Shown here: piece by piece, positions 1-64,000 of the stretch
Layout of the letters: every line of letters starts with the position of its first letter
Position numbering within the stretch: position 1 is the first letter of the stretch
Assembly: GCF_008389435.1 (NCBI RefSeq)
Contig: NZ_VUYS01000008.1
Span: forward strand, 8,774-72,773
DNA from: Candidatus Nitrosocosmicus agrestis
Lineage (GTDB): Archaea; Thermoproteota; Nitrososphaeria; Nitrososphaerales; Nitrososphaeraceae
Length of the DNA stretch: 64,000 nucleotides
Direction: 5' to 3'
The notes under the pieces: model-generated
The model's database searches: none
What the model was told of the DNA's origin: nothing
Seen by the model: the letters and a program-made list of their open reading frames with translations, nothing else
Made by a program: the position numbers and the translations under genes

Positions 1-1254
1 ATAGCCTGCTATGACAAGGCGATAGAAATCAACCCACAATATGCAGATGCTTACAACAACAAAGGATTGTCTCTTTACTACCTTGGAAACAACCAGGAAG
101 CCATAGCCTGCTATGACAAGGCGATAGAAATCAACCCACAATATGCAGATGCTTACAACAACAAAGGGCTTTCACTCTATTATATCGGAAACCAGGAAGC
201 CATAGCCTGCTATGACAAGGCGATAGAAATCAACCCTGAATATGACCTTGCATACTACAATAAAGGAATAGTTTTATCCGTTACAGGTAATAACCAGGAA
301 GCCATAGCCTGCTATGACAAGGCGGTAGAAATCAACCCACAATATGCAGATGCTTACAACAACAAAGGATTGTCTCTTTACTACCTTGGAAACAACCAGG
401 AAGCCATAGCCTGCTATGACAAGGCGATAGAAATCAACCCTGAATATGCAGATGCCTTCTACAACAAAGGTATGGCCCTCTCTGCTTTATCCAAGTTCGC
501 CGAGGCTACAACATCATTTGAAAAGGCGATAGAAATCAACCCCTACTTTGCAGATGCCTTCTACAACAAAGGTATGGCCCTCTCTGCTTTATCCAAGTTC
601 GCCGATGCTATGCTATCATTTGAAAAGGCGATAGAAATCAACCCCTACTTTGCAGATGCCTTCTACAACAAAGGTATGGCCCTCTCTGCTTTATCCAAGT
701 TCGCCGAGGCTACAACATCATTTGAAAAGGCGATAGAAATCAACCCCTACTTTGCAGATGCCTTCTACAACAAAGGTATGGCCCTCTCTGCTTTATCCAA
801 GTTCGCCGATGCTATGCTATCATTTGATAAAGCGTTGGAGATTGATTCTGAATATGTTAAAGCTTTAAACGGTAAATCTTGGATCCTGGCATATCATTTC
901 CCATCCAGGATGGATGAGGCGTTAGAAATCATAAAACGGGCTATGGGTATAGACCCGACTGATATTGATGTTCTTTACACATATGGATATATCCTGGAGA
1001 ATATGGGTTCGTACAATGAATCTGTCTCAATCTATAGGCACATTCTCAAGCAAGATCCTTTGATTCCTGAAGTATGGTACCGCTGTTTTATATCAAAAAA
1101 ACAAACTGCAGATGCCGACCTTCCACACTCTGACTTTTATTTGGATCAAGCAATAGATCTTGATTCAAACTATGCAACACTTTCGAAAATGGATGGGCAA
1201 AGAAGATCCCATGAGAAGAACTCACATTTTTCAATTCCGTTTTTAGGATTATGA
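1..1254 (+). CDS. TPR-repeat protein, 5' end cut by the window edge
   Basis: The frame is open from base 1, so the true start lies outside the window; the first possible start inside it is a TTG at 67. The protein is an array of 34-residue tetratricopeptide repeats with the usual pattern (A-x-x-x-Y-x-K-A-I-E-I-N-P-x-Y-A-D-A-x-x-N-K-G). TPR solenoids scaffold protein-protein contacts. Two homogenised repeat families are visible: an IACYDKAIEINP type up to about 460, and an ALSKFAEATTS/ADAMLS type from 469 to about 830. The last roughly 130 residues hold diverged repeats and a non-repeat tail. One repeat near 190 lacks a single codon (33 residues). No signal peptide can be judged because the N terminus is missing. 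The partner is unknown. Confidence 0.9.
   Translation: MACYDKAIEINPQYADAYNNKGLSLYYLGNNQEAIACYDKAIEINPQYADAYNNKGLSLYYIGNQEAIACYDKAIEINPEYDLAYYNKGIVLSVTGNNQEAIACYDKAVEINPQYADAYNNKGLSLYYLGNNQEAIACYDKAIEINPEYADAFYNKGMALSALSKFAEATTSFEKAIEINPYFADAFYNKGMALSALSKFADAMLSFEKAIEINPYFADAFYNKGMALSALSKFAEATTSFEKAIEINPYFADAFYNKGMALSALSKFADAMLSFDKALEIDSEYVKALNGKSWILAYHFPSRMDEALEIIKRAMGIDPTDIDVLYTYGYILENMGSYNESVSIYRHILKQDPLIPEVWYRCFISKKQTADADLPHSDFYLDQAIDLDSNYATLSKMDGQRRSHEKNSHFSIPFLGL
469..831 (+). repeat. 102-bp tandem repeat with 204-bp higher-order period
   Basis: Units start at 469, 571, 673 and 775. Units 1 and 3 are identical and carry codons for AEATTS. Units 2 and 4 carry ADAMLS and are identical until about 831. 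The array is therefore a duplicated dimer inside the TPR coding region, a sign of recent unequal recombination or gene conversion. Confidence 0.9.
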
Positions 1255-1455
1255 AAAACCACTGAGAGAAATCATTCATTTGTATTTGTTTTCAAGCAGG
1301 CTATGATTTAGATCCTCAATTTTATTTAAGGAATTAGATTTTATTATTATCGAAGTGATTGGAACATTCAAGATTTAGAATTAATTACTAAAAATTTATT
1401 TTGGCATATATTTTTGTAATAAGATAAATAACATCCTGTCATTGATATGTATTGA

Positions 1456-1860
1456 ATGCCATTGGACTTGTTTAGTCAGGATTCCGCAAAAGTTCACTGT
1501 GATCGCATAATACAATTAGATGATAGTATTAGGTTTGCCGGGATTGCTAATTCTATGGGAACCTTGATAGCTTCATCCTATCGAATGCAGCTCCAACCTT
1601 TATTGAATGACGATGAAACCAAGCTTTACGCGATGCAGGCTGTATTGCGGGCAGAACTTAGAGAAGATTTTCAAAAAAATATGGGTACATTAATTTATTC
1701 TGTAGGCAAGTATGACAAATTACTTCGAGCCACCATCCCATTGATAGGATTTGATTACAAAAAATTTTATCTTCTTTTGTCATTGGATGTCGAATCGGAC
1801 GCCTTCTCGATACTTGAAAACAAAGTAGTGTTATACCTTAAGAATGAGTTTCCAAAGTGA
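1456..1860 (+). CDS. Small thaumarchaeal protein, roadblock-like (DUF6659-like)
   Basis: This is a 134-residue soluble protein starting at ATG 1456. The segment around residues 15-60 (CDRIIQLDDSIRFAGIANSM, then a Gly-Thr-Leu-Ile strand and a Leu-Leu-Asn-Asp-Asp-Glu helix start) resembles a small family I recall as widespread and multicopy in ammonia-oxidising archaea. Its beta-alpha pattern is reminiscent of roadblock/LC7 dimers. No catalytic motif or membrane segment is visible. A role in signalling or as a regulatory subunit is only a guess. It lies 200 bp downstream of the TPR gene and appears to have its own promoter region. Confidence 0.65.
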   Translation: MPLDLFSQDSAKVHCDRIIQLDDSIRFAGIANSMGTLIASSYRMQLQPLLNDDETKLYAMQAVLRAELREDFQKNMGTLIYSVGKYDKLLRATIPLIGFDYKKFYLLLSLDVESDAFSILENKVVLYLKNEFPK

Positions 1861-1955
1861 TGAGTTTACAGGACCTAGGAATCGAACTTTATTGATGTGT
1901 AATTCTTTTATAGTATGTTGTAAAATTTTTGTATTTACAATCTAAAAATGCCTAA

Positions 1956-1963
1956 TTTTATAA
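1956..1963 (+). promoter_or_regulatory. TATA-like box of the Cys-rich miniprotein
   Basis: The sequence is TTTTATAA in AT-rich DNA. Its distance to ATG 1986 fits a leaderless transcript with the first transcribed base at or next to the ATG. Confidence 0.35.
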
Positions 1964-1985
1964 GGCATGTTATGTCTAATATTGT

Positions 1986-2117
1986 ATGAGACAAAGATTT
2001 TCAATGGGAACTAGATGCGAATGTATGTGTCATGGTAAAGCAGACATCTCAGAATATTGTGGTTATTGTTCTTCCTCACACCGTAGGCCAAACAATGGTG
2101 GAAGATTTAGAGGTTAA
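1986..2117 (+). CDS. 43-residue Cys-rich miniprotein (possible zinc ribbon)
   Basis: ATG 1986 to TAA 2115-2117 encodes 43 residues. The core is C-x-C-x-C-H-G, then about 10 residues later C-G-Y-C, followed by an Arg/Gly-rich basic tail (SSSHRRPNNGGRFRG). Cys pairs flanking a short loop, with a basic tail, suggest a small zinc-binding protein that may touch nucleic acid. A TATA-like box (TTTTATAA, 1956-1963) is centred about 26 nt before the ATG, as expected for a leaderless archaeal mRNA. No family can be named. The protein is too short for routine gene calling, so the call rests on the Cys pattern and the promoter position. Confidence 0.55.
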   Translation: MRQRFSMGTRCECMCHGKADISEYCGYCSSSHRRPNNGGRFRG

Positions 2118-2362
2118 TGATATAAAACCTGTCCACTGTAATCCCGAGCCCTAAAGATTAGTTGTTTTTATATAAATTTAGTAAATTATTCTGAATTTAA
2201 ATAATATCTGAGCTACTGGATAGCTTGTTTTTAAAGATTTTATGGTAGTATATTGATATGCTACGAGTTATAGATAAAAGGCTAATGGAAAACAAAAAAT
2301 ATAATTTTTCTTCTTACTTTATTTCAAAAACAAAATCAATTAATATTGTTGTCTTTTTAAAA

Positions 2363-2692
2363 TCAGATTTCTTTCCAATGTTTTTCTAAATCGCCGAGTC
2401 TGCTCATGGCATCGAGATTACTTCTTAATTCACAATAACAATCTTCGCTTCTAATTTTGGAAAATACTTGGATAACCTGATCATTTGTGACTCCATGTTT
2501 TATGTCATAATGAATGTTTCTGATAATGTTTGAAAGGCTGCCATATTTTTTGTGTTTCCTGATCTCCCATTTTGATGCGTCACTTGGTAGACCTTTAACA
2601 TATTTTAGCACTGTCTTTTCCATATTTTCTATATGCCAACTTTTTAAAGGAAAATTATTCTGGGTCAAAAAACCATCCAATATATATTCCAC
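2363..2692 (-). CDS. Hypothetical 109-residue protein
   Basis: It starts at a GTG (2692, minus). The protein is soluble, charged and helical-looking, with no transmembrane segment. Features include a central basic segment (WEIRKHKKYGSLSNIIRNIH), two close Cys residues (C-Y-C) near residue 86, and a Trp-Lys-Glu-Ile C terminus. I do not recognise a family. Coding is supported by normal composition and by the absence of a better frame on the other strand. It stands alone between two AT-rich gaps. Confidence 0.5.
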   Translation of the reverse strand: MEYILDGFLTQNNFPLKSWHIENMEKTVLKYVKGLPSDASKWEIRKHKKYGSLSNIIRNIHYDIKHGVTNDQVIQVFSKIRSEDCYCELRSNLDAMSRLGDLEKHWKEI

Positions 2693-3015
2693 AAGGAAGT
2701 ATATAACATTGCAGTAAGGTCTTTATATAGACAGTTGATATTGTGCATCTTCTGTTTGTGATTTAGATGGCTTTTTAGTCATTTTCAAACCTTTAAACTG
2801 CTATTATAAGAATTAATTTCATAGGTATGTAATGAGAGATCAGAATTACTGACAGAACTATAAATCCTTTTATCAGATCGTATCTATTGAAGATGCCTGA
2901 AATATACAAATTTCTAAATTTGATTGAAGGAACACTTTATTTGTTTAATTAGCTTTGATTTGAATTGATAATTTAAAGATTTTAACTAAAAAAAAGAGAA
3001 TAACTCACTGTGTGA
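2693..3015. other. Intergenic, nothing recognised
   Basis: AT-rich DNA between two minus-strand genes. No ORF, RNA-like fold or repeat was seen. Confidence 0.5.
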
Positions 3016-3393
3016 TTATTCTGTTGAATTGGCGTCAGTGCTTTGAGAAGTTCCTACTAAACCTGAGCTTTCAGGAGAGAATGCTGCGCCAGCAGAACCT
3101 TCTTGGAGTTCTGTCAATGCTGGAAATGAACAATCACCGTTTTGTTGTGCATTTAAGTTAAAGCTGTTACCGGTCAAAGCATTAAACTCTGGTGAAACTG
3201 ATTGTGCTCCAGATGCACCTGCTTGGTCTTGGCCTGTTTCTTGCTCGCCTTCACTGTTTGGTTGTTGACCTAATGCACTGTTTCCTGTACAATCTCCTAA
3301 TCCTCCGAGTGTTGCGGAAGCATTTGGGGCGTATACAGATACTATGCCTGCTAGAAGGATTGCAGAAATTATTCCTGTAATGAATTTATTCAT
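3016..3393 (-). CDS. Small secreted protein, Gln/Ser/Gly-rich
   Basis: This is a 125-residue protein with a clear Sec signal peptide: Met-Asn-Lys, then a hydrophobic stretch (residues 6-22) and an Ala-x-Ala-like site near A-S-A-T. The mature part is low in complexity and rich in Gln, Ser, Glu and Gly. It has only two Cys residues (D-C-T near 36 and D-C-S near 88), which could form one disulfide. No enzyme motif is present. It is probably an exported or cell-surface protein of lineage-specific type; its role is unknown. Confidence 0.7.
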   Translation of the reverse strand: MNKFITGIISAILLAGIVSVYAPNASATLGGLGDCTGNSALGQQPNSEGEQETGQDQAGASGAQSVSPEFNALTGNSFNLNAQQNGDCSFPALTELQEGSAGAAFSPESSGLVGTSQSTDANSTE

Positions 3394-3581
3394 CAGGGTG
3401 AAGACTCGAATATGCTATTTACAACTTTTTAAAATTTATTACCGATTACTGTTATTGAGAAATCCTAAGTATGTTTTTTAACATATTTTCTTTATTCATA
3501 TCTATGGACTATAGATATGTGGACTTTGACGGATTAATCTACATGTATCTTTTAATAGTTATGATGCCTTGTCCTGTATAG

Positions 3582-5033
3582 GTGACAAATAAACGGGATT
3601 TAATCAGTGGAGCACCTTCAATTCATAATTTATCTACATTAATTAAAGATAGAAAGTTTTCTCCATACGACCTTATGACTGACTGTATTGATAGGATTAA
3701 AAAACTCGATCCTTTGTTTAGATCTTTTATCTCTATAATTCCTGAGGATGTTTTGTTGGATAAGGCAAAAAAAATTGAAAAATCAATCCTAAATGGTAAT
3801 TACATTGGACCATTACATGGAATCCCTTATTCAGTAAAGGACATTGTACATGCAAAGGGACTCAAATGTACAGCTGGCTCTATGATTTATGTAAACCGTA
3901 TGTCTAAGAAAAGTGCGATATTAGTTAGACGACTAGACAATCAAGGTGCAATTATGATTGGAACTAATAATCTAAATGAATTTGCCTCTGGCATAACCGG
4001 CAAGAATTCTGTGTTTGGAGATTCTAAGAATCCTTACGACCCTTCTCGAATCTCTGGAGGTTCAAGTGGTGGTTCAGCAGTAGCCGTTTCAACGGGTATG
4101 GTGGCTTTTGCTATAGGTACAGATACTGGTGGTTCAGTACGAGTTCCATCTGCGTTATGCGGTGTTGTTGGATTTAAACCTGCATACCAATCTGTATCTA
4201 TGGACGGTATTATTCCTCTGGCTCCGTCATTAGATCATATAGGAATAATTACCCGTACTGTAGCCGACTCTTTTTTAATTTATGATATAATAAGTAAAAG
4301 GAATACATATAGTGCAAGTACAGTATTGAAAGGAAATAATCACGATCATCGCCCTCAAGAAGATGATGATGTTAATAATGTTCCTATAATAGGTTACCCT
4401 AAAGATTATTTTGTTGATAATTTGGATGAGAGTGTTCGAACAAATTTTGAAAAGTTTTTAGTAACGTTGCAGTATGGAGGATTTCCGACCAGAAAAATTC
4501 ATTTTAAAAATTCGTACAATTATTATCCCAGCTGGAAAACTATTAGATTGTATGAAGCTGCCAAGGTTCACACCAAGGATCTACAAGAAGATTCAGGACA
4601 GCTATCTCAAAATGTAAAGAATATGCTTATTGAGGGTAATAGAATTAGTGAAAGTGATTATCAAGATGCAAAGTCAGTAATTCGAAATATAAAAAAAGAT
4701 TTTGATCTGGTTTTTGAGAAACAATGTGAGCTCCTTGTCCTACCTACCGTGCCAATCGTTGCACCTAAGCTAAGACAAATATTTTATATTAACAAGAAAG
4801 GGGGAGAAGATGGTGACAGATCATTAACAAGAGATCTATTGTTAAGAAACACTATGATATTTAACAGTATTGGATTTCCTGCAATTAGCATGCCTCTCAA
4901 CAGATCTAGCAAAGATAATCCTTTTGATCTTCCAGTGGGATTACAATTTGTCTCTGCTCCTTCAAATCAGAAAATTCTAAGAATAGCAGGTGAAAAATTT
5001 GAAAAACTTCTTTGGCAAATTTCCAAAGCATGA
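3582..5033 (+). CDS. Amidase-signature hydrolase (GatA-like)
   Basis: This 483-residue amidase-signature protein has the complete Ser-cisSer-Lys triad. Lys86 lies in P-Y-S-V-K-D, Ser161 in S-G-G-S-S-G-G-S, and nucleophile Ser185 in G-T-D-T-G-G-S. The 75 and 24 spacing is that of GatA and related amidases. The family hydrolyses amides or, as GatA, supplies ammonia to misacylated tRNA. The GTG start at 3582 is forced, because the upstream in-frame ATGs run into TAG. No gatB or gatC lies nearby; the next gene is a creatininase-family hydrolase 97 bp downstream on the same strand. That leaves open a catabolic amidase rather than tRNA amidation. Confidence 0.85.
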   Translation: MTNKRDLISGAPSIHNLSTLIKDRKFSPYDLMTDCIDRIKKLDPLFRSFISIIPEDVLLDKAKKIEKSILNGNYIGPLHGIPYSVKDIVHAKGLKCTAGSMIYVNRMSKKSAILVRRLDNQGAIMIGTNNLNEFASGITGKNSVFGDSKNPYDPSRISGGSSGGSAVAVSTGMVAFAIGTDTGGSVRVPSALCGVVGFKPAYQSVSMDGIIPLAPSLDHIGIITRTVADSFLIYDIISKRNTYSASTVLKGNNHDHRPQEDDDVNNVPIIGYPKDYFVDNLDESVRTNFEKFLVTLQYGGFPTRKIHFKNSYNYYPSWKTIRLYEAAKVHTKDLQEDSGQLSQNVKNMLIEGNRISESDYQDAKSVIRNIKKDFDLVFEKQCELLVLPTVPIVAPKLRQIFYINKKGGEDGDRSLTRDLLLRNTMIFNSIGFPAISMPLNRSSKDNPFDLPVGLQFVSAPSNQKILRIAGEKFEKLLWQISKA

Positions 5034-5130
5034 GAGCTGTTTAAAACTGTATTTAAATATTTAATAAAAAAAGGGAAGATGAAAAGAGGAGAATCTCTCA
5101 AGGGAATAATTCTGCATAAAAAGTGAATAA

Positions 5131-5976
5131 ATGTTTATAGTTGGTCTGGATTTTCTGAAGGATATGAAGAGTACTTCAAAAAAGTATTTGCTAGAGAAAA
5201 TGAATGCTGTAGAAGTAAAAAAAACTATGAATTCAGATTCAATAGTTTTTGTAATTCTCGGTTCGTGTGAAAACCATGGAGATCATCTACCATTTGGTTC
5301 GGATTCATTATTTCCATTGAACTTGGCACAATTGATGATCGACGACATTGTCAAAATTCATCCAGAAAAAGAACATCAATTCATTATTCTACCTCCTATC
5401 CCGTACGGTGTAAGTATTCATCATATTGATTTTCAAATGACTATTAACTTGCAAGGCTCTACTATGATTTCAATAGTAGAAGATGTTCTTACTTGCCTTG
5501 CTGACAATGGTGTAAGGCGTGTAATAATTCTAAATGGTCATGATGGTAATATAGCTCCTGCTGAGTCGGCTGCAAGAAATGTAAAACATAAGTTTCCTGA
5601 AATGGTAATATCATGTTTAGAGTCTTGGTGGACGATGGTGGGCACAAAAGATAGTAAAATCTTTGATGTATGGAGTGGTTTGGGACACGGTGGGGAGGCA
5701 GAAACCTCTGCAATGATGAGTGTATGTCCGGATTTGGTAGATCTGAGTCTAGCTCCCGAACAAACTATTCCTAACCTTCCTGGTGAGGATGTTAGGATTT
5801 ATTGGAAGTTTAACGAGCTTACCAAAACCGGAGCCACTGGAGCACCAAAAACTGCTACAGTACAAAAAGGAAACGAAATCATTAAGATTCTTACCAAAGT
5901 GATTTTAGAGTTCATAGAAAAAATGGATACAAATAACTGGAAATACGGTATTTCCGTTCAAAGCCATAATACATAA
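5131..5976 (+). CDS. Creatininase-family metal-dependent amidohydrolase
   Basis: This is a 281-residue protein. Metal-site motifs of the creatininase family are in order: E-N-H-G-D-H-L-P-F-G-S-D near residue 48, I-L-N-G-H-D-G-N near 134, and G-H-G-G-E-A-E-T-S near 187. The family opens cyclic amides (creatininase) or deformylates flavin and deazaflavin precursors (ArfB-like), and some members act in cofactor maturation (MftE). The substrate cannot be read from sequence. A start at Met12 (5164) is also plausible, since the first 11 residues look non-conserved. It lies just downstream of the amidase gene on the same strand, possibly co-transcribed. Confidence 0.85.
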   Translation: MFIVGLDFLKDMKSTSKKYLLEKMNAVEVKKTMNSDSIVFVILGSCENHGDHLPFGSDSLFPLNLAQLMIDDIVKIHPEKEHQFIILPPIPYGVSIHHIDFQMTINLQGSTMISIVEDVLTCLADNGVRRVIILNGHDGNIAPAESAARNVKHKFPEMVISCLESWWTMVGTKDSKIFDVWSGLGHGGEAETSAMMSVCPDLVDLSLAPEQTIPNLPGEDVRIYWKFNELTKTGATGAPKTATVQKGNEIIKILTKVILEFIEKMDTNNWKYGISVQSHNT

Positions 5977-6074
5977 AAAAGGCTCCTTTATTGGTTAGGA
6001 CAGGGCAAAAAAATAGGTATCTAGAAAACCTATAAATCATAAGTTGATTCTTTTTACAATAATTTTAAAAAGAG

Positions 6075-6707
6075 TCAAGCGGCATTAATTTTCTGAGAAA
6101 TTTGAGCCACTCTCTTTCCTAGAGCCCTGGCAACTTTGATATCCTCATCATTAATTGCCTTGTTGGCCATCGGACCTACTATTCGGCTGGGACCATAAGG
6201 GCTTCCACTTTGAGTCAGTTCAGGAACTGAGTAAGGTACGCCTACAATTATCATTCCATGATGAAACATGGGAAACATCATGGAAATAGCTGTTGTTTCC
6301 TGCCCGCCGTGTACTGAAGCTGCTCCTGTGAACACTGCTCCAATTTTTCCTATTAACGAGCCTTCCATCCAAAGCTTGCTGGTTCGGTCCCAAAGTGCTT
6401 TTAGAGGAGCAGCCATATTCCCAAATCTTGTTGGTGATCCAAATATAATGGCATCATACATTGGCATCTCCTGAATTATAGTATCTATCTCACTAGTTGG
6501 ATATCGATCATTCATATCTTCAACCACCTTTGACCATTCTGGATTCTGTGACACTACATCCATAGGCACATCATCGGCAATTCTCCGTAAGGTCGCACTA
6601 ACATGAGATATCTCTTTAGCCCCATAAGCAATCTCTTCTGCCATTTTAACCGTATTACCATATCTAGAGTAAAATAGAATGAGGATTTTCGTGGTTCTGT
6701 CAGACAT
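6075..6707 (-). CDS. wrbA: WrbA-type NAD(P)H:quinone oxidoreductase
   Basis: This 210-residue flavodoxin-like protein has an FMN phosphate loop (F-Y-S-R-Y-G-N-T, residues 11-18). It also has the WrbA signatures G-S-P-T-R-F-G-N-M-A (near 90) and G-A-A-S-V-H-G-G-Q-E-T-T. WrbA reduces quinones by two electrons and protects against semiquinone-driven oxidative stress. Its length is normal for the family. It is convergent with the creatininase-family gene. Confidence 0.93.
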   Translation of the reverse strand: MSDRTTKILILFYSRYGNTVKMAEEIAYGAKEISHVSATLRRIADDVPMDVVSQNPEWSKVVEDMNDRYPTSEIDTIIQEMPMYDAIIFGSPTRFGNMAAPLKALWDRTSKLWMEGSLIGKIGAVFTGAASVHGGQETTAISMMFPMFHHGMIIVGVPYSVPELTQSGSPYGPSRIVGPMANKAINDEDIKVARALGKRVAQISQKINAA

Positions 6708-6846
6708 TGTTGTTATTCGTTTATTAATATTATTATTTTCTTATTTAAAGGGTCATCTATTTGAAGATTCGGTTACTCGTTACTTTGATTAGTTTAAGGG
6801 AATCAATAAACTTTATTTCATCTTATTGTGTAGATAAAAATGTAAT

Positions 6847-7164
6847 TTGGGAATTATTAGTTTTTTAATTGGTCTTGCAATTTCTACAATCTTGATTTAC
6901 CTTGTTACTAGATTGCTTGGGGAAAAAGAAGGATTTAAGATTGCCCTTTTGGCAGCCTTTTTGGGTTCTATAATGTTTGGAGTAATTGCTTTTATTTTTG
7001 GAAATGGCATAATCGCAGCAGCGATAGGTGGAATTATCTGGTTAATTGCCCTAAAATGGCTGTATAATACTGGTTGGTTAAAGGCTATCCTAATAGCGGT
7101 GGTTCTTTGGATTGTAGTATCTATAGTAGGAGTATTTTTGCCTATTTTTCCAAATCCATTCTAA
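6847..7164 (+). CDS. Small membrane protein, about three TM segments
   Basis: This is a 105-residue, very hydrophobic protein with a short Arg/Leu-Gly-Glu-Lys loop near residue 25. The start must be TTG 6847, since an in-frame TAA lies just upstream and no ATG exists. Three to four helices end in I-F-P-N-P-F. Gly-rich segments (G-N-G-I-I-A-A-A-I-G-G-I) suggest tight helix packing. No family is recognised. Confidence 0.65.
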   Translation: MGIISFLIGLAISTILIYLVTRLLGEKEGFKIALLAAFLGSIMFGVIAFIFGNGIIAAAIGGIIWLIALKWLYNTGWLKAILIAVVLWIVVSIVGVFLPIFPNPF

Positions 7165-7560
7165 ACGTTCAGCAACAAACGTTGTATTATTTTCCCACTT
7201 TTTTTTAGTTAATTTAGGTGAATAGAAAGCGAAATAAATTCAGTTAATTTGTAACCGCTTTCATATTATAGATCTATTATTTTCTTAATGGATTATAGTC
7301 ACCAAGACTAATTCGTTTAAAGTCATTATGTGTAGTAGACTCCTCTAATGATTATCTTATTCGGGTGCTCTTACCTTATCTTGTTATCATGATTTGGATC
7401 AATTTGTTTAATATCCTAAAGTCATGCTTTCTTTTTCTATGTAATTGACGCAAAAAATAGGCATTGTAATCCAAATAGGCATTGTAATCCAAATAGGCAT
7501 TGTAATCAAACCTCCTTCAAACAAAGAATCTCAAATATAGCAAAGTGCTATAGAGTAATC
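7165..7560. other. Intergenic with tandem repeat
   Basis: 396 bp between two membrane protein genes. Apart from the three 18-bp repeats near the 3' side, I see no gene; a 14-codon ATG frame at about 7345 is not convincing. Confidence 0.5.
7455..7508 (+). repeat. 18-bp direct repeat, three copies
   Basis: The unit AAATAGGCATTGTAATCC occurs at 7455-7472 and 7473-7490, with an almost identical third copy at 7491-7508. The array ends about 50 nt before the ATG of the TRIC-like gene. It may be a regulator site or simple slippage. Confidence 0.85.
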
Positions 7561-8205
7561 ATGAATGATATTCAGTTGGCCCTGAATTTTTATTATCCTA
7601 CTCTCATTCTTTTTTTAGATTATTTTGGGACTGTTGCCTTTGCTGTGACTGGAGCATTCAAAGCGATTGAACACAAGGCAGATTTAGTAGGGGTTGTGGT
7701 TCTGTCTGTCATAACTGGTTTGTCAGGAGGCGTAGTTAGAGATTTACTGTTTGGAAGAATTCCACCTTTAGCTTTGACTGATCCTATTTATTTTGTAATC
7801 GCAGTAGTTACAGGCTTTTTTGTGTTTTTTACCTATCATAGAATAAAAAAACATCTAGATACATTCTTAAAATGTGATGCAGTTGGTCTTGGTGTTTTTA
7901 CCGTTATTGGTGCAACTACTGCATATTCTATCTTTGGACAGAATTTCTTGTTAATTATGTTTGGAGGGTTGATCACTGCAACGGGAGGAGGAATTTTAAG
8001 AGACATTATAGTTAGAGAAATGCCGCTTGTATTCGCAAGGGAATTATATGCAACTGCAAGTTTTGTTGGCGTCGTTATTTTTTTTGTGTTGTTCATAACT
8101 GTAGATCCTATAATTGCTGCTTTGGCTGGGATATTAACTGCAACCTGTCTAAGACTGTTGGCTATGAAATATGGCTGGAATCTACCAAAGGCACGGCCTT
8201 CTTAA
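7561..8205 (+). CDS. TRIC/UPF0126 family membrane protein (YadS-like)
   Basis: This 214-residue protein contains the duplicated UPF0126 unit. The first copy has G-T-V-A-F-A-V-T-G-A near residue 22, followed by G-L-S-G-G-V-V-R-D-L-L-F-G-R-I-P-P. The second has G-V-F-T-V-I-G-A near 117, then G-G-L-I-T-A-T-G-G-G-I-L-R-D-I-I-V-R-E-M-P. Seven helices are expected. Prokaryotic relatives are trimeric cation channels of the TRIC type; some are linked to glycine uptake. It starts at ATG 7561. Confidence 0.9.
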   Translation: MNDIQLALNFYYPTLILFLDYFGTVAFAVTGAFKAIEHKADLVGVVVLSVITGLSGGVVRDLLFGRIPPLALTDPIYFVIAVVTGFFVFFTYHRIKKHLDTFLKCDAVGLGVFTVIGATTAYSIFGQNFLLIMFGGLITATGGGILRDIIVREMPLVFARELYATASFVGVVIFFVLFITVDPIIAALAGILTATCLRLLAMKYGWNLPKARPS

Positions 8206-8339
8206 TCGTTTGTTCTTTAGTTGAGACACATGGATTAGATATTTGTTATTTTAAGAATATTTGCATTATGATTGACAAAGAAATTTAAAAAAGTACATGT
8301 CTCCATGTAGTTTGGCACACAACAGTCCTTTGTTTTCTA

Positions 8340-9923
8340 TTGGTCTCCCTCTCCTCCCTCTCCTCCCTCTCCTTATCTCTCAAACTTAAATATGGTGCGT
8401 CATCTATTGGAGGTAGGAAGACTCTTTTGAATTCTGATAAAATTAGTAGTTTAGATATTTCTAAAGTTAAAGCACCATCTAAAAGTCATAATACTATTAC
8501 TACAATCAATCCTTCTACTGAACAGGTAATTAAGGAATACACTCTCATAACCAAAGATGAAATTGCAGACTTGGCACGCAAATCCAAAAAAGCATTCAAA
8601 GATTGGAGGAAGGATTATCGTCGAAGAACAGGGTTTATGTACGCATTTGCAAGTGAGCTTAAAAAGCATAAAGAGCATCTTGCTAGGGTTGCGACCACAG
8701 AGATGGGAAAAACCATCAAGGAAGCACGCTCGGAAATAGACAAATGTGCTTGGGCAGTTGAATACTTTGCTGATAATGGGGTGGTTTTTTTACACGATGA
8801 AGTTATTAACACTGACGCAAGAAAGTCAATTGTAACCTTTGAGCCACTGGGTGTAATCGCTAGCTTGATGCCTTGGAACTTTCCATATTGGCAAGCACTC
8901 CGATTTGCCGCTCCATCTTTAATAGCTGGTAATACGGTGATCTTAAAACCATCAAGCGTTACTATGCAGTGTGGATTAGAAATAGAAAAAATGTTTGAAA
9001 AAGTTGGATTGCCCGATTATGTTTTTAAGACCGTAATTGCTTCTGGCACCGAAGCAGAGTATCTTATTGATTCTGAAGATGTGAGTGCCGTTACATTCAC
9101 TGGCAGTGTTCCTGTTGGTGCAAAAGTTGCTCAACACGCAACATCCCGACTCAAAAAAATTGTGCTAGAATTGGGTGGGAGTGATCCATTTATAGTCTGT
9201 GAAGACGCCGACATAGAAAAGGCCTCAAGTGGTGCTGTAAAGGGGAGATTTATTAACTGCGGTCAAAGTTGCATCGCTTCTAAGAGGTTTATAGTTGTAA
9301 AAAATGTTGCCAATGAGTTTCTTGAAAAATTTATTGAAAAGACTGAAAAACTCAAAATTGGCAATCCATTATCTGACGATACTGATATAGGACCACTTGT
9401 AAATCAATCAGCAATCGAGAGTATAGACGAGATGGTCAAGCGATCAATTAAGGAAGGCGCAGAAGTTGCAACTGGAGGACAAAGAATAGGTGGAGGGGAA
9501 GAAGATGGGAAGCGCGATAATGGTAGTGGCAAGAATAAAGGTTACTTTTACAAACCCACAATATTAAAGAAAGTTACACCAAACATGGAAGTTGCCACGG
9601 AAGAAACGTTTGGACCCATTGCTCCAGTTATTGTGGCAGAGGATGAACAGCAAGCATTAGAAATAGCAAACAATACCAAATTTGGGTTGGGAGCAAGTGT
9701 ATGGACTCAGAACCTGAACAAAGCTGAAAAGTATTCTAAATTACTACAGGCTGGGATAGTAACGGTTAATAATGTAGTTGTATCGGATCCAAGGGTACCT
9801 TTTGGAGGTATCAAAAATAGTGGGTTTGGTAGGGAACTTTCAAAACATGGAATGTTTGAATTTGTAAATATAAAGTCCATAAGGTTCTACGATGAGCTTA
9901 TTCATCAGCACTATGTTGAATAA
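8340..9923 (+). CDS. NAD(P)-dependent aldehyde dehydrogenase (succinate-semialdehyde type)
   Basis: The ALDH core begins near residue 55 (T-I-N-P-S-T-E-Q-V-I) and is complete. Visible motifs are M-P-W-N-F-P-Y-W-Q, L-K-P-S-S-V-T, F-T-G-S-V-P-V-G, the catalytic Glu in L-E-L-G-G-S-D-P-F, the catalytic Cys in N-C-G-Q-S-C, and E-E-T-F-G-P-I-A-P. It is closest in feel to SSADH-like enzymes. In ammonia-oxidising archaea such an enzyme has been proposed to act on succinyl-CoA or succinate semialdehyde in the 3-hydroxypropionate/4-hydroxybutyrate cycle; the substrate here is inference. The start is unclear: TTG 8340 puts a (CTCCCT)n Ser/Leu-rich leader on the protein, while TTG 8427 gives about 498 residues, nearer the family norm. 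Confidence 0.92.
   Translation: MVSLSSLSSLSLSLKLKYGASSIGGRKTLLNSDKISSLDISKVKAPSKSHNTITTINPSTEQVIKEYTLITKDEIADLARKSKKAFKDWRKDYRRRTGFMYAFASELKKHKEHLARVATTEMGKTIKEARSEIDKCAWAVEYFADNGVVFLHDEVINTDARKSIVTFEPLGVIASLMPWNFPYWQALRFAAPSLIAGNTVILKPSSVTMQCGLEIEKMFEKVGLPDYVFKTVIASGTEAEYLIDSEDVSAVTFTGSVPVGAKVAQHATSRLKKIVLELGGSDPFIVCEDADIEKASSGAVKGRFINCGQSCIASKRFIVVKNVANEFLEKFIEKTEKLKIGNPLSDDTDIGPLVNQSAIESIDEMVKRSIKEGAEVATGGQRIGGGEEDGKRDNGSGKNKGYFYKPTILKKVTPNMEVATEETFGPIAPVIVAEDEQQALEIANNTKFGLGASVWTQNLNKAEKYSKLLQAGIVTVNNVVVSDPRVPFGGIKNSGFGRELSKHGMFEFVNIKSIRFYDELIHQHYVE
8344..8378 (+). repeat. CTCCCT microsatellite at the ALDH start
   Basis: A pyrimidine-only run built from CTCCCTCTC units lies at the proposed 5' end of the aldehyde dehydrogenase gene. 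If translated it encodes a Ser/Leu string. It could equally be an untranslated leader. Confidence 0.7.
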
Positions 9924-10146
9924 CCCTTCCTCTCATTGTTTAGAATCTAAGAAGTCAATCCAACTTTCTATTCTTCCTCGGATAGTTATAGGTTAATGGA
10001 AAGGGGAGTGTGAGGGAAATACCTTTACAATCGACCAATTATATGATAAGGGTAAGCAGGACCTTTCCTACCTCGCACTCATAATCAAAAACTGTCCATA
10101 AACAAATTTAGATAGAACATTGCTTTTTTTGTTAGGTCTGTCAAAC

Positions 10147-11151
10147 TTGAAAGAAGTAAAGTACTGTTTGGAAGTATGGGGCACAGATTACCAAAAAATT
10201 AAGGGAACTTGTTTGACTGCAGAAAGATTGGGGTATTATGGTTTCTATTATGGTGAATCGCTAACTGATATTGATCTGGATTGTTGGACTGTTCTGGCTA
10301 GTCTGATACCTTTAACAGAAACCATAAAATTAGGTCCTGTTATTACCTATATACTTCCTCAATATCGAAGCATACCATTGTTGGCAAAACAATGTATATC
10401 CTTCCAAGATATTTCTAATGGAAGACTAGAATTTAGGACCGGAAGCGGAGCTTCGCTAAAATATTCATATCCATGGTGGAATCCTTACGGGATAAAATAT
10501 CATGGCACTCTAGATAGAATCCGAATATTCAGCGAAGGAATTGATCTTTTAAGTAGATATTTTGGCAAACCGGTTACAAGTAATCGGTTTTTAATATCAG
10601 ATTCTGATAATTCGGAGAACAAGGGTTCATTAACGAATACGGTCAATTTTGATGGTGAGTTTTTTAAAGCATACAATGCTCAAATGAAACTACCCAAAAA
10701 GGATATTCCAATTACCATAGCTGCTCAAAATTCAAAGATGATTCAAATTGCAGCAAGATATGCTGCTACTTGGGAGATCTCTTACATAGAACCTCATGAA
10801 TTTGAAATCAAAAATCAAGAGTTCAATGGTTTATTACTTGTATCGGAAATGAAAGAAATGAATAATGCTCAAAATTATTCTAGGGTGCCCAATATAACAA
10901 AATCAGTAGAGCTAGATGTAATAATTGCTGAAACCTCCAAGGAATTGGAAGTCAAGAAAAAAATATTTGAAATTGAAAGAGGTATCGATACTTTCAATGC
11001 AATAACGCAGAAGGCCTTAATTGGAACGCCTGACACTGTTCGAGCAAGAATTGAGGAATACAAACGAAGCGGAGTAACACAATTTCTTCTTGCTTTTTTG
11101 GATCCTCATGATCTTGATGCAATTGAACTGTTTATGGACTGTGTTAAATAA
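10147..11151 (+). CDS. LLM-class (luciferase-like) flavin-dependent oxidoreductase
   Basis: This TIM-barrel luciferase-like monooxygenase family protein opens with K-Y-C-L-E-V-W-G and then A-E-R-L-G-Y-Y-G-F-Y-Y-G-E-S. It carries I-K-L-G-P-V-I-T-Y, the S-F-Q-D-I-S-N-G-R-L-E-F-R-T-G-S-G substrate/cofactor segment, and a C-terminal A-L-I-G-T-P-D-T-V-R. Such proteins use FMN or F420. TTG 10147 fits the family N terminus better than TTG 10120, which would add nine hydrophobic residues. The substrate is unknown. It stands alone on its strand. Confidence 0.85.
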   Translation: MKEVKYCLEVWGTDYQKIKGTCLTAERLGYYGFYYGESLTDIDLDCWTVLASLIPLTETIKLGPVITYILPQYRSIPLLAKQCISFQDISNGRLEFRTGSGASLKYSYPWWNPYGIKYHGTLDRIRIFSEGIDLLSRYFGKPVTSNRFLISDSDNSENKGSLTNTVNFDGEFFKAYNAQMKLPKKDIPITIAAQNSKMIQIAARYAATWEISYIEPHEFEIKNQEFNGLLLVSEMKEMNNAQNYSRVPNITKSVELDVIIAETSKELEVKKKIFEIERGIDTFNAITQKALIGTPDTVRARIEEYKRSGVTQFLLAFLDPHDLDAIELFMDCVK

Positions 11152-11395
11152 ACTTGGTCGAATTCTAAATTTATTTTTGAGGATAAAAAATTTTTTTTGG
11201 TTGCTAGTGTAACTGAACTTTGGTTTGATGGGTGATGATTTTAACCACCTGCCTGAATATAGAATTCAATGCCACCTGCCGTCTATCTTAGCACTATCAC
11301 CATCACCACTATCACCAGCAGCTTTACAGAACGGGATGAAACCTCCCAAATAGCAAAGAATTTTTACTTGCAGCATATGGATTATTTGTACAATA

Positions 11396-12379
11396 ATGAG
11401 TTTTACAAAATTAAAGAATAAAAGATTAAAAAAACCGCATGCTTTATTGGGTTTGGTATTCGTAGTAGGACTGATATCAATTTTATCGGTGACAATAACG
11501 CCATACTCCTTTGCTCAAACCGGTTCAACTCTAGGTAATACTTCTAACGCTCAAGCAGCAAATACTAGTAGTATCAATACTACGAGTGGAAATAATCAAA
11601 ATAGTGCCAACAACAATACAAATGAAAGTTTGATAATTGGGACAACTATACCAAACAAAGAATTATTGCAATCCAACTTTGCGACGGCAGAAAATGCAAG
11701 CTCGGTAGACTTGGCAAATAATAATAATAGCAATTTAACAAATGCTTCTTTTGGACAAATTAACCAGAATGTGTCTCTTTCATCATATTCTAAATTTGTA
11801 AATGACATCAATAGCTTAATTCTTTCAAAAGAATCTTCTATAAATGCCGGACACACATCCTCTGATAATTTAACTAGTTCAAATTCCAACTTTGGAAATT
11901 CAGTAGCCAACTCTGAAGCTAATTCAATTCGGACAAAGCTATTATCACTGCATGAAATTGTACTGCAAAATACGTCAATGTCTGCTCCCGCACCTGTACG
12001 ACATCCCGGACAACCACCACACGAGGTTGTTTTTGCATTACCTTTAAGAAATGACGGGAAAATTTGGACAGGGACGGTAACTTTTACTGCAAGCAAGCCA
12101 ATTGAGGTTGAGGTGCTGCATAATTATTCACCATTGGTTGCTCCTGATTCTGTCCACAGAGCACCCTATAACGCTGTATTACCAGGGAATAATAGTATAG
12201 CCATAACCCACCTCAGACACCTTGTGGATGTACCTTTTGAAATAAATGGGACGGGGATAAGCTCTGGGACATTGGACTTTGCGGGGAATGCTCTTGTGTT
12301 TCATAAAACAACAGGTGAGCCCTTCACAGTTACTTATACACTCGATGCAATAGCTAAAAAACTAACATCTCTAAAATAG
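11396..12379 (+). CDS. Secreted Asn/Ser-rich protein with a C-terminal beta domain
   Basis: This is a 327-residue protein. It has a basic N terminus and a hydrophobic helix (residues about 17-36) ending S-F-A-Q, a typical exported-protein cleavage region. Residues 40-190 are a low-complexity Asn/Ser/Thr linker. Residues about 195-325 form a folded, beta-rich domain (A-P-A-P-V-R-H-P-G-Q-P-P-H-E-V-V, then G-T-V-T-F-T-A-S-K-P-I). His residues H-E-I, R-H-P, P-P-H, L-H-N and T-H-L-R-H could bind metal. The family is not recognised; it is probably extracellular. Confidence 0.75.
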   Translation: MSFTKLKNKRLKKPHALLGLVFVVGLISILSVTITPYSFAQTGSTLGNTSNAQAANTSSINTTSGNNQNSANNNTNESLIIGTTIPNKELLQSNFATAENASSVDLANNNNSNLTNASFGQINQNVSLSSYSKFVNDINSLILSKESSINAGHTSSDNLTSSNSNFGNSVANSEANSIRTKLLSLHEIVLQNTSMSAPAPVRHPGQPPHEVVFALPLRNDGKIWTGTVTFTASKPIEVEVLHNYSPLVAPDSVHRAPYNAVLPGNNSIAITHLRHLVDVPFEINGTGISSGTLDFAGNALVFHKTTGEPFTVTYTLDAIAKKLTSLK

Positions 12380-12610
12380 TACTTTTTTTATCCTTTTTCT
12401 TAAAAAAGTCAATCTTTATTTATTATACAATACTTTGTCAAAATCGAAAATGTTATCTTTTTTCGAACTGTAAAGAGGTCCGAGTCTATTTCTGATTTTT
12501 TTATTTATTTTATAATTTTTTTGAATAGCTGTAGATCGAATTATGATACTCATCCTATCCATTCAAAGCGAATCAAATCAAAATAAGAGAATTTTGAAGG
12601 ACGAAATAAG

Positions 12611-13930
12611 TTATTGCTTGTTTGGGTCAATTATCAGAGATTCCAAAGAAGCAAGTCGTGTTTCAATGTTGTCAGATCTAACATAGGTAAAACCAGACCC
12701 TTGTAGAATCGTTTCTAAGAATGCTTGCTTGTCTTTAATTCCTTCAAGATCTCTTAATTTTGAAACATCTTTTAGTGTCCAATACAAAATCTCTTTTCCT
12801 GTCCCCGGATCTATAAAAGCCTGAACTACTCTTTTATTTTGATCTGTGAGGTATGTTTTTACCTTCAATGTTACATTTGTCGTGTTTATCAAATCATTCA
12901 AGTAAAAGTCCTTGCTTTTATTGTCGTTTGAATGAAAAATAAAGTCTGGACCTGCCAAGGCCTTAATTTCATTCATTGTAATTTTGGTATATCTCCCATC
13001 GTCTCTAAAGTCCATGATGTATGGATTGCTGTCGTTAGATACATCAAAAACTACTCCTATTCCTCTGCGCTGGTCGTCTTCATCGGAAGAATGAAAACCT
13101 GTGTTAAACATTATTTCGATGTAAGTTTCGTTATCATACTTTCCCTCCGGCTCTTTGAAATATCCTAAAATGTTGCCTTTCCATACTATCATTTGGTTCT
13201 TTGCAGCATCCATGTCTAGGGTACCATCTGCGTTTTCCCTTTCTATTTCAATTCTTGGTGAATTTATTTTACTATTGTGACTTTGAGTATGCTTACCGAG
13301 ATCTAGATTAACACCTATCATTTTGTCTGGATTGAGAGGATCGACAATATGATAAGAATATTGTTTGTTAAATTTGGTATCAACTATCAGCATGCCGTTT
13401 TCATCAAAAATCTCATTGTCTAAGACGTCTTCATCTCTTTGAAATGTATAATTGCCATTCTCGCCATCATCATCCTCTTGTTCTGTGGCATTTTCTGCTC
13501 TACACATTATTTCGGTAGTTTGGTTCTCGTCTGAGGAGCAGTCATATGGATATGCTACTTTAAGAGTAGGGCATATTTGGTTTATGGTCTTGTTTGATAA
13601 ATTCGTTGCAGACAAGACAGATGCGTTGGAGTTATGTGTGTTATTGGAAGTATCATTTGCGCCATTGATTTCTGCTGAATTGGTGTTATTATTATTCGAT
13701 TCAACAGGACCGGTTCCGTAAAATTCTGTACAGTTTGAAATATCTGTAGTATTTACTAGCACAAAATTTTTGTCTTTAAGATTATTTATTGTTTGAGCAG
13801 TTGCGAAGTTGGAATATTCCATAGTTACTGATATGTTGATAACAAGTAATAAAACGAAAATCGTTGAAATAGTAATCACTGATGGGATAAAGAAAATAAT
13901 TCCAGGCTGCTCAGTATTTCTCTTTATCAA
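12611..13930 (-). CDS. Large secreted or membrane-anchored protein
   Basis: This is a 439-residue protein starting at TTG 13930 (minus). A hydrophobic segment at residues 11-35 is followed by T-A-Q, giving a signal peptide or anchor. Residues 50-160 are Asn/Thr/Asp-rich with three or four Cys residues. The C-terminal half is a beta-rich domain (M-I-V-W-K-G-N-I-L-G-Y-F, then G-I-G-V-V-F-D-V-S-N-D and Y-I-M-D-F-R-D-D-G-R-Y). It looks like a carbohydrate-binding or jelly-roll fold, and its general layout recalls the anchored protein at 45.6-46.5 kb. The function is not known. Confidence 0.7.
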   Translation of the reverse strand: MIKRNTEQPGIIFFIPSVITISTIFVLLLVINISVTMEYSNFATAQTINNLKDKNFVLVNTTDISNCTEFYGTGPVESNNNNTNSAEINGANDTSNNTHNSNASVLSATNLSNKTINQICPTLKVAYPYDCSSDENQTTEIMCRAENATEQEDDDGENGNYTFQRDEDVLDNEIFDENGMLIVDTKFNKQYSYHIVDPLNPDKMIGVNLDLGKHTQSHNSKINSPRIEIERENADGTLDMDAAKNQMIVWKGNILGYFKEPEGKYDNETYIEIMFNTGFHSSDEDDQRRGIGVVFDVSNDSNPYIMDFRDDGRYTKITMNEIKALAGPDFIFHSNDNKSKDFYLNDLINTTNVTLKVKTYLTDQNKRVVQAFIDPGTGKEILYWTLKDVSKLRDLEGIKDKQAFLETILQGSGFTYVRSDNIETRLASLESLIIDPNKQ

Positions 13931-14159
13931 TTTTTTTATTTTATATGATTACCAATCTTATATAAATGAATATTCCAATTTGCTGATAACATTTATATTA
14001 TAAAATCAATATCAAACATTGGCAATAATTTTTATTTTATACAATTTTATAAATACTTTTCAAATTGGACTTTTAGATACTCTATTTGGTATTTACTAAT
14101 GTGCAACTTTATTGAATTATGTGATCATAATTCTAGCTAACTAACTAGTACTATATGAT

Positions 14160-14306
14160 ATGATGAATCGTCATTATTTTAATGTTGCAAAAAATCTCGG
14201 TGATTATAAATTTCTTTTTAACAAAAATTTTTCAATTTTTTTAGTAATAAAAATTCTGATTTTGATTACTATGGTTTTGACAATAATTGCAATTTATGAG
14301 CGTTAA
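14160..14306 (+). CDS. Possible 48-residue single-TM miniprotein
   Basis: Tandem ATGs at 14160/14163 open a frame to TAA 14304-14306. The product has a polar N-terminal half (N-R-H-Y-F-N-V-A-K-N-L) and one strong membrane helix (I-F-L-V-I-K-I-L-I-L-I-T-M-V-L-T-I-I-A-I) ending Y-E-R. It converges with the coiled-coil gene, leaving 6 bp. AT-rich DNA makes such hydrophobic frames by chance, and no TATA box sits at the right place, so the call is tentative. Confidence 0.35.
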   Translation: MMNRHYFNVAKNLGDYKFLFNKNFSIFLVIKILILITMVLTIIAIYER

Positions 14307-14312
14307 TTGTTG

Positions 14313-16166
14313 TTATTCTCCCTTCTTTTTAATATCTTTATGATTTGATCCACCAAAATTGGTGAACACCACAAAAATAATTGGTTTGGGAATTATTCTT
14401 TCGTTGATTTCTTTTATCAATTTAACTGATTCATATAGATTCAAGACTAATGTGTTTAAATTGTTTACAATATTTATGTATGCCGAGGTCAATTGATCCT
14501 TTTTGTGGAGCAATTCACTTTTTTGTGTATTTAATTGCTCTAATTCGGAAATTCGTTTCTTGATCTCGATATTTATATTTTTTAGACTGGATACCTTGCT
14601 AACGAATTGATACCAATAGCTGGTTTTATTCTTTGAGTTGGTAGCATTAATATTTTGAAAGGGTTTTTGAAAAGGATCTGACAAAAAATCAGAATTTTGG
14701 AATTCTAGTACGAGATGGTTCATTCCAATGATATCTTCGTTGGTTACACCGCTTAACTGAAGACGAAGTAGAGTGAGTGAGACTATTCCCTGTAACTTCA
14801 AGTAATACTCATATTCTGGAACTTCCTTTTCCAATTTTTCCTTTTTCTCTTTGAGGTCGTTAACCTCCTTTTCAAGACCTAATTTGTCATCGTAGTGATC
14901 CTCAACATCTTTGAGGAATTTCCGAATGGAGGTTTTGACATCAAACCCGTTTGCCAAAGATGATTCATAAATGATGTTGGTTAGTTGCTTGAGTTCTTTA
15001 AGACCTATTCCTAATTTATGGAGTTCAGTGTAAGTATTGATGGTTTGTATATAGTAATTTGCACGATCTTCTAAGCTTAAGCTTTCTAATTCTAAACGAT
15101 TTTTTATCTTTTCCTTTTGAACAACTTGGCTTTGAAGGATTTCTTTTTCTGTCAGCAGTGATTCAATTTCTTCATACTTCTTGATTATTCGAGTTACGTC
15201 AAAGTCAAAATTCTTAAAGTCACTTATGATATTTACCATATTATCTATGTATTCTGATAAAACTATTTGCTGTTTTTGATACAATTCTATTTTAAGGGAC
15301 TTGTACCAGGCAAAGTATGAAAAGACTTGATTCTTGTTCCGTATTGCTTCATCAAGTTCATTCTTTATAGAATTTTTTTTAGATGATAAAGTTTCAATAT
15401 CTGTCTTCAGCGATTTTTTGATATCGTCTAAATGCTTGATGTAATTCTTCTTTTGTTCTATAAATAAGGTTACATTGGAAACAAATGGTATCGATTCTTC
15501 AGTTTCATCATCGTCATATGCTTCTTCTTCCTTACTGATGTCAAATGTTTTTCCGATTCCATGATTTGGATCATTATTTAAATTGTCAGCCGCTTTATTT
15601 TTGTCAGTATATGAAAAAAAATCAAACATGTCCACCATCCACTTTATAATGGTGTCTGGTTTGATGTTATTAGCCCTACACTCATCGTAGAGGTCGGAAA
15701 TGAAATCTTCAATTGAGTATTTCTTAGTTTTGTTTTCCTTTTCCTTTTCTGCTTCTTCCTTCCTATTGTCTATTCCTTTTTTCATATCCGGATAAGATTT
15801 ACCGTCATCGAAATTGTCTGTGATATCATTGAATGCTGGGTCTATTTCCTCCTGGTAAAAAATATCATCCTCTTCCATATCTATCCATTCTTCAAATTCG
15901 TCTTTGATTTTGAATGCTCTCAATAGCTGATACGTCCGAAAACCCTTTACACAATCTTGTATGCTTATGCCTGATTTTCTGACCTCAGTAAGGAAGAATT
16001 TGATCTCTTCTACATAACTGGCGTTTACTTTCTTAAGATAATCATTTACAACATTAAATACTGTTGTCTTTGAAACACCCACTTCATCTGCTATTTTAGA
16101 ATATGATATACTCTCAAAATCCATGCGAATAATCTTTGATTTAATTTGTGGAGTAACCTTGACCAT
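14313..16166 (-). CDS. HTH plus long coiled-coil protein (617 residues)
   Basis: Residues 1-47 form a helix-turn-helix of the Hin/transposase or sigma-4 type (Y-S-K-I-A-D-E-V-G-V-S-K-T-T-V-F-N-V-V). Residues 50-90 are a second helical module (F-F-L-T-E-V-R-K-S-G-I-S-I-Q-D). An acidic linker runs from about 95 to 235. Two long heptad-rich coiled coils follow (about 235-355 and 425-570), with breaks between them. The tail (P-K-P-I-I-F-V-V-F-T-N-F-G-G) is hydrophobic then basic. There is no Walker motif, so it is not an SMC ATPase. A DNA-binding structural or regulatory protein is the likely role. Similar multi-copy proteins are, from memory, common in Nitrososphaerales. Confidence 0.75.
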   Translation of the reverse strand: MVKVTPQIKSKIIRMDFESISYSKIADEVGVSKTTVFNVVNDYLKKVNASYVEEIKFFLTEVRKSGISIQDCVKGFRTYQLLRAFKIKDEFEEWIDMEEDDIFYQEEIDPAFNDITDNFDDGKSYPDMKKGIDNRKEEAEKEKENKTKKYSIEDFISDLYDECRANNIKPDTIIKWMVDMFDFFSYTDKNKAADNLNNDPNHGIGKTFDISKEEEAYDDDETEESIPFVSNVTLFIEQKKNYIKHLDDIKKSLKTDIETLSSKKNSIKNELDEAIRNKNQVFSYFAWYKSLKIELYQKQQIVLSEYIDNMVNIISDFKNFDFDVTRIIKKYEEIESLLTEKEILQSQVVQKEKIKNRLELESLSLEDRANYYIQTINTYTELHKLGIGLKELKQLTNIIYESSLANGFDVKTSIRKFLKDVEDHYDDKLGLEKEVNDLKEKKEKLEKEVPEYEYYLKLQGIVSLTLLRLQLSGVTNEDIIGMNHLVLEFQNSDFLSDPFQKPFQNINATNSKNKTSYWYQFVSKVSSLKNINIEIKKRISELEQLNTQKSELLHKKDQLTSAYINIVNNLNTLVLNLYESVKLIKEINERIIPKPIIFVVFTNFGGSNHKDIKKKGE

Positions 16167-16565
16167 TTTGCTAAATCAAGAAATGCTAGCCGTTCAATTT
16201 TATAAATAAATAGTTCATTTGGTTGTTCATTTCGTTCAATTTTTTATAAATTTAAGCAATAGAGGTTGCTCACGAAATAAATCAAGGATTACAATGAATT
16301 CATTTGTTAATTGTTGGGGTAAGAAATTGCAGGGTACAAGACTGACAAGGGATCGGGAAAAAGGAAAATCATGTACGGAATGATGGATTTGAAACAATAA
16401 CTGTTTCTTGAGACAAAAAAATCAAAAAAATCCCACAAGGTTAATTCTGTCAATTGCTACTCTTTTATTTATTCGAATATTCATATACGGTGTCTGTCAA
16501 AAAAGATTCTTTACAGGATAGGAATTGAGCATAAACCTAATAGTGTGAATTGCTGAAACAGAATT
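16167..16565. other. Intergenic between divergent genes
   Basis: 398 bp holding the divergent promoters of the coiled-coil gene and msrA. TTTATAAA-like runs lie near 16200-16250. No gene was seen. Confidence 0.5.
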
Positions 16566-17153
16566 ATGGCTGATAAACCGGTCGAAGATGGTAAAAGTGC
16601 TAATGGTTTTGAGAAAATAGTGTTGGCCAGTGGATGTTTTTGGTGTACCGAAGCCATATTTAAGCGGGTTGAAGGGGTAAAGTCTGTAATACCAGGATAT
16701 TCAGGTGGACATGTTAAAAATCCAACTTATAATGAGGTATGCACTGGGGACACCGGTCACGCAGAAGTTATTCAGTTAGAATTTGATCCAAAAGTCATAT
16801 CTTTGGAAAAAATCTTGGAAATATTTTGGTATACTCACGATCCAACGACTCTAAATAGACAGGGGAATGATGTGGGCACGCAATATAGATCTGCAGTGTT
16901 TTATAATTCTAAACAACAGCAAGAAATTGTTTCCAAGGTTAAAGAAAGGATCAGCACAAGCGGATATTATTCTAAACCAATTGTAACTGAAATATTGCCG
17001 TTTAGCAATTTCTATCCTGCTGAAGAATACCATGTAGATTATTACGACAATAATAGATCAGTTCCATACTGCAGTTATGTAATTGACCCAAAAGTTCAAA
17101 AATTGCTGAAAAAATTTCCTGAAGATCTAAAGAAACAATATATTCATAGTTAA
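16566..17153 (+). CDS. msrA: Peptide-methionine (S)-S-oxide reductase MsrA
   Basis: This is a 195-residue enzyme that repairs oxidised methionine in proteins. The catalytic motif G-C-F-W-C-T-E-A has nucleophile Cys24. Substrate-site residues G-Y-S-G-G-H, T-G-D-T-G-H-A-E-V and F-Y-P-A-E-E-Y-H-V-D-Y-Y are all present. A third Cys (V-P-Y-C-S-Y) near the C terminus may resolve the disulfide. It starts at ATG 16566. No msrB is adjacent. Confidence 0.96.
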   Translation: MADKPVEDGKSANGFEKIVLASGCFWCTEAIFKRVEGVKSVIPGYSGGHVKNPTYNEVCTGDTGHAEVIQLEFDPKVISLEKILEIFWYTHDPTTLNRQGNDVGTQYRSAVFYNSKQQQEIVSKVKERISTSGYYSKPIVTEILPFSNFYPAEEYHVDYYDNNRSVPYCSYVIDPKVQKLLKKFPEDLKKQYIHS

Positions 17154-17644
17154 CCCACTGTTTCTTCTACCATCTTTCTTTTGTCTGTCATGTTAATCCG
17201 TAAAAAGGGTCCGTCTTTTTTTTGAAAGTAGTTTGTATTGTGAGACTCTCCACACCACCTTCACATCACTAAATGCCATCATTTTTTTTGATGGATAAAA
17301 GGGATGCAAAATGAACTTGATAGAAATGAGATAGTGTGGTCTAGTTGAACTAATGCAATTTAATTCTGGTGCTGATGAGAGCATTTTCAATCTGGAACGG
17401 AGAACAATACTGCAAACCTGGTAATGTCCATAAAGAATTACAAGAGTAGGCAAGTCAGGCAATGATATTCTAATAAACATCCCGGAGCCAGCTTCATATT
17501 TTTTAAATTGAGTAAAGTCTCTAAATGATAATTACAATGCAGTAGTTTTTTTAAAAATATCTATCAACAATCAAAATATCGATTGAATATCATTTTTTTG
17601 TCAAATGTATTTAATATCAAATTATATGCTAAGTACTTGATTTA
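17154..17644. other. Intergenic, no convincing gene
   Basis: 490 bp between msrA and the sirtuin gene. A 95-codon minus-strand frame (17193-17480) has unlikely composition and no family resemblance, so it is not called. TATA-like runs occur just before 17645. Confidence 0.5.
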
Positions 17645-18406
17645 ATGATGTCAAACAATGAACATTCTGAGATAATTTCACATGTCCGTAGTTTGGTAAA
17701 AGATGCAAAGAAAATTGTGTTTTTTACAGGAGCTGGAATCTCAAGAGAAAGCGGAATTCCAACATTCAGAGGTGAAGAAGGGTTGTGGAAAAAGTACGAT
17801 CCTACAAAATTGGCATCATTTTCAGGTTTTATCTCTGAACCCGAATTGGTCTGGGAATTTTTTTATTCAAGGCAGCGGTTGATTTGCCAGGCAAATTACA
17901 ATGAAGGGCATAAAGCTATCGCAGTGCTTGAGGCTAATAGACCGGGTGTGTGTAGTGTCCTAACACAAAATATCGATCGCTTGCATCAGCGAGCTGGGTC
18001 TAAAGATGTTGTAGAACTCCACGGAAATATCTTTGGTGTAATTTGCATGGAATGCGGATTTGAAGAACGGCTGGACCATTTAGATTTTTTTACTCGCTTT
18101 AGTGAATCTAGTATACCCAAATGTTCCATATGCGACAACATCATGAAGCCCTCTGTTGTGTTATTTGAAGAGTCGCTTCCTGCAAATGAATGGCAAAAAG
18201 CAATGTATCTGTCAGGAAACTGTGATTTGATGTTTATAGTCGGCTCTTCTCTTAACGTATCACCAGCAAACACACTGCCATATTACGCTTTGAGAAATAA
18301 AGCCACTCTGATAGAGGTAAATCCTAACGAAACCGAAATGACATACTTGATGAATTATTCCTTTAGGGGAAGTGCGGCTGAATATCTCCCTATATTGTTG
18401 ACGTGA
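17645..18406 (+). CDS. Sir2-family NAD-dependent protein deacylase (class III-like)
   Basis: This 253-residue sirtuin is complete. It has the NAD motif G-A-G-I-S-R-E-S-G-I-P-T-F-R, then T-Q-N-I-D-R-L-H, catalytic His126 in E-L-H-G-N, four zinc Cys in two C-x2-C pairs (C-M-E-C and C-S-I-C), and V-G-S-S-L-N-V-S-P-A. The G-L-W-K-K-Y-D-P region resembles CobB and SIRT5. Ungapped alignment with those from memory places Phe73 and Arg76 where class III enzymes have the acyl-selective Tyr and Arg. Tandem ATGs (17645, 17648) both serve as starts. In archaea a typical proposed target is the chromatin protein Alba. The ASCH-domain gene follows on the same strand. Confidence 0.95.
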   Translation: MMSNNEHSEIISHVRSLVKDAKKIVFFTGAGISRESGIPTFRGEEGLWKKYDPTKLASFSGFISEPELVWEFFYSRQRLICQANYNEGHKAIAVLEANRPGVCSVLTQNIDRLHQRAGSKDVVELHGNIFGVICMECGFEERLDHLDFFTRFSESSIPKCSICDNIMKPSVVLFEESLPANEWQKAMYLSGNCDLMFIVGSSLNVSPANTLPYYALRNKATLIEVNPNETEMTYLMNYSFRGSAAEYLPILLT

Positions 18407-18525
18407 CTCATAAGACGGGAGGAAACCTATTTGTTATTATGTTATTTTGTTGGCGTTAAGCCAATTCCAAATATGCTGTTTGAATTAAATTATCATAAAT
18501 AAGGTATGTAGGATATAACACCCAA

Positions 18526-18966
18526 TTGAAGTGTATTTCTCTCAATCAACCATATGCATATTTACTTGCGTCTGGAGTCAAATCCATTGAGATCAGGAAA
18601 TGGAATACCAAATTTAGAGGTGAGTTTTTAATACATGCTTCAAAATCAGTAAATACCGATGCTATGTCTGTTTATCCTATTGAGGCTACTGATCTGGTCA
18701 AGGGAGCGATAATTGGCAAAGCTTACCTATACGGTATAAAAAAATATAGTAATAGAGATGATTTTATCCACGACTTTAACAAGCACTTTTCCGTAGACAA
18801 AACAAACCATGAATCATCTTTCAAAAGATATGGATTTTTGATACATAATTCAATGCTTTTTGAAAAAAGTATACCATATCCAGGAAAGCTTGGTTTTTTT
18901 GATGTAAATCCTGGCTTATTGAATAATAATAATCTAAAAGAAAGTATCTGGTATTTTGATCTGTAA
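18526..18966 (+). CDS. ASCH-domain protein
   Basis: This is a 146-residue protein. The ASCH fold (PUA-like) is indicated by I-S-L-N-Q-P-Y-A-Y-L-L-A-S-G-V-K-S-I-E-I-R-K-W and F-R-G-E-F-L-I-H-A-S-K. These are the classic substrate-pocket segments with Lys and Glu-x-Arg. ASCH proteins bind RNA or modified nucleosides, and some hydrolyse N4-acetylcytidine or act on RNA. The start is TTG 18526; the nearby GTG is out of frame. It lies 120 bp after the sirtuin gene. The substrate is unknown. Confidence 0.85.
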   Translation: MKCISLNQPYAYLLASGVKSIEIRKWNTKFRGEFLIHASKSVNTDAMSVYPIEATDLVKGAIIGKAYLYGIKKYSNRDDFIHDFNKHFSVDKTNHESSFKRYGFLIHNSMLFEKSIPYPGKLGFFDVNPGLLNNNNLKESIWYFDL

Positions 18967-19005
18967 TTAATTTTGGTATTAGACTAGACAAAAAAGAAAG
19001 ATGGA

Positions 19006-21330
19006 TTATGCTTTGTTTTTAAGAATGTTTAATGCAGAACCAGCTTTGAACCACTCTAACTGTGCATCATTATAAGAATGAACTAACTTTATATTCTCCT
19101 CTGAACCGTCTTGATGTGAAAGCACTGCTGTTACCACGCTTTTAGGACGGATATTGTGCAAATCTATAATACTAACGCTGTCATTCTCTCTGATTTTGTC
19201 GTAATCGGAGGGATCAACAAAAGTTAATGCAAGGATCCCTTGTTTTTTGAGATTGGTTTCATGAATCCTTGCAAAACTTTTTGCTATAACAGCTGCACAT
19301 CCTAAGTATCGTGGCGTCATTGCTGCATGCTCTCTGCTGCTTCCTTCGCCATAGTTTTTGTCTCCAATTATTATCCATTTCATTCCATTTTGCTTGTACT
19401 CCCTTGCAACATGTGCGAAAGTTTCCACATTATTATCAAGCAAATTAAGTCCTTTACCTACCTCGCTGTCTCTAAATGAGTTAACGGCACCTAGAAGCAA
19501 GTTATCGCTTAATCTATCTAGATGTCCTCTGTACATTAACCAAGGACCAGCTGGAGAGATGTGATCGGTCGTACACTTTCCCTTTACTTTTGCTAGTATT
19601 GGAAGTTTTTCAAAATCTTTGCCGTCCCATTTTGAAAATGGTTGTAGTGCTTGTAATCTTTGACTGTTTTTATCTATATCTACGGTAACACTATTGGGAT
19701 CCTCAGATGGTGGTACATAGATGTTGGCAGTATCTTTAAAGCCTGAGGGGGGAACCTCTGGGGCTATTTTAGGAGGTTGGAGTCTAAACTTGGTACCGTC
19801 TTTGGCTTCTAGTTCATCTTTTAGTGGATTAAATGAAAGTCGCCCTCCTAGTGCTAAAGCGATGACCACTTCGGGACTTCCGATAAAATTCATTGTCTCT
19901 CTTCTTCCATCGTTTCTCCCTGGAAAATTCCTGTTATAGGAAGTTACTATTGTATTTGGCTCACCCTTTTTAATTTCGGGTCTGCTCCATTGTCCGATGC
20001 ATGGTCCGCAGGCATTTGCTAAAACGTTAGCTCCGATTTCTCGCAACAGTTGGATCTGTCCATCTCTTTCTATTGTCTCTCTTATCATTTCTGAACCCGG
20101 GGTTACTTGCAATGGAGATCTTGTTTTGATTCCTTTTTCCAATGCTTGCTTTGCTATGTCTGCGGCCCTAGACATATCCTCATATGAAGAGTTGGTACAG
20201 CTACCTATTAGGGAGACTGAAATGGTGTCTAGATAGTTATTTTGTTGTACATCTTGTGCCATTTGAGAAATTGGTCTTGCTAGGTCTGGAGTATGTGGGC
20301 CCACAATATAAGGTTCTAGCTCATCAAGGTTGATTTCAATAAGCTGATCAAAATACTTTGATGCATTCTGGCGATCCTTTGCTATTTCTTCTTCTATTGT
20401 AGGGTCCTGAGTGAGCATGTCTTTATTTTTATTGGCTAGTTCTGCTATATAAGACCGTCCAGTTGAATTTAAATATGATTCCATCTTGTCATCGTATGAG
20501 AAAACCGAGCAGGTGGCCCCAATTTCTGCTCCCATGTTAGTTATGGTAGCTTTACCCGTGCAACTGACATTTCTAGCTCCTGGTCCAAAATACTCTATTA
20601 TAGCGTTTGTACCGCCGGAAACTGTGAGTTTTGATGCAACATAGAGGATGATATCTTTTGGGGAAGTCCAGCCGTTTAACTTGCCTGTCAGGTACACACC
20701 TATTCTTTTTGGATACAGTACCTCCCACGGTAGGCCTGCCATGACTTCGGCAGCGTCAAGTCCGCCTACACCTATAGCAAGCATACCTAGTCCTCCTGCA
20801 TTGGGTGTGTGTGAATCTGTTCCAATCATTAAACCTCCTGGAAATGCATAGTTTTCTAAAACTACTTGGTGAATAATTCCTGCGCCAGGCTTCCAAAAGC
20901 CCAAGCCATATTTTCTGGAAGCAGATTCTAAGAATTTGTAGACTTCATTGTTCTCATAAATTGCTGCCTTTGTGTCAGGTTCACTGCCTACTCGGGCTTG
21001 AATCAGATGATCGCAATGCACTGTTGCAGGGACCTTTACATGTTTTATACCTGATTGCATAAACTGCAAAAGGGTAGTCTGACCTGTAACATCCTGTAAA
21101 GCAACTCGGTCTGGGTTTAGAAGGATATATCCATTTCCTGCGGTGAGGCCGTTAAACTCTGTTAGGTCGGTGGATTCATTTAAATGACCTATAAGGATTT
21201 TTTCGCTGAGAGTAAGTGGTTTATTTGTAATTTGTCTATATTTTGAAATGTTTTTTCCAAGTTTGTCATAAGTGCTAGAAACCAATTCTGCTGATGTGGT
21301 TTTTCCTCTTGTGGCAATTTGGCTGCTCAT
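19006..21330 (-). CDS. acn: Aconitate hydratase (AcnA-like)
   Basis: This enzyme interconverts citrate and isocitrate in the TCA cycle with a [4Fe-4S] cluster. Cluster Cys residues are seen in S-C-T-N-S-S and in A-C-G-P-C-I-G-Q-W. Other signatures are G-T-D-S-H-T-P-N-A-G-G-L-G, R-N-F-P-G-R-N-D, and in the swivel domain G-D-K-N-Y-G-E-G-S-S-R-E-H-A. ATG at 21330 gives 774 residues. The frame continues nine codons up to a TTG at 21357, but the ATG (M-S-S-Q) is the better start. The length and motif set fit the mitochondrial-like aconitase of thaumarchaea. Confidence 0.96.
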   Translation of the reverse strand: MSSQIATRGKTTSAELVSSTYDKLGKNISKYRQITNKPLTLSEKILIGHLNESTDLTEFNGLTAGNGYILLNPDRVALQDVTGQTTLLQFMQSGIKHVKVPATVHCDHLIQARVGSEPDTKAAIYENNEVYKFLESASRKYGLGFWKPGAGIIHQVVLENYAFPGGLMIGTDSHTPNAGGLGMLAIGVGGLDAAEVMAGLPWEVLYPKRIGVYLTGKLNGWTSPKDIILYVASKLTVSGGTNAIIEYFGPGARNVSCTGKATITNMGAEIGATCSVFSYDDKMESYLNSTGRSYIAELANKNKDMLTQDPTIEEEIAKDRQNASKYFDQLIEINLDELEPYIVGPHTPDLARPISQMAQDVQQNNYLDTISVSLIGSCTNSSYEDMSRAADIAKQALEKGIKTRSPLQVTPGSEMIRETIERDGQIQLLREIGANVLANACGPCIGQWSRPEIKKGEPNTIVTSYNRNFPGRNDGRRETMNFIGSPEVVIALALGGRLSFNPLKDELEAKDGTKFRLQPPKIAPEVPPSGFKDTANIYVPPSEDPNSVTVDIDKNSQRLQALQPFSKWDGKDFEKLPILAKVKGKCTTDHISPAGPWLMYRGHLDRLSDNLLLGAVNSFRDSEVGKGLNLLDNNVETFAHVAREYKQNGMKWIIIGDKNYGEGSSREHAAMTPRYLGCAAVIAKSFARIHETNLKKQGILALTFVDPSDYDKIRENDSVSIIDLHNIRPKSVVTAVLSHQDGSEENIKLVHSYNDAQLEWFKAGSALNILKNKA

Positions 21331-21553
21331 GAATACAATATGGATTCGTCTAGCCAATATTTATCGCTAATGCAGGTTTACTTTCTTTTAATCAGAAATG
21401 CCATGCTAATCTTGCAGATTAGCACCTTTGCTGTGTAAAGAATGAACTCTAAATTTGGAGAAATAACAAGTGAAAATTTTCGTTACATCTCATAATTGGA
21501 AAGGACCAAACAGATGATTAAAATTACATTCTAACCAAGAAAAAATAACCGAT

Positions 21554-22093
21554 ATGTTTTCAAAGATCTTGGTCGCCTTTGATGGATCTCAACCATCATT
21601 AGATGCTGTTGAAAAAGCTATGGAAATTGGTAAAAAATACAATTCATCTTTAATTATATTACACGTACTTGATAGTTACAAATATCCATATTTGCTTTCA
21701 TCGGTTGTTCTTGCTCCGACATTTGGAGCCGATAAATTTGAAAAAGAGCGAAAAAAATTCGATGATTTGATGAATTCTCTCAAGGAAAAATATGTATCAA
21801 ATGATACAGAAAGCGTAGAACGGAGTGATGAAAAACAAAATCTGGAAAACGACTCTTCCTCTACACCAGACCAGGTAGATAATACTGATGTTGGTAAAGG
21901 TATGTTTGAGACTGCTATTGTTGAAGCAGAAACATCTACTTCATCTACTATAGTCGACTATGCGGAGGAAAAGAATGTGGATTTATTGGTAATTGGAAGC
22001 AGAGGTAGAACTGGCATAAAGAAAATGCTGCTTGGAAGTATAGCCAATGAGGTAGTCAAATACGCACACTGTCCTGTTTTGGTAGTTAGATAG
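21554..22093 (+). CDS. Universal stress protein (UspA family)
   Basis: This is a 179-residue protein. The Usp beta strand I-L-V-A-F-D-G-S-Q-P-S starts the domain. The ATP-binding G-x2-G-x9-G-S motif is intact (G-S-R-G-R-T-G-I-K-K-M-L-L-G-S), followed by H-C-P-V-L-V-V-R. An acidic insert at about residues 85-120 (E-S-V-E-R-S-D-E-K-Q) makes it longer than the usual 140-160. It lies divergent from aconitase. Confidence 0.93.
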   Translation: MFSKILVAFDGSQPSLDAVEKAMEIGKKYNSSLIILHVLDSYKYPYLLSSVVLAPTFGADKFEKERKKFDDLMNSLKEKYVSNDTESVERSDEKQNLENDSSSTPDQVDNTDVGKGMFETAIVEAETSTSSTIVDYAEEKNVDLLVIGSRGRTGIKKMLLGSIANEVVKYAHCPVLVVR

Positions 22094-22183
22094 AGAAAAA
22101 TTAAAACATTTTTGAGTAATTTGTTATTATTCTTATTTAGTCGACATCGACTTAGACATCTGTAATATGAATTACAAAGAATT

Positions 22184-24634
22184 TTATTTTTTATTCGATT
22201 TTAAGGGGCACTGTGGGTTCATACAGAACTGCCATTGATATTTTTTACCTTGATTAATGCCATTGGCTGATATGATGGGCCAATTGCACTCTTTGCAGGA
22301 GTTTCCTGTACCCTTAATCATGCCCTTCAGGGGCAATGGAGCTGTAGCCATACATTTATCCTTAGAGTAGCTTGTGCAACCTGCAAATCTTTTTTTAGTT
22401 TTCAAAGCCTTTTTGATGACTAAATCGCCTTTTTTACAAATCGGACATTTTCCAAGTGGCTTGGTGGTGATATTTTTTTTTAGAACTGGAGTGTTGGACC
22501 TGTCCAATTCTAGTGATTGTGAAAGCTCAAAAGCAATTTTATCTTGGTTTTTGGTAAATGACTCAATAGCTTGCTTTACTTGGTCACGTGCTTGATTAAT
22601 GACTATCTCGCTACTTTTTTGACCCGCTTCTATTTGTTCCAATTGTTCTTCCATCTTTCTTGTTAGACTTGTAGATACTATGCTGGGAACGTATTTTTGC
22701 ATTGAGACTACTAATGCTACTCCCATTTCTGTAGGTCGGATGCCGGCTGAGCCCTTGATATTGATAAACAGATCTTTTTTTTCTGGGTTCGTACCTATTT
22801 TTACAACCAAATCATCCTGTTTCTCCACCTTGTTGTTCTTACGAGTAGTATAAATTTGCGATATATGAGATGATTTGTTGTTACTTTCCAATAAAGTATT
22901 GGGTCTATAATCATAAATGTAATTTCTCTTGTATAGGGTGTTTATTATTTCGGATCGTGTTGCCTTGGTCCCTATTTTCTCTCTTTCCATTTTTTGTAGT
23001 AGGGTTGATTGGTTGTACCTCGGAGGGGGTTGTGTAGCCTTTTGGATCGATTCAATCTTTATTAATTTTAAAATATTATTTTTTTTCAAAAATGACAATG
23101 TTTCCTTCTTCACAAAGGTAGGTAAATCTAAATAAGGCTGGTAATATTTTATCCATCCTTCTGTAAGTATTTTTTTTTCTTCAGCCTTAAAGACATGTTT
23201 ATTCTTGACGGTGATGGTTACCCAAATCTGATTGTAAAAAGCCTCTTGTCCAAATGTTGAAAAAAACCTTCTCGTAATGAGGTCAAGAAGTTTTTGCTCC
23301 GAAGCATCTAGGGACCTTTTGGCTTTTTCTCCAGTTGGATATATAGCCGGATGAGCTGGGTCTTCTTGTTTTCCCTCGTTAGGAGATAAATGTTTTAGTG
23401 AAAGTAGCCTTGAGCATATGTCTGGATAGGATAGGATTGCATCATTTCCAGTACTTTTTTCAAAAGTTACACTATTTACAAATATCCCATTCTTTGATAT
23501 ATTAGAAATAATTTTGTTATAATTTATTGTAGGGGGAAGCTTTTGACTAGATGTTCTGGGATAAGAGATGAGTGCATCAAGGTACAGTTTCTCTGCTATG
23601 GAAAGGGTGTAACTTGGAGTAAATTTGAATACTCTATAGGCTTCTTTTTGGAGATCCCCTAGATTAAAAGGATATGGTGGTTTGATTGATGTTTTGGTTA
23701 TTTTTACCTCTGTTACCTTGCCAAGCTGATTCTTACATTCTGCAATTATTTGAAGGACACTTTTTTCTAATTCAATCTTTTGGGGGAAATGGGATGTATG
23801 GATTATTGTGTCATCTTTTTGAAAATCTGCATTTATGTTCCAATAAGGAGTCGATATATGATCTGAAATTTCTTTCTCTCTTTCTACTACAAAGGCAAGA
23901 GTTGGGCCTTGAACTCTTCCTATTGAAAGTTGAATGAATTTCTTGACGTTGTTATTTTTAGCAGATCGTTTTTTTAAGGAATTCGTTAAAGCTCTTGAAA
24001 GGTTTATTCCATAAATGAAATCTATCGTGTGTCGGGATATACCTGCTTCTTTTAAATTGTTGTTGGGTGGTAACAGGTTTTTAAATGAATTTATTATTTC
24101 TTCATCAGTAAGTGAGGAAAATTTGGCTCTTTTTGATCTGGAGTATTTATTATGGCAGGCATAATGGAGGATATTGTATCCTATTACTTCACCTTCTTGG
24201 TCATAATCACATGCATGGATGAACTCTGTTGCATATTTGGATACAAATTCCAATTCTTTTAGGACTCTTCCCACCTTGAATTGTAGGGATTTGGTTTTAG
24301 AATCATTCGAACGTATAGAAGACAGTGGTTTCCAGATCGGATCGAATATGGGTGATGACTTGTCCTTGTTGTATGAACCTTCAAGCCTATACAAGTGCCC
24401 AAGAGCGTAACCGATAACATACATTTTACCTTTTTTAGTAACTATCGTATCAAATATTGAGGATTTTGACATCTGAATCTCGGATGAAGATGTTGCATTT
24501 CTTTGAATTTGCGCCTTTGCCTCAGGAATTGATCCTACAGTGACTTTCTCTGAGAAACTATAGGATCTTAATGCCTGGGAGACCCTCTTAGCCGATGATG
24601 ATTTCTCGCATATTATTAGACTTAGGTTAGATAT
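22184..24634 (-). CDS. topA: DNA topoisomerase type IA; start codon non-canonical
   Basis: This enzyme relaxes negatively supercoiled DNA by passing single strands. The TOPRIM Asp motif D-Y-D-Q-E-G-E-V-I-G is present, as is the catalytic Tyr in I-S-Y-P-R-T-S-S. Also visible are G-R-V-Q-G-P-T and C-terminal zinc ribbons (C-P-I-C, C-T-S-Y-S-K-D-K-C, C-K-E-C, C-M-N-P-Q-C). The first ATG (24472) would remove the conserved N-terminal strand. Reading upstream in frame gives L-S-L-I-I-C-E-K-S-S-S-A-K-R-V-S-Q-A-L, the TOPRIM Glu-Lys segment. Only ATT and ATA codons lie between that and a TAG at 24644-24646. I place the start at ATA 24632-24634 (816 residues). A TATA-like box sits about 24 nt upstream. 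Confidence 0.85.
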   Translation of the reverse strand: MSNLSLIICEKSSSAKRVSQALRSYSFSEKVTVGSIPEAKAQIQRNATSSSEIQMSKSSIFDTIVTKKGKMYVIGYALGHLYRLEGSYNKDKSSPIFDPIWKPLSSIRSNDSKTKSLQFKVGRVLKELEFVSKYATEFIHACDYDQEGEVIGYNILHYACHNKYSRSKRAKFSSLTDEEIINSFKNLLPPNNNLKEAGISRHTIDFIYGINLSRALTNSLKKRSAKNNNVKKFIQLSIGRVQGPTLAFVVEREKEISDHISTPYWNINADFQKDDTIIHTSHFPQKIELEKSVLQIIAECKNQLGKVTEVKITKTSIKPPYPFNLGDLQKEAYRVFKFTPSYTLSIAEKLYLDALISYPRTSSQKLPPTINYNKIISNISKNGIFVNSVTFEKSTGNDAILSYPDICSRLLSLKHLSPNEGKQEDPAHPAIYPTGEKAKRSLDASEQKLLDLITRRFFSTFGQEAFYNQIWVTITVKNKHVFKAEEKKILTEGWIKYYQPYLDLPTFVKKETLSFLKKNNILKLIKIESIQKATQPPPRYNQSTLLQKMEREKIGTKATRSEIINTLYKRNYIYDYRPNTLLESNNKSSHISQIYTTRKNNKVEKQDDLVVKIGTNPEKKDLFINIKGSAGIRPTEMGVALVVSMQKYVPSIVSTSLTRKMEEQLEQIEAGQKSSEIVINQARDQVKQAIESFTKNQDKIAFELSQSLELDRSNTPVLKKNITTKPLGKCPICKKGDLVIKKALKTKKRFAGCTSYSKDKCMATAPLPLKGMIKGTGNSCKECNWPIISANGINQGKKYQWQFCMNPQCPLKSNKK

Positions 24635-24652
24635 GTTATAAATCTAGGTCGG

Positions 24653-24662
24653 GAGATAAATT
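24653..24662 (-). promoter_or_regulatory. TATA-like box of topA
   Basis: TAATTTATCT on the minus strand, centred about 24 nt upstream of the proposed ATA start. This fits a leaderless transcript beginning at that codon. Confidence 0.3.
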
Positions 24663-24989
24663 AATCCTTCCTTGCAATGTAATCCTGACATTAAAATACT
24701 TTGTCTAATTTACACTAATTAGGATGACCATTGTCCCTATTAAATTAGTCAGTAAGAAAAAGCTTTGATCTATTTTCAAATTTGATCTATAGAAGATATT
24801 CTCCAACATTAATAGAAATAATCGAGTTGGAATCCCATCCACAGGATAAATAGATTAATTAATATTAGAATTATAATTTTTTTAATCTGTTACTAGATCA
24901 AAAAAATCAAATTGTAGATACCTTTTACTCTGCATTACTTGGACGGCCGAGAGAAGATGTAGTTTAAGCTTAGTAACATGCTTACTCGT

Positions 24990-25619
24990 TTAGTCCCATT
25001 TCCATACCTTGGTGAATCCCTTGCCCAAAGGATCTACGGTCTTCTTATAAATACCGAATATGTTGTTAATATTCATAGTACTGTTAGTAGATGTGGCATT
25101 ACTAGAACTAGATCCACTTTCTTTTGAATCTTGGAATGGAATATCGAACATCATTACTCCATTGTCAGTAAAACTTCCATCAGGATTATAGTAACCTTTG
25201 GATTCTGTCTTGTATGTAAATACCTGCCCATTTTCATTCAATATAATGGCTTGACCCTGGGAATAAACTGCTCCATCTGCACCCATTTTATCTACAATGG
25301 TTCCTATGGTCTGCGTTGTTGACCTGTTCATAGTACTATTCCCTACATATGAGACTTCAACAGTCGGCACAGGATCTATGCTAAGGACTCGAGTGTTTGT
25401 TGATTTTGTAGTTTCTGTATAGATGGGTGGACCCAAAGTTTGATTTGATTGGTTCTTGATTAAATAAGGATTCAATGACGAAAAATTGCCCTGGGCATAT
25501 GCAATTGATACATCATGTGGTGTTACTAAAAAAGCGAGGGGTATAAGTGTTATCACTCCTAGAGAAACCAATAACCAACCTGCTCCTGAGATTGACTGAT
25601 ATATTTCACATAAATTCAT
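24990..25619 (-). CDS. Secreted protein, intact paralogue of the 32.5-kb remnant
   Basis: This is a 209-residue protein. A hydrophobic helix at residues 12-33 is followed by A-Y-A-Q, a plausible export cleavage site. The mature domain is beta-rich (V-E-V-S-Y-V-G-N-S-T, S-T-T-Q-T-I-G-T-I-V, Y-Y-N-P-D-G-S-F-T-D-N-G-V). It then has a Ser/Asn linker and the tail G-I-Y-K-K-T-V-D-P-L-G-K. A degraded copy lies 7 kb downstream. The function is unknown; it is probably a surface protein restricted to this lineage. Confidence 0.75.
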   Translation of the reverse strand: MNLCEIYQSISGAGWLLVSLGVITLIPLAFLVTPHDVSIAYAQGNFSSLNPYLIKNQSNQTLGPPIYTETTKSTNTRVLSIDPVPTVEVSYVGNSTMNRSTTQTIGTIVDKMGADGAVYSQGQAIILNENGQVFTYKTESKGYYNPDGSFTDNGVMMFDIPFQDSKESGSSSSNATSTNSTMNINNIFGIYKKTVDPLGKGFTKVWKWD

Positions 25620-27815
25620 ATCAAGAAAATTGGAATTGAAAAATATAAATATTTAGTTGTGGAGTCTGAGTATTTTTACATTTTGGTTTACTGATGCTTA
25701 ACATATATGTGATTCTAAATCTATATTTATACAATATGTACACTTCTAATCCAAATTTGAATTGAAATAGACGTTATCATAAATCAGGTCAAGCTTATAC
25801 TCGTTATTTGTAAGCGGGTTATTCCTTCACTCATACATATTCTAAAATTATATGTGCTTGCTTTCGCTTCCTTTCTTACCAACCCATCCATTTCTTTTCT
25901 TGCGTAATAAATAATCATATTAATCAGTTGATAAGTTTTTTTTACATAAAAAAATATGAACTTATTATTTCACTTCCTTTGCGTCATATAATAGTTAATT
26001 TTTAATATTCTTACAATCATCGGGCTTAGGTCTTTATATCCCAAAAGTCAGTCGAATTCTCACTTGAGATATTGTTACTACTTCAAGATGATTGTACTCT
26101 AACATCTTACCCGAGAGTAGAACGACATTTACTATTGCCAAATAATTTTTATTTTTGACTGCAAGTTCTAGCATAAAATATTTACATTTTAAGCAATATC
26201 TTTTCTTCACTTTTAGAATAATCTAGTTAGCGTTCTAAATTGCCATACCCAATATGGTCTGAAATGAATCACTTCTCTCGTCGGGTTACTTTAGTTCCAT
26301 CATATATTCTATTATGATTCTAATATCAGGTAATATCTAATGTAATTTACTGAGTGCGGTTACAATATTTGAAATTTTAAAGATCACTATAAGCAAGCAT
26401 ATGGTATATCAATCGGGATGCTTGATGGATCTCATGCTTCAAACCTTTCAATAAAACCAATTTTTTAAAACCAATCATTTAAATTTCGTCACAATTTAAA
26501 ATCAAACCACTGCAGACCAATCCCTTATTAAAATTATGATTCACATGCTTTCTCTAGGTCATATTTGTCATAATAAATTATATGAATCTTGATAGTCTTG
26601 GTCTATACACTTTGAAACTTCTTGTTTGATAGTCGATCACATTGATTATTTTTTTTATATCTTTACTTGCGGTTAGCAGCACATTAATTTCTCGGATGAT
26701 GATTATCTAAATTGAATCTAATTTTTCAGTCGGTGATTAAGATCAAACATTTGATTTTCATTCGATGCAATATTAGACCCGATTTTTCTTCAGAATCTTA
26801 AAGTTTAAATCGACTTATACTATATTTTAAGCAAATTTTTTCAATTTGTTTACTTAAACTCTAATGCCGACTCTAATAATAGGAGTAATAATAGTATATC
26901 TTTGATTATACCATAAATATCTTATAGACTGACGGAAAAATCCAAAATGAAATGTATAAGTTTGATTCCACATGATGTTCAGAACCAGTTTATAGTTTAT
27001 CTTACTCTTAAGAATGAGTGGGCCCTATAGAAATAGACCTTTATTATCTCATTAGGAGACAATTTAAATCAGCAACTGTTGAAATTTCGTGAAACCTATT
27101 CATAAAAAAGTTTATTCCTTTTCCGTGTTACTTTTTCTATAGGTCTAATTAAATCATATTAGTTTTCACATTATTGTTGATGGTTATTTGACGGAATGAA
27201 AGAGATTCATTGATATTGTCTATGCCCAAATAATGGATGGACATGAAATCGTGGATGCCTGCTTTTTCATGTAAAGGTACATTGAAAAAGTAATAGTTAG
27301 TGTAAATATATTTTTTACAACTGGACTAATGCATTGTTATTTGCTTCAAAATATTTGCATTGACTTCAAACATACAGTATAAGAACTGATTGGTACCTCT
27401 GAGTATTTCAACTATAAAAACTCGACATGCAACAAATATTTCTTTCAGCCAGGGGTAAAATCAACTTTTTTTATAGTCTGCTATCATGAATCAATAAGAC
27501 TCTCCTTCAGGCGTAAAATTGTTATATGCTATTTGCTCGCAATGAGCAAGCCCGAATTTACTTTTAGTAAATAATATCTCAGTATAGGCATACATCGTAT
27601 ATGTTAGCATTATGCAAGTTGCTAGTATTGATTACTGCTATTCAGATGTGATAAAATTATGTTTAGGCAATTTAAACTATGGCACCAAATGATCAAATGT
27701 GGTATAATTCATACTAGAAGAGACGCTCGCAATAATACCTGGGTATATCGATGATGAACACAAGGCGAATTTCACAACATTACTATGTAGTAAAATATAC
27801 TGCTTTTTTGTAGGG
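25620..27815. other. 2.2-kb stretch without a recognisable gene
   Basis: AT-rich DNA with frequent stops in all six frames; no open frame of 60 codons was listed or seen. I read it for decayed coding segments and found none I can name; a 27-codon ATG frame near 26947 is not supported. A 6-bp stem (TTGCTC/GAGCAA) occurs near 27533-27549. It may be remnant sequence of an old insertion or hold an uncharacterised RNA. Confidence 0.55.
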
Positions 27816-28496
27816 TTACTTTACATTCAAAGTATATGTAGCTGCCCATGGTTTGACCGAAACGCCTTCGGCCAGAACACCGGAAAATTGGATGATATAT
27901 TTACCTGATGTTAATGGTTCTGTAATTACATAAGTATTATCTGATGCCGCCTTGAAATGACCTTCAGGGGCATACCAAATTGCATCTTTCGGAAATTCAA
28001 CGTCAAATATTCCTGTGGATGTCCTATATTTTTTAAGTTGATCAAATGAATATGCTTTTCCATCCAAAGAAAGTCTCATATCTACTACCCGGTCTTGGTC
28101 GGATTTTGCTAAGTACACTAACCTTTGATCATCACATGGGTCTTGTTTACACGGATCCTCCGCATTGGACTGCTCCATTGAGCTGATCATTATTAATACA
28201 TTTTTTCCATGGGGTATTTGACAATTCTCGTTGCCACTGCCAGTCAAGAAAAATACGGGAGAGGTGGAATTTACCTGACCTGTCTCGCAAGGAATGTCTG
28301 GACCCTTGTCAGGATTAATGGGTTCAGGAATAGATAATAACCATTGCCAGTATTTAACTCCCCACTCAGCATAGGGTATACCATGAGGGTAACTGTCCGG
28401 CGGAAATATTTCAACGGCAAATATCTCTTGATGAAAATTAATTATATATAATCCTATTAATATTGAAAGAAAACCAACAGTTAAAGTTAAATTCAT
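27816..28496 (-). CDS. Secreted protein with Tyr/Trp-rich N-terminal motif
   Basis: This is a 226-residue protein with a signal peptide (hydrophobic residues 3-20, then V-E-I-F). The mature N terminus carries Y-P-H-G-I-P-Y-A-E-W-G-V-K-Y-W-Q-W-L-L-S-I-P, a distinctive block. It has four to six Cys residues (D-I-P-C-E-T-G, N-C-Q-I, D-P-C-K-Q-D-P-C-D-D) that could pair. The beta-rich C terminus ends K-P-W-A-A-T-Y-T-L-N-V. I have a vague memory of this block in environmental secreted proteins but cannot name a function. Confidence 0.75.
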   Translation of the reverse strand: MNLTLTVGFLSILIGLYIINFHQEIFAVEIFPPDSYPHGIPYAEWGVKYWQWLLSIPEPINPDKGPDIPCETGQVNSTSPVFFLTGSGNENCQIPHGKNVLIMISSMEQSNAEDPCKQDPCDDQRLVYLAKSDQDRVVDMRLSLDGKAYSFDQLKKYRTSTGIFDVEFPKDAIWYAPEGHFKAASDNTYVITEPLTSGKYIIQFSGVLAEGVSVKPWAATYTLNVK

Positions 28497-28549
28497 TTAC
28501 TTTCATCTCGCATATACGGATACAAAAAGATTATGATGTGGGAACCGCA

Positions 28550-29920
28550 ATGGTACGGCTATTAGGGCCATATAAGCCTCGGTATTTAAACAAACGATAT
28601 ATTTTCATCATTATTATTGTACTCTTCTTGACTATTATAGTAGATACCTCATTCGTAAAAGTCTATGATATAGTAGCTAAATCTGCAATAAGCTATGACA
28701 TAAAGTATGTAATATTTTCAACAAATACTGCAACCAGCTTGATTGCTCAAATAATTATGCTTTTTTACTTAAACAAGTTCTATCGAGAAGAGCGATTTAA
28801 GAATCTGTCGGCTAATTTCAAGAAATATTCCTATTTGGCAATGTTTGTAGTTCTGCTCAATTCTGCTCTACTAAGCTATACATCAGCGCAACTTTTCCAA
28901 CAACATTTATACAGTAAATACATACTGGTTTATTCAATAATATTATGTTATATTTCTTCAGGTATTTTTCTCGCTGTCTTGGGGGCAAAGTTTCTTTCTT
29001 GGTATAGGCGAAATCATAGTTACTTGATTTTATTATACTTTGTGTCTGTAGCCTTAATTGTATTTAACATATTGACTTCTATGTTAATCACTATCGTAAA
29101 GTTGGAGGACAAATCTGATCAAATCAGGGAATATATTGGAATCACAAGTTTTCCTGATTCTCCTAAATATAATGTATTGGAATTAATAAATAAAATATCT
29201 CTTATTATGACCTTTGTCAGCCTTTGGATTACAACGTTTGTCTTAGTTACATCATATCGAAAAAAATCTCTTCGAAATTTCTTATTCTTAATGATCTTAA
29301 TTCTTCCGCTTTCCTATTTCTTCATAAATTTTGTCATTCAGTATTATGTATTTGATGTGTTTAATTATTTCCATATGGTCAGTCCGGTAGTGATTTCTAT
29401 AGTATTAGTAGCAGTGTTTAGTTTAAGTAATCCTATTGGAGGCATCACATTTGGAATATTGTTCTGGAGAACATCCAAGGCAATAAGTTATGAAAAGGAT
29501 ATAGTTGGATTTGTCCTTATCTCTGGATATGGAATAATGATGATTTTTATGTCTAACCAGGTAACTTCTCTTTCAATTACTCCATACCCTCCTTTTGGAT
29601 TAACTACTATTTCCTTACTTCCATTATCTTCTTATTTAATGCTAGTGGGAATATACAATGCGACTAAATTAGTTTCCTCTAATAGAGAACTTAGACGATC
29701 AATTATTAGAATTGCTAAAGAATCAACAATATTAAATCAAATGGGTGAGGCTGAAAATCAAAAGGAGGTAGAATTTGTCATATCAAAAATTCATGAAGAC
29801 TCGATTGTAACTAATTTAGAGACGGATATCAAACATGGGGCTGATTTAGACGAAAATGAATTGAGAAAATATATTGAAGAGGTTGTTAAAGAACTGCATA
29901 CTGAGAACCCTAATGCATAA
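28550..29920 (+). CDS. Multi-pass (about 10 TM) membrane protein
   Basis: The product has about ten hydrophobic helices and a charged cytoplasmic tail rich in Glu (residues about 395-456). ATG 28550 (M-V-R-L-L-G-P-Y-K-P-R-Y) is chosen because the earlier in-frame start at 28463 would overlap the divergent secreted-protein gene. There is no transporter signature. It is probably a lineage-specific integral membrane protein; the tail could bind a partner. It is divergent from the secreted-protein gene. Confidence 0.75.
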   Translation: MVRLLGPYKPRYLNKRYIFIIIIVLFLTIIVDTSFVKVYDIVAKSAISYDIKYVIFSTNTATSLIAQIIMLFYLNKFYREERFKNLSANFKKYSYLAMFVVLLNSALLSYTSAQLFQQHLYSKYILVYSIILCYISSGIFLAVLGAKFLSWYRRNHSYLILLYFVSVALIVFNILTSMLITIVKLEDKSDQIREYIGITSFPDSPKYNVLELINKISLIMTFVSLWITTFVLVTSYRKKSLRNFLFLMILILPLSYFFINFVIQYYVFDVFNYFHMVSPVVISIVLVAVFSLSNPIGGITFGILFWRTSKAISYEKDIVGFVLISGYGIMMIFMSNQVTSLSITPYPPFGLTTISLLPLSSYLMLVGIYNATKLVSSNRELRRSIIRIAKESTILNQMGEAENQKEVEFVISKIHEDSIVTNLETDIKHGADLDENELRKYIEEVVKELHTENPNA

Positions 29921-29990
29921 CCTATAAATTGAATAAGAATTAGTCAATTAAATATTTAAACTTTAAATATTTCTGACTGATTGTAAAAGT

Positions 29991-30566
29991 ATGCCAGATT
30001 GTTTAAACAATCCAAATACATACAGAATCATAGATCATTTGCAAATCATTGAAAATTCCGGAATTATTCATGGAATCTTCGAACGCTATAAAGGTGATCC
30101 AGCCTACGATGGTATATGTTATTTTAGATATAACATAAATGATGTGGATGTAGGGCCTGGACATAATCCAACTTCGGAACTTAATACTTATTTTGTGAAT
30201 GTTGTAGAGGATCCGGACTGTCTTATTGTTCCTAGTAGCCGATACGGGGGTGGACGATTAAGAATCCTTCAATTAGATGTATCTGTGGATGTCAATATAT
30301 TGTATATACCTGAAAACATAAAAAAAGTTGATAACGAATGTATATTTTATGGCATAATCAACAGTACTGGATCTTACACATCATGTCCGTCTACTCCAGT
30401 AAATGTCCAAGGCAAAGTTAAAAAAATATTTACATTTTTCAAAACTGAAAATACTACATCTGGAGTTATAAATGTTCACCCATTGAGAATTTATCATCTT
30501 GAGAGATGTGAATCTGATGATAACATAAAATGTACTGTTGATAACGAAGGACATTGGAATCGCTAA
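29991..30566 (+). CDS. Hypothetical 191-residue protein
   Basis: It starts at ATG 29991, about 70 bp after the membrane protein and probably in the same transcript. There is no signal peptide or TM segment. The protein looks beta-rich, with about seven Cys residues (P-D-C-L, G-I-C-Y-F-R-Y, P-D-C-L-I-V, N-E-C-I-F-Y, T-S-C-P-S, E-R-C-E-S, K-C-T-V). The scattered Cys could suggest an oxidised extracytoplasmic fold, but no export signal is seen. No family is recognised. Confidence 0.6.
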   Translation: MPDCLNNPNTYRIIDHLQIIENSGIIHGIFERYKGDPAYDGICYFRYNINDVDVGPGHNPTSELNTYFVNVVEDPDCLIVPSSRYGGGRLRILQLDVSVDVNILYIPENIKKVDNECIFYGIINSTGSYTSCPSTPVNVQGKVKKIFTFFKTENTTSGVINVHPLRIYHLERCESDDNIKCTVDNEGHWNR

Positions 30567-30612
30567 ACCGATTCTGTACTTCACTTTATCATTTAAAATT
30601 TGAAATATAATT

Positions 30613-32046
30613 TTATATTTGTTTTTGTAATACTGTAACCATATTATCCATATACCAAATTGGTTTGGTATCGTTTGTTACTTTATATAGTTCCTTCAAT
30701 TCATTAGTTTGGTTAATGGCGTTTTTCAACTGACTTGTTACTAATAAATTAGTCATATTGTTATAGGTATCATTCAGAATTGCATTAGTTAGCTGATAAT
30801 TCTGCACTTCAGTTGGGTTTGAAAAATTGTAATATATTGGATTTACTGGATATGCAAGATCTTTAATGGATTCCCAAAGCAAGATACGATGTCCTATCAA
30901 ATCTTCCGTTGTAAACTCCTTTTGTCCTGCTCCTGAATGTGTTGAACCTGTGCCATTTGAAACATCACCGAATGTTAGACTAGCCCAATCATTATATCCT
31001 GCTAAATTTTCGCCACTTGATCTTAAACAACCCTCTGAAGGTATGTTATTGATGTCTGCATGTACTCCTAGGTCTGTGGTTGTATCGTCACGTGACCAAT
31101 CTACGGGGATACCTGTAAATGTAAATTTAATTGGAGGTGGACCATATGCAGATATCATATTTGGGGGAGTGCTCATTCCTAACCCTTCTACCTCATTCAA
31201 ATTATTTTCATTCAATAATGGTAATACCGATCTCGAATAGTCTAGCGTTCGGTTCCCTAGTAGGCTTGACATCTGGTATGCATAATTCATTACACTCAGA
31301 TAGTTTGGTTTACAGTTAATATCGTTCCAGCCTCCATGATCGAGACCTAAGTTATGTCCTAATTCATGCATAAAGGTCCCTGATTGTTGATCTATACTTC
31401 CTACATTGTGACCTGTTGCAGGATCGGATCCCCATTTTGAGGCCCCTAAAGTTACCATAAACTCCTTGCCGGGCATATTGGGACTTTCACCAGATGATGT
31501 ACTGTAGGGTTGAGTGTGACCAAATATGGCATAATGAGTAGCAATTTCTCTTGCGTTTATTACGTTATCTCGATTTGCATCCGCTCTTTCAACAACATTT
31601 CCCAAATGCAATCCCTTGTATTCATAAAGATCGTCCGAATTCATATTATCTTCATGGGGGAGTTGTTCATCTATGTTAATGTGTAAATTGATTCCATTAT
31701 TACCATCAGGATTGACAGAAGGGGAATTAGCAAAAGATGTTATCACTTCGTCTAATGCGGCTTGATTGGGTCTATGATTTTCCATAAAATCAACTTCCAC
31801 AAATATATCTTTGTGCGACGGATCGGATCCCATGGCCGGTAGGTCCAAATCGATGTTTCCATCATTATTGATATCAAGACCGTTAATTTCCCATGAATTC
31901 AATAATCCGTCGCCATCGTCATCCCCGCCAATAAGGAATTCTGTACTATTTGATTTCGGGTTTGCTTGGACTGAGTTGTAATTCATTAATAAAATACCAC
32001 AAATTAAGTAGTACATTAATATCATAAATATGATTTTGGATTTCAT
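30613..32046 (-). CDS. Secreted zinc metalloprotease (metzincin type)
   Basis: This is a 477-residue protein. A signal peptide (residues 4-24, ending V-Q-A-N) is followed by Asp-rich calcium-type loops (D-D-D-G-D-G-L-L-N-S-W-E and D-I-N-N-D-G-N-I-D). The zinc site F-M-H-E-L-G-H-N-L-G-L-D-H matches HExxHxxGxxH. The Met-turn candidate S-V-M-N-Y lies about 20 residues later, defining a metzincin. The C-terminal 120 residues are helical and unassigned. It is expected to degrade extracellular proteins. It converges with the hypothetical gene at 30 kb. Confidence 0.88.
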   Translation of the reverse strand: MKSKIIFMILMYYLICGILLMNYNSVQANPKSNSTEFLIGGDDDGDGLLNSWEINGLDINNDGNIDLDLPAMGSDPSHKDIFVEVDFMENHRPNQAALDEVITSFANSPSVNPDGNNGINLHINIDEQLPHEDNMNSDDLYEYKGLHLGNVVERADANRDNVINAREIATHYAIFGHTQPYSTSSGESPNMPGKEFMVTLGASKWGSDPATGHNVGSIDQQSGTFMHELGHNLGLDHGGWNDINCKPNYLSVMNYAYQMSSLLGNRTLDYSRSVLPLLNENNLNEVEGLGMSTPPNMISAYGPPPIKFTFTGIPVDWSRDDTTTDLGVHADINNIPSEGCLRSSGENLAGYNDWASLTFGDVSNGTGSTHSGAGQKEFTTEDLIGHRILLWESIKDLAYPVNPIYYNFSNPTEVQNYQLTNAILNDTYNNMTNLLVTSQLKNAINQTNELKELYKVTNDTKPIWYMDNMVTVLQKQI

Positions 32047-32497
32047 ATAACATTTCCTGCATATTCGGCAATATATAAATATTTTAGAATAAAATATGGC
32101 TCTTAGGTGTCCGATAAATCTACAGCTTGAGGATATCCTATTTCAATTATGGTTAACAAGAGAAACAGAATACCTTCAGCGTTCATTGATAATGGTTTGC
32201 ATTTGTACTTTCTTGGTTTACCTTAAGAAATGTTGTCAAGGAATTGCCATATCTTCATATAGATAAGAAATGTCACACTTCAGAATGGAAGCGGATTCAG
32301 AAATACGATGCCAGAAAGATACTCTCTAGAAGGAAAGCGATTTCAGAATACATATACGATGAAACATTGTTCAAGGTTAGTTCAATATATATCTGGAATA
32401 GGGTTGCAATCAATCATAAGAAGTATGTTTCTTGCAGCTGATCTATCTTTCTCTTTCTCTTATTATTACACTCATAATTTAAATCATATGATGGGAA
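32047..32497. other. Intergenic with possible decayed frame
   Basis: A plus-strand open stretch (about 32228-32441) reads N-V-V-K-E-L-P-Y-L-H-I-D-K-K and continues with a basic segment (K-Y-D-A-R-K-I-L-S-R-R-K-A). It has no proper start and looks like a gene fragment, perhaps of a transposase, but I cannot name the family. Nothing else was seen. Confidence 0.3.
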
Positions 32498-32902
32498 TTA
32501 ACATAACTTCTGCACCTGCGGTATGCTGTTCCCTGATGGATCAACTGTTGTTTTATAACTACCAAAGACATCATTGAATTTATGGATAAAGCTATTACTG
32601 ACACTGCTTGTTCCTTTAAGAATGCTGTGGCTATTTGTGCTTTCAAATGGAGATTCAAAAATTATAACGCTGCTATCTGAGAAACTTCCATCAGGATCAT
32701 GATGAAGAATAGATTCTGATTCATGAGTTAAGATGTTGCCGGATGCAAATAAAATTATGACTTTGACCTTGAAATGTAACACCACATTTTCATCCAATGT
32801 GCCTATTATTGTTCCAAATGTTTGAGTTGAAGGGCCTTCTATAGTACTGTTTCCAGTATAAGTTACTTCAACAATGGATAGCGATTTATATCTAATATAC
32901 AC
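32498..32902 (-). pseudogene. Truncated paralogue of the 25-kb secreted protein
   Basis: The 134-codon frame aligns with the secreted protein at 24990-25619. Matching blocks are V-E-V-T-Y-T-G-N-S-T, S-T-Q-T-F-G-T-I-I, D-P-D-G-S-F-S-D-S-S-V and G-S-Y-K-T-T-V-D-P-S-G. It lacks the signal peptide and the first 60-70 residues, and the last residues differ. Without export it is unlikely to work, so I read it as a decaying duplicate. Confidence 0.75.
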
Positions 32903-33520
32903 AAGCTAATGGATTTTTACATTTTCGACATAAAAAGATCCCCATTCAAATCTGAACTTACTTTGTCATAAATATGTTGTAATTTATCTTTTCCTAGTGA
33001 TTGTGACTCTATTTAAACATATGAATTAGCATTGGTATCGTATAAACCAAAAATGCTAAATAATGAAATTGGAACACCAGACAGGGGAAATATCGCAATA
33101 CTTTTCCCATCTAAATAACATCCAATTTATTTTCCTTTGCAGAATTAATTAGCAATAAAAATATGACTGTACTACAATAAAGTATTATTACATTGCACTA
33201 ATTGCAAATCTACAGTTCATTGTTGTATAGAGTTCTTTTCTCGCAATTAGGTCTACTAATCCCTACGTCTAGCTAAAAATGATAAACGTGTTAGAATTGT
33301 TTGATCAAAGTGTCTCTTAAACCAGGGTTTGAGACATCTAGGTGTATACATTAGAGTTAAAATTTTTCTGTGGGTATGATGTCGTACAATAACTATTAAT
33401 TAAAATGATTTTGGAATGTTTTGAGAATTTATTACTATTTGAAGCTGTTAATGTCTATTCTATCTCCTTAAGTGAATAAATTGGACTCCTTTGTGACTTT
33501 GATATTTTATTCAATCTAAG
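32903..33520. other. Intergenic with one hairpin
   Basis: 618 bp of AT-rich DNA. An imperfect hairpin at 33311-33336 (TGTCTC and GAGACA arms with an inner AAAC/GTTT pairing) is the only structure noticed. No gene was seen. Confidence 0.45.
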
Positions 33521-35340
33521 TTAATTACCAAAATAATCTGCATCCTTAATTTTTGAACTAAATTCAAATTCACATCTTGATTCTATTTCTGATAATCCTA
33601 CTTGGTACACTTTAAATTCATCAAGCTGAAAAGCTTCTATTTGATCGAGATTTTGAGTCAATAAAAATCCTTTAGCCTAAGGATACTATTTTCCACAAAT
33701 ATAACTACCTCCCAGAATTCCATAGGGATTTTTACATCCCTATAGACCTTATCATCCTCATAAAATACTGGTCCGCCAAATATGCTAATCTTTAAATCGT
33801 CACATCCCCTTCATCAAAAACAACGTCCTCAAGTTTACCCCAAATTCCCCCCTTTTGCAGATTGATTGAATTTGTCCATCTGTGGAGTTATATTTGTGAA
33901 GTAGGAAGAGTCTTTTTACCTTTTTGGCCTCCGCGATTGGGCCCCAAATTAGATCTGCTCTTCTAGCAATATGATCTCTATCCAAATCATTACCTCGGTA
34001 TAGTTCATCTCAATCTTGATATTCTGAAGGGATTCGTGGATCCTCGATAAAAGGGATTCCACTTCTACTAAGTTTTTTTAGTAGATTACCAGCCACATTC
34101 CATCCTGCCCAAATTGGAAACTTCCTTACTTTATTCAGCGTAAGTGAAAAATAGGTGTAGTCAATTATTTCAGAGCCGTTCAATATGAATGCCGATTGTG
34201 CATTATTTTCTGATAAAGTGGGATGGTCTATGTCTACTTTAAGAAAATTGATATCAAATCCGATCGGTCTTGCGAGTTTAAAATGAGAAGGTCTTGTAAG
34301 AGATATTTCAAGTTTCTCAAATACTGATTGAGGATAACAAGCTATTGCATATTCTGCGGGATTTCCAGACGCTTCCCTTGCGAAAAGTATTCCTGCCATA
34401 ACGTCTGTGGGCCTTCCCTCACTTGACTTAAACACCTATACAGATCCTGAATCTCTCTCATACTAATCCCGCCATTTTCTGGTGGGTTTGCAGGGTCAAT
34501 CTCTATTTCAAACCCGCCAATTACTTTTTTACCTATTGATCCACTATAATCTATTTTTGCTATGGTGTGGATTCTTGTCACCTCACCATGAGTAACACCA
34601 GTTGTTCGCCCTCTTTTAATAACATTGTCTCCAAGCTCTGTTTCTCCCAATTTTTCTACAGAGGCTCCTAACTCCATTATCAAATTATTAAACTCACGAT
34701 TCTCAATCGAAGAAATAGCACGATTACCTGCCTGTCCCAAATGGGATCTTGCTAACTTTCCAATTTTCTTTAGGTGAGAACGGTTATCATCTTATGGTCC
34801 AGGTTGTACCATGTCATCTATAACAACCCCATTTGCACCATGAAACACATGTCAATCACTCAAAATACGTGGTATTCCTGTTGCTTTATCATAACAAAAC
34901 ATCCTATGGTACCGACTGTGCCCTTAACATTGGATATACTGATTCCGGCATCATCGGGTCCAGATGGATCTTCCTATCGTTTGATATTATCTCTTGAATT
35001 AATTTGAATTCTACTTTGAATTTCCTTTGTAAAACATCTGCTAGTACTTCTACTCCATCTATTTCAATTGTTTTTGGCATTGGTGTAGAGCCTAACTTGC
35101 CAACATTTTCTGGTTGAGCTTTAGTTTCAACGGTAAAATGGATGGATATCTCTTCGGTCCTTTCCCCATTTTCTAGTTTGAAGCTATTCTTATTGATGAA
35201 ATCTTTGGATCTTTTAGATATCTGCTCCTCTTGTTCAAATGAACTCTCAATTTATCCATCGAAATCGTCTTTTTATTCAAACTTACTTTTTTCTTAGCAG
35301 AAATTTTGTTATCATTTACTCTTTTACTTTTCCCTGCCAT
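33521..35340 (-). pseudogene. Wrecked trypsin-like protease / NUC1 endonuclease fusion gene
   Basis: Read by hand across frames, the minus strand yields one ancestral protein. It starts M-A-G-K-S-K-R at 35340. A trypsin-like domain follows (S-N-V-K-G-T-V-G-T-I-G-C; R-I-L-S-D-stop-H-V-F-H-G-A-N-G; R-D-S-G-S-V-stop). Then comes a DNA/RNA non-specific endonuclease (D-Y-T-Y-F-S-L; D-P-R-I-P-S-E-Y-Q-D-stop-D-E-L-Y-R-G-N-D-L-D-R-D-H; Y-F-T-N-I-T-P-Q-M; I-F-G-G-P-V-F; L-D-E-F-K-V-Y-Q-V), ending at TAA 33521-33523. In-frame stops are at 34852-34854, 34792-34794, 34436-34438 and 34010-34012, with about seven frameshifts. The nuclease motif has RDH where DRGH is usual. Confidence 0.85.
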
Positions 35341-35492
35341 ATTCAGTAGTTCAGAGTGAAATACTTACGCTCTTGCTAAATATTGGGAATTTAAGAAAAT
35401 AACATAAAATAATTCTTTAACGATTAAAGGATAAATTATATTTCCATTTCCGTTAAACTTTGACATTTTTTCCTTCCTGTTAATTTTCTTTT

Positions 35493-36664
35493 CTATATCC
35501 GCCATCCTATAATTCCTGTAGCAATGGTGGTAAGAATGGTCCATGTGCCAGTCAGAGGGTTGAACCAGTCAGTCAACCATGTTTGTACTGTCTCTGAGAT
35601 CGGAATGGGATCCGCAATAGTCAAAACTATTGGGAACCTTTTCATTAAGTTTTCACTGTTTGTTTTCAATATTGGGTTTTCATGTTTTTGTGGATTCACT
35701 ATGGGACTATAGAATGTTGAATTTAGAAAACTTATATTTGCTATTATGAAAAACGTTTTTGTCCCAGGATTGATGATTCCCTCCAAGTTTGATGTTAAAG
35801 TTATGCTAGTGAATCCATATGGAGGAACCGGGATGACTCTATTTTCTAATGTAAAATTTATTCACTTGGGAACATTTTCCACACTCAGTTCTACCACAGG
35901 TTGAATCCAGGTAGTTGAATTCACTAATATTTCGATACTTTTTTTATTCCCTGGAATCAGTTGGAGGACTTCAGGCTTGGTGGAAACTGTGAATCCTGGA
36001 GGGGGAATATACACCCATCTTACCGCATCTAACAATTAATAGTCGTTAGTTAAGGAATATGCATAAAAAATAGATGATACTTATTGGGACAAAACATGGC
36101 TTTGAGGTCTAAATCAAGTGTGATAGAACTACTTTTTCTGTCATAGAAACCTTGATGATAGTAATCGATATCAGAGATGTTTCTTGTATGACCTTCAGCT
36201 GAAAACTCGTTAAATGATCTATTCCACTTTTTTGGAGTATCATTCCATTTTATTTCCACCTGATAATCTGTTCATTGGTACCCATTGTCATTGTTAAAAT
36301 CCAAGTTTACTAGTATTCGGTAGTAGACCTGTCCTGTGTTTGAAAGCCCATCTGCTTTGAATAAATCTGAAATTGAATCAAGCCAAAAAATGGAGTTTAG
36401 GTGTCTTCCATCTGAAATATAATTGACGGATTTAATGTCTGTGAATGATGGACCTTTGATACTTTGTTCGAAATTGGTATCTCCAGTAACCATGTCTACC
36501 CAATCGAATTTACCGCCCCTATTCTCCTAACCTTGAAAATTTGGAGAATATTGAGAAAAGACATTATCACTAAAGGAAAAACCCAGAGCTATTAATATGG
36601 TTAAAACTAAACATGATAACAGCAAATAATTCGGGTGTAAAACCATATGAAGTGGGTATTTCAT
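35493..36664 (-). pseudogene. Wrecked gene for a membrane-anchored surface protein
   Basis: The frame opens at ATG 36664 with a signal peptide (L-L-L-S-C-L-V-L-T-I-L-I-A-L-G) and runs in one frame through a TAG (near 36531) and a TGA (36272-36274). After another stop and at least one frameshift near 36020-36050 it continues as W-V-Y-I-P-P-P-G-F-T-V-S-T-K-P. A further TGA follows, and it ends in a hydrophobic anchor (W-F-N-P-L-T-G-T-W-T, then I-A-T-G-I-I-G-W-R-I). The ancestral protein was about 390 residues, extracellular and C-terminally anchored. It is not functional as read. Confidence 0.8.
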
Positions 36665-37039
36665 AATTACTTGAATACAATTGCTATTTAATTTGTTTTA
36701 TTGGATTTAGGATATTTTTGCATATGATCTGAACTACATTCCTTTAAATAAATATCTCGACTAATATAGTGCTTGATCACTATGGCTAACTTCGATATTT
36801 TCTACTCGCGGCCTTCATATTCGATATGACTTTGGGTTTATTTACTTCTACGCAGGTTGGAATGTCATTCTTAAATCCTGATATTGAAAATCTACAATCA
36901 CTTCCTAACACCACATCGGTATCTAATCTGACAGAGTAGGTGTACAATTAAATCGTTTCAAAAAAACTGACAAATTTTTTATTTTTTTGAATAAATTTAT
37001 TCTAGAATACCATTGATGTGCAGACGATAAAGTCATGCA
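36665..37039. other. Intergenic, possible gene remnant
   Basis: AT-rich. A frame at about 36787-36940 reads L-R-Y-F-L-L-A-A-F-I-F-D-M-T-L-G, then an Asn/Thr-rich stretch to a TAG. This could be a leftover signal peptide of a lost secreted protein. Evidence is weak. Confidence 0.25.
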
Positions 37040-37072
37040 ATGTTGATATCTGATGTCATTATTCTTCAAGTA

Positions 37073-37246
37073 ATGTATGATCTCAACATAAAAATAGAAT
37101 TTCAAATTTTTCATGAGGACGACCTGGAGCAAAAGCTCAAAAAATTAGAAACGCAGATTAAAGAAGAACTTAAGAATTTTATGAATCAATTGGAATTTGG
37201 AAATGGAAAGGTAAATGAGTTCACAATAACTAAAAAAAGATTTTAG
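37073..37246 (+). CDS. Possible small charged helical protein (57 residues)
   Basis: From ATG 37073 the product starts M-Y-D-L-N-I-K-I-E-F-Q-I-F-H-E-D-D-L and continues with a Lys/Glu amphipathic helix (E-Q-K-L-K-K-L-E-T-Q-I-K-E-E-L), ending T-K-K-R-F. A strand-helix-strand layout with regular heptads looks like real protein. An upstream start at 37040 adds 11 hydrophobic residues. No family is recognised. A minus-strand frame overlaps it but looks like a shadow. Confidence 0.4.
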   Translation: MYDLNIKIEFQIFHEDDLEQKLKKLETQIKEELKNFMNQLEFGNGKVNEFTITKKRF

Positions 37247-37399
37247 CATTGATTCGAAATAGAAACTAATAGAGAGTGATGATCACTTTCTTTCTACCTT
37301 CTGTATAATATCTTTATAACCGATCAATCCCTTATAGATCTCTAGGTCCATAAAATCAACTGGACCAATTAGAAGAGACAGTTCATTTTGCTCCAAAAT

Positions 37400-40183
37400 C
37401 TATTTTTTTTCTTTATGATTTTCGTCCTTGTCTATCATTAATGGTTTTTTTGACCAATCTCCTATCCACTCCTTTATTGAATTAGCACATACTTCTGCCT
37501 GCCTTCTAACAAATCCGTCTATATCTGATTTGGCAATTTCCATCAAGGCCTCTAAAGTACCAAGAGTGGGAGCATCTGGTAAATCCAAAAACTTCGCGTT
37601 ATCATCAGATAAGGCTTTGCAAGCATTTATCTTGATTCTTCTTCTATCACTTCTTAAAAGTTCTTTGAGTTTATCCAGTACTTTGATTTGAACCTGCTGC
37701 ACATTCACGCTATTTTGATGCGTCTTGCTTCTCAAGAATTTTCCTAAACAGGTAATAGCTTTAGAAATAACAAAATAATCTTTAGATTCTTTTGTGCTTT
37801 CTAATAGAATCTTGATACATTTTAAATAAATTTCCTCATCTTTTTCTTCATTGAATTCTCTTATGCCTTCCAAAGCCCCGGTGGCAAAAACGCTTTGGAA
37901 TGTATTTGAGGTCTCTACTATATCCATTAGTTGGGATATTATTTTCTTTTTTGTTTTGATAGGTACATGTGATGATTTAGCACTTTTTCCTATTGCTGTT
38001 GCGGCAGCCGACATTACAAAAATATTTTCACCTGTATCAGACACCAATAGTTCTTCTAGTAAATTGATTGATTCTGGTCTCTCAAAGTTGCCTATATTTT
38101 TGACAATTGCTCTTTTCACTTCCGGACGTAACCTTTGATACACCGATGTGTCTCTAAAAATTGATAACAGTGCCTGATATGCCATATTCGATTTATCAAA
38201 GTCATTTTTGTCGTAAAAAGATCCTAAAGTATTTGCAGCCTCGACACTCACTCCATAAAACGAGTCGTTGTATAACGTTTCTTTCAAAGCAAAAACGGTT
38301 TCTTCAGAGTATAAATCTCTCAAGAGTCTTGTTGCGTCTATCCTTTCTATTACTGTCTCACCATTTTTCACTTGAGAAGAAACTAGATCTTTAATTTTAA
38401 AATCGGTAGATTCATTTAAAACCTTGACACTTTTGATTTTCTTTAAGATTTTAAAACTGGGGTCTATAGAAATTGAACTGAATGTTGCTTCGGCCGGAAA
38501 TTCAATTTTGGCTTCTGTATCAGTGCCATCCACTTCTATTATGTGCTGTTTCTGATTATTGCTTCCTTTTTCATCAGTATACCTGATTAAAAACTCTAAA
38601 GGAAATTTATAATGCAGTCTGTTATTCTCGTTTTCTATCCTGTCAGTTTTTTGGATAACCTTTATTTTTAGAGTCTTTACTTTAGATTCACTATTTTTAT
38701 AATGATCCTCTAATTCCAATCCATATTCTACTGCTATTTCAGGATGACCAGATTTGAATACCCATTGATCGAAAAAAGAATGCAATTCAGCTCCAGCGAC
38801 TTGTTCAAACACTTTCAATAAATCAAGTGTTTCAGCAGATCCCTGTTGATAGGTTTGTAAGTATTTTTTAACACTTTCTCTGAAATCTGTTTCGCCCAAC
38901 TGCCTTCTAATCATGTGAACAATAATACTTGCCTTTTCATAGGAATGAGCATCAAAAAGGTCATCAGGATGTTTGTACAAATTTGTTACTATTGGTCTAA
39001 TGTATTCATCTTCTGCCTCTTCAAAATAGATATCGGCATATTTGATGAGGTTAAAGTGAAATTCATCTTTTCCTCTTGATTTCTCCCAATATAGCAGTTC
39101 ACAGTATGTAGCAAACCCTTCATTTAGCCAGATATGAGGCCAGTCTTTACAGGTAACCAGATTACCGAACCATTGATGTGCTAATTCGTGTATTATCAGT
39201 AATATGTCATTATGATAGTCTACAACTAAGCTATCATCATGAAAAACATTCCTTGTGATAGTAGTACAGCTTGTATTTTCCATTCCTCCAAATTCAAAGT
39301 TATCCACCGCAGTCTGAGCATATTTCTGGAAAGGATATGGAATTTCAAAGTAGTCTTCCAAAAATGAAATCATGCTAGGAGTTTCGACAAAAGTAAGCAT
39401 TGGATCAAAATTTTTCTTAGTGTCTAAAGGCCAACAATAAGAAAGAGGCACTTTGTTATATTTAGACTCCATCACAGTAAATTTGCCAATTACAACTGAA
39501 ACTAAATAAGCTGCCAGTGGGATTTTTTGAGAGTATTTCCATATTATTTTACCGTTTTCCTCTTTTTTTGATTCCAGTAAACCATTTGCAATTGCCAGAT
39601 ATTCGTTTGATGTTGTTATTTCCATTTCTAACGTAAACTTCATTTGAGGTGAATCCACGCAAGGAAACCAATAGCGTGCCTCTGTAGCCTCACCTTGCGT
39701 CCATGCTTGATATACCGCATTAAGCTCGTCAATATTGTTCTTGGATATGAAATGAAATCCATTTCTGGGGGTGACTATTTTCTCCTCCTCCAAAGTCTTG
39801 ACATATCCTGCCGAATATATGATTGAAAGATCGATTAACTCTCCTTCTTTTATAAAGTCAGAAAAATCTATAACCAGTTTGCCTATTGATTGTTCTGCAA
39901 ATCTTGAGATTCTATGGGTGGATGATTCAACCTTAATTATTTTTAATTCATAAATGTCTAAAACAATACTCGATATCCTTCGCAATGATATCATTTTGAT
40001 GTTCTGTAAGCAATCGCGGAGTAACATATTGGAAAAGTCCGGATTAATTTTTAGTGTCATATGCTCAATTTTGAATGAATATATGTTTGAATAATGAAAT
40101 TTACTTCCTGGTAGATTGAATTGTTTTATTGATCCAGACTTTGGTAGATCATCACTATTTTGTTTAACATAACTATATTTCAT
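37400..40183 (-). CDS. M1-family zinc aminopeptidase with C-terminal HEAT repeats
   Basis: This is a 927-residue protein. It has the exopeptidase motif G-G-M-E-N and the zinc site H-E-L-A-H-Q-W-F-G-N followed after 18 residues by N-E-G-F-A-T-Y (residues about 329-352). The N-terminal domain binds substrate (M-T-L-K-I-N-P-D). Residues about 600-910 are helical repeats of the HEAT type (S-V-E-A-A-N-T-L-G-S-F and similar), as in the longer puromycin-sensitive/tricorn-factor branch. It removes N-terminal residues from peptides, probably downstream of the proteasome. It starts at ATG 40183. Confidence 0.93.
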   Translation of the reverse strand: MKYSYVKQNSDDLPKSGSIKQFNLPGSKFHYSNIYSFKIEHMTLKINPDFSNMLLRDCLQNIKMISLRRISSIVLDIYELKIIKVESSTHRISRFAEQSIGKLVIDFSDFIKEGELIDLSIIYSAGYVKTLEEEKIVTPRNGFHFISKNNIDELNAVYQAWTQGEATEARYWFPCVDSPQMKFTLEMEITTSNEYLAIANGLLESKKEENGKIIWKYSQKIPLAAYLVSVVIGKFTVMESKYNKVPLSYCWPLDTKKNFDPMLTFVETPSMISFLEDYFEIPYPFQKYAQTAVDNFEFGGMENTSCTTITRNVFHDDSLVVDYHNDILLIIHELAHQWFGNLVTCKDWPHIWLNEGFATYCELLYWEKSRGKDEFHFNLIKYADIYFEEAEDEYIRPIVTNLYKHPDDLFDAHSYEKASIIVHMIRRQLGETDFRESVKKYLQTYQQGSAETLDLLKVFEQVAGAELHSFFDQWVFKSGHPEIAVEYGLELEDHYKNSESKVKTLKIKVIQKTDRIENENNRLHYKFPLEFLIRYTDEKGSNNQKQHIIEVDGTDTEAKIEFPAEATFSSISIDPSFKILKKIKSVKVLNESTDFKIKDLVSSQVKNGETVIERIDATRLLRDLYSEETVFALKETLYNDSFYGVSVEAANTLGSFYDKNDFDKSNMAYQALLSIFRDTSVYQRLRPEVKRAIVKNIGNFERPESINLLEELLVSDTGENIFVMSAAATAIGKSAKSSHVPIKTKKKIISQLMDIVETSNTFQSVFATGALEGIREFNEEKDEEIYLKCIKILLESTKESKDYFVISKAITCLGKFLRSKTHQNSVNVQQVQIKVLDKLKELLRSDRRRIKINACKALSDDNAKFLDLPDAPTLGTLEALMEIAKSDIDGFVRRQAEVCANSIKEWIGDWSKKPLMIDKDENHKEKK

Positions 40184-40755
40184 TTTTTTAAATGTCTAAA
40201 TTCTCTGTCATCTCTAATCCAAGATAAGTCTATTGAAATGCACGGTCAAATTATGCCACATTTTTAGATTAAGATAGCGGTGCCGAAATAGATTGTTGAA
40301 TTGAAAACCGTTTTCTCTCTGTCGTTATAGATTCAATTTACAAGGCACAGAAAATGATGAGATCTCTGAAAATTTATTTGTATCTTCGCGGCATGACTAA
40401 AGCAAGATATGTAGAACTAAATAAATTATTACAAAAAAATATTTCAAAAAAAGTGTGTTTTCCTGGGTCTCCAAGTAAACAGAAACTAATCATATCTATA
40501 AATATGATTAAAATTTTAACCTCTAGAGAAATTTAGACCTTGGTATCCTCATTTGCTTTTTCAGAAATTAATTGATAGAAGGTTTCTTGGAAAGATTAAC
40601 CTGTGAGATGAGTTGTTAACCCTTCTTCAATAATATTTTTATTATTATTTTGATAGATTTTTTTATTCTAGGAATCTAATAAACAGGCAGGCACAAAGGT
40701 GTAAATTAATCTAGTAAATGACTAAAAAAAGAAACAGGGAAGGCAATAATTAAGT
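40184..40755. other. Intergenic, no convincing gene
   Basis: 572 bp. A 60-codon plus frame (40354-40536) is basic and unconvincing. Long A and T runs are otherwise all that is visible. Confidence 0.5.
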
Positions 40756-41598
40756 CTAGTTACTTTCACCCATACTCTTATTTTCATTACCCGTGAATTG
40801 ATTTCTGAATTCGGAACCTATTCTTTTCGCTACAACCCTGTGGCTATCTAAATACTGTTGCAAAAACTCTATTGAAGTCTTGGCGGCTAGATGCATTTGG
40901 TCGCTTGCTTCTTTTTTCTTCATGTCTTCTTCAGAGTTACCATAGGGTCGCCAAAAATTAACTTGGTTCCAAAAATTCATAAAAATCATCTCTATTTTAA
41001 GTATATTTGATACCCCAAGTTGGACTCTTCTAGTGGGATCGTATAAAAAGTAAATACCGCATGTTAATACACCTACAATTCCAAATATTATTGCAGATGT
41101 AACTGAAACTGAACTACCAAACAGTCCAATTCCACTTAGAAAAGCAAAAGCAAAAAATACTATTCCAGTGACAAAAATTCCGTAGCCGATATAGGTAATT
41201 TTTTTTAAAACCTTTCTAGAGTCTTCAATACTTTGTTTAAAAATTGAAAAAACATAATCGTTAATCCTCTCTGGGGATTCACCTTCTTTGTTGATCTGTT
41301 CTGATTTATTTTTCACCCTATTTTGTACTTGACTCTTTTTATCTGAGTCATTTTCACTAATTGAAATTTGAGGGCCATTTTCTTTCTTAGGTTCTACTGT
41401 TTCAATTTTCTTTTCTGAACCCTTCTCAATTTTGTATTTTTCAAAGTCTCTAAGAAGGTGTTCTGCTTTGATCCTTTCTCTAACGTCAGCAATATCTAAT
41501 TCATCGGCTTGATTGTCAAAATCGCCCAACCACTTCCTCCTAAAATTATCGTCAAAAATTGCCCGCCCAAGTGCCTTTTCCAGATTCTCACTAGCCAC
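40756..41598 (-). CDS. Two-TM protein with NHLP/Os1348-like N-terminal helix
   Basis: This is a 280-residue protein starting at GTG 41598 (minus). The first 40 residues (L-E-K-A-L-G-R-A-I-F-D-D-N-F-R-R-K-W-L-G-D-F) match the A-x-x-D-x-x-F-R-x-x-L pattern seen in Os1348/NHLP-type short helical domains. A charged linker follows to about 115. Two membrane helices come next (about 137-158 and 163-184) with a short loop. The C-terminal 90 residues are soluble and helical. The N terminus could dock a partner; no function is assigned. Confidence 0.7.
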   Translation of the reverse strand: MASENLEKALGRAIFDDNFRRKWLGDFDNQADELDIADVRERIKAEHLLRDFEKYKIEKGSEKKIETVEPKKENGPQISISENDSDKKSQVQNRVKNKSEQINKEGESPERINDYVFSIFKQSIEDSRKVLKKITYIGYGIFVTGIVFFAFAFLSGIGLFGSSVSVTSAIIFGIVGVLTCGIYFLYDPTRRVQLGVSNILKIEMIFMNFWNQVNFWRPYGNSEEDMKKKEASDQMHLAAKTSIEFLQQYLDSHRVVAKRIGSEFRNQFTGNENKSMGESN

Positions 41599-42251
41599 TC
41601 CAAATTCTCCTTTCTGTAGAAAGTGAATCTATCTTTATAACTCTAATGAAATGTTTTAGACATCAATTACTGCTGACTTTGATAATTGTAAATGCAATCT
41701 GCAGTAATTGGGTCGGGTAGAAGATTTGTTATTAGTGATTGACAATAAAATATTGTAGTTTTAATGTCAAATTTTAGAATGAAATACATACAGTCAATCA
41801 AGACTGATATCCAAATTCACCTGTTATATCATATCAATTATTGGCATGCTGAATAATTAATTACCCCATAATTTAGTCGTAATTTTTTTAGGTTCACTAT
41901 CGCCCAACTCTATTGGTTTTGATTCCTGTAATGATCAAAATTTTTTTTGTATAGTATAAGACATTCCAATTAACTTCTAACGTCAATAATAATAAAATAA
42001 TAATAATAATAATAATGGTGTTTATTTTTACCATGTTTTAGAGCTGTACAGGACTGTATAGACTTAACCTTGATAACTAAACTTTAAAACACCTTTCTAT
42101 TTTTATTTTAATATATTATCCTCCACACTCCAGGAATTTTCCCTCAAGAACCGGCTATGATTTATGAACCATAATTTTAGAGAGGTGATATTGAAATATT
42201 TGTCACAAAATAGAAAGGGGACAGTATCTAAACAGAATATTTGATATTTCT
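41599..42251. other. Intergenic with AAT microsatellite
   Basis: 653 bp. A run of AAT/TAA triplets lies at about 41985-42016. No ORF or RNA fold was recognised. Confidence 0.55.
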
Positions 42252-43949
42252 CTATACAAATAAACCTGTAAGATACATGATGAGCATACCCGCAATGAAT
42301 CCAATGACAATTGAGATGCCAGATTTTGGTTCCTCTGGTTCTACCACGGGCGTTGATTTGACTATTTGCCTGTTATTATCTGATTTGTTATAATTAACAG
42401 TTACAGTTTGCTCACTTTCATTTTGCCTAAAGGACTTTAACATCCACATTACCAATGAATAAACTACCTGAAATATTGCTCCTGCTCCGATAGACAAGAA
42501 AATAACTGATGCCATTGGAGAATATACAAACCCTCCAATCCAAGTTCCAAGTACAGTGGGAACACCAGCTATCAGTCCCATTATTAGTAGTCTCTTTATC
42601 ATTAATCTTCCTGTTTTAGCCAACGGTGCTACAATTGCCAAACCTTCTGTTGTGTTATGAATAGTAAAACCAATTATTAGAAAAGTACTCAAAGCAATCT
42701 CACCCAATAATACCGCAGCTCCGATAGCAAGCCCTTCACCAAAATTGTGGAACCCAATCCCTATTGCTACCATTAAAGAAATGGCCAAAGGTTTGATAAT
42801 TTCTTTATTTTTGATTTGCTGGAGTGACTGAGAAGAATCACTCGTATTGTTATTTATTTCAGTTCTTTTAATTGTGTGCTTTTGTTTATCAGTAGATTTA
42901 TCTAAATTGGCTATTGACTGCTGGGATGGTGGTAGATATGATTTCCCTTGAATTTTTTTTGAAGCCTTTTCTGAGTCAGGTATATTCACAGATATTAGGG
43001 AACTTTTGTACTCGGCCCTTTTAACAAAATATTCAGACATAAAGTATAATCCTAAGAATGTGGAAATTACAATGACCGGTACCAATATTTGACCATTGAA
43101 TACTTTAGCTAAATTACCTGCTGCTATTTCATTGCTTTCTAAAATGGCGTCAATTCCTAGAAATACCAGCAGACCTGCGGTCAGGCTAAGGAAAAAGTTA
43201 TACTGGTTCTTTGTGATTTTTCTCATAAAAGGATACCAAGCCAACCCAATGAGAATTGGTACCACTCCTACAAATATTCCCAAAATTGCAAATATGATTA
43301 TTTGGTTTGAATTGGGGACAGGTGCTGGAGCCGCCGCTTCAACCGTATTACTAAACCTTGTTCCATCCGATGTGGTAATCCCTACTTCATATGGTTCTGC
43401 AGTATTCCACAGGAAAGGAATTATAACTTTGGCTTCGCCAAGTCGAGGAATGACCTGTGATGGTTCAATCGCTGCAGATTGAATTCTGTCATTAACATCG
43501 GCCTGAGAGATTGTAACTTCTTCTGGGCCGGTGTTTCGGATAAAGGCTACAATTTGGTTTTCATGAAATTCTATCTTCTCGATAGTGACCTCGGGGAGCG
43601 GTGTACCGCTTGTAATTAAATTCTGGCCGTATGGACTGGTAAGAAAATATATCATCCCCGATAAAACTAGTAATGGTATCACTGCCAAACCAATGGAAAA
43701 CAATTTGCTTCTTTTTTTACTGCCCGCTTTTTTGTTCATCATTTTAGTTCCAGGTTTGGTTTCGGATTCATTGTTGGATTCAGTCTGACTAAAATCATCT
43801 TTGTAATCATCATTCCCATCGTTTTCTGACATGGTTATTTTTTTTGAAATTGGTATCTTGTTATTAACAAACTCCAGTTTGTCGTTGGGAGGAATATTAC
43901 TATTATTAGTCATCTCTGACTTTTTCTCTTCTTTATTATTCTCTTTCAT
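42252..43949 (-). CDS. ZIP-family metal transporter with extracytoplasmic N-terminal domain
   Basis: This is a 565-residue protein. Residues 1-75 are a charged cytoplasmic tail, and a TM helix lies at about 82-105. Residues about 112-200 form an Ig/CARDB-like beta domain (I-A-F-I-R-N-T-G-P-E-E-V-T). The ZIP core follows from about 215, with the metal-site helices H-N-F-G-E-G-L-A-I-G-A-A and H-N-T-T-E-G-L-A-I-V-A-P. A Ser/Lys loop (about 335-375) separates TM3 and TM4, as usual for ZIPs. It is probably a transporter of divalent metal (zinc, iron or copper). It lies 40 bp after the multicopper oxidase on the same strand, so the two are likely co-transcribed. Confidence 0.88.
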   Translation of the reverse strand: MKENNKEEKKSEMTNNSNIPPNDKLEFVNNKIPISKKITMSENDGNDDYKDDFSQTESNNESETKPGTKMMNKKAGSKKRSKLFSIGLAVIPLLVLSGMIYFLTSPYGQNLITSGTPLPEVTIEKIEFHENQIVAFIRNTGPEEVTISQADVNDRIQSAAIEPSQVIPRLGEAKVIIPFLWNTAEPYEVGITTSDGTRFSNTVEAAAPAPVPNSNQIIIFAILGIFVGVVPILIGLAWYPFMRKITKNQYNFFLSLTAGLLVFLGIDAILESNEIAAGNLAKVFNGQILVPVIVISTFLGLYFMSEYFVKRAEYKSSLISVNIPDSEKASKKIQGKSYLPPSQQSIANLDKSTDKQKHTIKRTEINNNTSDSSQSLQQIKNKEIIKPLAISLMVAIGIGFHNFGEGLAIGAAVLLGEIALSTFLIIGFTIHNTTEGLAIVAPLAKTGRLMIKRLLIMGLIAGVPTVLGTWIGGFVYSPMASVIFLSIGAGAIFQVVYSLVMWMLKSFRQNESEQTVTVNYNKSDNNRQIVKSTPVVEPEEPKSGISIVIGFIAGMLIMYLTGLFV

Positions 43950-43989
43950 TTTCTCTTTCCTTATCCTACTTGTTGGTTTTTTTATTGCA

Positions 43990-45378
43990 CTATTTTTGCC
44001 CTGTTTCTACAACTTGTCTTGGAGTACTATCTAGATTTTTAGAACCATTACTAAGAGATTGCAAAGTAGATAAACTACTTTGGTTTTCAAATGCGTTTTC
44101 TCCAACGGCAGTATTTGACCTTATTTCATATGCAGAAGAATTTGTGATTACATAGTCGTTAACATGGGAGTTATTTTCATGGTTTATTTGAATTTGATTA
44201 TTATTGCCTTGGAAAAGTGTAGCATTGTTTCTAATATTGCTACTGGATGATGTGTTATCAAATTTTATGGTTGGATTGGCGTCCATTTGTTTAATATCCT
44301 TGTTGTCCAATACATCCGAAACGTGGAAAATACCCATCCAGCCCTTTTCTGAAAATTCTGTCTTATGGGCATGGAACATGTAATTTCCAGGGAATTTATA
44401 TTTGAATTCTAATATACCTCTTTCTCCCTGGCTCATAGTTACCATGTCATTAAGCTCAACAGGTATCTTGCTTGTTCCTGCTGGGAAGTAATTAAACATG
44501 TTTGCATGTAAATGAAAGTTATTAATTGGGTCAAATTCCAGCATGTTCACCAAATAAATTCTAACAAGTTCGTTCTTTTGAACTTGTATCGGGTTGTGCA
44601 TGTAATAATAGGGTATTCCGTTAACTGTGTAAAAGTTATTTTCTGCATCAAAATCCGTATCATAACCATTCATTACCATTACCATCTCATCCGCTGGAGG
44701 TCTTGGGACCTTTGGGTCTATTATCATCACTCCGTATAATCCATGGGCAATGTGTTCTTCCAATGGAGTCATATGACAGTGGTATGGATAGACACCATAA
44801 GGCTCAGCAGTAAACTCGTAGGTAAATTTGCCCTTGGGACCTATCATGTCAAATACTCCGTCCATTTCTGCGGGATGTATGCCGTGTGTGTGCAGGGAAT
44901 GAGGTTTTGAGCCATTATTAATAAAATTGATTTTAATCTTATCACCTTCACTAGCCCTAATCGTGGGTCCAGGAATGGTTCCATTAAACGTCCATACATT
45001 GTAAAAGACACCTGGAGATACTTCTTTTATTTCTGAATCTGACGCAATAATGGTAAACTCTCTCATTGTGGTGCCGTTTGGCAGTACTGTCACATGTCCG
45101 TAATTAAATTCTCGAAGATACTTCATCGGGTCTATAACAGCATTTTTGGAATCACCGGGTATTGTAATCGGATCAAGTACGTCTCCACTTGTACGAAATA
45201 CTGGATAACCTGGTGTATGAGTTCCAATCAAATTGGTTCTGGGATTGGCGTCCTTAGCCTGAGTGTTTATCGCAGCGTTAAAAGGCATTATGTTATACCA
45301 TGACGATACTATTACAACAACAGTAATAATTGAAATAACTACGATAATAGGCCAAATAAGTGACCTTTTAAGTTGCAC
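43990..45378 (-). CDS. Multicopper oxidase, membrane-anchored
   Basis: This is a 462-residue protein starting at GTG 45378 (minus). An N-terminal helix (residues 7-27) anchors or exports it. Copper motifs are T-H-G-I-H (residues about 163-172), Y-P-Y-H-C-H-M-T-P-L-E-E-H, N-N-F-H-L-H-A-N-M-F and N-Y-M-F-H-A-H-K-T-E-F. These cover type 1, 2 and 3 ligands spread over two cupredoxin domains. The C-terminal 90 residues are an Asn/Ser-rich tail. Such oxidases act on metal ions or nitrogen compounds. Pairing with the ZIP gene suggests metal oxidation before uptake (a Fet3/Ftr1-like arrangement), which is inference. Confidence 0.9.
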   Translation of the reverse strand: MQLKRSLIWPIIVVISIITVVVIVSSWYNIMPFNAAINTQAKDANPRTNLIGTHTPGYPVFRTSGDVLDPITIPGDSKNAVIDPMKYLREFNYGHVTVLPNGTTMREFTIIASDSEIKEVSPGVFYNVWTFNGTIPGPTIRASEGDKIKINFINNGSKPHSLHTHGIHPAEMDGVFDMIGPKGKFTYEFTAEPYGVYPYHCHMTPLEEHIAHGLYGVMIIDPKVPRPPADEMVMVMNGYDTDFDAENNFYTVNGIPYYYMHNPIQVQKNELVRIYLVNMLEFDPINNFHLHANMFNYFPAGTSKIPVELNDMVTMSQGERGILEFKYKFPGNYMFHAHKTEFSEKGWMGIFHVSDVLDNKDIKQMDANPTIKFDNTSSSSNIRNNATLFQGNNNQIQINHENNSHVNDYVITNSSAYEIRSNTAVGENAFENQSSLSTLQSLSNGSKNLDSTPRQVVETGQK

Positions 45379-45409
45379 AATCTATATTACTTAACCAAAT
45401 TAATAAATG

Positions 45410-45423
45410 TTAGCCTAGGTTAA
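45410..45423. promoter_or_regulatory. Near-palindrome upstream of the multicopper oxidase
   Basis: TTAGCCTAGGTTAA differs from perfect two-fold symmetry by a single base pair, with a CCTAGG core. It lies 32-45 nt before the GTG start, where a TATA/BRE or operator would sit. Confidence 0.4.
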
Positions 45424-45592
45424 ATTATTGAGAATCGACTATCTTTTTGCATTAATCTCTTTTTGGAAAATTTTTTGGTTTTTTGTATTAATAATTAATA
45501 TGAAAAAAGAAAGGTCTTTTATATTCTGATTTAGGTATACAACAAATTCGCACTAGAATCAGCCTAATTCTCTTTGAATTCTACTCAAAATA

Positions 45593-46537
45593 CTATGGTG
45601 CCTCAATCTCTCTTATACTCAGATCCTTAAAATCAAAAGCGAGATTGTCGGCTCTAAAAGTAGCAATGGGGCCACCATTGGTGATAATGTAATCTTTGCT
45701 CTTGCCACAATTAGCGCTATTAAATTCCTTGTCTGAACCGTTTGCAAACCATCCCCCGGTGTCTACCACTTCATTTACCTTTCTCCACTGATTTGTGTTA
45801 TTATCATCAATGTAAGTTTCCATCTTAACACCTGTATCATTGTTGATGTTGTACATAGCTACTTTAAACCCAATCCACCTGCCTAGCAGTGGATCTTGTG
45901 TGGCTATTGCTGAGCCTTTAGAGTCTGTATATCCTCCGGTATGCCAGATCTCTTTTTTCCATAATGCTTCTCTGTTTAATACCTGTAATCCACCATTTAA
46001 GGCAGTTCCATCACAAGGGTTATTGCTGCTGTGCTCTCCTCCCCTCGCTCTAAAGGTAATCTCTGGAATGACTGAGTTTTCGTTTTCACTTCCCTCGCCT
46101 CCAGCACCAGAGCCCTGATTAGACTGATATATTGATCTTATCTTGATATATCCTGTCATCTCTATGTTCTTCCAAGGCTGCTGACCGTCTGGAGTTACAA
46201 CGTTCATTCTCACTTGGGTATTATTTATCAACCAAGCTTTGTTATCTAACGCGCTTCTGAGGATAGGTACATTTGAACTAATGGAAAAAGAGTCATCTTC
46301 CTTGGGATTTTGCATATTTACAAACCACTCTCTACCATTCTCTTTGGTAGGGTAAATTTCGTTGACACCAAAAATATCTGTGCCTTCAGGTGTCACGACC
46401 TGTTGAGGCTGTGAAGGCGGCGCATTTTGTTGAATTAGTGAAAATTGAAAATAATAATAAACCAAAATAATTGTTATGATAGTCAAACCAATAACAACTG
46501 CCAATTGAGGTTTTGTTATGTTCAACTTAATATGCAA
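45593..46537 (-). CDS. Membrane-anchored protein with LamG/jelly-roll-like domain
   Basis: This is a 314-residue protein. A TM helix at residues 12-32 is followed by a Pro/Gln linker and a beta-rich domain. Notable segments are E-I-T-F-R-A-R-G-G-E-H, N-P-C-D-G-T-A-L-N-G-G-L-Q, W-I-G-F-K-V-A-M-Y-N and V-D-T-G-G-W-F, and two Cys residues may pair. This resembles sugar-binding or polysaccharide-lyase-like folds. The start is TTG 46537, or TTG 46525, which would suit a leaderless mRNA given an A/T-rich box near 46550-46558. It lies 214 bp upstream of the oxidase and on the same strand. Confidence 0.7.
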   Translation of the reverse strand: MHIKLNITKPQLAVVIGLTIITIILVYYYFQFSLIQQNAPPSQPQQVVTPEGTDIFGVNEIYPTKENGREWFVNMQNPKEDDSFSISSNVPILRSALDNKAWLINNTQVRMNVVTPDGQQPWKNIEMTGYIKIRSIYQSNQGSGAGGEGSENENSVIPEITFRARGGEHSSNNPCDGTALNGGLQVLNREALWKKEIWHTGGYTDSKGSAIATQDPLLGRWIGFKVAMYNINNDTGVKMETYIDDNNTNQWRKVNEVVDTGGWFANGSDKEFNSANCGKSKDYIITNGGPIATFRADNLAFDFKDLSIREIEAP

Positions 46538-46562
46538 TTCTTAAATGCCATTTTTAAACCTT

Positions 46563-46586
46563 CATTGAAATGGCGGAATTTCAATG
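46563..46586. promoter_or_regulatory. 9-bp perfect inverted repeat upstream of the anchored protein
   Basis: CATTGAAAT, a 6-nt spacer (GGCGGA), then ATTTCAATG. It lies 26-49 nt upstream of the TTG start of the 45.6-kb gene, directly next to a TATA-like TTTAAAAAT. It could be an operator. Confidence 0.5.
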
Positions 46587-46685
46587 CCTAAAGCAATAGC
46601 ACAAAAATAAATTCACTTTTTTTTCTTTAAAATTTAATTTTTTTGTTATTAATTTGTCATACTTTATCATGTTATAAGCTTAATG

Positions 46686-46721
46686 AAAGTTATAGCTTTT
46701 AGTTAATAAACTCTAAAGTTT
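46686..46721. promoter_or_regulatory. Two near-palindromes two helical turns apart
   Basis: AAAGTTATAGCTTT (46686-46699) and AAACTCTAAAGTTT (46708-46721) are each almost two-fold symmetric, with centres 22 nt apart. A TATA-like TTTATAAAT (46719-46727) touches the second. The position suits autoregulation by the SufR-like gene that starts at 46761. Confidence 0.4.
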
Positions 46722-46760
46722 ATAAATTATATATATATTAAGCATACCTCTTTACATTGC

Positions 46761-47435
46761 TTGTCAAAAACATATCATGATACGTCTGAAAACCAACTAA
46801 GAAAGTCAGATCCCAAAAGGAAAATACTTTACTATCTTAAAATTATGGGTAAAGCTGGGCTAGTAGATATATCAAAGATGCTGAAGATTTCTAGAATGGG
46901 TGCCCATAAACACTTGGCCGAGCTACAGGATAGGGGACTGGTTGAAAGCACGCAAGTCAATAAGGGGGTAGGGCGACCTATCATGGTTTATTCGTTGACC
47001 GATAATTCTAGGACAATTTTTCCCAAAGCCTATGGGGAAATTGCCTCTCACGCTTTGGATTATTTGTCAAAAAAATTAGGCAATGAGGCAGTAGAGGAAG
47101 TCCTCCGGACTAGGCAACGTGAGCTTTTTGACAAGTATTACGATCGTCTCAAGGATCTAAAATTTAATCTTAGAGTAAAAGAACTAGCTAAAATTAGAGA
47201 TGAAGAGGGCTATATGGCCGAATCCAAGCGAGAACGTCTGAATGATTCTTTTGTACTGTTAGAATACAATTGTCCAATTATTCAGATAGCTGAAAAGCAC
47301 TGGGAAGCTTGTACTATCGAAACTGATCTCTTTGAAAAAGTACTTGACGCTAAAATAGAAACCACACACCGTGCAGCAAAGGGTGATTCGGTTTGCCGAT
47401 TTCATATTAGAAAAAATCTGACTGGTTTTTCGTAA
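46761..47435 (+). CDS. SufR-like transcriptional regulator (winged helix plus Cys-rich sensor)
   Basis: This is a 224-residue protein. An N-terminal winged helix (K-R-K-I-L-Y-Y-L-K, then D-I-S-K-M-L-K-I-S-R-M-G-A-H-K-H-L-A-E-L, and a wing G-V-G-R-P-I-M-V-Y) covers residues about 15-75. The C-terminal domain carries E-Y-N-C-P-I, A-C-T-I-E and G-D-S-V-C-R-F-H-I, the three-Cys pattern of SufR-type [4Fe-4S] sensors. Such proteins repress Fe-S assembly or redox genes according to cluster state. The start is TTG 46761. It is divergent from the anchored protein, oxidase and ZIP genes, and possible operators lie between them. Confidence 0.88.
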   Translation: MSKTYHDTSENQLRKSDPKRKILYYLKIMGKAGLVDISKMLKISRMGAHKHLAELQDRGLVESTQVNKGVGRPIMVYSLTDNSRTIFPKAYGEIASHALDYLSKKLGNEAVEEVLRTRQRELFDKYYDRLKDLKFNLRVKELAKIRDEEGYMAESKRERLNDSFVLLEYNCPIIQIAEKHWEACTIETDLFEKVLDAKIETTHRAAKGDSVCRFHIRKNLTGFS

Positions 47436-47533
47436 TTATTGTTGCTATTCACATTATACCATCATATCATTTTATAATTTATATAATTTGTAAACTATTA
47501 TATTTATAAATTATAAATGATATCTATATACTT

Positions 47534-48175
47534 GTGAGTAGCAGTACATACAAGACATTCAATTCAAATGATAAAACTAGCTTTGCACTCCTTAGAGTAT
47601 TGGGTGTTGGGTCGAGTATGAGAAAAGAGTCATTTGGGACCGAGACTTTGAGAATAGTCTTAGGTAAAGTCAAAGAAAACGGTGCTGAGACAAGATTGTT
47701 AAACCTCTTTGAAACACCATTGCCGATATATTCTTCATCGATAAATTCAGATAATCGGTTGATACGCCAAGTAAGCGACTTGGTAAATTGGGCCGACGCT
47801 TTCATACTTTCCACCCCTGATTATCATGGTTCAATGTCTGGATCATTGAAGAACTTTTTGGATTATTTTTGGTCTGAATTTGCTGGAAAAACTTTCGGAT
47901 ATATTTGTTCTTCACACGAGAAAGGACTAACTGTAATGGATCAGATTCGAACAGCGATAAGACAATGTTACGGATGGAGCTTGCCATACGGTCTATCAAT
48001 TAACTCCGGAATAGACTTTGATGATCATAGAAAAATAGTAAATAAACAACTTGTTGGACGGATCAATAGTTTTGCAAGGGATTTGGTAGTATATGGTAAA
48101 TTAATAAACACTCAGTTTAGAAACGATCTTAACTCCAAAGTTGAGAACTCATTTGCATACCACTATCGAAAATAA
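47534..48175 (+). CDS. NADPH-dependent FMN reductase
   Basis: This 213-residue flavodoxin-fold protein has the phosphate loop G-V-G-S-S-M-R-K-E-S-F (residues about 22-32), then P-L-P-I-Y, and S-T-P-D-Y-H-G-S-M-S-G-S-L-K-N-F-L-D-Y. This is the NADPH-dependent FMN reductase family, which reduces FMN, quinones or metal/azo compounds. The start is GTG 47534. It lies 98 bp after the SufR-like regulator on the same strand, consistent with a redox-control unit. Confidence 0.9.
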   Translation: MSSSTYKTFNSNDKTSFALLRVLGVGSSMRKESFGTETLRIVLGKVKENGAETRLLNLFETPLPIYSSSINSDNRLIRQVSDLVNWADAFILSTPDYHGSMSGSLKNFLDYFWSEFAGKTFGYICSSHEKGLTVMDQIRTAIRQCYGWSLPYGLSINSGIDFDDHRKIVNKQLVGRINSFARDLVVYGKLINTQFRNDLNSKVENSFAYHYRK

Positions 48176-48336
48176 AAAGATTCTTTGGAACTTTTTTTTC
48201 CATAATTTAACATTGTTGTTGTCACCGTGTTGGCATTTCATTTTATCAAAGTAATTGAATCTTGTCTGAATAATTTTTTTTCTAATTCTTTTTAAATCAA
48301 ACCATAAAAAAATGTTCTAAATTACAAGACAAACTT

Positions 48337-49302
48337 TTACATCACCTTGTGAAAATTTGATTTAGGTGGTATAATTTTTTTTAGGATTAGAATGCCCGCG
48401 TAGTATGGGACATTAAAAAATGCTGCTAGGGATGCAATTTCAGCTCCAAAAAAATGATGGGCAAACACAACGATAAGTATGTTGTTAATATAAGCCATAG
48501 AAATAATTGATGCCATGATTCCATCCTGTCTAAAACCTAACACTTTTCCTATTCCGAATCCTGCCAAAGCAAAAAAACCAAATAACCCAAATGTTAGCAT
48601 GATGTTTTCAAAAGTTAAAACCGGGTTGGAGAAAAAATAACTCGAGTAAGTTGCAAATATAGATAGATTTATCAAAAAAATAAAAATAAGAGAATATATC
48701 TGCGAATTATTGCTAATATAATTGGCCATCCTAACCGTATATTTTTTTATTAACTGGCTTAGGAGAAGTGGGGTAATTAGTGCTACCATCAATAAGAATA
48801 TCATGTCAAATATAGGGATTGCAAACTTGTCTTTAAAAAACAAAAATACAAACAATGGTAGAGTAAAGGGCACTACCAAAGAACTTGAGATTATCAAACC
48901 TACCACCACAGGTAGTTTTCCCCCAACAAAATTTACTACAAATGGGGAACCTAAACCAGTTGATATTCCAGATAATAAGAACACAGACAGCTTTACCTCG
49001 TCTGTAACTGGAGAAAAGCCGATTAATTGTATCACCGTCATCAATGCATATAGTCCACAGGGAATTGCTATTAGTTTGAATATCGTAAGAACAATCAGAT
49101 GTGTCGGGTTAGCAAAAACCCTGTAAAGATCTTGCAGATTCATTTTTATCAAATTAAAAAGCAAAAGTAGGCCTAACCATAAGAGCAAATAGGGTTCAGT
49201 TACCAGTCCTATTTGAGGAAACAATATTCCCATCACAGTTGAAGTTGAAATTGCAAAAATAAGAAGATAGAATGCCCGATTCTTAACATTTGATTCATTC
49301 AA
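48337..49302 (-). CDS. Bile acid:sodium symporter-type (BASS/SBF) transporter
   Basis: This is a 321-residue protein with about ten helices. It starts at TTG 49302 (minus). The crossover-type segment G-I-S-T-G-L-G-S-P-F-V-V-N-F-V-G-G (near 115) and M-A-Y-I-N-N-I-L-I-V-V-F (near 275) match the pseudo-repeat pattern of the BASS superfamily, which includes ACR3 and organic-anion transporters. The substrate is unknown. It converges with the FMN reductase. Confidence 0.75.
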   Translation of the reverse strand: MNESNVKNRAFYLLIFAISTSTVMGILFPQIGLVTEPYLLLWLGLLLLFNLIKMNLQDLYRVFANPTHLIVLTIFKLIAIPCGLYALMTVIQLIGFSPVTDEVKLSVFLLSGISTGLGSPFVVNFVGGKLPVVVGLIISSSLVVPFTLPLFVFLFFKDKFAIPIFDMIFLLMVALITPLLLSQLIKKYTVRMANYISNNSQIYSLIFIFLINLSIFATYSSYFFSNPVLTFENIMLTFGLFGFFALAGFGIGKVLGFRQDGIMASIISMAYINNILIVVFAHHFFGAEIASLAAFFNVPYYAGILILKKIIPPKSNFHKVM

Positions 49303-49569
49303 TCAACTTTTCAGTCTCCCTTATTCAGATGTTTGTACGGGGTCAAACACTTTTGAGTCTGACAATTTTCCTATCGATTGCATTGTGACTATTAATTGCA
49401 TTGTGATAATCAAACTGAAAAAGTGATTGTCCGTAGATTGTATTCGTTATATTATTAGTCAATTTTTTAGTAAAAGGCATTATTTACTAACTAACAATAA
49501 AAAAAGTATTGGCAAGTCAATAATAACAATATAATATTTACCTGCTATTATTCTCAGCTTTAATGTAAT

Positions 49570-49926
49570 TCAAAGTAATTTTAGGTGTCCTGTGATTTTG
49601 TCTAATTTTGAAGAATAATCCGGTCCAAAACCACAACAGGTCATAGTATTTGGTTCAATCTGAGTTTTGCCTGCATCACGAATTACGGTGGTTATTATTC
49701 CATATGCTTGAGCTTTCTTTATAATGTCTATTAGTTCTCCCTCTGATTGAACTTTCAAAACCGCTTTTTTTTGGTTACCATAGTTAAACCAATTCCTTAC
49801 CTGGTCTGGATGATCCCAAACAACAGAACTGCAAGCGTGACCCACCTGGCCTGCTATCTTGCCAACCCCCATTCCCAAGTCTTTTCTTACCACTATTACA
49901 AATTTTATATCGTCACCGCCGCCCAA
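49570..49926 (-). CDS. pth2: Peptidyl-tRNA hydrolase, archaeal type (Pth2)
   Basis: This 118-residue enzyme rescues tRNA from peptidyl-tRNA. Motifs are F-V-I-V-V-R-K-D-L-G-M-G-V-G-K-I-A-G-Q-V-G-H-A (residues 9-31), I-R-D-A-G-K-T-Q-I-E-P and the C-terminal G-P-D. It starts at TTG 49926 (minus), and the length is typical. This is a eukaryote/archaea-type housekeeping gene. Confidence 0.96.
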   Translation of the reverse strand: MGGGDDIKFVIVVRKDLGMGVGKIAGQVGHACSSVVWDHPDQVRNWFNYGNQKKAVLKVQSEGELIDIIKKAQAYGIITTVIRDAGKTQIEPNTMTCCGFGPDYSSKLDKITGHLKLL

Positions 49927-50153
49927 TAATCTAAAATTGGCTTAAAATAATATAAATGAATAAAAAAGGTGGAAATTCTCACAACTAATATTATTATCTT
50001 GTTCTCACGTACTCTTTTTATAATTTATTTTCTGAATGTCACTATCCTGATAAACTTTAGTATAAAACTCTATTTCTTTCAAAACAAATAGAAGCATTGA
50101 ACAAAAATAATGGTTAACCTTTTATCCTTCCTTTTGTCTGATTCAATCAATAA

Positions 50154-50627
50154 ATGAACAGTGGTAGTAATTCTAGCGTCAAAAGGTTTGGCAAGATTTT
50201 GATAGCAATTGATGGGTCGGAGCATTCATTTCAAGCCGCCGAATATGCACTTGATTTGGCCAAAAAGTTTGAAGCACAATTATTTGCAGTTACTGTGACT
50301 TATATTCCTGCATCGGAGAATTTATCTCACAAACAAGTATTAAGCAAATCATTGGTGGAGGATGGTAACAAGGATATGAAAAACTCTGAACAATGGTTTG
50401 ATAATTTTGTACAAAAGGCGTCTGAATACAACGTCAATCTCAAAACAGAGTTGTTAAATTCAACCCGGCCAGTCGATTACGTGCTATTGGAGTTTGCCGA
50501 AGAAAACGGCATTGATCTAATAGTTATGGGAACTAAAGGTAGGACCGGTTTTAAAAAACTGTTATTAGGCAGTGTGGCATCTTCGGTATCAACTTACGCA
50601 CACTGTCCTGTCTTGATAGTAAAATAG
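50154..50627 (+). CDS. Universal stress protein (UspA family)
   Basis: This 157-residue single Usp domain begins with I-L-I-A-I-D-G-S-E-H-S-F-Q-A. The ATP site G-T-K-G-R-T-G-F-K-K-L-L-L-G-S is intact, ending H-C-P-V-L-I-V. It lacks the acidic insert of the copy at 21.6 kb, so the two are distinct paralogues. Confidence 0.94.
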   Translation: MNSGSNSSVKRFGKILIAIDGSEHSFQAAEYALDLAKKFEAQLFAVTVTYIPASENLSHKQVLSKSLVEDGNKDMKNSEQWFDNFVQKASEYNVNLKTELLNSTRPVDYVLLEFAEENGIDLIVMGTKGRTGFKKLLLGSVASSVSTYAHCPVLIVK

Positions 50628-50981
50628 TATAAAAATAGTAAATTTGTTTATTTATTATACTATTGTTTAATTCAAATAAGGTCATTATTATTATTATTGT
50701 TACTCTTGTTAGACCAAAATTGACTTTGTATATGAATTATGTGTGAATCCGCTCGACTTTTGAAATTATAAGTTAGTATACTAGTTTACCCTAGGGACAG
50801 GCAGTGTTTACCAACTATAAGGCAGTTATACCTACTATGATTAATTTGTGCTAATTGATTTCCTATACCTAGTCTTGTAAAACATGTTTACAAATTGTTG
50901 TAATGGTTTGCTTAAGTGATTCTTTGTTAATCTTTCATGGCTTTTCTAAAATTCCAAACGCATTCGAATCCGGGGTGTTAT
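50628..50981. other. Intergenic, nothing recognised
   Basis: 354 bp of AT-rich DNA with an ATT triplet run at about 50684-50700. No gene or structured RNA was seen. Confidence 0.5.
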
Positions 50982-51902
50982 CTAACAACCAGGTGGATTT
51001 GTATTTCTTTTTAAAATGAAACTAACTTGACCATTTGGCTCTAATCGAGCGAATTTTATCTCATCTACATTTTCGATTCCATTGAGTCTCATTTGTACTT
51101 CAAACTCCTCAAAATCCATCTTTGCTGCCTTTAAACCTCTTGCCTCGATTGAACCATATTCTACTAGGGTTATCGGTTTAGGTTCCATAGAATTACGAAA
51201 CCTTTTACTTTTTAAAGTTAGATAATCAATAGCCTTAAAAAATACTACTACTATTATTACTGCAGCCATTGCCTGAGGAATTGATATTTCTTTATATATC
51301 ATCGGGTCACCAATTGCAGAACCCAATCCAACAACAATCAATAGTCCAAAAGGTGACAACTGGCCAATGCCTTTTCCTCCAAGCCACTTTACTATTAGAA
51401 AGACTAGAGTTGCTATTATTGTAGTTCTTATTATTACCGATAGCACTGAAGATGCATCAGGAACAAATGCATTATTCAATAGACTAAGAGTCATTGTATT
51501 ATTTTGCAGTAGTGGGTTTGCCTGAGGAATTTCTTCTTGATCAGACTGTTGAGCGTGTGCTTCAAAAGAATTCGAAATACTTTGCAAAGACAAATCGTCT
51601 GGAAATTTTGTTTCGTTGATTTCTGTAATTGAGGTAATAATATTATGATCCATTTTTGCATTGACAGGAATTACTGGCTTGGGGATTGCTGATGTACTGC
51701 TATCTATCTCTAATCTTAGGGATATTAGATTTTCATTGACTTGATATAAACAATAGGTGAATACTATTATGGTGACATTTAGTCCCATCACCATGGTAAA
51801 TAATAGATTTTTGCTGACATTCACATTATTGGATAAATATCTGGTGTATGTTAATGTTAAGACTAGAGAAAATAATTCTATGGTTTTTTTGTCTGACGCC
51901 AT
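50982..51902 (-). CDS. YetF/DUF421-like membrane protein with long N-terminal extension
   Basis: This is a 306-residue protein. An N-terminal TM helix (residues about 30-52) is followed by an extracytoplasmic-looking Ser/Asn stretch to about 150. Three closely spaced helices follow (about 155-230), with W-L-G-G-K-G-I-G-Q-L-S-P-F-G-L-L-I, the DUF421 hallmark. The soluble C-terminal domain (P-I-T-L-V-E-Y-G-S-I, then L-K-A-A-K-M-D-F-E-E-F, and Q-V-S-F-I-L-K-R) is the YetF fold. The long N-terminal piece is not typical of bacterial YetF. The function of the family is poorly known. Confidence 0.85.
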   Translation of the reverse strand: MASDKKTIELFSLVLTLTYTRYLSNNVNVSKNLLFTMVMGLNVTIIVFTYCLYQVNENLISLRLEIDSSTSAIPKPVIPVNAKMDHNIITSITEINETKFPDDLSLQSISNSFEAHAQQSDQEEIPQANPLLQNNTMTLSLLNNAFVPDASSVLSVIIRTTIIATLVFLIVKWLGGKGIGQLSPFGLLIVVGLGSAIGDPMIYKEISIPQAMAAVIIVVVFFKAIDYLTLKSKRFRNSMEPKPITLVEYGSIEARGLKAAKMDFEEFEVQMRLNGIENVDEIKFARLEPNGQVSFILKRNTNPPGC

Positions 51903-52151
51903 ACAAAAAAAATTCTAGTTAGATATTTGAAATCAAAATAAGAAAGAAATGTGAGCATATCGAATTCATTTCTCTTCACTTATTCTAATAGTGATAAAGA
52001 CTAGTAGTGGGTTTGATGAGCAAACCAATTACATGCTTCTTGTCAAAAAAACCTGTCATTTTAGTCATTATGCTGTCTTAATGTTATTACATAAATTTTT
52101 TAACTAGTAAAACTTGCATTCATTTTAAGTTTTGTCATATATTAAATTATA

Positions 52152-53990
52152 ATGACCAAACCCGACCCAATTGGCTTGACTTTTGTATCCAATAACTATG
52201 ATAATTCTATGGATGAATTCTGGATGATTGTCAGTCCAGGTGTTTTACTCAGTCCTTTTGATTTTGTGAATGTGGAAAATATCAATGATACTATAACTAT
52301 AGGCATTGTTAAGGAAATCAAAAGGGTAAGATTGAGTAACAAGAAATTATCAAGGGTTCTCAGACATTCTTCTCTTTCACAAAAACCAGATCATAAATCA
52401 AAAAAAATTTCGGGAGTTACAGTTGGAAGGATAGATGTAATTGCCACCTTTCCTACGGATGTATATAAAACAGGGAAATCTTCCAAGGAAATGGATCCAA
52501 AACTTGCTAGGAAAAGAGTAAAGGCTCCGATAGTAAACATGCCAGTTGAGGAAGGAAAGACTGTGTATTTTGCTAGCAGCGATGAGGTTAAAATTGCTTT
52601 AGGAATGCCTGAAATGGAACGGCCTATTCCTGCTGGGTTAATTACAATGACAAATGATATAAAAATACCAATCGATCTTGATGTTACTTACATTTTTGGT
52701 CCGGATACAACTCACGTTAACGCAACAGGCATATCAGGTAACATGAAAACTAGCTATCTTTTATTCTTATTGCAAGTAATACATCAGAAATTAATTGATG
52801 AAGGTATTTCCATTATCATCTTTAACACAAAAGAAAAGGATTTACTTTATTTGGATAAGGAAAGAGAAGGGGGACAAAACCATCATGATGATCAGTCTAC
52901 ATTTGATTTGATGGGTGTAGAATTTTCACCATTTAAGAATGTGTCTTATTTTTTACCCCGGGGTAAAGATGGAAAACCAAATTCTGCACGTGTTATAACG
53001 GATAAGAATGCAAGGACATATTCCTACGAATTATCAGATGTTTATGACCGGCTAGATTTATTGTTTTCTTCAGAGTCTTTAATGGATCAGTATCATAATT
53101 TATCTTCAATACTTAATTATATTTATGAAACTTGGCCCCAATTACCTCAAAAAAATAACACCCAGAAAAAAAAATCCAGTCAGTTTATGAATTGGAGTGA
53201 TTTAATTGACTATGCTGATTACCCTGAAGAAATTATTACACACAAGTCCACCCTTTTAAAATTTCAGGGAATGCTACAGAGATTTTACAAACCAAGCACT
53301 CTATTTGTAGATAAAAAGATAACCAGTACTTATCTGGGCAGGGAGATCCGGAATATGAGTAGTAATCAAGTAATTGTAATTGATATCGCAATGTTGCCTA
53401 CAATGGAAGAACAGGCATTTGTAGTTGGAGATGTGTTAAAAACAATAAACGAAATGTATTCTTTGGGAGTTAACAATAATGATACTGTATCCAGTAAGGA
53501 AGTCTTGACAAGCAATAATAGTCAATACGACAACAAAATGGAAATAGCAAGTAAAAAGATAAAAGAAAGTGGAAAAATTCACATCAACAAAAAACCAAAA
53601 TATGTTGTAATACTGCTAGATGAGGTTAACAGATTCTTACCCCATAGAGATTTGGACGGAAATTCTTACAGTAATCATATTGGTAGTCGCTCTTCTGTTG
53701 GTGAGGAATTGTTCAAGACGATCCTTGCTGGAAGATCAAGACACTGTATTTTATTTACCGCACAGCAATTTAAAAGTCAGATAGACCCAATCATAAATGA
53801 AAATACTGGACTTCATATTTTGGCCAAACTTGGAAACTCTGAGTTGAGCACACGGCCATACAATATGGTTGATGACATGACAAAGTCGGTAATCAACAAG
53901 TTGCATAAGGGTGAATTCGTCTTGGTACACTCTGCCTTCAGACATCCAATTAAGATTACTATACCCAAACCCGCATTCAAAAAGCCCTAG
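52152..53990 (+). CDS. HerA-like P-loop ATPase
   Basis: This is a 612-residue protein. The N-terminal 140 residues look like the HAS-barrel of HerA proteins. Walker A is G-I-S-G-N-M-K-T (residues 193-200), and Walker B is V-V-I-L-L-D-E-V (Asp490/Glu491). A sensor-like segment C-I-L-F-T-A-Q-Q lies near 535, and an arginine candidate G-R-S-R sits just before it. HerA/FtsK ATPases pump DNA and usually work with NurA and Mre11/Rad50 in end resection. No NurA is in view, but a calcineurin-type phosphoesterase gene follows 82 bp later on the same strand. It starts at ATG 52152. Confidence 0.88.
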   Translation: MTKPDPIGLTFVSNNYDNSMDEFWMIVSPGVLLSPFDFVNVENINDTITIGIVKEIKRVRLSNKKLSRVLRHSSLSQKPDHKSKKISGVTVGRIDVIATFPTDVYKTGKSSKEMDPKLARKRVKAPIVNMPVEEGKTVYFASSDEVKIALGMPEMERPIPAGLITMTNDIKIPIDLDVTYIFGPDTTHVNATGISGNMKTSYLLFLLQVIHQKLIDEGISIIIFNTKEKDLLYLDKEREGGQNHHDDQSTFDLMGVEFSPFKNVSYFLPRGKDGKPNSARVITDKNARTYSYELSDVYDRLDLLFSSESLMDQYHNLSSILNYIYETWPQLPQKNNTQKKKSSQFMNWSDLIDYADYPEEIITHKSTLLKFQGMLQRFYKPSTLFVDKKITSTYLGREIRNMSSNQVIVIDIAMLPTMEEQAFVVGDVLKTINEMYSLGVNNNDTVSSKEVLTSNNSQYDNKMEIASKKIKESGKIHINKKPKYVVILLDEVNRFLPHRDLDGNSYSNHIGSRSSVGEELFKTILAGRSRHCILFTAQQFKSQIDPIINENTGLHILAKLGNSELSTRPYNMVDDMTKSVINKLHKGEFVLVHSAFRHPIKITIPKPAFKKP

Positions 53991-54072
53991 TAAATTTTTA
54001 CTATTTTATTGACTCTATAACTTGCTGTTGTTACACTGTAACTATTTATTCAAAGGTTTTTAGGATCTAGTA

Positions 54073-54942
54073 ATGATGCGCATTATACAGATTTCAGATC
54101 TACATATAGGTGGTTTATTTAAACAAGACTCTTTTGATACTCTGGTTGATGAGGTAAATAATGATTTGAAACCCGATGTTTTAATAATTTCAGGTGATCT
54201 AACAGATGAAGGTGTATACTTTCAGTATGAAAAGGCCAAAAAAGAATTATCAAGATTTTTATCCAAAAATATGATTGTTTTTCCGGGGAATCATGATTAC
54301 CGCCATACTGGTTACCTCTTATTTCCTCAGTTTTTTCCTGATATTGGAAAGTCTATCGACTCAAAGGTCCATACCTACCGACATCCTGAAAACTTGAATC
54401 TGAAAATTCTAATTACTACCGTGGGAACTGCGGTGGCCGATAGAGATGAAGGTGAGGTAGGAGAAAGCCAAAACCTTTGGCTAAATAGGGTGTTAAAAGA
54501 AGATAATAAAGTAGACGACAGGTCAATACCTGAAGGTTCCTCTTCAAAAAAAAACACTGTAAAAATTGTCGCAATGCATCATCATTTGATAGCAATACCT
54601 GATACAGGATATACAAATATTGTCGGAATCTCTGATGCTGGAGATGTCTTAAGAACATGTCTTGCAAACAACGTTGATCTCATCATATGTGGTCATAAAC
54701 ACAGACCTTGGCTCTGGGATTTTGGTCAGATGAAAATTGCATATGCAGGCACTGCCTGCTCTTGGAGATACAGGGGGGTTTTTGAGGATACCTATAATAT
54801 CATTGATATTGAAAAGGATGGAGTTTTGAAAGTCGACATAAAAATTGTCGGAGGCGACCGGATGCCGCTCTCTGATGTAGTATCACGATATGATCCTGAA
54901 GTACGTGTTACTCGAATAGCCGACATGATGTCTCCAGATTAA
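54073..54942 (+). CDS. Calcineurin-like metallophosphoesterase
   Basis: This is a 289-residue protein. All five metal motifs are seen: I-S-D-L-H-I (D-x-H), S-G-D-L-T-D (G-D-x-x-D), P-G-N-H-D, M-H-H-H-L-I and C-G-H-K-H. Its size fits Icc/CpdA-type phosphodiesterases more than full Mre11. The substrate may be cyclic nucleotides, other phosphodiesters or DNA. Its place right after the HerA-like ATPase makes a DNA-processing role worth testing. Tandem ATGs at the start are equivalent. Confidence 0.88.
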   Translation: MMRIIQISDLHIGGLFKQDSFDTLVDEVNNDLKPDVLIISGDLTDEGVYFQYEKAKKELSRFLSKNMIVFPGNHDYRHTGYLLFPQFFPDIGKSIDSKVHTYRHPENLNLKILITTVGTAVADRDEGEVGESQNLWLNRVLKEDNKVDDRSIPEGSSSKKNTVKIVAMHHHLIAIPDTGYTNIVGISDAGDVLRTCLANNVDLIICGHKHRPWLWDFGQMKIAYAGTACSWRYRGVFEDTYNIIDIEKDGVLKVDIKIVGGDRMPLSDVVSRYDPEVRVTRIADMMSPD

Positions 54943-54983
54943 ATTTAAACTACAAAAATATTTTGGTTAATGTACGCTATTTA

Positions 54984-55301
54984 CTATGATTTAAAAACGT
55001 ACAACACTATTAATTCCTCTTTATTGTCGTGGAAATAGTGTTTTGTATTAGCTGGAACAAAAATACAAGAGCCCTTGTTTATGGTATGATCTTTATGGGA
55101 TATCTTTATTTTTCCATTTCCAGCCACTACAAAATAAAATTCATCGACTGAGTGAGTGTCTTGGATATCCTTTTGTCCTGGAAATAATCTAAGCACACCT
55201 ACTTCAAAACTCGCATTTCGCATAAAATCTATAAAATAATGAGATGATCCCATTTTGTCTAACCTTGATAGTATCGATTCCAAGTTCGAAATTTGTTCCA
55301 T
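54984..55301 (-). CDS. Small cupin-domain protein
   Basis: This is a 105-residue single cupin. D-E-F-Y-F-V-V-A-G-N-G-K-I (first motif region) is followed by K-G-S-C-I-F-V-P-A-N-T-K-H-Y-F-H (second motif), with His residues placed for a metal. Cupins include dioxygenases, isomerases and sensors; the function is not determined. It starts at ATG 55301 and is convergent with the phosphoesterase. Confidence 0.85.
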   Translation of the reverse strand: MEQISNLESILSRLDKMGSSHYFIDFMRNASFEVGVLRLFPGQKDIQDTHSVDEFYFVVAGNGKIKISHKDHTINKGSCIFVPANTKHYFHDNKEELIVLYVFKS

Positions 55302-55642
55302 GTACGTCTTTTCTCAAACCATGATTAGTTTGTTGCTCCATCCTACCTATTTTTTTATTTCCGTACTAGTCATAATATCATTACCGAAGCTTCACGATTG
55401 AGTGAAGATGTAGAGTTGTCGATGAAAAATTACTTTCTCTTTTGCAGGTGTCTGTTCAATCCTCAATTGATCGAAGATTGCATTAGTTTTTTAAACACAA
55501 TAAAAATATCAATATAATTTTTTTGCGACAACAAGTGATGTAATAATAGACAGTCCTTTGTTCTTTGTATGTTACCATCTGTATTATAAAAGGTTTATAA
55601 AGTAAAAGTAAAAGTAAAAAAGTAAATCCAGTTATATTTTTT
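55302..55642. other. Intergenic, nothing recognised
   Basis: 341 bp, with a short AAAGTA repeat run at about 55599-55625. No gene was seen. Confidence 0.5.
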
Positions 55643-56200
55643 TTAGCAACCAAAAGCTGATTTCAGTCTATCTATCAATTTTTCAAAATTTTTGCAAGAG
55701 CTGCTATCTAAAACAGCTACCTTTGATGAGATTACATCTTCATTAATACTAAGTTCCTTTAATGTATCAGAAACGCTAGTTGTTTGACAAAACAGGATTC
55801 CACTAATATAGCTAGTACTTTCATTTAATATTACAGAATGAGTAGATTGATTGTTAATTTGTGATTCGATATACACCAATGCTGGAGACTTTATTGGACA
55901 CATAACTGATGCATAATGGGTCGAATCTTCCTGTTTTAAAGTATCATTGTAAGAGTGTTCAATAAAAGATAACTTTACATTTAAAGTTCCATTCAGCTGT
56001 ACAGTGTTATTGTTGTAAACTTCAGATATGATGCCCTTGATAATTGGATTAAAAGTCAATGCATTCGTCATATCCTTCATTTCTATTCCAATAACATCGG
56101 GTAGAGGAATATTGCCTGATACTGGGATGAATGCTACAATAACTGCTAAAAATATGAATATAAATATGAATATTCGACAATGATTTTGCAAATGAAACAA
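55643..56200 (-). CDS. Secreted hypothetical protein with Cys pairs
   Basis: This is a 185-residue protein starting at TTG 56200 (minus). A signal peptide (residues 9-28, strongly Phe/Ile-rich) leads to a mature part rich in Ser/Asn/Thr with four Cys residues (V-M-C-P-I, L-F-C-Q-T, S-S-C-K-N, F-G-C). These may form two disulfides. It is beta-rich with a C-terminal helix (N-F-E-K-L-I-D-R-L-K). No family is recognised. Confidence 0.65.
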   Translation of the reverse strand: MFHLQNHCRIFIFIFIFLAVIVAFIPVSGNIPLPDVIGIEMKDMTNALTFNPIIKGIISEVYNNNTVQLNGTLNVKLSFIEHSYNDTLKQEDSTHYASVMCPIKSPALVYIESQINNQSTHSVILNESTSYISGILFCQTTSVSDTLKELSINEDVISSKVAVLDSSSCKNFEKLIDRLKSAFGC

Positions 56201-56330
56201 CTATTTTAGTCTCCTTCAAAGTTGATATGGTAGGTACTTTATATAATGAATGAATTTATTAATTTTGGAACCAAAAAAGCCCATTCATGACCATCTAACA
56301 CAAAAGAAAAAAGCGGAGAAATTGATTGCA

Positions 56331-57257
56331 TTATTTATTTTTAACGTATTGTTCTAGGAAGTTAACGGTCTTTTCCCATGCATCATTTAGTTCGGCTGGT
56401 GCAAAACCGCCGCCGGTTGGATTCGCAAATGCATGCCCTACATCTTCATAAATGTATATTTCGTTGGTAATATTATTTGCATTCAATGCCTGTTCAAACT
56501 TCTCAACTTCCGAAACCGGTATGGATTGATCCAAACCACCAAAGATGCCTAATACTGGCCAATCAATCTTGGATAGGGTTTTCTCGTCAGTTACCAGATT
56601 CCCATAATAAAGAACAGTAGCAGCCAACGGATCCTGTGTATCAGTGTTCAATGCAAGTTGAAGAGATTGTCCTCCTCCAAAACACCATCCTAAAGAGGCG
56701 ACTTTGGTTTGATTAATATAATCTAAGGTTTTAAGATATTTTACAGCGGCAAGAAGATTCGAATTGGATTCGTTTTGATTGTCTCTTGCTTTATTGACTA
56801 ATTCCATTGCTTCATTGGGATTACTTGCTACCTTTCCATTGTAAAGGTCAACTGCCAAGACCGCGTATCCTTCCTTTGCGAGTTCATTAGCCATGTTCTT
56901 TATATTTTCATTTAGTCCCCACCATTCATGAATTATTATTACTGCCGGCAACTTTTTATCTGAACTGTTGGTCTGAGTTTTATTTATTTCAGGGTATACT
57001 AAATATCCGGAAGTGTTCTTATAGTATTTCACATCTTCTTTGTGTAAAGGAACTGAAACATTAGACAGGCTTATTGTCCCATTTGGCAGCAGGATGTTTT
57101 CTGAAGCTTTGGTGTCATTATTGGAAATTCTGATTGTTTGAACGTTATTTTGTGCCATAACTGAGTTAACTGACGTAATTGTCGCAGCAAATATTAATAT
57201 CGATAAAGCAGCAGGAATTAATAGTATGTATTTTTTACTTAGTATTGCGTTTTCCAT
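56331..57257 (-). CDS. Exported dienelactone hydrolase-family protein
   Basis: This 308-residue alpha/beta hydrolase has a signal peptide (residues 10-34, ending V-M-A-Q). The oxyanion region I-I-H-E-W-W-G-L-N is followed by the nucleophile elbow S-L-G-W-C-F-G-G-G-Q (Cys). The acid is in F-G-G-L-D-Q-S-I-P and the His in D-V-G-H-A-F-A-N-P. The Cys-Asp-His triad is that of DLH. It hydrolyses ester or lactone bonds outside the cytoplasm; the substrate is unknown. Confidence 0.92.
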   Translation of the reverse strand: MENAILSKKYILLIPAALSILIFAATITSVNSVMAQNNVQTIRISNNDTKASENILLPNGTISLSNVSVPLHKEDVKYYKNTSGYLVYPEINKTQTNSSDKKLPAVIIIHEWWGLNENIKNMANELAKEGYAVLAVDLYNGKVASNPNEAMELVNKARDNQNESNSNLLAAVKYLKTLDYINQTKVASLGWCFGGGQSLQLALNTDTQDPLAATVLYYGNLVTDEKTLSKIDWPVLGIFGGLDQSIPVSEVEKFEQALNANNITNEIYIYEDVGHAFANPTGGGFAPAELNDAWEKTVNFLEQYVKNK

Positions 57258-57543
57258 AAATTCTATTTGACGTCAATATATTTAAAATATAAAGAAATCC
57301 TATCTGAGGACAAGGATGCCTTATAAGCTCACCAGATTTACAATTTGTATCTCTGATTGGAATTTAAAGACAATTTGTTTATCATGTCGTCTATCTACTG
57401 ATTACATGATATTTGTAATTGTAGGGGGAATCATTTTTCTTTTCATTTTGAACAGGTACCTATGATTTTTTTTGAATTTTTGCATATAGACTAGAAATAA
57501 TCTCACAAATGCTTTAATATTACAATTTTTACAGAAACTATCT

Positions 57544-58494
57544 GTGAAACTGGGCATCACACTACCACAGTCAGGCAAGAGTGCCACCAAAGAAAATATA
57601 CTTAAAGTGGCTCAATCTGCTGAAAATTCTGGGATTGATTCACTTTGGGTGTTTGAAAGATTGCTGTGGCCACTAAAACCCCAAACGCCATATCCTGCAT
57701 CCAAAGACGGCCTTCTCCCTGAAGAATACCAAGTGATTTATGATCCATTACAGACTTTAGGATTTGCTTCTGCCAAGACTTCAAAGATTCAGATTGGAAC
57801 TTGTATACTAGATATTTTATTTCATAATCCGGTGATACTTGCGAAATCACTTGCTACATTGGATAATCTGTCAGATGGCAGATTGATTGCTGGGTTTGGG
57901 TTGGGCTGGATGAAGGATGAATTTCAAGCATCAAACATTCCGTTTGAAAAAAGGGGAAAAAGATATGATGAATTAATAGAATTAATTAAAAAAATGTGGT
58001 TAGAAGATATCGTCAGTTTTAGTGGCGTTTATTATAATTTACCTCCATCAAAAGTGGGTCCAAAACCTAAACAAAAGCCTTACATTCCTTTTTTTCTAGG
58101 TGGCTTTAGTCCACAATCTTTGTCTCGTATCATAAAAACTGATGCAAATGGGTGGTTAGGAGCTGCTGTTGGACAGCGCGATATCATAAAAAAAACTATA
58201 GAATCTATAAAATCAAAAGCATTGGAGGCCAATAAAAATCCCAAGAAATTTGAAATAATCTTATTAAGTTATCCCCAAATTGTAAAAGAAGATCTAGCTG
58301 ATAATATGCCTGAACATGACCATCAAAGACAACTTATGCGAGGTTCTTTAGATCAGATTGGAAGTGACATACAGTATCTAAAATCAGTCGGTGTGGATCA
58401 CTTGATCACAAGCCTAACATTCGGTAATGGATCAAAAGATATAGAAAAAACTATGGATATGGCTAAGCAATTTCAGGAGTTTGCAAAAGCTTAA
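57544..58494 (+). CDS. LLM-class F420-dependent oxidoreductase
   Basis: This is a 316-residue luciferase-like TIM barrel. It begins L-G-I-T-L-P-Q-S-G-K, then S-G-I-D-S-L-W-V-F-E-R. The segment T-L-D-N-L-S-D-G-R-L-I-A-G-F-G-L-G-W is the family signature, followed by K-R-G-K-R-Y-D-E-L. The start is GTG 57544. F420 use is likely in these archaea but unproved. It lies 28-66 bp upstream of the PhoD-like gene on the same strand, so the two may be one transcript. Confidence 0.9.
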   Translation: MKLGITLPQSGKSATKENILKVAQSAENSGIDSLWVFERLLWPLKPQTPYPASKDGLLPEEYQVIYDPLQTLGFASAKTSKIQIGTCILDILFHNPVILAKSLATLDNLSDGRLIAGFGLGWMKDEFQASNIPFEKRGKRYDELIELIKKMWLEDIVSFSGVYYNLPPSKVGPKPKQKPYIPFFLGGFSPQSLSRIIKTDANGWLGAAVGQRDIIKKTIESIKSKALEANKNPKKFEIILLSYPQIVKEDLADNMPEHDHQRQLMRGSLDQIGSDIQYLKSVGVDHLITSLTFGNGSKDIEKTMDMAKQFQEFAKA

Positions 58495-58560
58495 TCATTA
58501 AGCAATACTGGAAGTTTTTTCGTGTTAAAAATAAAAAAACCTGCTTTATGTGACTACAAA

Positions 58561-61131
58561 ATGGTAACAAACTTACCTCTCATTCTTGCTGGTCCAATTC
58601 TTAGGCGAGTTGAAAGTAATAGAGTATGTGTTTGGATTGCTACTAGTAAAAAAGTAGATATTACAATAGATATTTTGCAATGCCCAAATATTACTAATAC
58701 TAGTAATGTCAGTGACAGCAATACTAACAACAACAACAATAACAAAGAAATTATTGAAATACCTTTTCATAAAAACAAACCGAATCCTGACTCCCTTAGT
58801 AATGACAGAAAGGCTACCCTAAATGGTATAGGGACTGGGAAAAATACGTTCGTGCAACTTGGAGACTGTCTTTTTATAAACATATTGGATGCAGTACCCA
58901 CACTTGAGACTAAAACAAGAACTGACACAGATGCTGGAGTCATATTTCCAGAAGATGAACTTTTATTCTATGACCTTGAATTTGAAGTTGAAAGTGAACA
59001 GTCTCACAAAAAATATTCACTAGGTGATTTGGGACTATTGGATGGTCCAAACAGTATATCATATGCATCCAAAAATCAAGATATTGATTCCAAATTGGGT
59101 GACTCAACTACTTTGGAACATGTGCCTTTCTATTGCAATGTCAATTTACCTGGTTTTTTCATCCCAAGCAAAACTGCTAATTCAAAATTGAATTTTTTAT
59201 ATGGGTCATGTAGAAAGTTACATGGCGATGAAGAAGACAACTTTATAATTGCAGACAGTATATTGACTGAAAACTTTTTTGATTTGCACAAAAGACCAAG
59301 TGCGTTATTCTTAATTGGTGATCAAATATATGCTGACAATGTAGCAGGTCCGTTAATAAACCACATAACTAATTTGTCTAAAAAAATAATGGGTTGGGAC
59401 GAAAGAATAGATGGATTGGACCATCCGATAAGCAGTTTCAAAATAGGACAACGAGAATCCAAAGTGAAGGATCTGACTCAGTTTTCTTCCGATGACATGG
59501 ACAACCATCTCCTAGGAATGGGGGAATTTGCTGCTATGTACCTGACAACATGGAATCATGAGATTTGGCCCAATGAATTTAAAATGATTCAAAAAGATGA
59601 TGCTTTTTTTGATACAAAGGACGTCGAAAAATACGAACTTGAATTGATGCACTTGTATCAGAGCCGAAATGCCTTAAAAAGCATTAGAAGACTGCTTGCA
59701 AACATTCCAACTTACATGATTTGCGATGATCACGAAATAACAGATGACTGGAACATAAATCGAAAATGGTATCAATCAGTATTAAACAGTAAAGCAGGAA
59801 ATCAAGTTATCGTAAACGGCTTGGTCGCTTATTGGGCTTTTCAAGCTTGGGGAAATGAACCCATGGCCTTTGATAATGATTTTAAAAATCTCATACAAAC
59901 ATATCTAAAACGAAGACGTAATCAAAGTTTAGGTTTGGAGAATCAACAGAATGGATTCAATTTTAGCAAAGACCTTATAGATAAAAATAGTCTTGGTATG
60001 AATTCAATAAAGAAATTGGAACAGCAGATTCTTGATTTAAAGAAATGGACTTTTGTGGCTCCCACATATCCGTTGAGTCTATTTTTGGATTGTAGGACCC
60101 AAAGAAAATTTGTAGATGAAGAAGGGCCTCCTTTACTATTAAGTGAACAAGCTCTAGTTACTGCGAAAGATGGATTATTCACCAAAGGTTATAAATATGG
60201 TGACCCTTTGATTATAGTTTCTCCTACACCGGTTCTGGGTTTTGAGCTTGCGGAGAGCATTCAGCGTTTCCTAACTGCTATATCAGGTTCTTACAAATGG
60301 GATTTGGAAACTTGGCGGGCAAATGAAGATGGGTTTGTTAAACTCTTGACCTTTATACAAGATAATTTCAATCCCTCTTTCTGCGTCTTTCTTTCCGGTG
60401 ATGTCCATTATGCCTTTACAATGAAAGGGGAAATAGTAAAATATGATTTGGTAACACGAAAGGCAAACTTTGGAGCATCTAGAACTGATTCTGTTGCTGA
60501 TGTGCATCGAGAGTTAAACCAGGTCGACCCTGCTCCAATTTCAGAGTACAAGAATTTAGTAGGTGAAAAAATACTTTCTAGGTTGCAATTGGTCCAATTG
60601 ACCAGTAGTCCCTTTAAGAGTACTAGTACTGAAAATAGGTTTGTTGCGATACTAATTTTGAACTTGGTTCACATGATGATTATCGCTACACGAAGGATGT
60701 TGATTAATAGATGTAAATTTGATTATAAGAGGTATTATCAGTGGCAATTTAATAAATTTGTACAGACAACAGATGTAAAAAAAATAACGGCTCATTCTCG
60801 CTTAAAAAAACCTGGCTGGCTTAGACCTAAATATTACTCTGAACATAACAGAAACCATCAAAATTTGTTCAGTAATTTTGCTACTATTTTTAAGACTTTA
60901 CGCATTAGATCCTTTGTCCAAAGAAAAAGCACTGTTATTCCAACTGCACCGCATATTAAAGAGGCCCGATTGCTCATGCCTTCGAACTGTTTTCTATCTT
61001 CACCCGTGTTATCCAGCAACAATATGGGACAAGTTTCTTTGGATTATAGAAAAAAAATGGTGAGACATACTTTGCTTTATCTGAGCGGAGGTAAAATAAA
61101 GAACAAAAAAATTGATGTTGAATTTAATTGA
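58561..61131 (+). CDS. PhoD-like metallophosphatase, large
   Basis: About 856 residues from ATG 58561; an upstream GTG at 58522 would add 13. The PhoD domain is indicated by L-Y-G-S-C-R-K-L, L-F-L-I-G-D-Q-I-Y-A-D, M-I-C-D-D-H-E-I-T-D-D-W-N and L-S-G-D-V-H-Y-A-F. These ligands form an Fe/Ca-type site for phosphodiester or alkyl phosphate hydrolysis. There is no signal peptide, unlike bacterial PhoD, so it may be cytoplasmic. The last 200 residues are basic and unassigned. An Asn-rich run near residue 60 is low complexity. Confidence 0.88.
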   Translation: MVTNLPLILAGPILRRVESNRVCVWIATSKKVDITIDILQCPNITNTSNVSDSNTNNNNNNKEIIEIPFHKNKPNPDSLSNDRKATLNGIGTGKNTFVQLGDCLFINILDAVPTLETKTRTDTDAGVIFPEDELLFYDLEFEVESEQSHKKYSLGDLGLLDGPNSISYASKNQDIDSKLGDSTTLEHVPFYCNVNLPGFFIPSKTANSKLNFLYGSCRKLHGDEEDNFIIADSILTENFFDLHKRPSALFLIGDQIYADNVAGPLINHITNLSKKIMGWDERIDGLDHPISSFKIGQRESKVKDLTQFSSDDMDNHLLGMGEFAAMYLTTWNHEIWPNEFKMIQKDDAFFDTKDVEKYELELMHLYQSRNALKSIRRLLANIPTYMICDDHEITDDWNINRKWYQSVLNSKAGNQVIVNGLVAYWAFQAWGNEPMAFDNDFKNLIQTYLKRRRNQSLGLENQQNGFNFSKDLIDKNSLGMNSIKKLEQQILDLKKWTFVAPTYPLSLFLDCRTQRKFVDEEGPPLLLSEQALVTAKDGLFTKGYKYGDPLIIVSPTPVLGFELAESIQRFLTAISGSYKWDLETWRANEDGFVKLLTFIQDNFNPSFCVFLSGDVHYAFTMKGEIVKYDLVTRKANFGASRTDSVADVHRELNQVDPAPISEYKNLVGEKILSRLQLVQLTSSPFKSTSTENRFVAILILNLVHMMIIATRRMLINRCKFDYKRYYQWQFNKFVQTTDVKKITAHSRLKKPGWLRPKYYSEHNRNHQNLFSNFATIFKTLRIRSFVQRKSTVIPTAPHIKEARLLMPSNCFLSSPVLSSNNMGQVSLDYRKKMVRHTLLYLSGGKIKNKKIDVEFN

Positions 61132-61440
61132 TCTATTTCCAAAATAAGTGGGATAGATTTTACTTAGTTTCCTTCCTTCCTTGTCTTATCATTAAATATA
61201 TTGGTCATGGAAATTGCATGATAAAATATTGGCTTTATATAATGATAAACGAGGTTAAATTCATTTTCTTGATGGTTTTTATTTCAAAAGTTTCATGCAG
61301 TCGTTCTTAATCTAGACCTAAAACAGAATAACATTTTTGCTTTATCATTGCAATCCATGCTGGTAGTAGAGCCCCTATCAAGAAATGAGTTAGAGTCCAT
61401 AAACAAAAAATATAGATACTAAGGGAGACAAACACTGTTT
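61132..61440. other. Intergenic, nothing recognised
   Basis: 309 bp before the ferritin gene. A purine-rich AAGGGAGAC lies just upstream of ATG 61441 and could be a ribosome binding site. Confidence 0.5.
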
Positions 61441-61971
61441 ATGCATTTATCTTCTGAAATGATCGAAGCAATTAATGAGCAAATTTCCTATGAAGCATCA
61501 TCATCAAACGCCTATATAGCTATAGGTTCATGGTGCGAGAGAACAGGGTATGATGGAAGTTCTGCCTTTTTCTATGAGCAGGCCAAAGAAGAAACTACTC
61601 ACATGCTTAAATTTATTCATTATCTTAACAATGCAGGTTCAGAAGCGATAATACCTGCGATAGATAAACCAATTGGGAATTTTGAATCACTCGAGGCTGC
61701 ATTTAGGTTCGGACTGGAAAGTGAGCAAAAAGTATCAAAGACCATTTATGACCTAGTGGATTTGTCCAGCAAACAAAAAGACTACTCAACTTATTCTTTC
61801 TTACAATGGTTTGTGACTGAACAAACAGAAGAGGAAATTCTCTTTCAGACGATCCTACAGAAATTCGATTTAATAGGCAGGGATAAACTCGCTGTTTACC
61901 AAATTGATCAATCACTGTCTGCTATTCGATCCCAAGTGGTAAGTAAGCAACAACTACTTGGCCAGCAGTAG
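61441..61971 (+). CDS. Ferritin (iron storage)
   Basis: This is a 176-residue four-helix ferritin of the non-heme bacterial type. Diiron ligands are Glu18, Glu51 and His54 (K-E-E-T-T-H), matching E. coli FtnA shifted by one. The later helix has Q-W-F-V-T-E-Q-T-E-E-E, as in FtnA. It oxidises Fe(II) and stores the mineral, which limits iron-driven oxidative stress. The iron theme is shared with the metal cluster at 42-47 kb. Confidence 0.95.
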   Translation: MHLSSEMIEAINEQISYEASSSNAYIAIGSWCERTGYDGSSAFFYEQAKEETTHMLKFIHYLNNAGSEAIIPAIDKPIGNFESLEAAFRFGLESEQKVSKTIYDLVDLSSKQKDYSTYSFLQWFVTEQTEEEILFQTILQKFDLIGRDKLAVYQIDQSLSAIRSQVVSKQQLLGQQ

Positions 61972-62071
61972 TATTCTTATTCAAGAAACTCATCTTTCTA
62001 ACCAACTTATTTTATTTTATTTATATTAAATAACAACACCAAATAATCGCATCAAGATTCCGTTGTGTGTT

Positions 62072-62404
62072 TTATCTTTGTACCTTTACAGTTAGCATGT
62101 CTTCAGTCAAACTGATTATTTTTATTATCATTAATTTTGGACTCTTGGAATTTTCCAGCATAACCTTGATAATATCTGGATTTTCAAGGGTAAAATTACC
62201 TTCAGAATAAACGGGTCTGTCATCTGGCCCAACTTCTTGGATTATTACATGACCATTTTTTTTAAATTCCATGATCCTTTTGCCCCTAGTAATGGGTATC
62301 TCGGCTTCTGACGATCGAAAAGTCATCTCTTCACTATCTGGAATATTTTTGTCGGCAGCAAATACCCACCTTTTAACGAGTTTATGTAGAATCTCAGACT
62401 CCAT
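62072..62404 (-). CDS. Small beta-barrel (lipocalin-like) hypothetical protein
   Basis: This is a 110-residue protein. The pattern F-R-S-S-E-A-E-I-P-I-T-R-G-K, then M-E-F-K-K-N-G-H-V, G-P-D-D-R-P and G-N-F-T-L-E-N resembles small lipocalin-like proteins in bacteria (R-P-x-x-x-x-I-P-P-x-R-G-R type). There is no signal peptide. It starts at ATG 62404. It lies next to the M43 protease remnant on the same strand (83 bp); a functional link is possible but unproved. Confidence 0.6.
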   Translation of the reverse strand: MESEILHKLVKRWVFAADKNIPDSEEMTFRSSEAEIPITRGKRIMEFKKNGHVIIQEVGPDDRPVYSEGNFTLENPDIIKVMLENSKSPKLMIIKIISLTEDMLTVKVQR

Positions 62405-62487
62405 GATTACTTTCTGATTATACTTGGTTAAAAGTGATTAAAATAAAAAAAGGTATTGTATATCTACAAAAGCCGGGAAGAACCAAA

Positions 62488-63566
62488 CTATAAAATCTCT
62501 TCAACTGAAATCTTTTTGTCTCCTCCGCTAAAGACTTCGGAAGGTAGTAACATAACCTTTGATAACTGTTCTTCTTCAATAGGACAGATCAAAACATCTG
62601 ACTGGAGTAATGATGACCTAGAAGTATTTAGAGTTGCATGCATTCTAACAGATTGACCAACTGTAAACATGTACATGGAATCATCATCGGTGTAGTCCAT
62701 ATAGTTCATCCACATGGTCCCATGTTCTCCTGTATCATTGCACCTTTGCGTATTATCGGGAAAAGATGGCTTTCCTGTATTTTCGAATCGTTGGTTGGGG
62801 GTATCAACTACATTATCAGTTCCGCTGCATGGATCTTCCATCATTCCTTCATCTCCCCACAAATGATAACAGTTAAGATAATGTCCTATTTCATGAGTGG
62901 CTGTTCTTCCCAAATTAAAATTGTTTCCAAATGGACTGTTGGGGGATAATACTGAGCCCCTATCACCAAAGACCCAATGACTAATCGCGACTCCATCCGT
63001 AGAAGGGGGTCCGGCTGGAAACTGCGCATACCCTAATAGTCCACTTCTAAGATTGCATGTCCATAAATTCAAGTACCTGGTGGTATCCCACGCGTCTCTG
63101 CCACCCTCAGAAGTAAACTTTATTGGTTCGGGGTCATTAGGATTCTGCGGGATATCAAATACCGTCCTATTTGTTTTTGTTCGGGTTATCCCTCTGGTAG
63201 GTTTTCCCTCTGGGTCCTTGCAGGCAAGTTTGAACTCGATTCGGGTGTCTGCTGCTAAATTTCTCCACGGTTCAGGTACCTTTACAATATCTTCATTAGT
63301 TCTTCTAAAATCTTTGTTTAGTCGATTGATCTGGCTAAGAATCTGTTCTTCTGATATGTTTTCTATTTCGTTATATACACCACGTGAACGACCACAGGTA
63401 TTGTCATAATTGTAGATCTGCTAATGCTTCGCGCAGAACGACCTGTAAATTGTAAAATGTTCTTTTCATCAGATTCTCTGTTCTTTCTATATCGTTCACC
63501 GTTTTTTTCTAAATTTCTCTTGTGTAGTAAGGTGGTACCGCACAATCCGCGACCCTGTTCACTCAA
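62488..63566 (-). pseudogene. M43 (pappalysin-type) zinc protease broken by a 2-bp frameshift
   Basis: The N-terminal part starts at TTG 63566 with a good Shine-Dalgarno 8 nt upstream and runs R-G-L-C-G-T to T-I-P-V-V-V-H-V-V-Y, then hits a stop. The other frame carries Y-N-E-I-E-N-I-S-E-E-Q-I, F-R-R-T-N-E-D and the zinc site T-H-E-I-G-H-Y-L-N-C-Y-H. The Met-turn M-N-Y-M-D-Y-T-D-D follows. Removing one TA from the TATATA run at 63372-63377 joins both frames into one protein of about 358 residues. No signal peptide was seen. It may be a sequencing or slippage artefact or a true pseudogene. Confidence 0.85.
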
Positions 63567-63574
63567 TTAGATAT

Positions 63575-63580
63575 ACCTCC
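63575..63580 (-). promoter_or_regulatory. Shine-Dalgarno of the M43 gene
   Basis: GGAGGT on the minus strand, 8 nt before TTG 63566. It decides the start codon, since an in-frame TAA sits directly upstream. Confidence 0.6.
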
Positions 63581-64000
63581 TATATTTGGATATTTCATGT
63601 TCCTATCAATTTCAATAAAAACCATTGTATTAAAATTTATTGTAACTCAAATTAATGAAGGGGATTTTTCTTTTAATTGGAAGTTTCTCAAGAAAATTAT
63701 CGATTGCGGGAAAATTATACAAGATGATCAGATTCCAGAGAAATATCTCTTCCATTTTGATACTGACAAATATTAATTTAAATTGATTCAATTTAATTTA
63801 ACACTTTAGCTTTTATACCTTACAGTTTCATTTTCATTTTGCTTTTGAATTTTGTTATATGTAGTTAAGATTTCATTCACAGTTCAAAAGTTGTCTCTAC
63901 CCATGGCAAGTCCAATGCACACTAAGTATCCAGTTGTGTTGGATTGGCTAAAAAAATTCATAAATTAAATCAATATTTGTCCAATGTTTGTAATAAAAAA
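63581..64000. other. Intergenic to window end, nothing recognised
   Basis: AT-rich. A 21-codon ATG frame at about 63904 (M-A-S-P-M-H-T-K-Y-P) ends at a TAA and is not called a gene. Confidence 0.45.

Follow-up and report, generated by a model that had tools for sequence, protein, structure and literature searches.

Topoisomerase I of a clade of Nitrosocosmicus-type archaea probably starts at AUA, AUU or AUC

The bacterial gene infC, which encodes the initiation factor IF3, starts with ATT, or with ATC in Streptomyces, and sigR starts with GTC; both genes are under the control of IF3, and annotation misplaces their starts (PMC5472188). For the Asgard archaeal tubulin AtubA an ATT start was inferred, the annotated start lacking the first beta strand (PMC13394414). 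It may be noted that a review of archaeal initiation names AUG, GUG and UUG as starts (PMC7531240) and that Sulfolobus aIF1 discriminates against non-canonical starts (PMC6237735). A study of start switches recorded AUG to AUU once in 61,358 ancestral AUG starts (PMC5622118), and a comparative study accepted AUA, AUU and AUC starts by annotation (PMC5397173). These papers, here and below, are cited from their accessible parts. The infC and AtubA precedents mean that this kind of non-canonical start is already known. A literature search, with most subscription journals outside its coverage, gave neither a non-canonical start for an archaeal topA nor a clade-wide AUH start (AUA, AUU or AUC; ATH in the DNA) with A/C/T drift in an archaeal housekeeping gene. 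What is new here is that an archaeal clade has retained a start of this kind in a housekeeping gene.

The stretch of DNA analysed (the window) comprises 64,000 nucleotides of Candidatus Nitrosocosmicus agrestis. Direct reading of the frame and codons gave a type IA topoisomerase gene, topA, on its minus strand, which is also the single match in this genome. The open frame is 819 codons long, with ATT 24643 as its first codon and the stop at 22186-22184. Beyond the TAG at 24646-24644 it reads ATT TAT AAC ATA TCT AAC CTA AGT CTA ATA ATA TGC GAG AAA, and no ATG, GTG or TTG occurs until ATG 24472, which is 54 codons from the ATA and 57 from the TAG. An earlier note on this DNA had reported that the frame extends past its first ATG without a canonical start, with 54 codons upstream of that ATG; our reading confirmed the former, and the latter holds when counted from the ATA. 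The same note gave 24632 for the ATA and about 24 nt for its distance from a TATA-like box. The ATA is present, but 24632 is its last base and the A lies at 24634; the box is also present as TTAATTTA at 24664-24657, but 30 nt away. The features are collected in Table 1. Upstream of topA lies a gene in the same direction (24990-25652, minus strand) that ends in GIYKKTVDP..G.GFTKVWKW or similar, and a gene of this type was also seen in the clade A rows read, with the exception of L040 of genome G004.

Table 1. Positions of the topA features in the window
Feature	Position	Strand	Remark
topA CDS (type IA topoisomerase) if started at ATA	22184..24634	-	stop codon 22186-22184
ATA, likeliest start codon	24632..24634	-	ATH in frame, 8 codons before Cys (8 to 10 in orthologues)
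ATT, alternative start codon, abuts in-frame stop; L040 has ATT too	24641..24643	-	
TAG in frame, upstream closure of the topA frame	24644..24646	-	
GAG, invariant TOPRIM Glu, residue 10 counted from ATA	24605..24607	-	20/20 proteins
TOPRIM strand 1 and helix, residues 4-25, 5' of first ATG	24560..24625	-	AlphaFold2 model
First in-frame ATG, residue 55	24470..24472	-	start there loses strand 1, Glu, helix 1
TTAATTTA, possible TATA box, 30 nt before ATA	24657..24664	-	read by eye

Relatives were collected by a contig scan that gave 38 topA loci, and topA was matched in 56 of the 61 genomes searched. Within the genus 14 of 15 genomes had a match, G008 being the one without. Eight of the 15 (G000, G002, G004, G005, G006, G009, G011 and G013) belong to what we call clade A, whose ninth row is a related contig that occurs as L002 and in G036 (L043). 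A canonical start candidate is present in four genus genomes (G001, G003, G007 and G010), and in G012 and G014 the front of topA is off the contig. Duplicate records were counted once (L003/L044, L023/L047, L036/L075 and L002/L043); the 52 loci examined omit repeats as well as L004, L046 and L048, whose contigs lack the front of the gene. No relative turned up in a scan of viral contigs.

In 8 of the 9 clade A rows the codons from the upstream stop down to -6, counted back from the invariant Cys, include no ATG, GTG or TTG. The exception is L045, with a long open frame in which the only canonical codons are a remote ATG at -34 and a TTG at -32. An ATA, ATC or ATT is found in frame in all nine rows, 8-10 codons ahead of the invariant Cys-Glu-Lys: at codon -8 in the window (ATA) and L040 (ATT), at codon -9 as ATC in L002, L003, L041, L042 and L047, and at codon -10 in L036 (ATC) and L045 (ATT). 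What we would ask of a natural AUH start, that no canonical start is available and that this is common to orthologues, is therefore what these rows have (8 of 9, the ninth with remote ones only). The alignment of related topA upstream regions that the earlier note had suggested, once run, revealed a shared start lack and an ATH kept in 9 of 9 rows, and this conservation lends good support to its proposal of rare ATA/ATT initiation. On checking ten AUG-like codons (ATG, GTG, TTG, CTG, AAG, ACG, AGG, ATA, ATC and ATT), the ATC was the sole one in L002, L041, L047 and L036. A further near-cognate codon exists besides the ATH in the window and L040 (ATT at -11), L003, L042 and L045, so the exact start codon is not unique there. 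For the window we favour ATA 24634 as the likelier of the two and regard it as probably the start; ATT 24643 is a possible but less expected choice. L041 also has an ATG at codon -4, possibly a private start in that row alone. This ATG and the far ATG of L045 are canonical codons at unusual places, and sigR of Streptomyces uses GTC (PMC5472188), so that a start codon outside the canonical and near-cognate sets, or separate starts for separate lineages, may be considered instead of a shared AUH. But such starts are improbable, since all 9 rows have an ATH at -8 to -10 and 4 of them have no other AUG-like codon.

In a maximum-likelihood tree of 47 topA proteins a branch with 100/100 support separates the nine clade A rows from the rest. 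Protein identity between the three lineages of the clade is 53-61%, and the recurrence of the start lack in orthologues at this distance is more than would be expected by chance. The AT of the codon is constant, and its third base drifts among A, C and T as neighbouring codons change (GTT ATC TAT in L036 vs AAT ATT CAA in L045; AAC ATA TCT in L001 vs TAT ATT CAA in L040). In the third lineage, a group of five species, ATC is invariant (5 of 5). Downstream of ATC this group varies mainly in the third codon position: the variable columns at positions 1, 2 and 3 number 2, 2 and 5 over the first eight codons and 4, 0 and 7 over a further fifteen. The 16 nt preceding ATC have 2, 0 and 2. These 16 nt are about as conserved as the codons that follow, so conservation alone cannot place the coding boundary or tell constraint on coding from constraint on regulation. 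L042 has lost 1 nt some 20 nt upstream of ATC, and this deletion argues that coding starts downstream of it.

The region upstream also bears on whether an AUG located there could be brought into frame by mRNA splicing or programmed frameshifting. Five rows do have an ATG 37-38 nt upstream, inside a conserved block, but it is in frame 1 in four of them and in frame 2 in L042. In the remaining rows the upstream ATGs either stop before the ATH or sit in other frames, and we found no upstream peptide common to the nine rows. We consider an upstream AUG quite improbable. Frameshift, intron and stop read-through were rejected alike, as frames, stops and upstream peptide are not common among clade A rows.

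The window topA product scored 550.5 bits with TIGR01057 (cut-off 458), an archaeal type IA DNA topoisomerase, and the Topoisom_bac and Toprim domains were found in it. With numbering from the ATA, E10, D143, D145 and Y358 (in SYPRTSS) are invariant in 20 of 20 aligned topA proteins; the first three we take to be the TOPRIM acidic residues and Y358 the active-site tyrosine. C9, E10 and K11 are unchanged across the same 20 proteins, and E10, the catalytic acid of the TOPRIM fold, aligns with the matching Glu of the solved topoisomerase III 6k8n. An AlphaFold2 model made from the 20-protein alignment (mean pLDDT 76.9, pTM 0.62) has a strand at residues 4-9, a helix at 12-25 and a low-confidence stretch at 27-58. 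The conserved TOPRIM strand that had been noted upstream of ATG 24472 is thus upheld, both by the invariant Cys-Glu-Lys and by the strand in the model. On the alignment, the topA sequence upstream of ATG 24472 is conserved coding sequence. A start at an internal canonical codon would give a protein without the first TOPRIM strand. In the window this would be ATG 24472, which, as the first ATG, is the expected pick of a gene finder restricted to ATG, GTG and TTG. However, this first canonical codon is that of residue 55, beyond the first TOPRIM strand and its Glu, and a protein begun at it would be without the strand, the Glu and the helix. What is lost, including the invariant Cys-Glu-Lys, is conserved coding sequence. 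The internal canonical codons are also unlike in position across the nine rows, the first lying at +13 to +80 in 8 of the 9 (+46 in the window, +13 in L040 and +80 in L003). A start of this kind is very improbable. Removal of the normal start by an assembly or base-calling error, which the earlier note had left as its other option, is the usual cause of a single odd gene, and one-genome frameshifts do exist in the genus, but it is excluded for practical purposes: eight other rows, drawn both from complete genomes in a single contig and from drafts, have the same lack, with topA only 53-61% identical.

Outside clade A a canonical start candidate was found in all 39 loci tallied after the near-copies L005, L010, L030 and L060 were dropped. 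The candidates were TTG alone in 20 cases, GTG alone in 4, ATG alone in 3 and mixed in 12, and a weak topA start seems to be general in the family Nitrososphaeraceae. Among 249 comparison genes with a single early candidate (from the window, G013 and G004) there were 150 ATG, 70 TTG and 29 GTG; the comparison is descriptive only, as this TTG count is probably inflated by chance codons and the topA rows are kin rather than independent. The best reading of these sequences would be a single switch in which AUH, a weaker start, took the place of a weak TTG.

To place the start with respect to promoter signals, it may be noted that TTTATA-type boxes in the genus peak 36-29 nt before start codons (k-mer count and position-prior model), and that the base composition before genus starts has no Shine-Dalgarno peak; leaderless initiation in the genus is plausible. 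For topA itself the signs are mixed, although in the window the TATA box is at roughly the right spacing. In most clade A rows a stretch resembling TTAATTTA can be made out by eye some 28-32 nt ahead of the ATH. The scored TTTAT parts of topA are at -25 to -31, and the spacing is not uniform among rows. The nearer box is outscored in the ATC group by a TTTATAAA box at about -52, which would imply a leader of about 20 nt with GGTG at -12. A match resembling a Shine-Dalgarno sequence is absent in 4 of the 9 rows. An unsupervised motif search for a TATA box returned noise only, and a conserved leader fold for the ATC group was rejected, a search in four of the five rows having given two-sided changes in 0 of 24 pairs.

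The initiator anticodon-loop pattern GGGCTNATNACCC gave 17 matches over all 15 genus genomes, every one with a CAT anticodon, and on this basis an altered initiator tRNA was rejected. The initiator stem-loop with CAT occurs once per clade A genome, with no other first anticodon base. ARAGORN and Rfam called no tRNA around the pattern in the eight loci given to them. One region, L152:1446-1560, and the same region of L154 (minus strand), resembles by eye an intron-bearing initiator tRNA that neither program called.

Other genes with a similar lack were searched for in three ways. The first, a scan by codon score, covered 864 kb (the window and, from each of G013 and G004, 20 stretches) and flagged 7 of 517 coding ORFs; the window topA was not among them, which makes the scan an insensitive one. 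A Markov-score scan had 651 coding ORFs, with the first canonical codon at least 12 codons in for 168, and here the window topA ranked 12th. In a homology scan, 141 ORFs of the G013, G004 and G000 sets had a homologue in another set. The 20 rows listed from it comprise 3 topA, 7 whose first canonical codon has index 5, a pair of frameshifted genes from a single genome (L113 and L115) and 8 (index 13-76) judged by eye to be antisense, low-complexity or short. No other gene with a similarly deep and shared start lack was found in the 864 kb scans and the 141-ORF homology scan, within their limited sensitivity. The two frameshifted genes belong to G004. At L113:9448-10029 (minus strand) an endonuclease V has its frame shifted by 1 nt at a run of A close to the front, and most of its homologues in other genus genomes are longer open frames; at L115:15096-15698 (plus strand) a MarC-family copy has a shifted front, and several genus genomes hold more than one MarC copy or fragment. 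Both are unlike topA in that the shift is at a base run and relatives have longer frames. An M43 metalloprotease ORF in the window (62488-63420, minus strand) has 116 codons without a canonical start; a frameshift close to the front, in a pseudogene or from a base error, is the probable cause.

On sequence grounds we hold it probable that topA of clade A starts at AUH. The ordinary initiator tRNA, with its CAU anticodon, would pair with the A and U and tolerate a mismatch at the third position, as for the infC ATT, and this mismatch would make initiation slow. The AUH would have replaced an ancestral TTG, itself weak, and would keep topoisomerase I synthesis low. Since the ancestral TTG was already weak, the weak start probably serves a low level of topoisomerase I. 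The AUH start may perhaps also respond to the stringency of aIF1, although active regulation through start weakness is a tentative suggestion. Equally speculative is the wider idea that soil ammonia-oxidising archaea set their dosage of topoisomerase I through the weakness of its start codon, with TTG used family-wide and AUH in one clade. If true, control at the level of the start codon, perhaps via aIF1 stringency, would give archaea a counterpart to the control of infC. Gene finders limited to ATG, GTG and TTG would truncate topA and lose its catalytic Glu. A clade-wide archaeal AUH start would be a natural system in which to study the stringency of start choice by ribosomes and aIF1, and would also suit asking whether start weakness sets topoisomerase levels.

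On comparing topA with the systems described, infC and sigR are similar in being functional genes with a conserved non-canonical start which annotation misplaces to a canonical codon, and the infC mismatch is at the third base, the same as in clade A topA (PMC5472188). They differ in being bacterial, controlled by IF3 and experimentally shown, whereas topA is an archaeal topoisomerase gene known from its sequence. AtubA is archaeal and rests on the same missing-strand argument, but its ATT was inferred for one operon (PMC13394414), whereas the AUH of topA recurs in nine rows, its third base being A, C or T. The TTG-started topA of other Nitrososphaeraceae is the same gene with a weak start at a comparable place; yet TTG is a recognised start, and the AUH of clade A lies outside the set of AUG, GUG and UUG named in the accessible text of the review (PMC7531240). 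Bacteria repress starts of the infC type through IF3; in archaea the candidate for such a role at topA would be aIF1.

What the first reader, a model, noticed from the sequence alone, without database searches (positions are those of the whole stretch)
33521..35340. Serine protease/NUC1 endonuclease fusion gene in advanced decay
Hand translation across frames recovers both domains end to end, with about seven frameshifts and four stops. Two stops fall at conserved Trp codons: before the catalytic His (S-D-W-H-V) and after the Ser motif (D-S-G-S-V-W). The intact ancestor would be a proteolysis-linked nuclease, a plausible defence or toxin-like effector. Its loss in this lineage is informative.
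Basis: seen in the sequence. Interest (0 to 1): 0.6.

Follow-up and report, generated by a model that had tools for sequence, protein, structure and literature searches.

The report
Broken protease-nuclease gene in soil archaeon
A soil ammonia-oxidising archaeon carries the wreck of a gene that in its close relatives, and in some soil bacteria, still makes one protein with a protein-cutting and a DNA/RNA-cutting half; the wreck is an ordinary case of gene loss, and the intact two-enzyme protein is the part worth studying.

Summary
Window 35340-33458 (minus strand) is a pseudogene of a 632-636 aa fusion: an N-terminal NAL1-like (trypsin-fold) serine protease and a C-terminal DNA/RNA non-specific endonuclease (PF01223). 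Intact single-ORF orthologues exist in four other Candidatus Nitrosocosmicus genomes. Full-length homologues at 45-53% identity sit on Streptomyces, Tsukamurella and Rhizobium plasmids. The gene occupies a variable slot between an M1 aminopeptidase and topA; at least three relatives have the slot without it, and another genus keeps a broken tail of the same gene there. The adjacent exported-protein gene is also broken, here and, with different lesions, in two relatives. No paralogue in this genome replaces the loss. The defence or toxin reading is not supported by direct evidence: no PADLOC match and no conserved partner gene. Best mechanism for the intact protein: a cytoplasmic two-domain hydrolase whose protease controls the nuclease in cis. 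This is inferred, at about one in three. Overall an ordinary pseudogene of an uncharacterised but already annotated family.

The parts
33458..35340 (-). Pseudogene of the NAL1-like protease / Endonuclease_NS fusion; residues 1-630 of a 632-636 aa protein
   Evidence: Frameshift-aware alignment: 8 frameshifts, 5 stops; intact orthologues
34300..34950 (-). Remains of the protease catalytic core (about residues 131-350): His165 kept but preceded by a stop at W164; Asp207 to Asn; GDSGS followed by a stop at W303
   Evidence: profile-profile match to archaeal NAL1-like proteases
33544..34261 (-). Remains of the Endonuclease_NS (NUC1) domain (about residues 362-602); DRGH reads DRDH; stop at G445; four frameshifts in the second half
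   Evidence: PF01223 hits
35496..36613 (-). Second pseudogene: 403-aa exported, membrane-anchored protein of unknown function; 1 frameshift, 4 stops
   Evidence: intact copy L010 16540-17748
32504..32935 (-). Remnant of a paralogue of the 209-aa gene at 24990-25619
   Evidence: tblastn 46% identity to the G004 copy, E 5e-33
37400..40183 (-). Intact M1 aminopeptidase, conserved neighbour on one side of the slot
   Evidence: PF01433 E 8e-54; found in 13 of 15 genomes searched in the genus, this one included
22184..24472 (-). Intact topoisomerase gene (Topoisom_bac), conserved neighbour on the other side of the slot
   Evidence: PF01131 E 7e-101; synteny
24990..25619 (-). Conserved 209-aa gene next to topA; marks the slot without the fusion in G013, G006, G005 and, on a short contig, G002

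Best explanation
Shown: the locus is a pseudogene, at the ancestral position, of a two-domain hydrolase (N-terminal NAL1-like trypsin-fold serine protease, C-terminal NUC1/Endonuclease_NS nuclease). It was lost in this lineage by point changes and small indels and was not replaced by a paralogue. The fusion sits in a variable slot between an M1 aminopeptidase gene and topA, where several neighbouring genes are also eroding. Inferred, step by step: the family probably entered the archaea from soil bacteria (about 0.7). The intact protein has no visible signal sequence and so probably works in the cytoplasm (about 0.7). The protease half controls the nuclease half in cis, by cleavage of the linker near residue 350-362 or by steric restraint, so that a nuclease harmful to its own cell stays off until a trigger (about 0.35). 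The payoff would be stress- or infection-triggered degradation of nucleic acid. Loss is tolerated because the gene is a dispensable accessory.
For: Intact orthologues of 632-636 aa in four same-genus genomes, 73-76% identical to the G004 copy. Positional orthology: the M1-403aa-fusion order is shared with G004, inside long synteny. Deep-invariant residues kept 165/200 (82.5%) in the window copy against 97-99.5% in intact copies. The window branch carries 53% of nonsynonymous change in the three-way comparison, against 21-42% for six intact neighbours. No other PF01223 or fusion copy in the genome. Protease family: profile match at probability 99.96% to archaeal single-domain proteases, which match solved plant NAL1 structures at E 3e-7. 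Nuclease: E 3e-43 to PF01223; nearest solved structures are Serratia nuclease, NucA-type and EXOG. His165, Asp207, Ser299 and the DRGH/N/Q motifs are invariant in all seven fusions, archaeal and bacterial, so both domains look active in intact copies. Stand-alone nucleases begin at residue about 361 in G035 and an Arthrobacter plasmid, so the linker is a real module boundary.
Against: Nothing shows cleavage of the nuclease by the protease. The published pro-nuclease/protease pairs use MBL-fold nucleases on separate chains (PMC12799240). The stand-alone nucleases show that the domain can exist without the protease. The structure prediction failed (mean pLDDT 29), so domain packing is unknown. 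Synonymous sites are saturated (pS 0.72-0.75), so dN/dS on the broken branch could not be measured directly.
Confidence: 0.8

Rival explanations
1. The intact protein is a scavenging or turnover enzyme that degrades protein and nucleic acid side by side, without a regulatory link; the fusion only keeps the two activities together.
For: In G009, G011 and G008 the fusion is next to M6 and M14 peptidase genes, with a V8-like protease further along in G009 and G011: a hydrolase cluster. No sensor domain and no conserved partner gene in bacteria.
Against: No signal sequence is visible on the fusion or on the M6, M14 and V8 proteins, which does not fit extracellular scavenging; an unrestrained cytoplasmic NUC1 nuclease should be toxic to the cell.
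Confidence: 0.3
2. The intact protein is a single-gene antiviral effector: infection activates the protease, which frees the nuclease to destroy DNA.
For: Works-like analogy to pro-nuclease/trypsin pairs in Hachiman and AVAST (PMC12799240); patchy distribution in a variable slot and on plasmids.
Against: No PADLOC match to the fusion (weak chance-level hits only); no conserved neighbouring defence gene; no sensor or oligomerisation domain identified.
Confidence: 0.25
3. The lesions are sequencing or assembly errors and the gene is intact in the living strain.
For: Three or four of the eight frameshifts lie near runs of 4-6 equal bases; the genome is a draft recovered from a metagenome.
Against: Illumina data (PMC8573960, if the genome is N. 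agrestis as size and contig number suggest); four of eight lesions are far from any run; 927-aa and 762-aa neighbours are intact; deep-invariant residues including the catalytic Asp are replaced.
Confidence: 0.02
4. The fragments are still expressed as separate working proteins (for example the 141-aa piece at 34010-34435).
For: Two pieces stay open for 132-141 aa.
Against: No piece contains a whole domain; the protease triad is split and mutated; the nuclease is cut by four frameshifts and a stop.
Confidence: 0.02

Closest known systems
'DNA/RNA non-specific endonuclease' fusions on actinobacterial and rhizobial plasmids (WP_326673403.1, WP_068739888.1, WP_208245492.1)
   Same: Full-length co-linear homologues, 45-53% identical over 93-100% of the protein, with the same catalytic residues
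   Different: Intact, bacterial, different neighbours; public annotation names only the nuclease half
Trypsin-Endonuclease_NS architecture reported from Fusobacterium nucleatum, NP_604177.1 (PMC2605481)
   Same: Serine protease joined to Endonuclease_NS in one chain
   Different: Called by PF00089, which our protease domain does not match; whether it is the same family was not tested
NARROW LEAF 1 (NAL1) proteases and their archaeal single-domain relatives
   Same: Same trypsin-like family by profile-profile comparison and by the relatives' match to NAL1 structures
   Different: No nuclease domain in the archaeal and plant members seen here; the direct Pfam Nal1_C score of the fusion is below the cut-off
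Serratia nuclease / NucA / EXOG (Endonuclease_NS) family
   Same: C-terminal domain, with DRGH and the N/Q motifs
   Different: The solved members listed carry no protease domain
Pro-nuclease/trypsin pairs of Hachiman, AVAST, Lamassu and DRT (PMC12799240)
   Same: Idea of a trypsin-like protease governing a nuclease
   Different: There the nuclease is MBL-fold and on a separate chain, and the protease is fused to a sensor enzyme; not homologous as a system

Membership tests
Endonuclease_NS / NUC1 (PF01223) | Profile match above the curated cut-off | tested here: met
   Intact orthologues 146-148 bits against cut-off 23; pseudogene pieces 50 and 31.5 bits
Endonuclease_NS / NUC1 (PF01223) | DRGH catalytic motif | tested here: met
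   Invariant in seven intact fusions; DRDH in the pseudogene
S1-like (trypsin-fold) serine protease, NAL1-like branch | His/Asp/Ser triad in order with SNxH and GDSG motifs | tested here: met
   H165, D207, S299 invariant in intact fusions; broken in the pseudogene
S1-like (trypsin-fold) serine protease, NAL1-like branch | Profile relationship to NAL1-like proteases | tested here: met
   hhalign 99.96%, E 3e-39 to archaeal relatives, which hit NAL1 chains at E 3e-7; direct Pfam score below cut-off
S1-like (trypsin-fold) serine protease, NAL1-like branch | Trypsin fold in three dimensions | tested here: inconclusive
   AlphaFold model with two sequences failed, mean pLDDT 29
Known anti-phage defence system | Match to a PADLOC defence model | tested here: not met
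   No relevant hit to the fusion
Known anti-phage defence system | Protection against phage | not testable with these tools
   Needs a plaque assay
Contractile-injection-system cargo | Sheath gene in the same genome | tested here: not met
   No PF04984 in 15 Nitrosocosmicus genomes, controls positive; only the Streptomyces canus copy is near tail-like genes
Pseudogene | Multiple disabling lesions plus relaxed constraint, with intact orthologues at the same position | tested here: met

The most novel reading that the evidence does not exclude
A NAL1-like protease fused in cis to a NUC1 nuclease is a self-contained, protease-gated suicide nuclease shared by archaea and soil bacteria: the one-chain counterpart of the recently described pro-nuclease/protease defence pairs, repeatedly lost in Nitrosocosmicus.
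Probability: 0.2. Interest if true: 0.65.

Novelty: new member of a known kind. Interest (0 to 1): 0.3.

Why it matters
The pseudogene itself is a clean but ordinary case of accessory-gene loss. What could matter is the intact family: a strongly conserved protease-nuclease in one chain, shared between soil archaea and soil bacteria and annotated only by its nuclease half. If the protease gates the nuclease it would be a one-gene version of a control principle just described for antiviral immunity. The set of intact, absent and broken copies in a single genus gives a natural comparison for what the gene does.

Tried and rejected
dN/dS: synonymous sites saturated; replaced by residue-retention and branch-share tests. 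Contractile-injection cargo idea, raised by tail-like genes downstream of the Streptomyces canus copy, rejected for the archaea: no sheath gene in the genus. Viral contig scan for relatives: none. Phage records: partial, weak matches only. Genome-contig scan used narrow patterns and returned only two Nitrosocosmicus copies already known from G011 and G008. M6 and M14 neighbours searched in plasmids: in the listed places they did not co-occur with fusion homologues. Terminal repeats around the island: none convincing. Laying the whole genome in the Python box was not available. Read coverage over the lesions could not be checked: no reads.

Full report
1. What is there. The window is part of a 3.22-Mb, 43-contig genome. 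Related records are named Candidatus Nitrosocosmicus, and size and contig number equal those published for Ca. N. agrestis (PMC8573960); that identity is an inference. On the minus strand from 35340 to 33458 lies a broken gene. tblastn with intact orthologues recovers it in pieces that change frame, E about 1e-144 to 1e-160. A frameshift-aware alignment against the profile of four orthologues covers residues 1-630 of 632, with 8 frameshifts, 5 in-frame stops, one inserted and one deleted codon, score 1775 against 28-33 for shuffled 1-kb pieces.

2. Decay, not error. Among 200 residues invariant in four archaeal and three bacterial fusions and aligned in the window copy, it keeps 165 (82.5%); each intact archaeal copy keeps 97-99.5% in a leave-one-out test. 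Losses include the predicted catalytic Asp207 (to Asn) and the Gly of DRGH. Nonsynonymous distance to intact copies is 0.28-0.31, against 0.14-0.18 among most intact pairs (0.06 for the closest pair). In a three-way comparison with G009 and G004 the window branch holds 53% of nonsynonymous change for the fusion and 21-42% for six intact genes of the neighbouring block. Synonymous sites are saturated, so a formal dN/dS on this branch is not meaningful. The published assembly is from Illumina reads, and only three or four lesions are near short base runs. Neighbouring genes of 927, 762 and 477 codons are open.

3. Intact family. Four same-genus genomes have one open frame of 632-636 aa (G004, G009, G011, G008), 73-76% identical to the G004 copy. 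The C-terminal half is Endonuclease_NS, E about 1e-43, nearest in solved structures to Serratia nuclease, NucA-type nuclease and EXOG. The N-terminal half has no Pfam match above cut-off, but compared as a profile it matches archaeal single-domain proteases at 99.96% probability. Those match Nal1_C and Trypsin_2 and solved plant NARROW LEAF 1 chains at E 3e-7. His165, Asp207, Ser299 and the nuclease motifs are invariant across seven intact fusions. The N-terminus is lysine/arginine-rich with no hydrophobic stretch visible by eye.

4. Beyond the genus. tblastn against plasmids finds full-length co-linear homologues in Streptomyces canus (52.8%, 99% covered), Tsukamurella tyrosinosolvens (49.1%) and Rhizobium (45%), annotated only as DNA/RNA non-specific endonuclease. 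Their neighbours differ: transposase, patatin and tail-like genes; catabolic genes; tyrosinase. Within 398 genomes of the phylum, only this genome and G004 gave strong matches covering both domains; the other 18 were protease-only relatives or fragments. In 70 genomes of the family, only the four intact copies, the window copy, a nuclease-only copy in G035, protease-only relatives and fragments appear. The patchy archaeal spread and high identity to actinobacteria suggest transfer from bacteria; no tree was built. Nuclease-only relatives start at residue about 361 (G035, Arthrobacter plasmid), marking the module boundary.

5. The slot. In G013, G006 and G005 the order is M1 aminopeptidase, a 209-aa gene, topA, with nothing of the fusion; G002 agrees on a short contig. 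In G004 and the window the fusion and a 403-aa exported protein gene lie in this slot. G009 and G011 have in addition M6 and M14 peptidases, two small proteins and a V8-like protease between the two genes. In G024, of another genus, the slot between topA and the 209-aa gene holds a C-terminal remnant of the fusion with two stops. The 403-aa gene is broken in the window (1 frameshift, 4 stops), in G004 (5 frameshifts, 6 stops) and in G011 (1 stop), with mostly different lesions, and intact in G009. The slot is therefore a variable and eroding region, and the fusion's loss is one of several losses there. No paralogue replaces the fusion in this genome.

6. How it most likely worked. The evidence shows two probably active hydrolases in one chain. 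Established knowledge of NUC1 enzymes says that an unrestrained copy in the cytoplasm is dangerous, so some restraint is needed unless the protein leaves the cell. Control of the nuclease by the protease in cis is my first choice (about 0.35), side-by-side degradation second (0.3), single-gene antiviral effector third (0.25; this overlaps with the first). Published pro-nuclease/trypsin pairs (PMC12799240) show that the principle exists, but with an MBL-fold nuclease on a separate chain. No PADLOC model matches the fusion.

7. Known or new. The trypsin-Endonuclease_NS architecture was listed in 2008 for Fusobacterium (PMC2605481), and the family is already annotated by its nuclease half. The pseudogene is a new member of a known kind. 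Paper searches found no description of the NAL1-like/NUC1 fusion, but subscription journals were not covered.

Noticed in passing
window 35496-36613; L011 6975-8119; L009 9033-10241: A 403-aa exported, C-terminally anchored protein next to the fusion is broken with mostly different lesions in three lineages and intact only in G009 among those seen.
   Followed up: yes
L010 8415-17748; L009 894-10274: In G009 and G011 the fusion heads a run of hydrolases without visible signal sequences: M6, M14, two small proteins (one NigD-like) and a V8-like protease. The V8-like gene is broken in G011 (1 frameshift, 1 stop).
   Followed up: partly
G012:C84:1028-3744: The M1 aminopeptidase next to the slot is itself decayed in G012 (many stops and split matches).
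   Followed up: no
window 32504-32935 and 24990-25619: The conserved 209-aa gene beside topA has a decayed second copy about 7 kb away, suggesting a past duplication in the slot.
   Followed up: partly
window 27816-29920: A pair of genes without Pfam matches (226 aa, 485 aa) whose relatives recur near the fusion in G004 and G009.
   Followed up: no
L042/L047 (Streptomyces canus plasmid NZ_CP109336.1): The bacterial fusion lies just upstream of a contractile-tail-like cluster (baseplate J, weak sheath match) with a NACHT-domain gene further on.
   Followed up: partly
window 30613-32046: Intact 477-aa predicted exported metallopeptidase with an HExxHxxGxxH motif in the same slot; no close match in the G004 or G009 stretches examined.
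   Followed up: no
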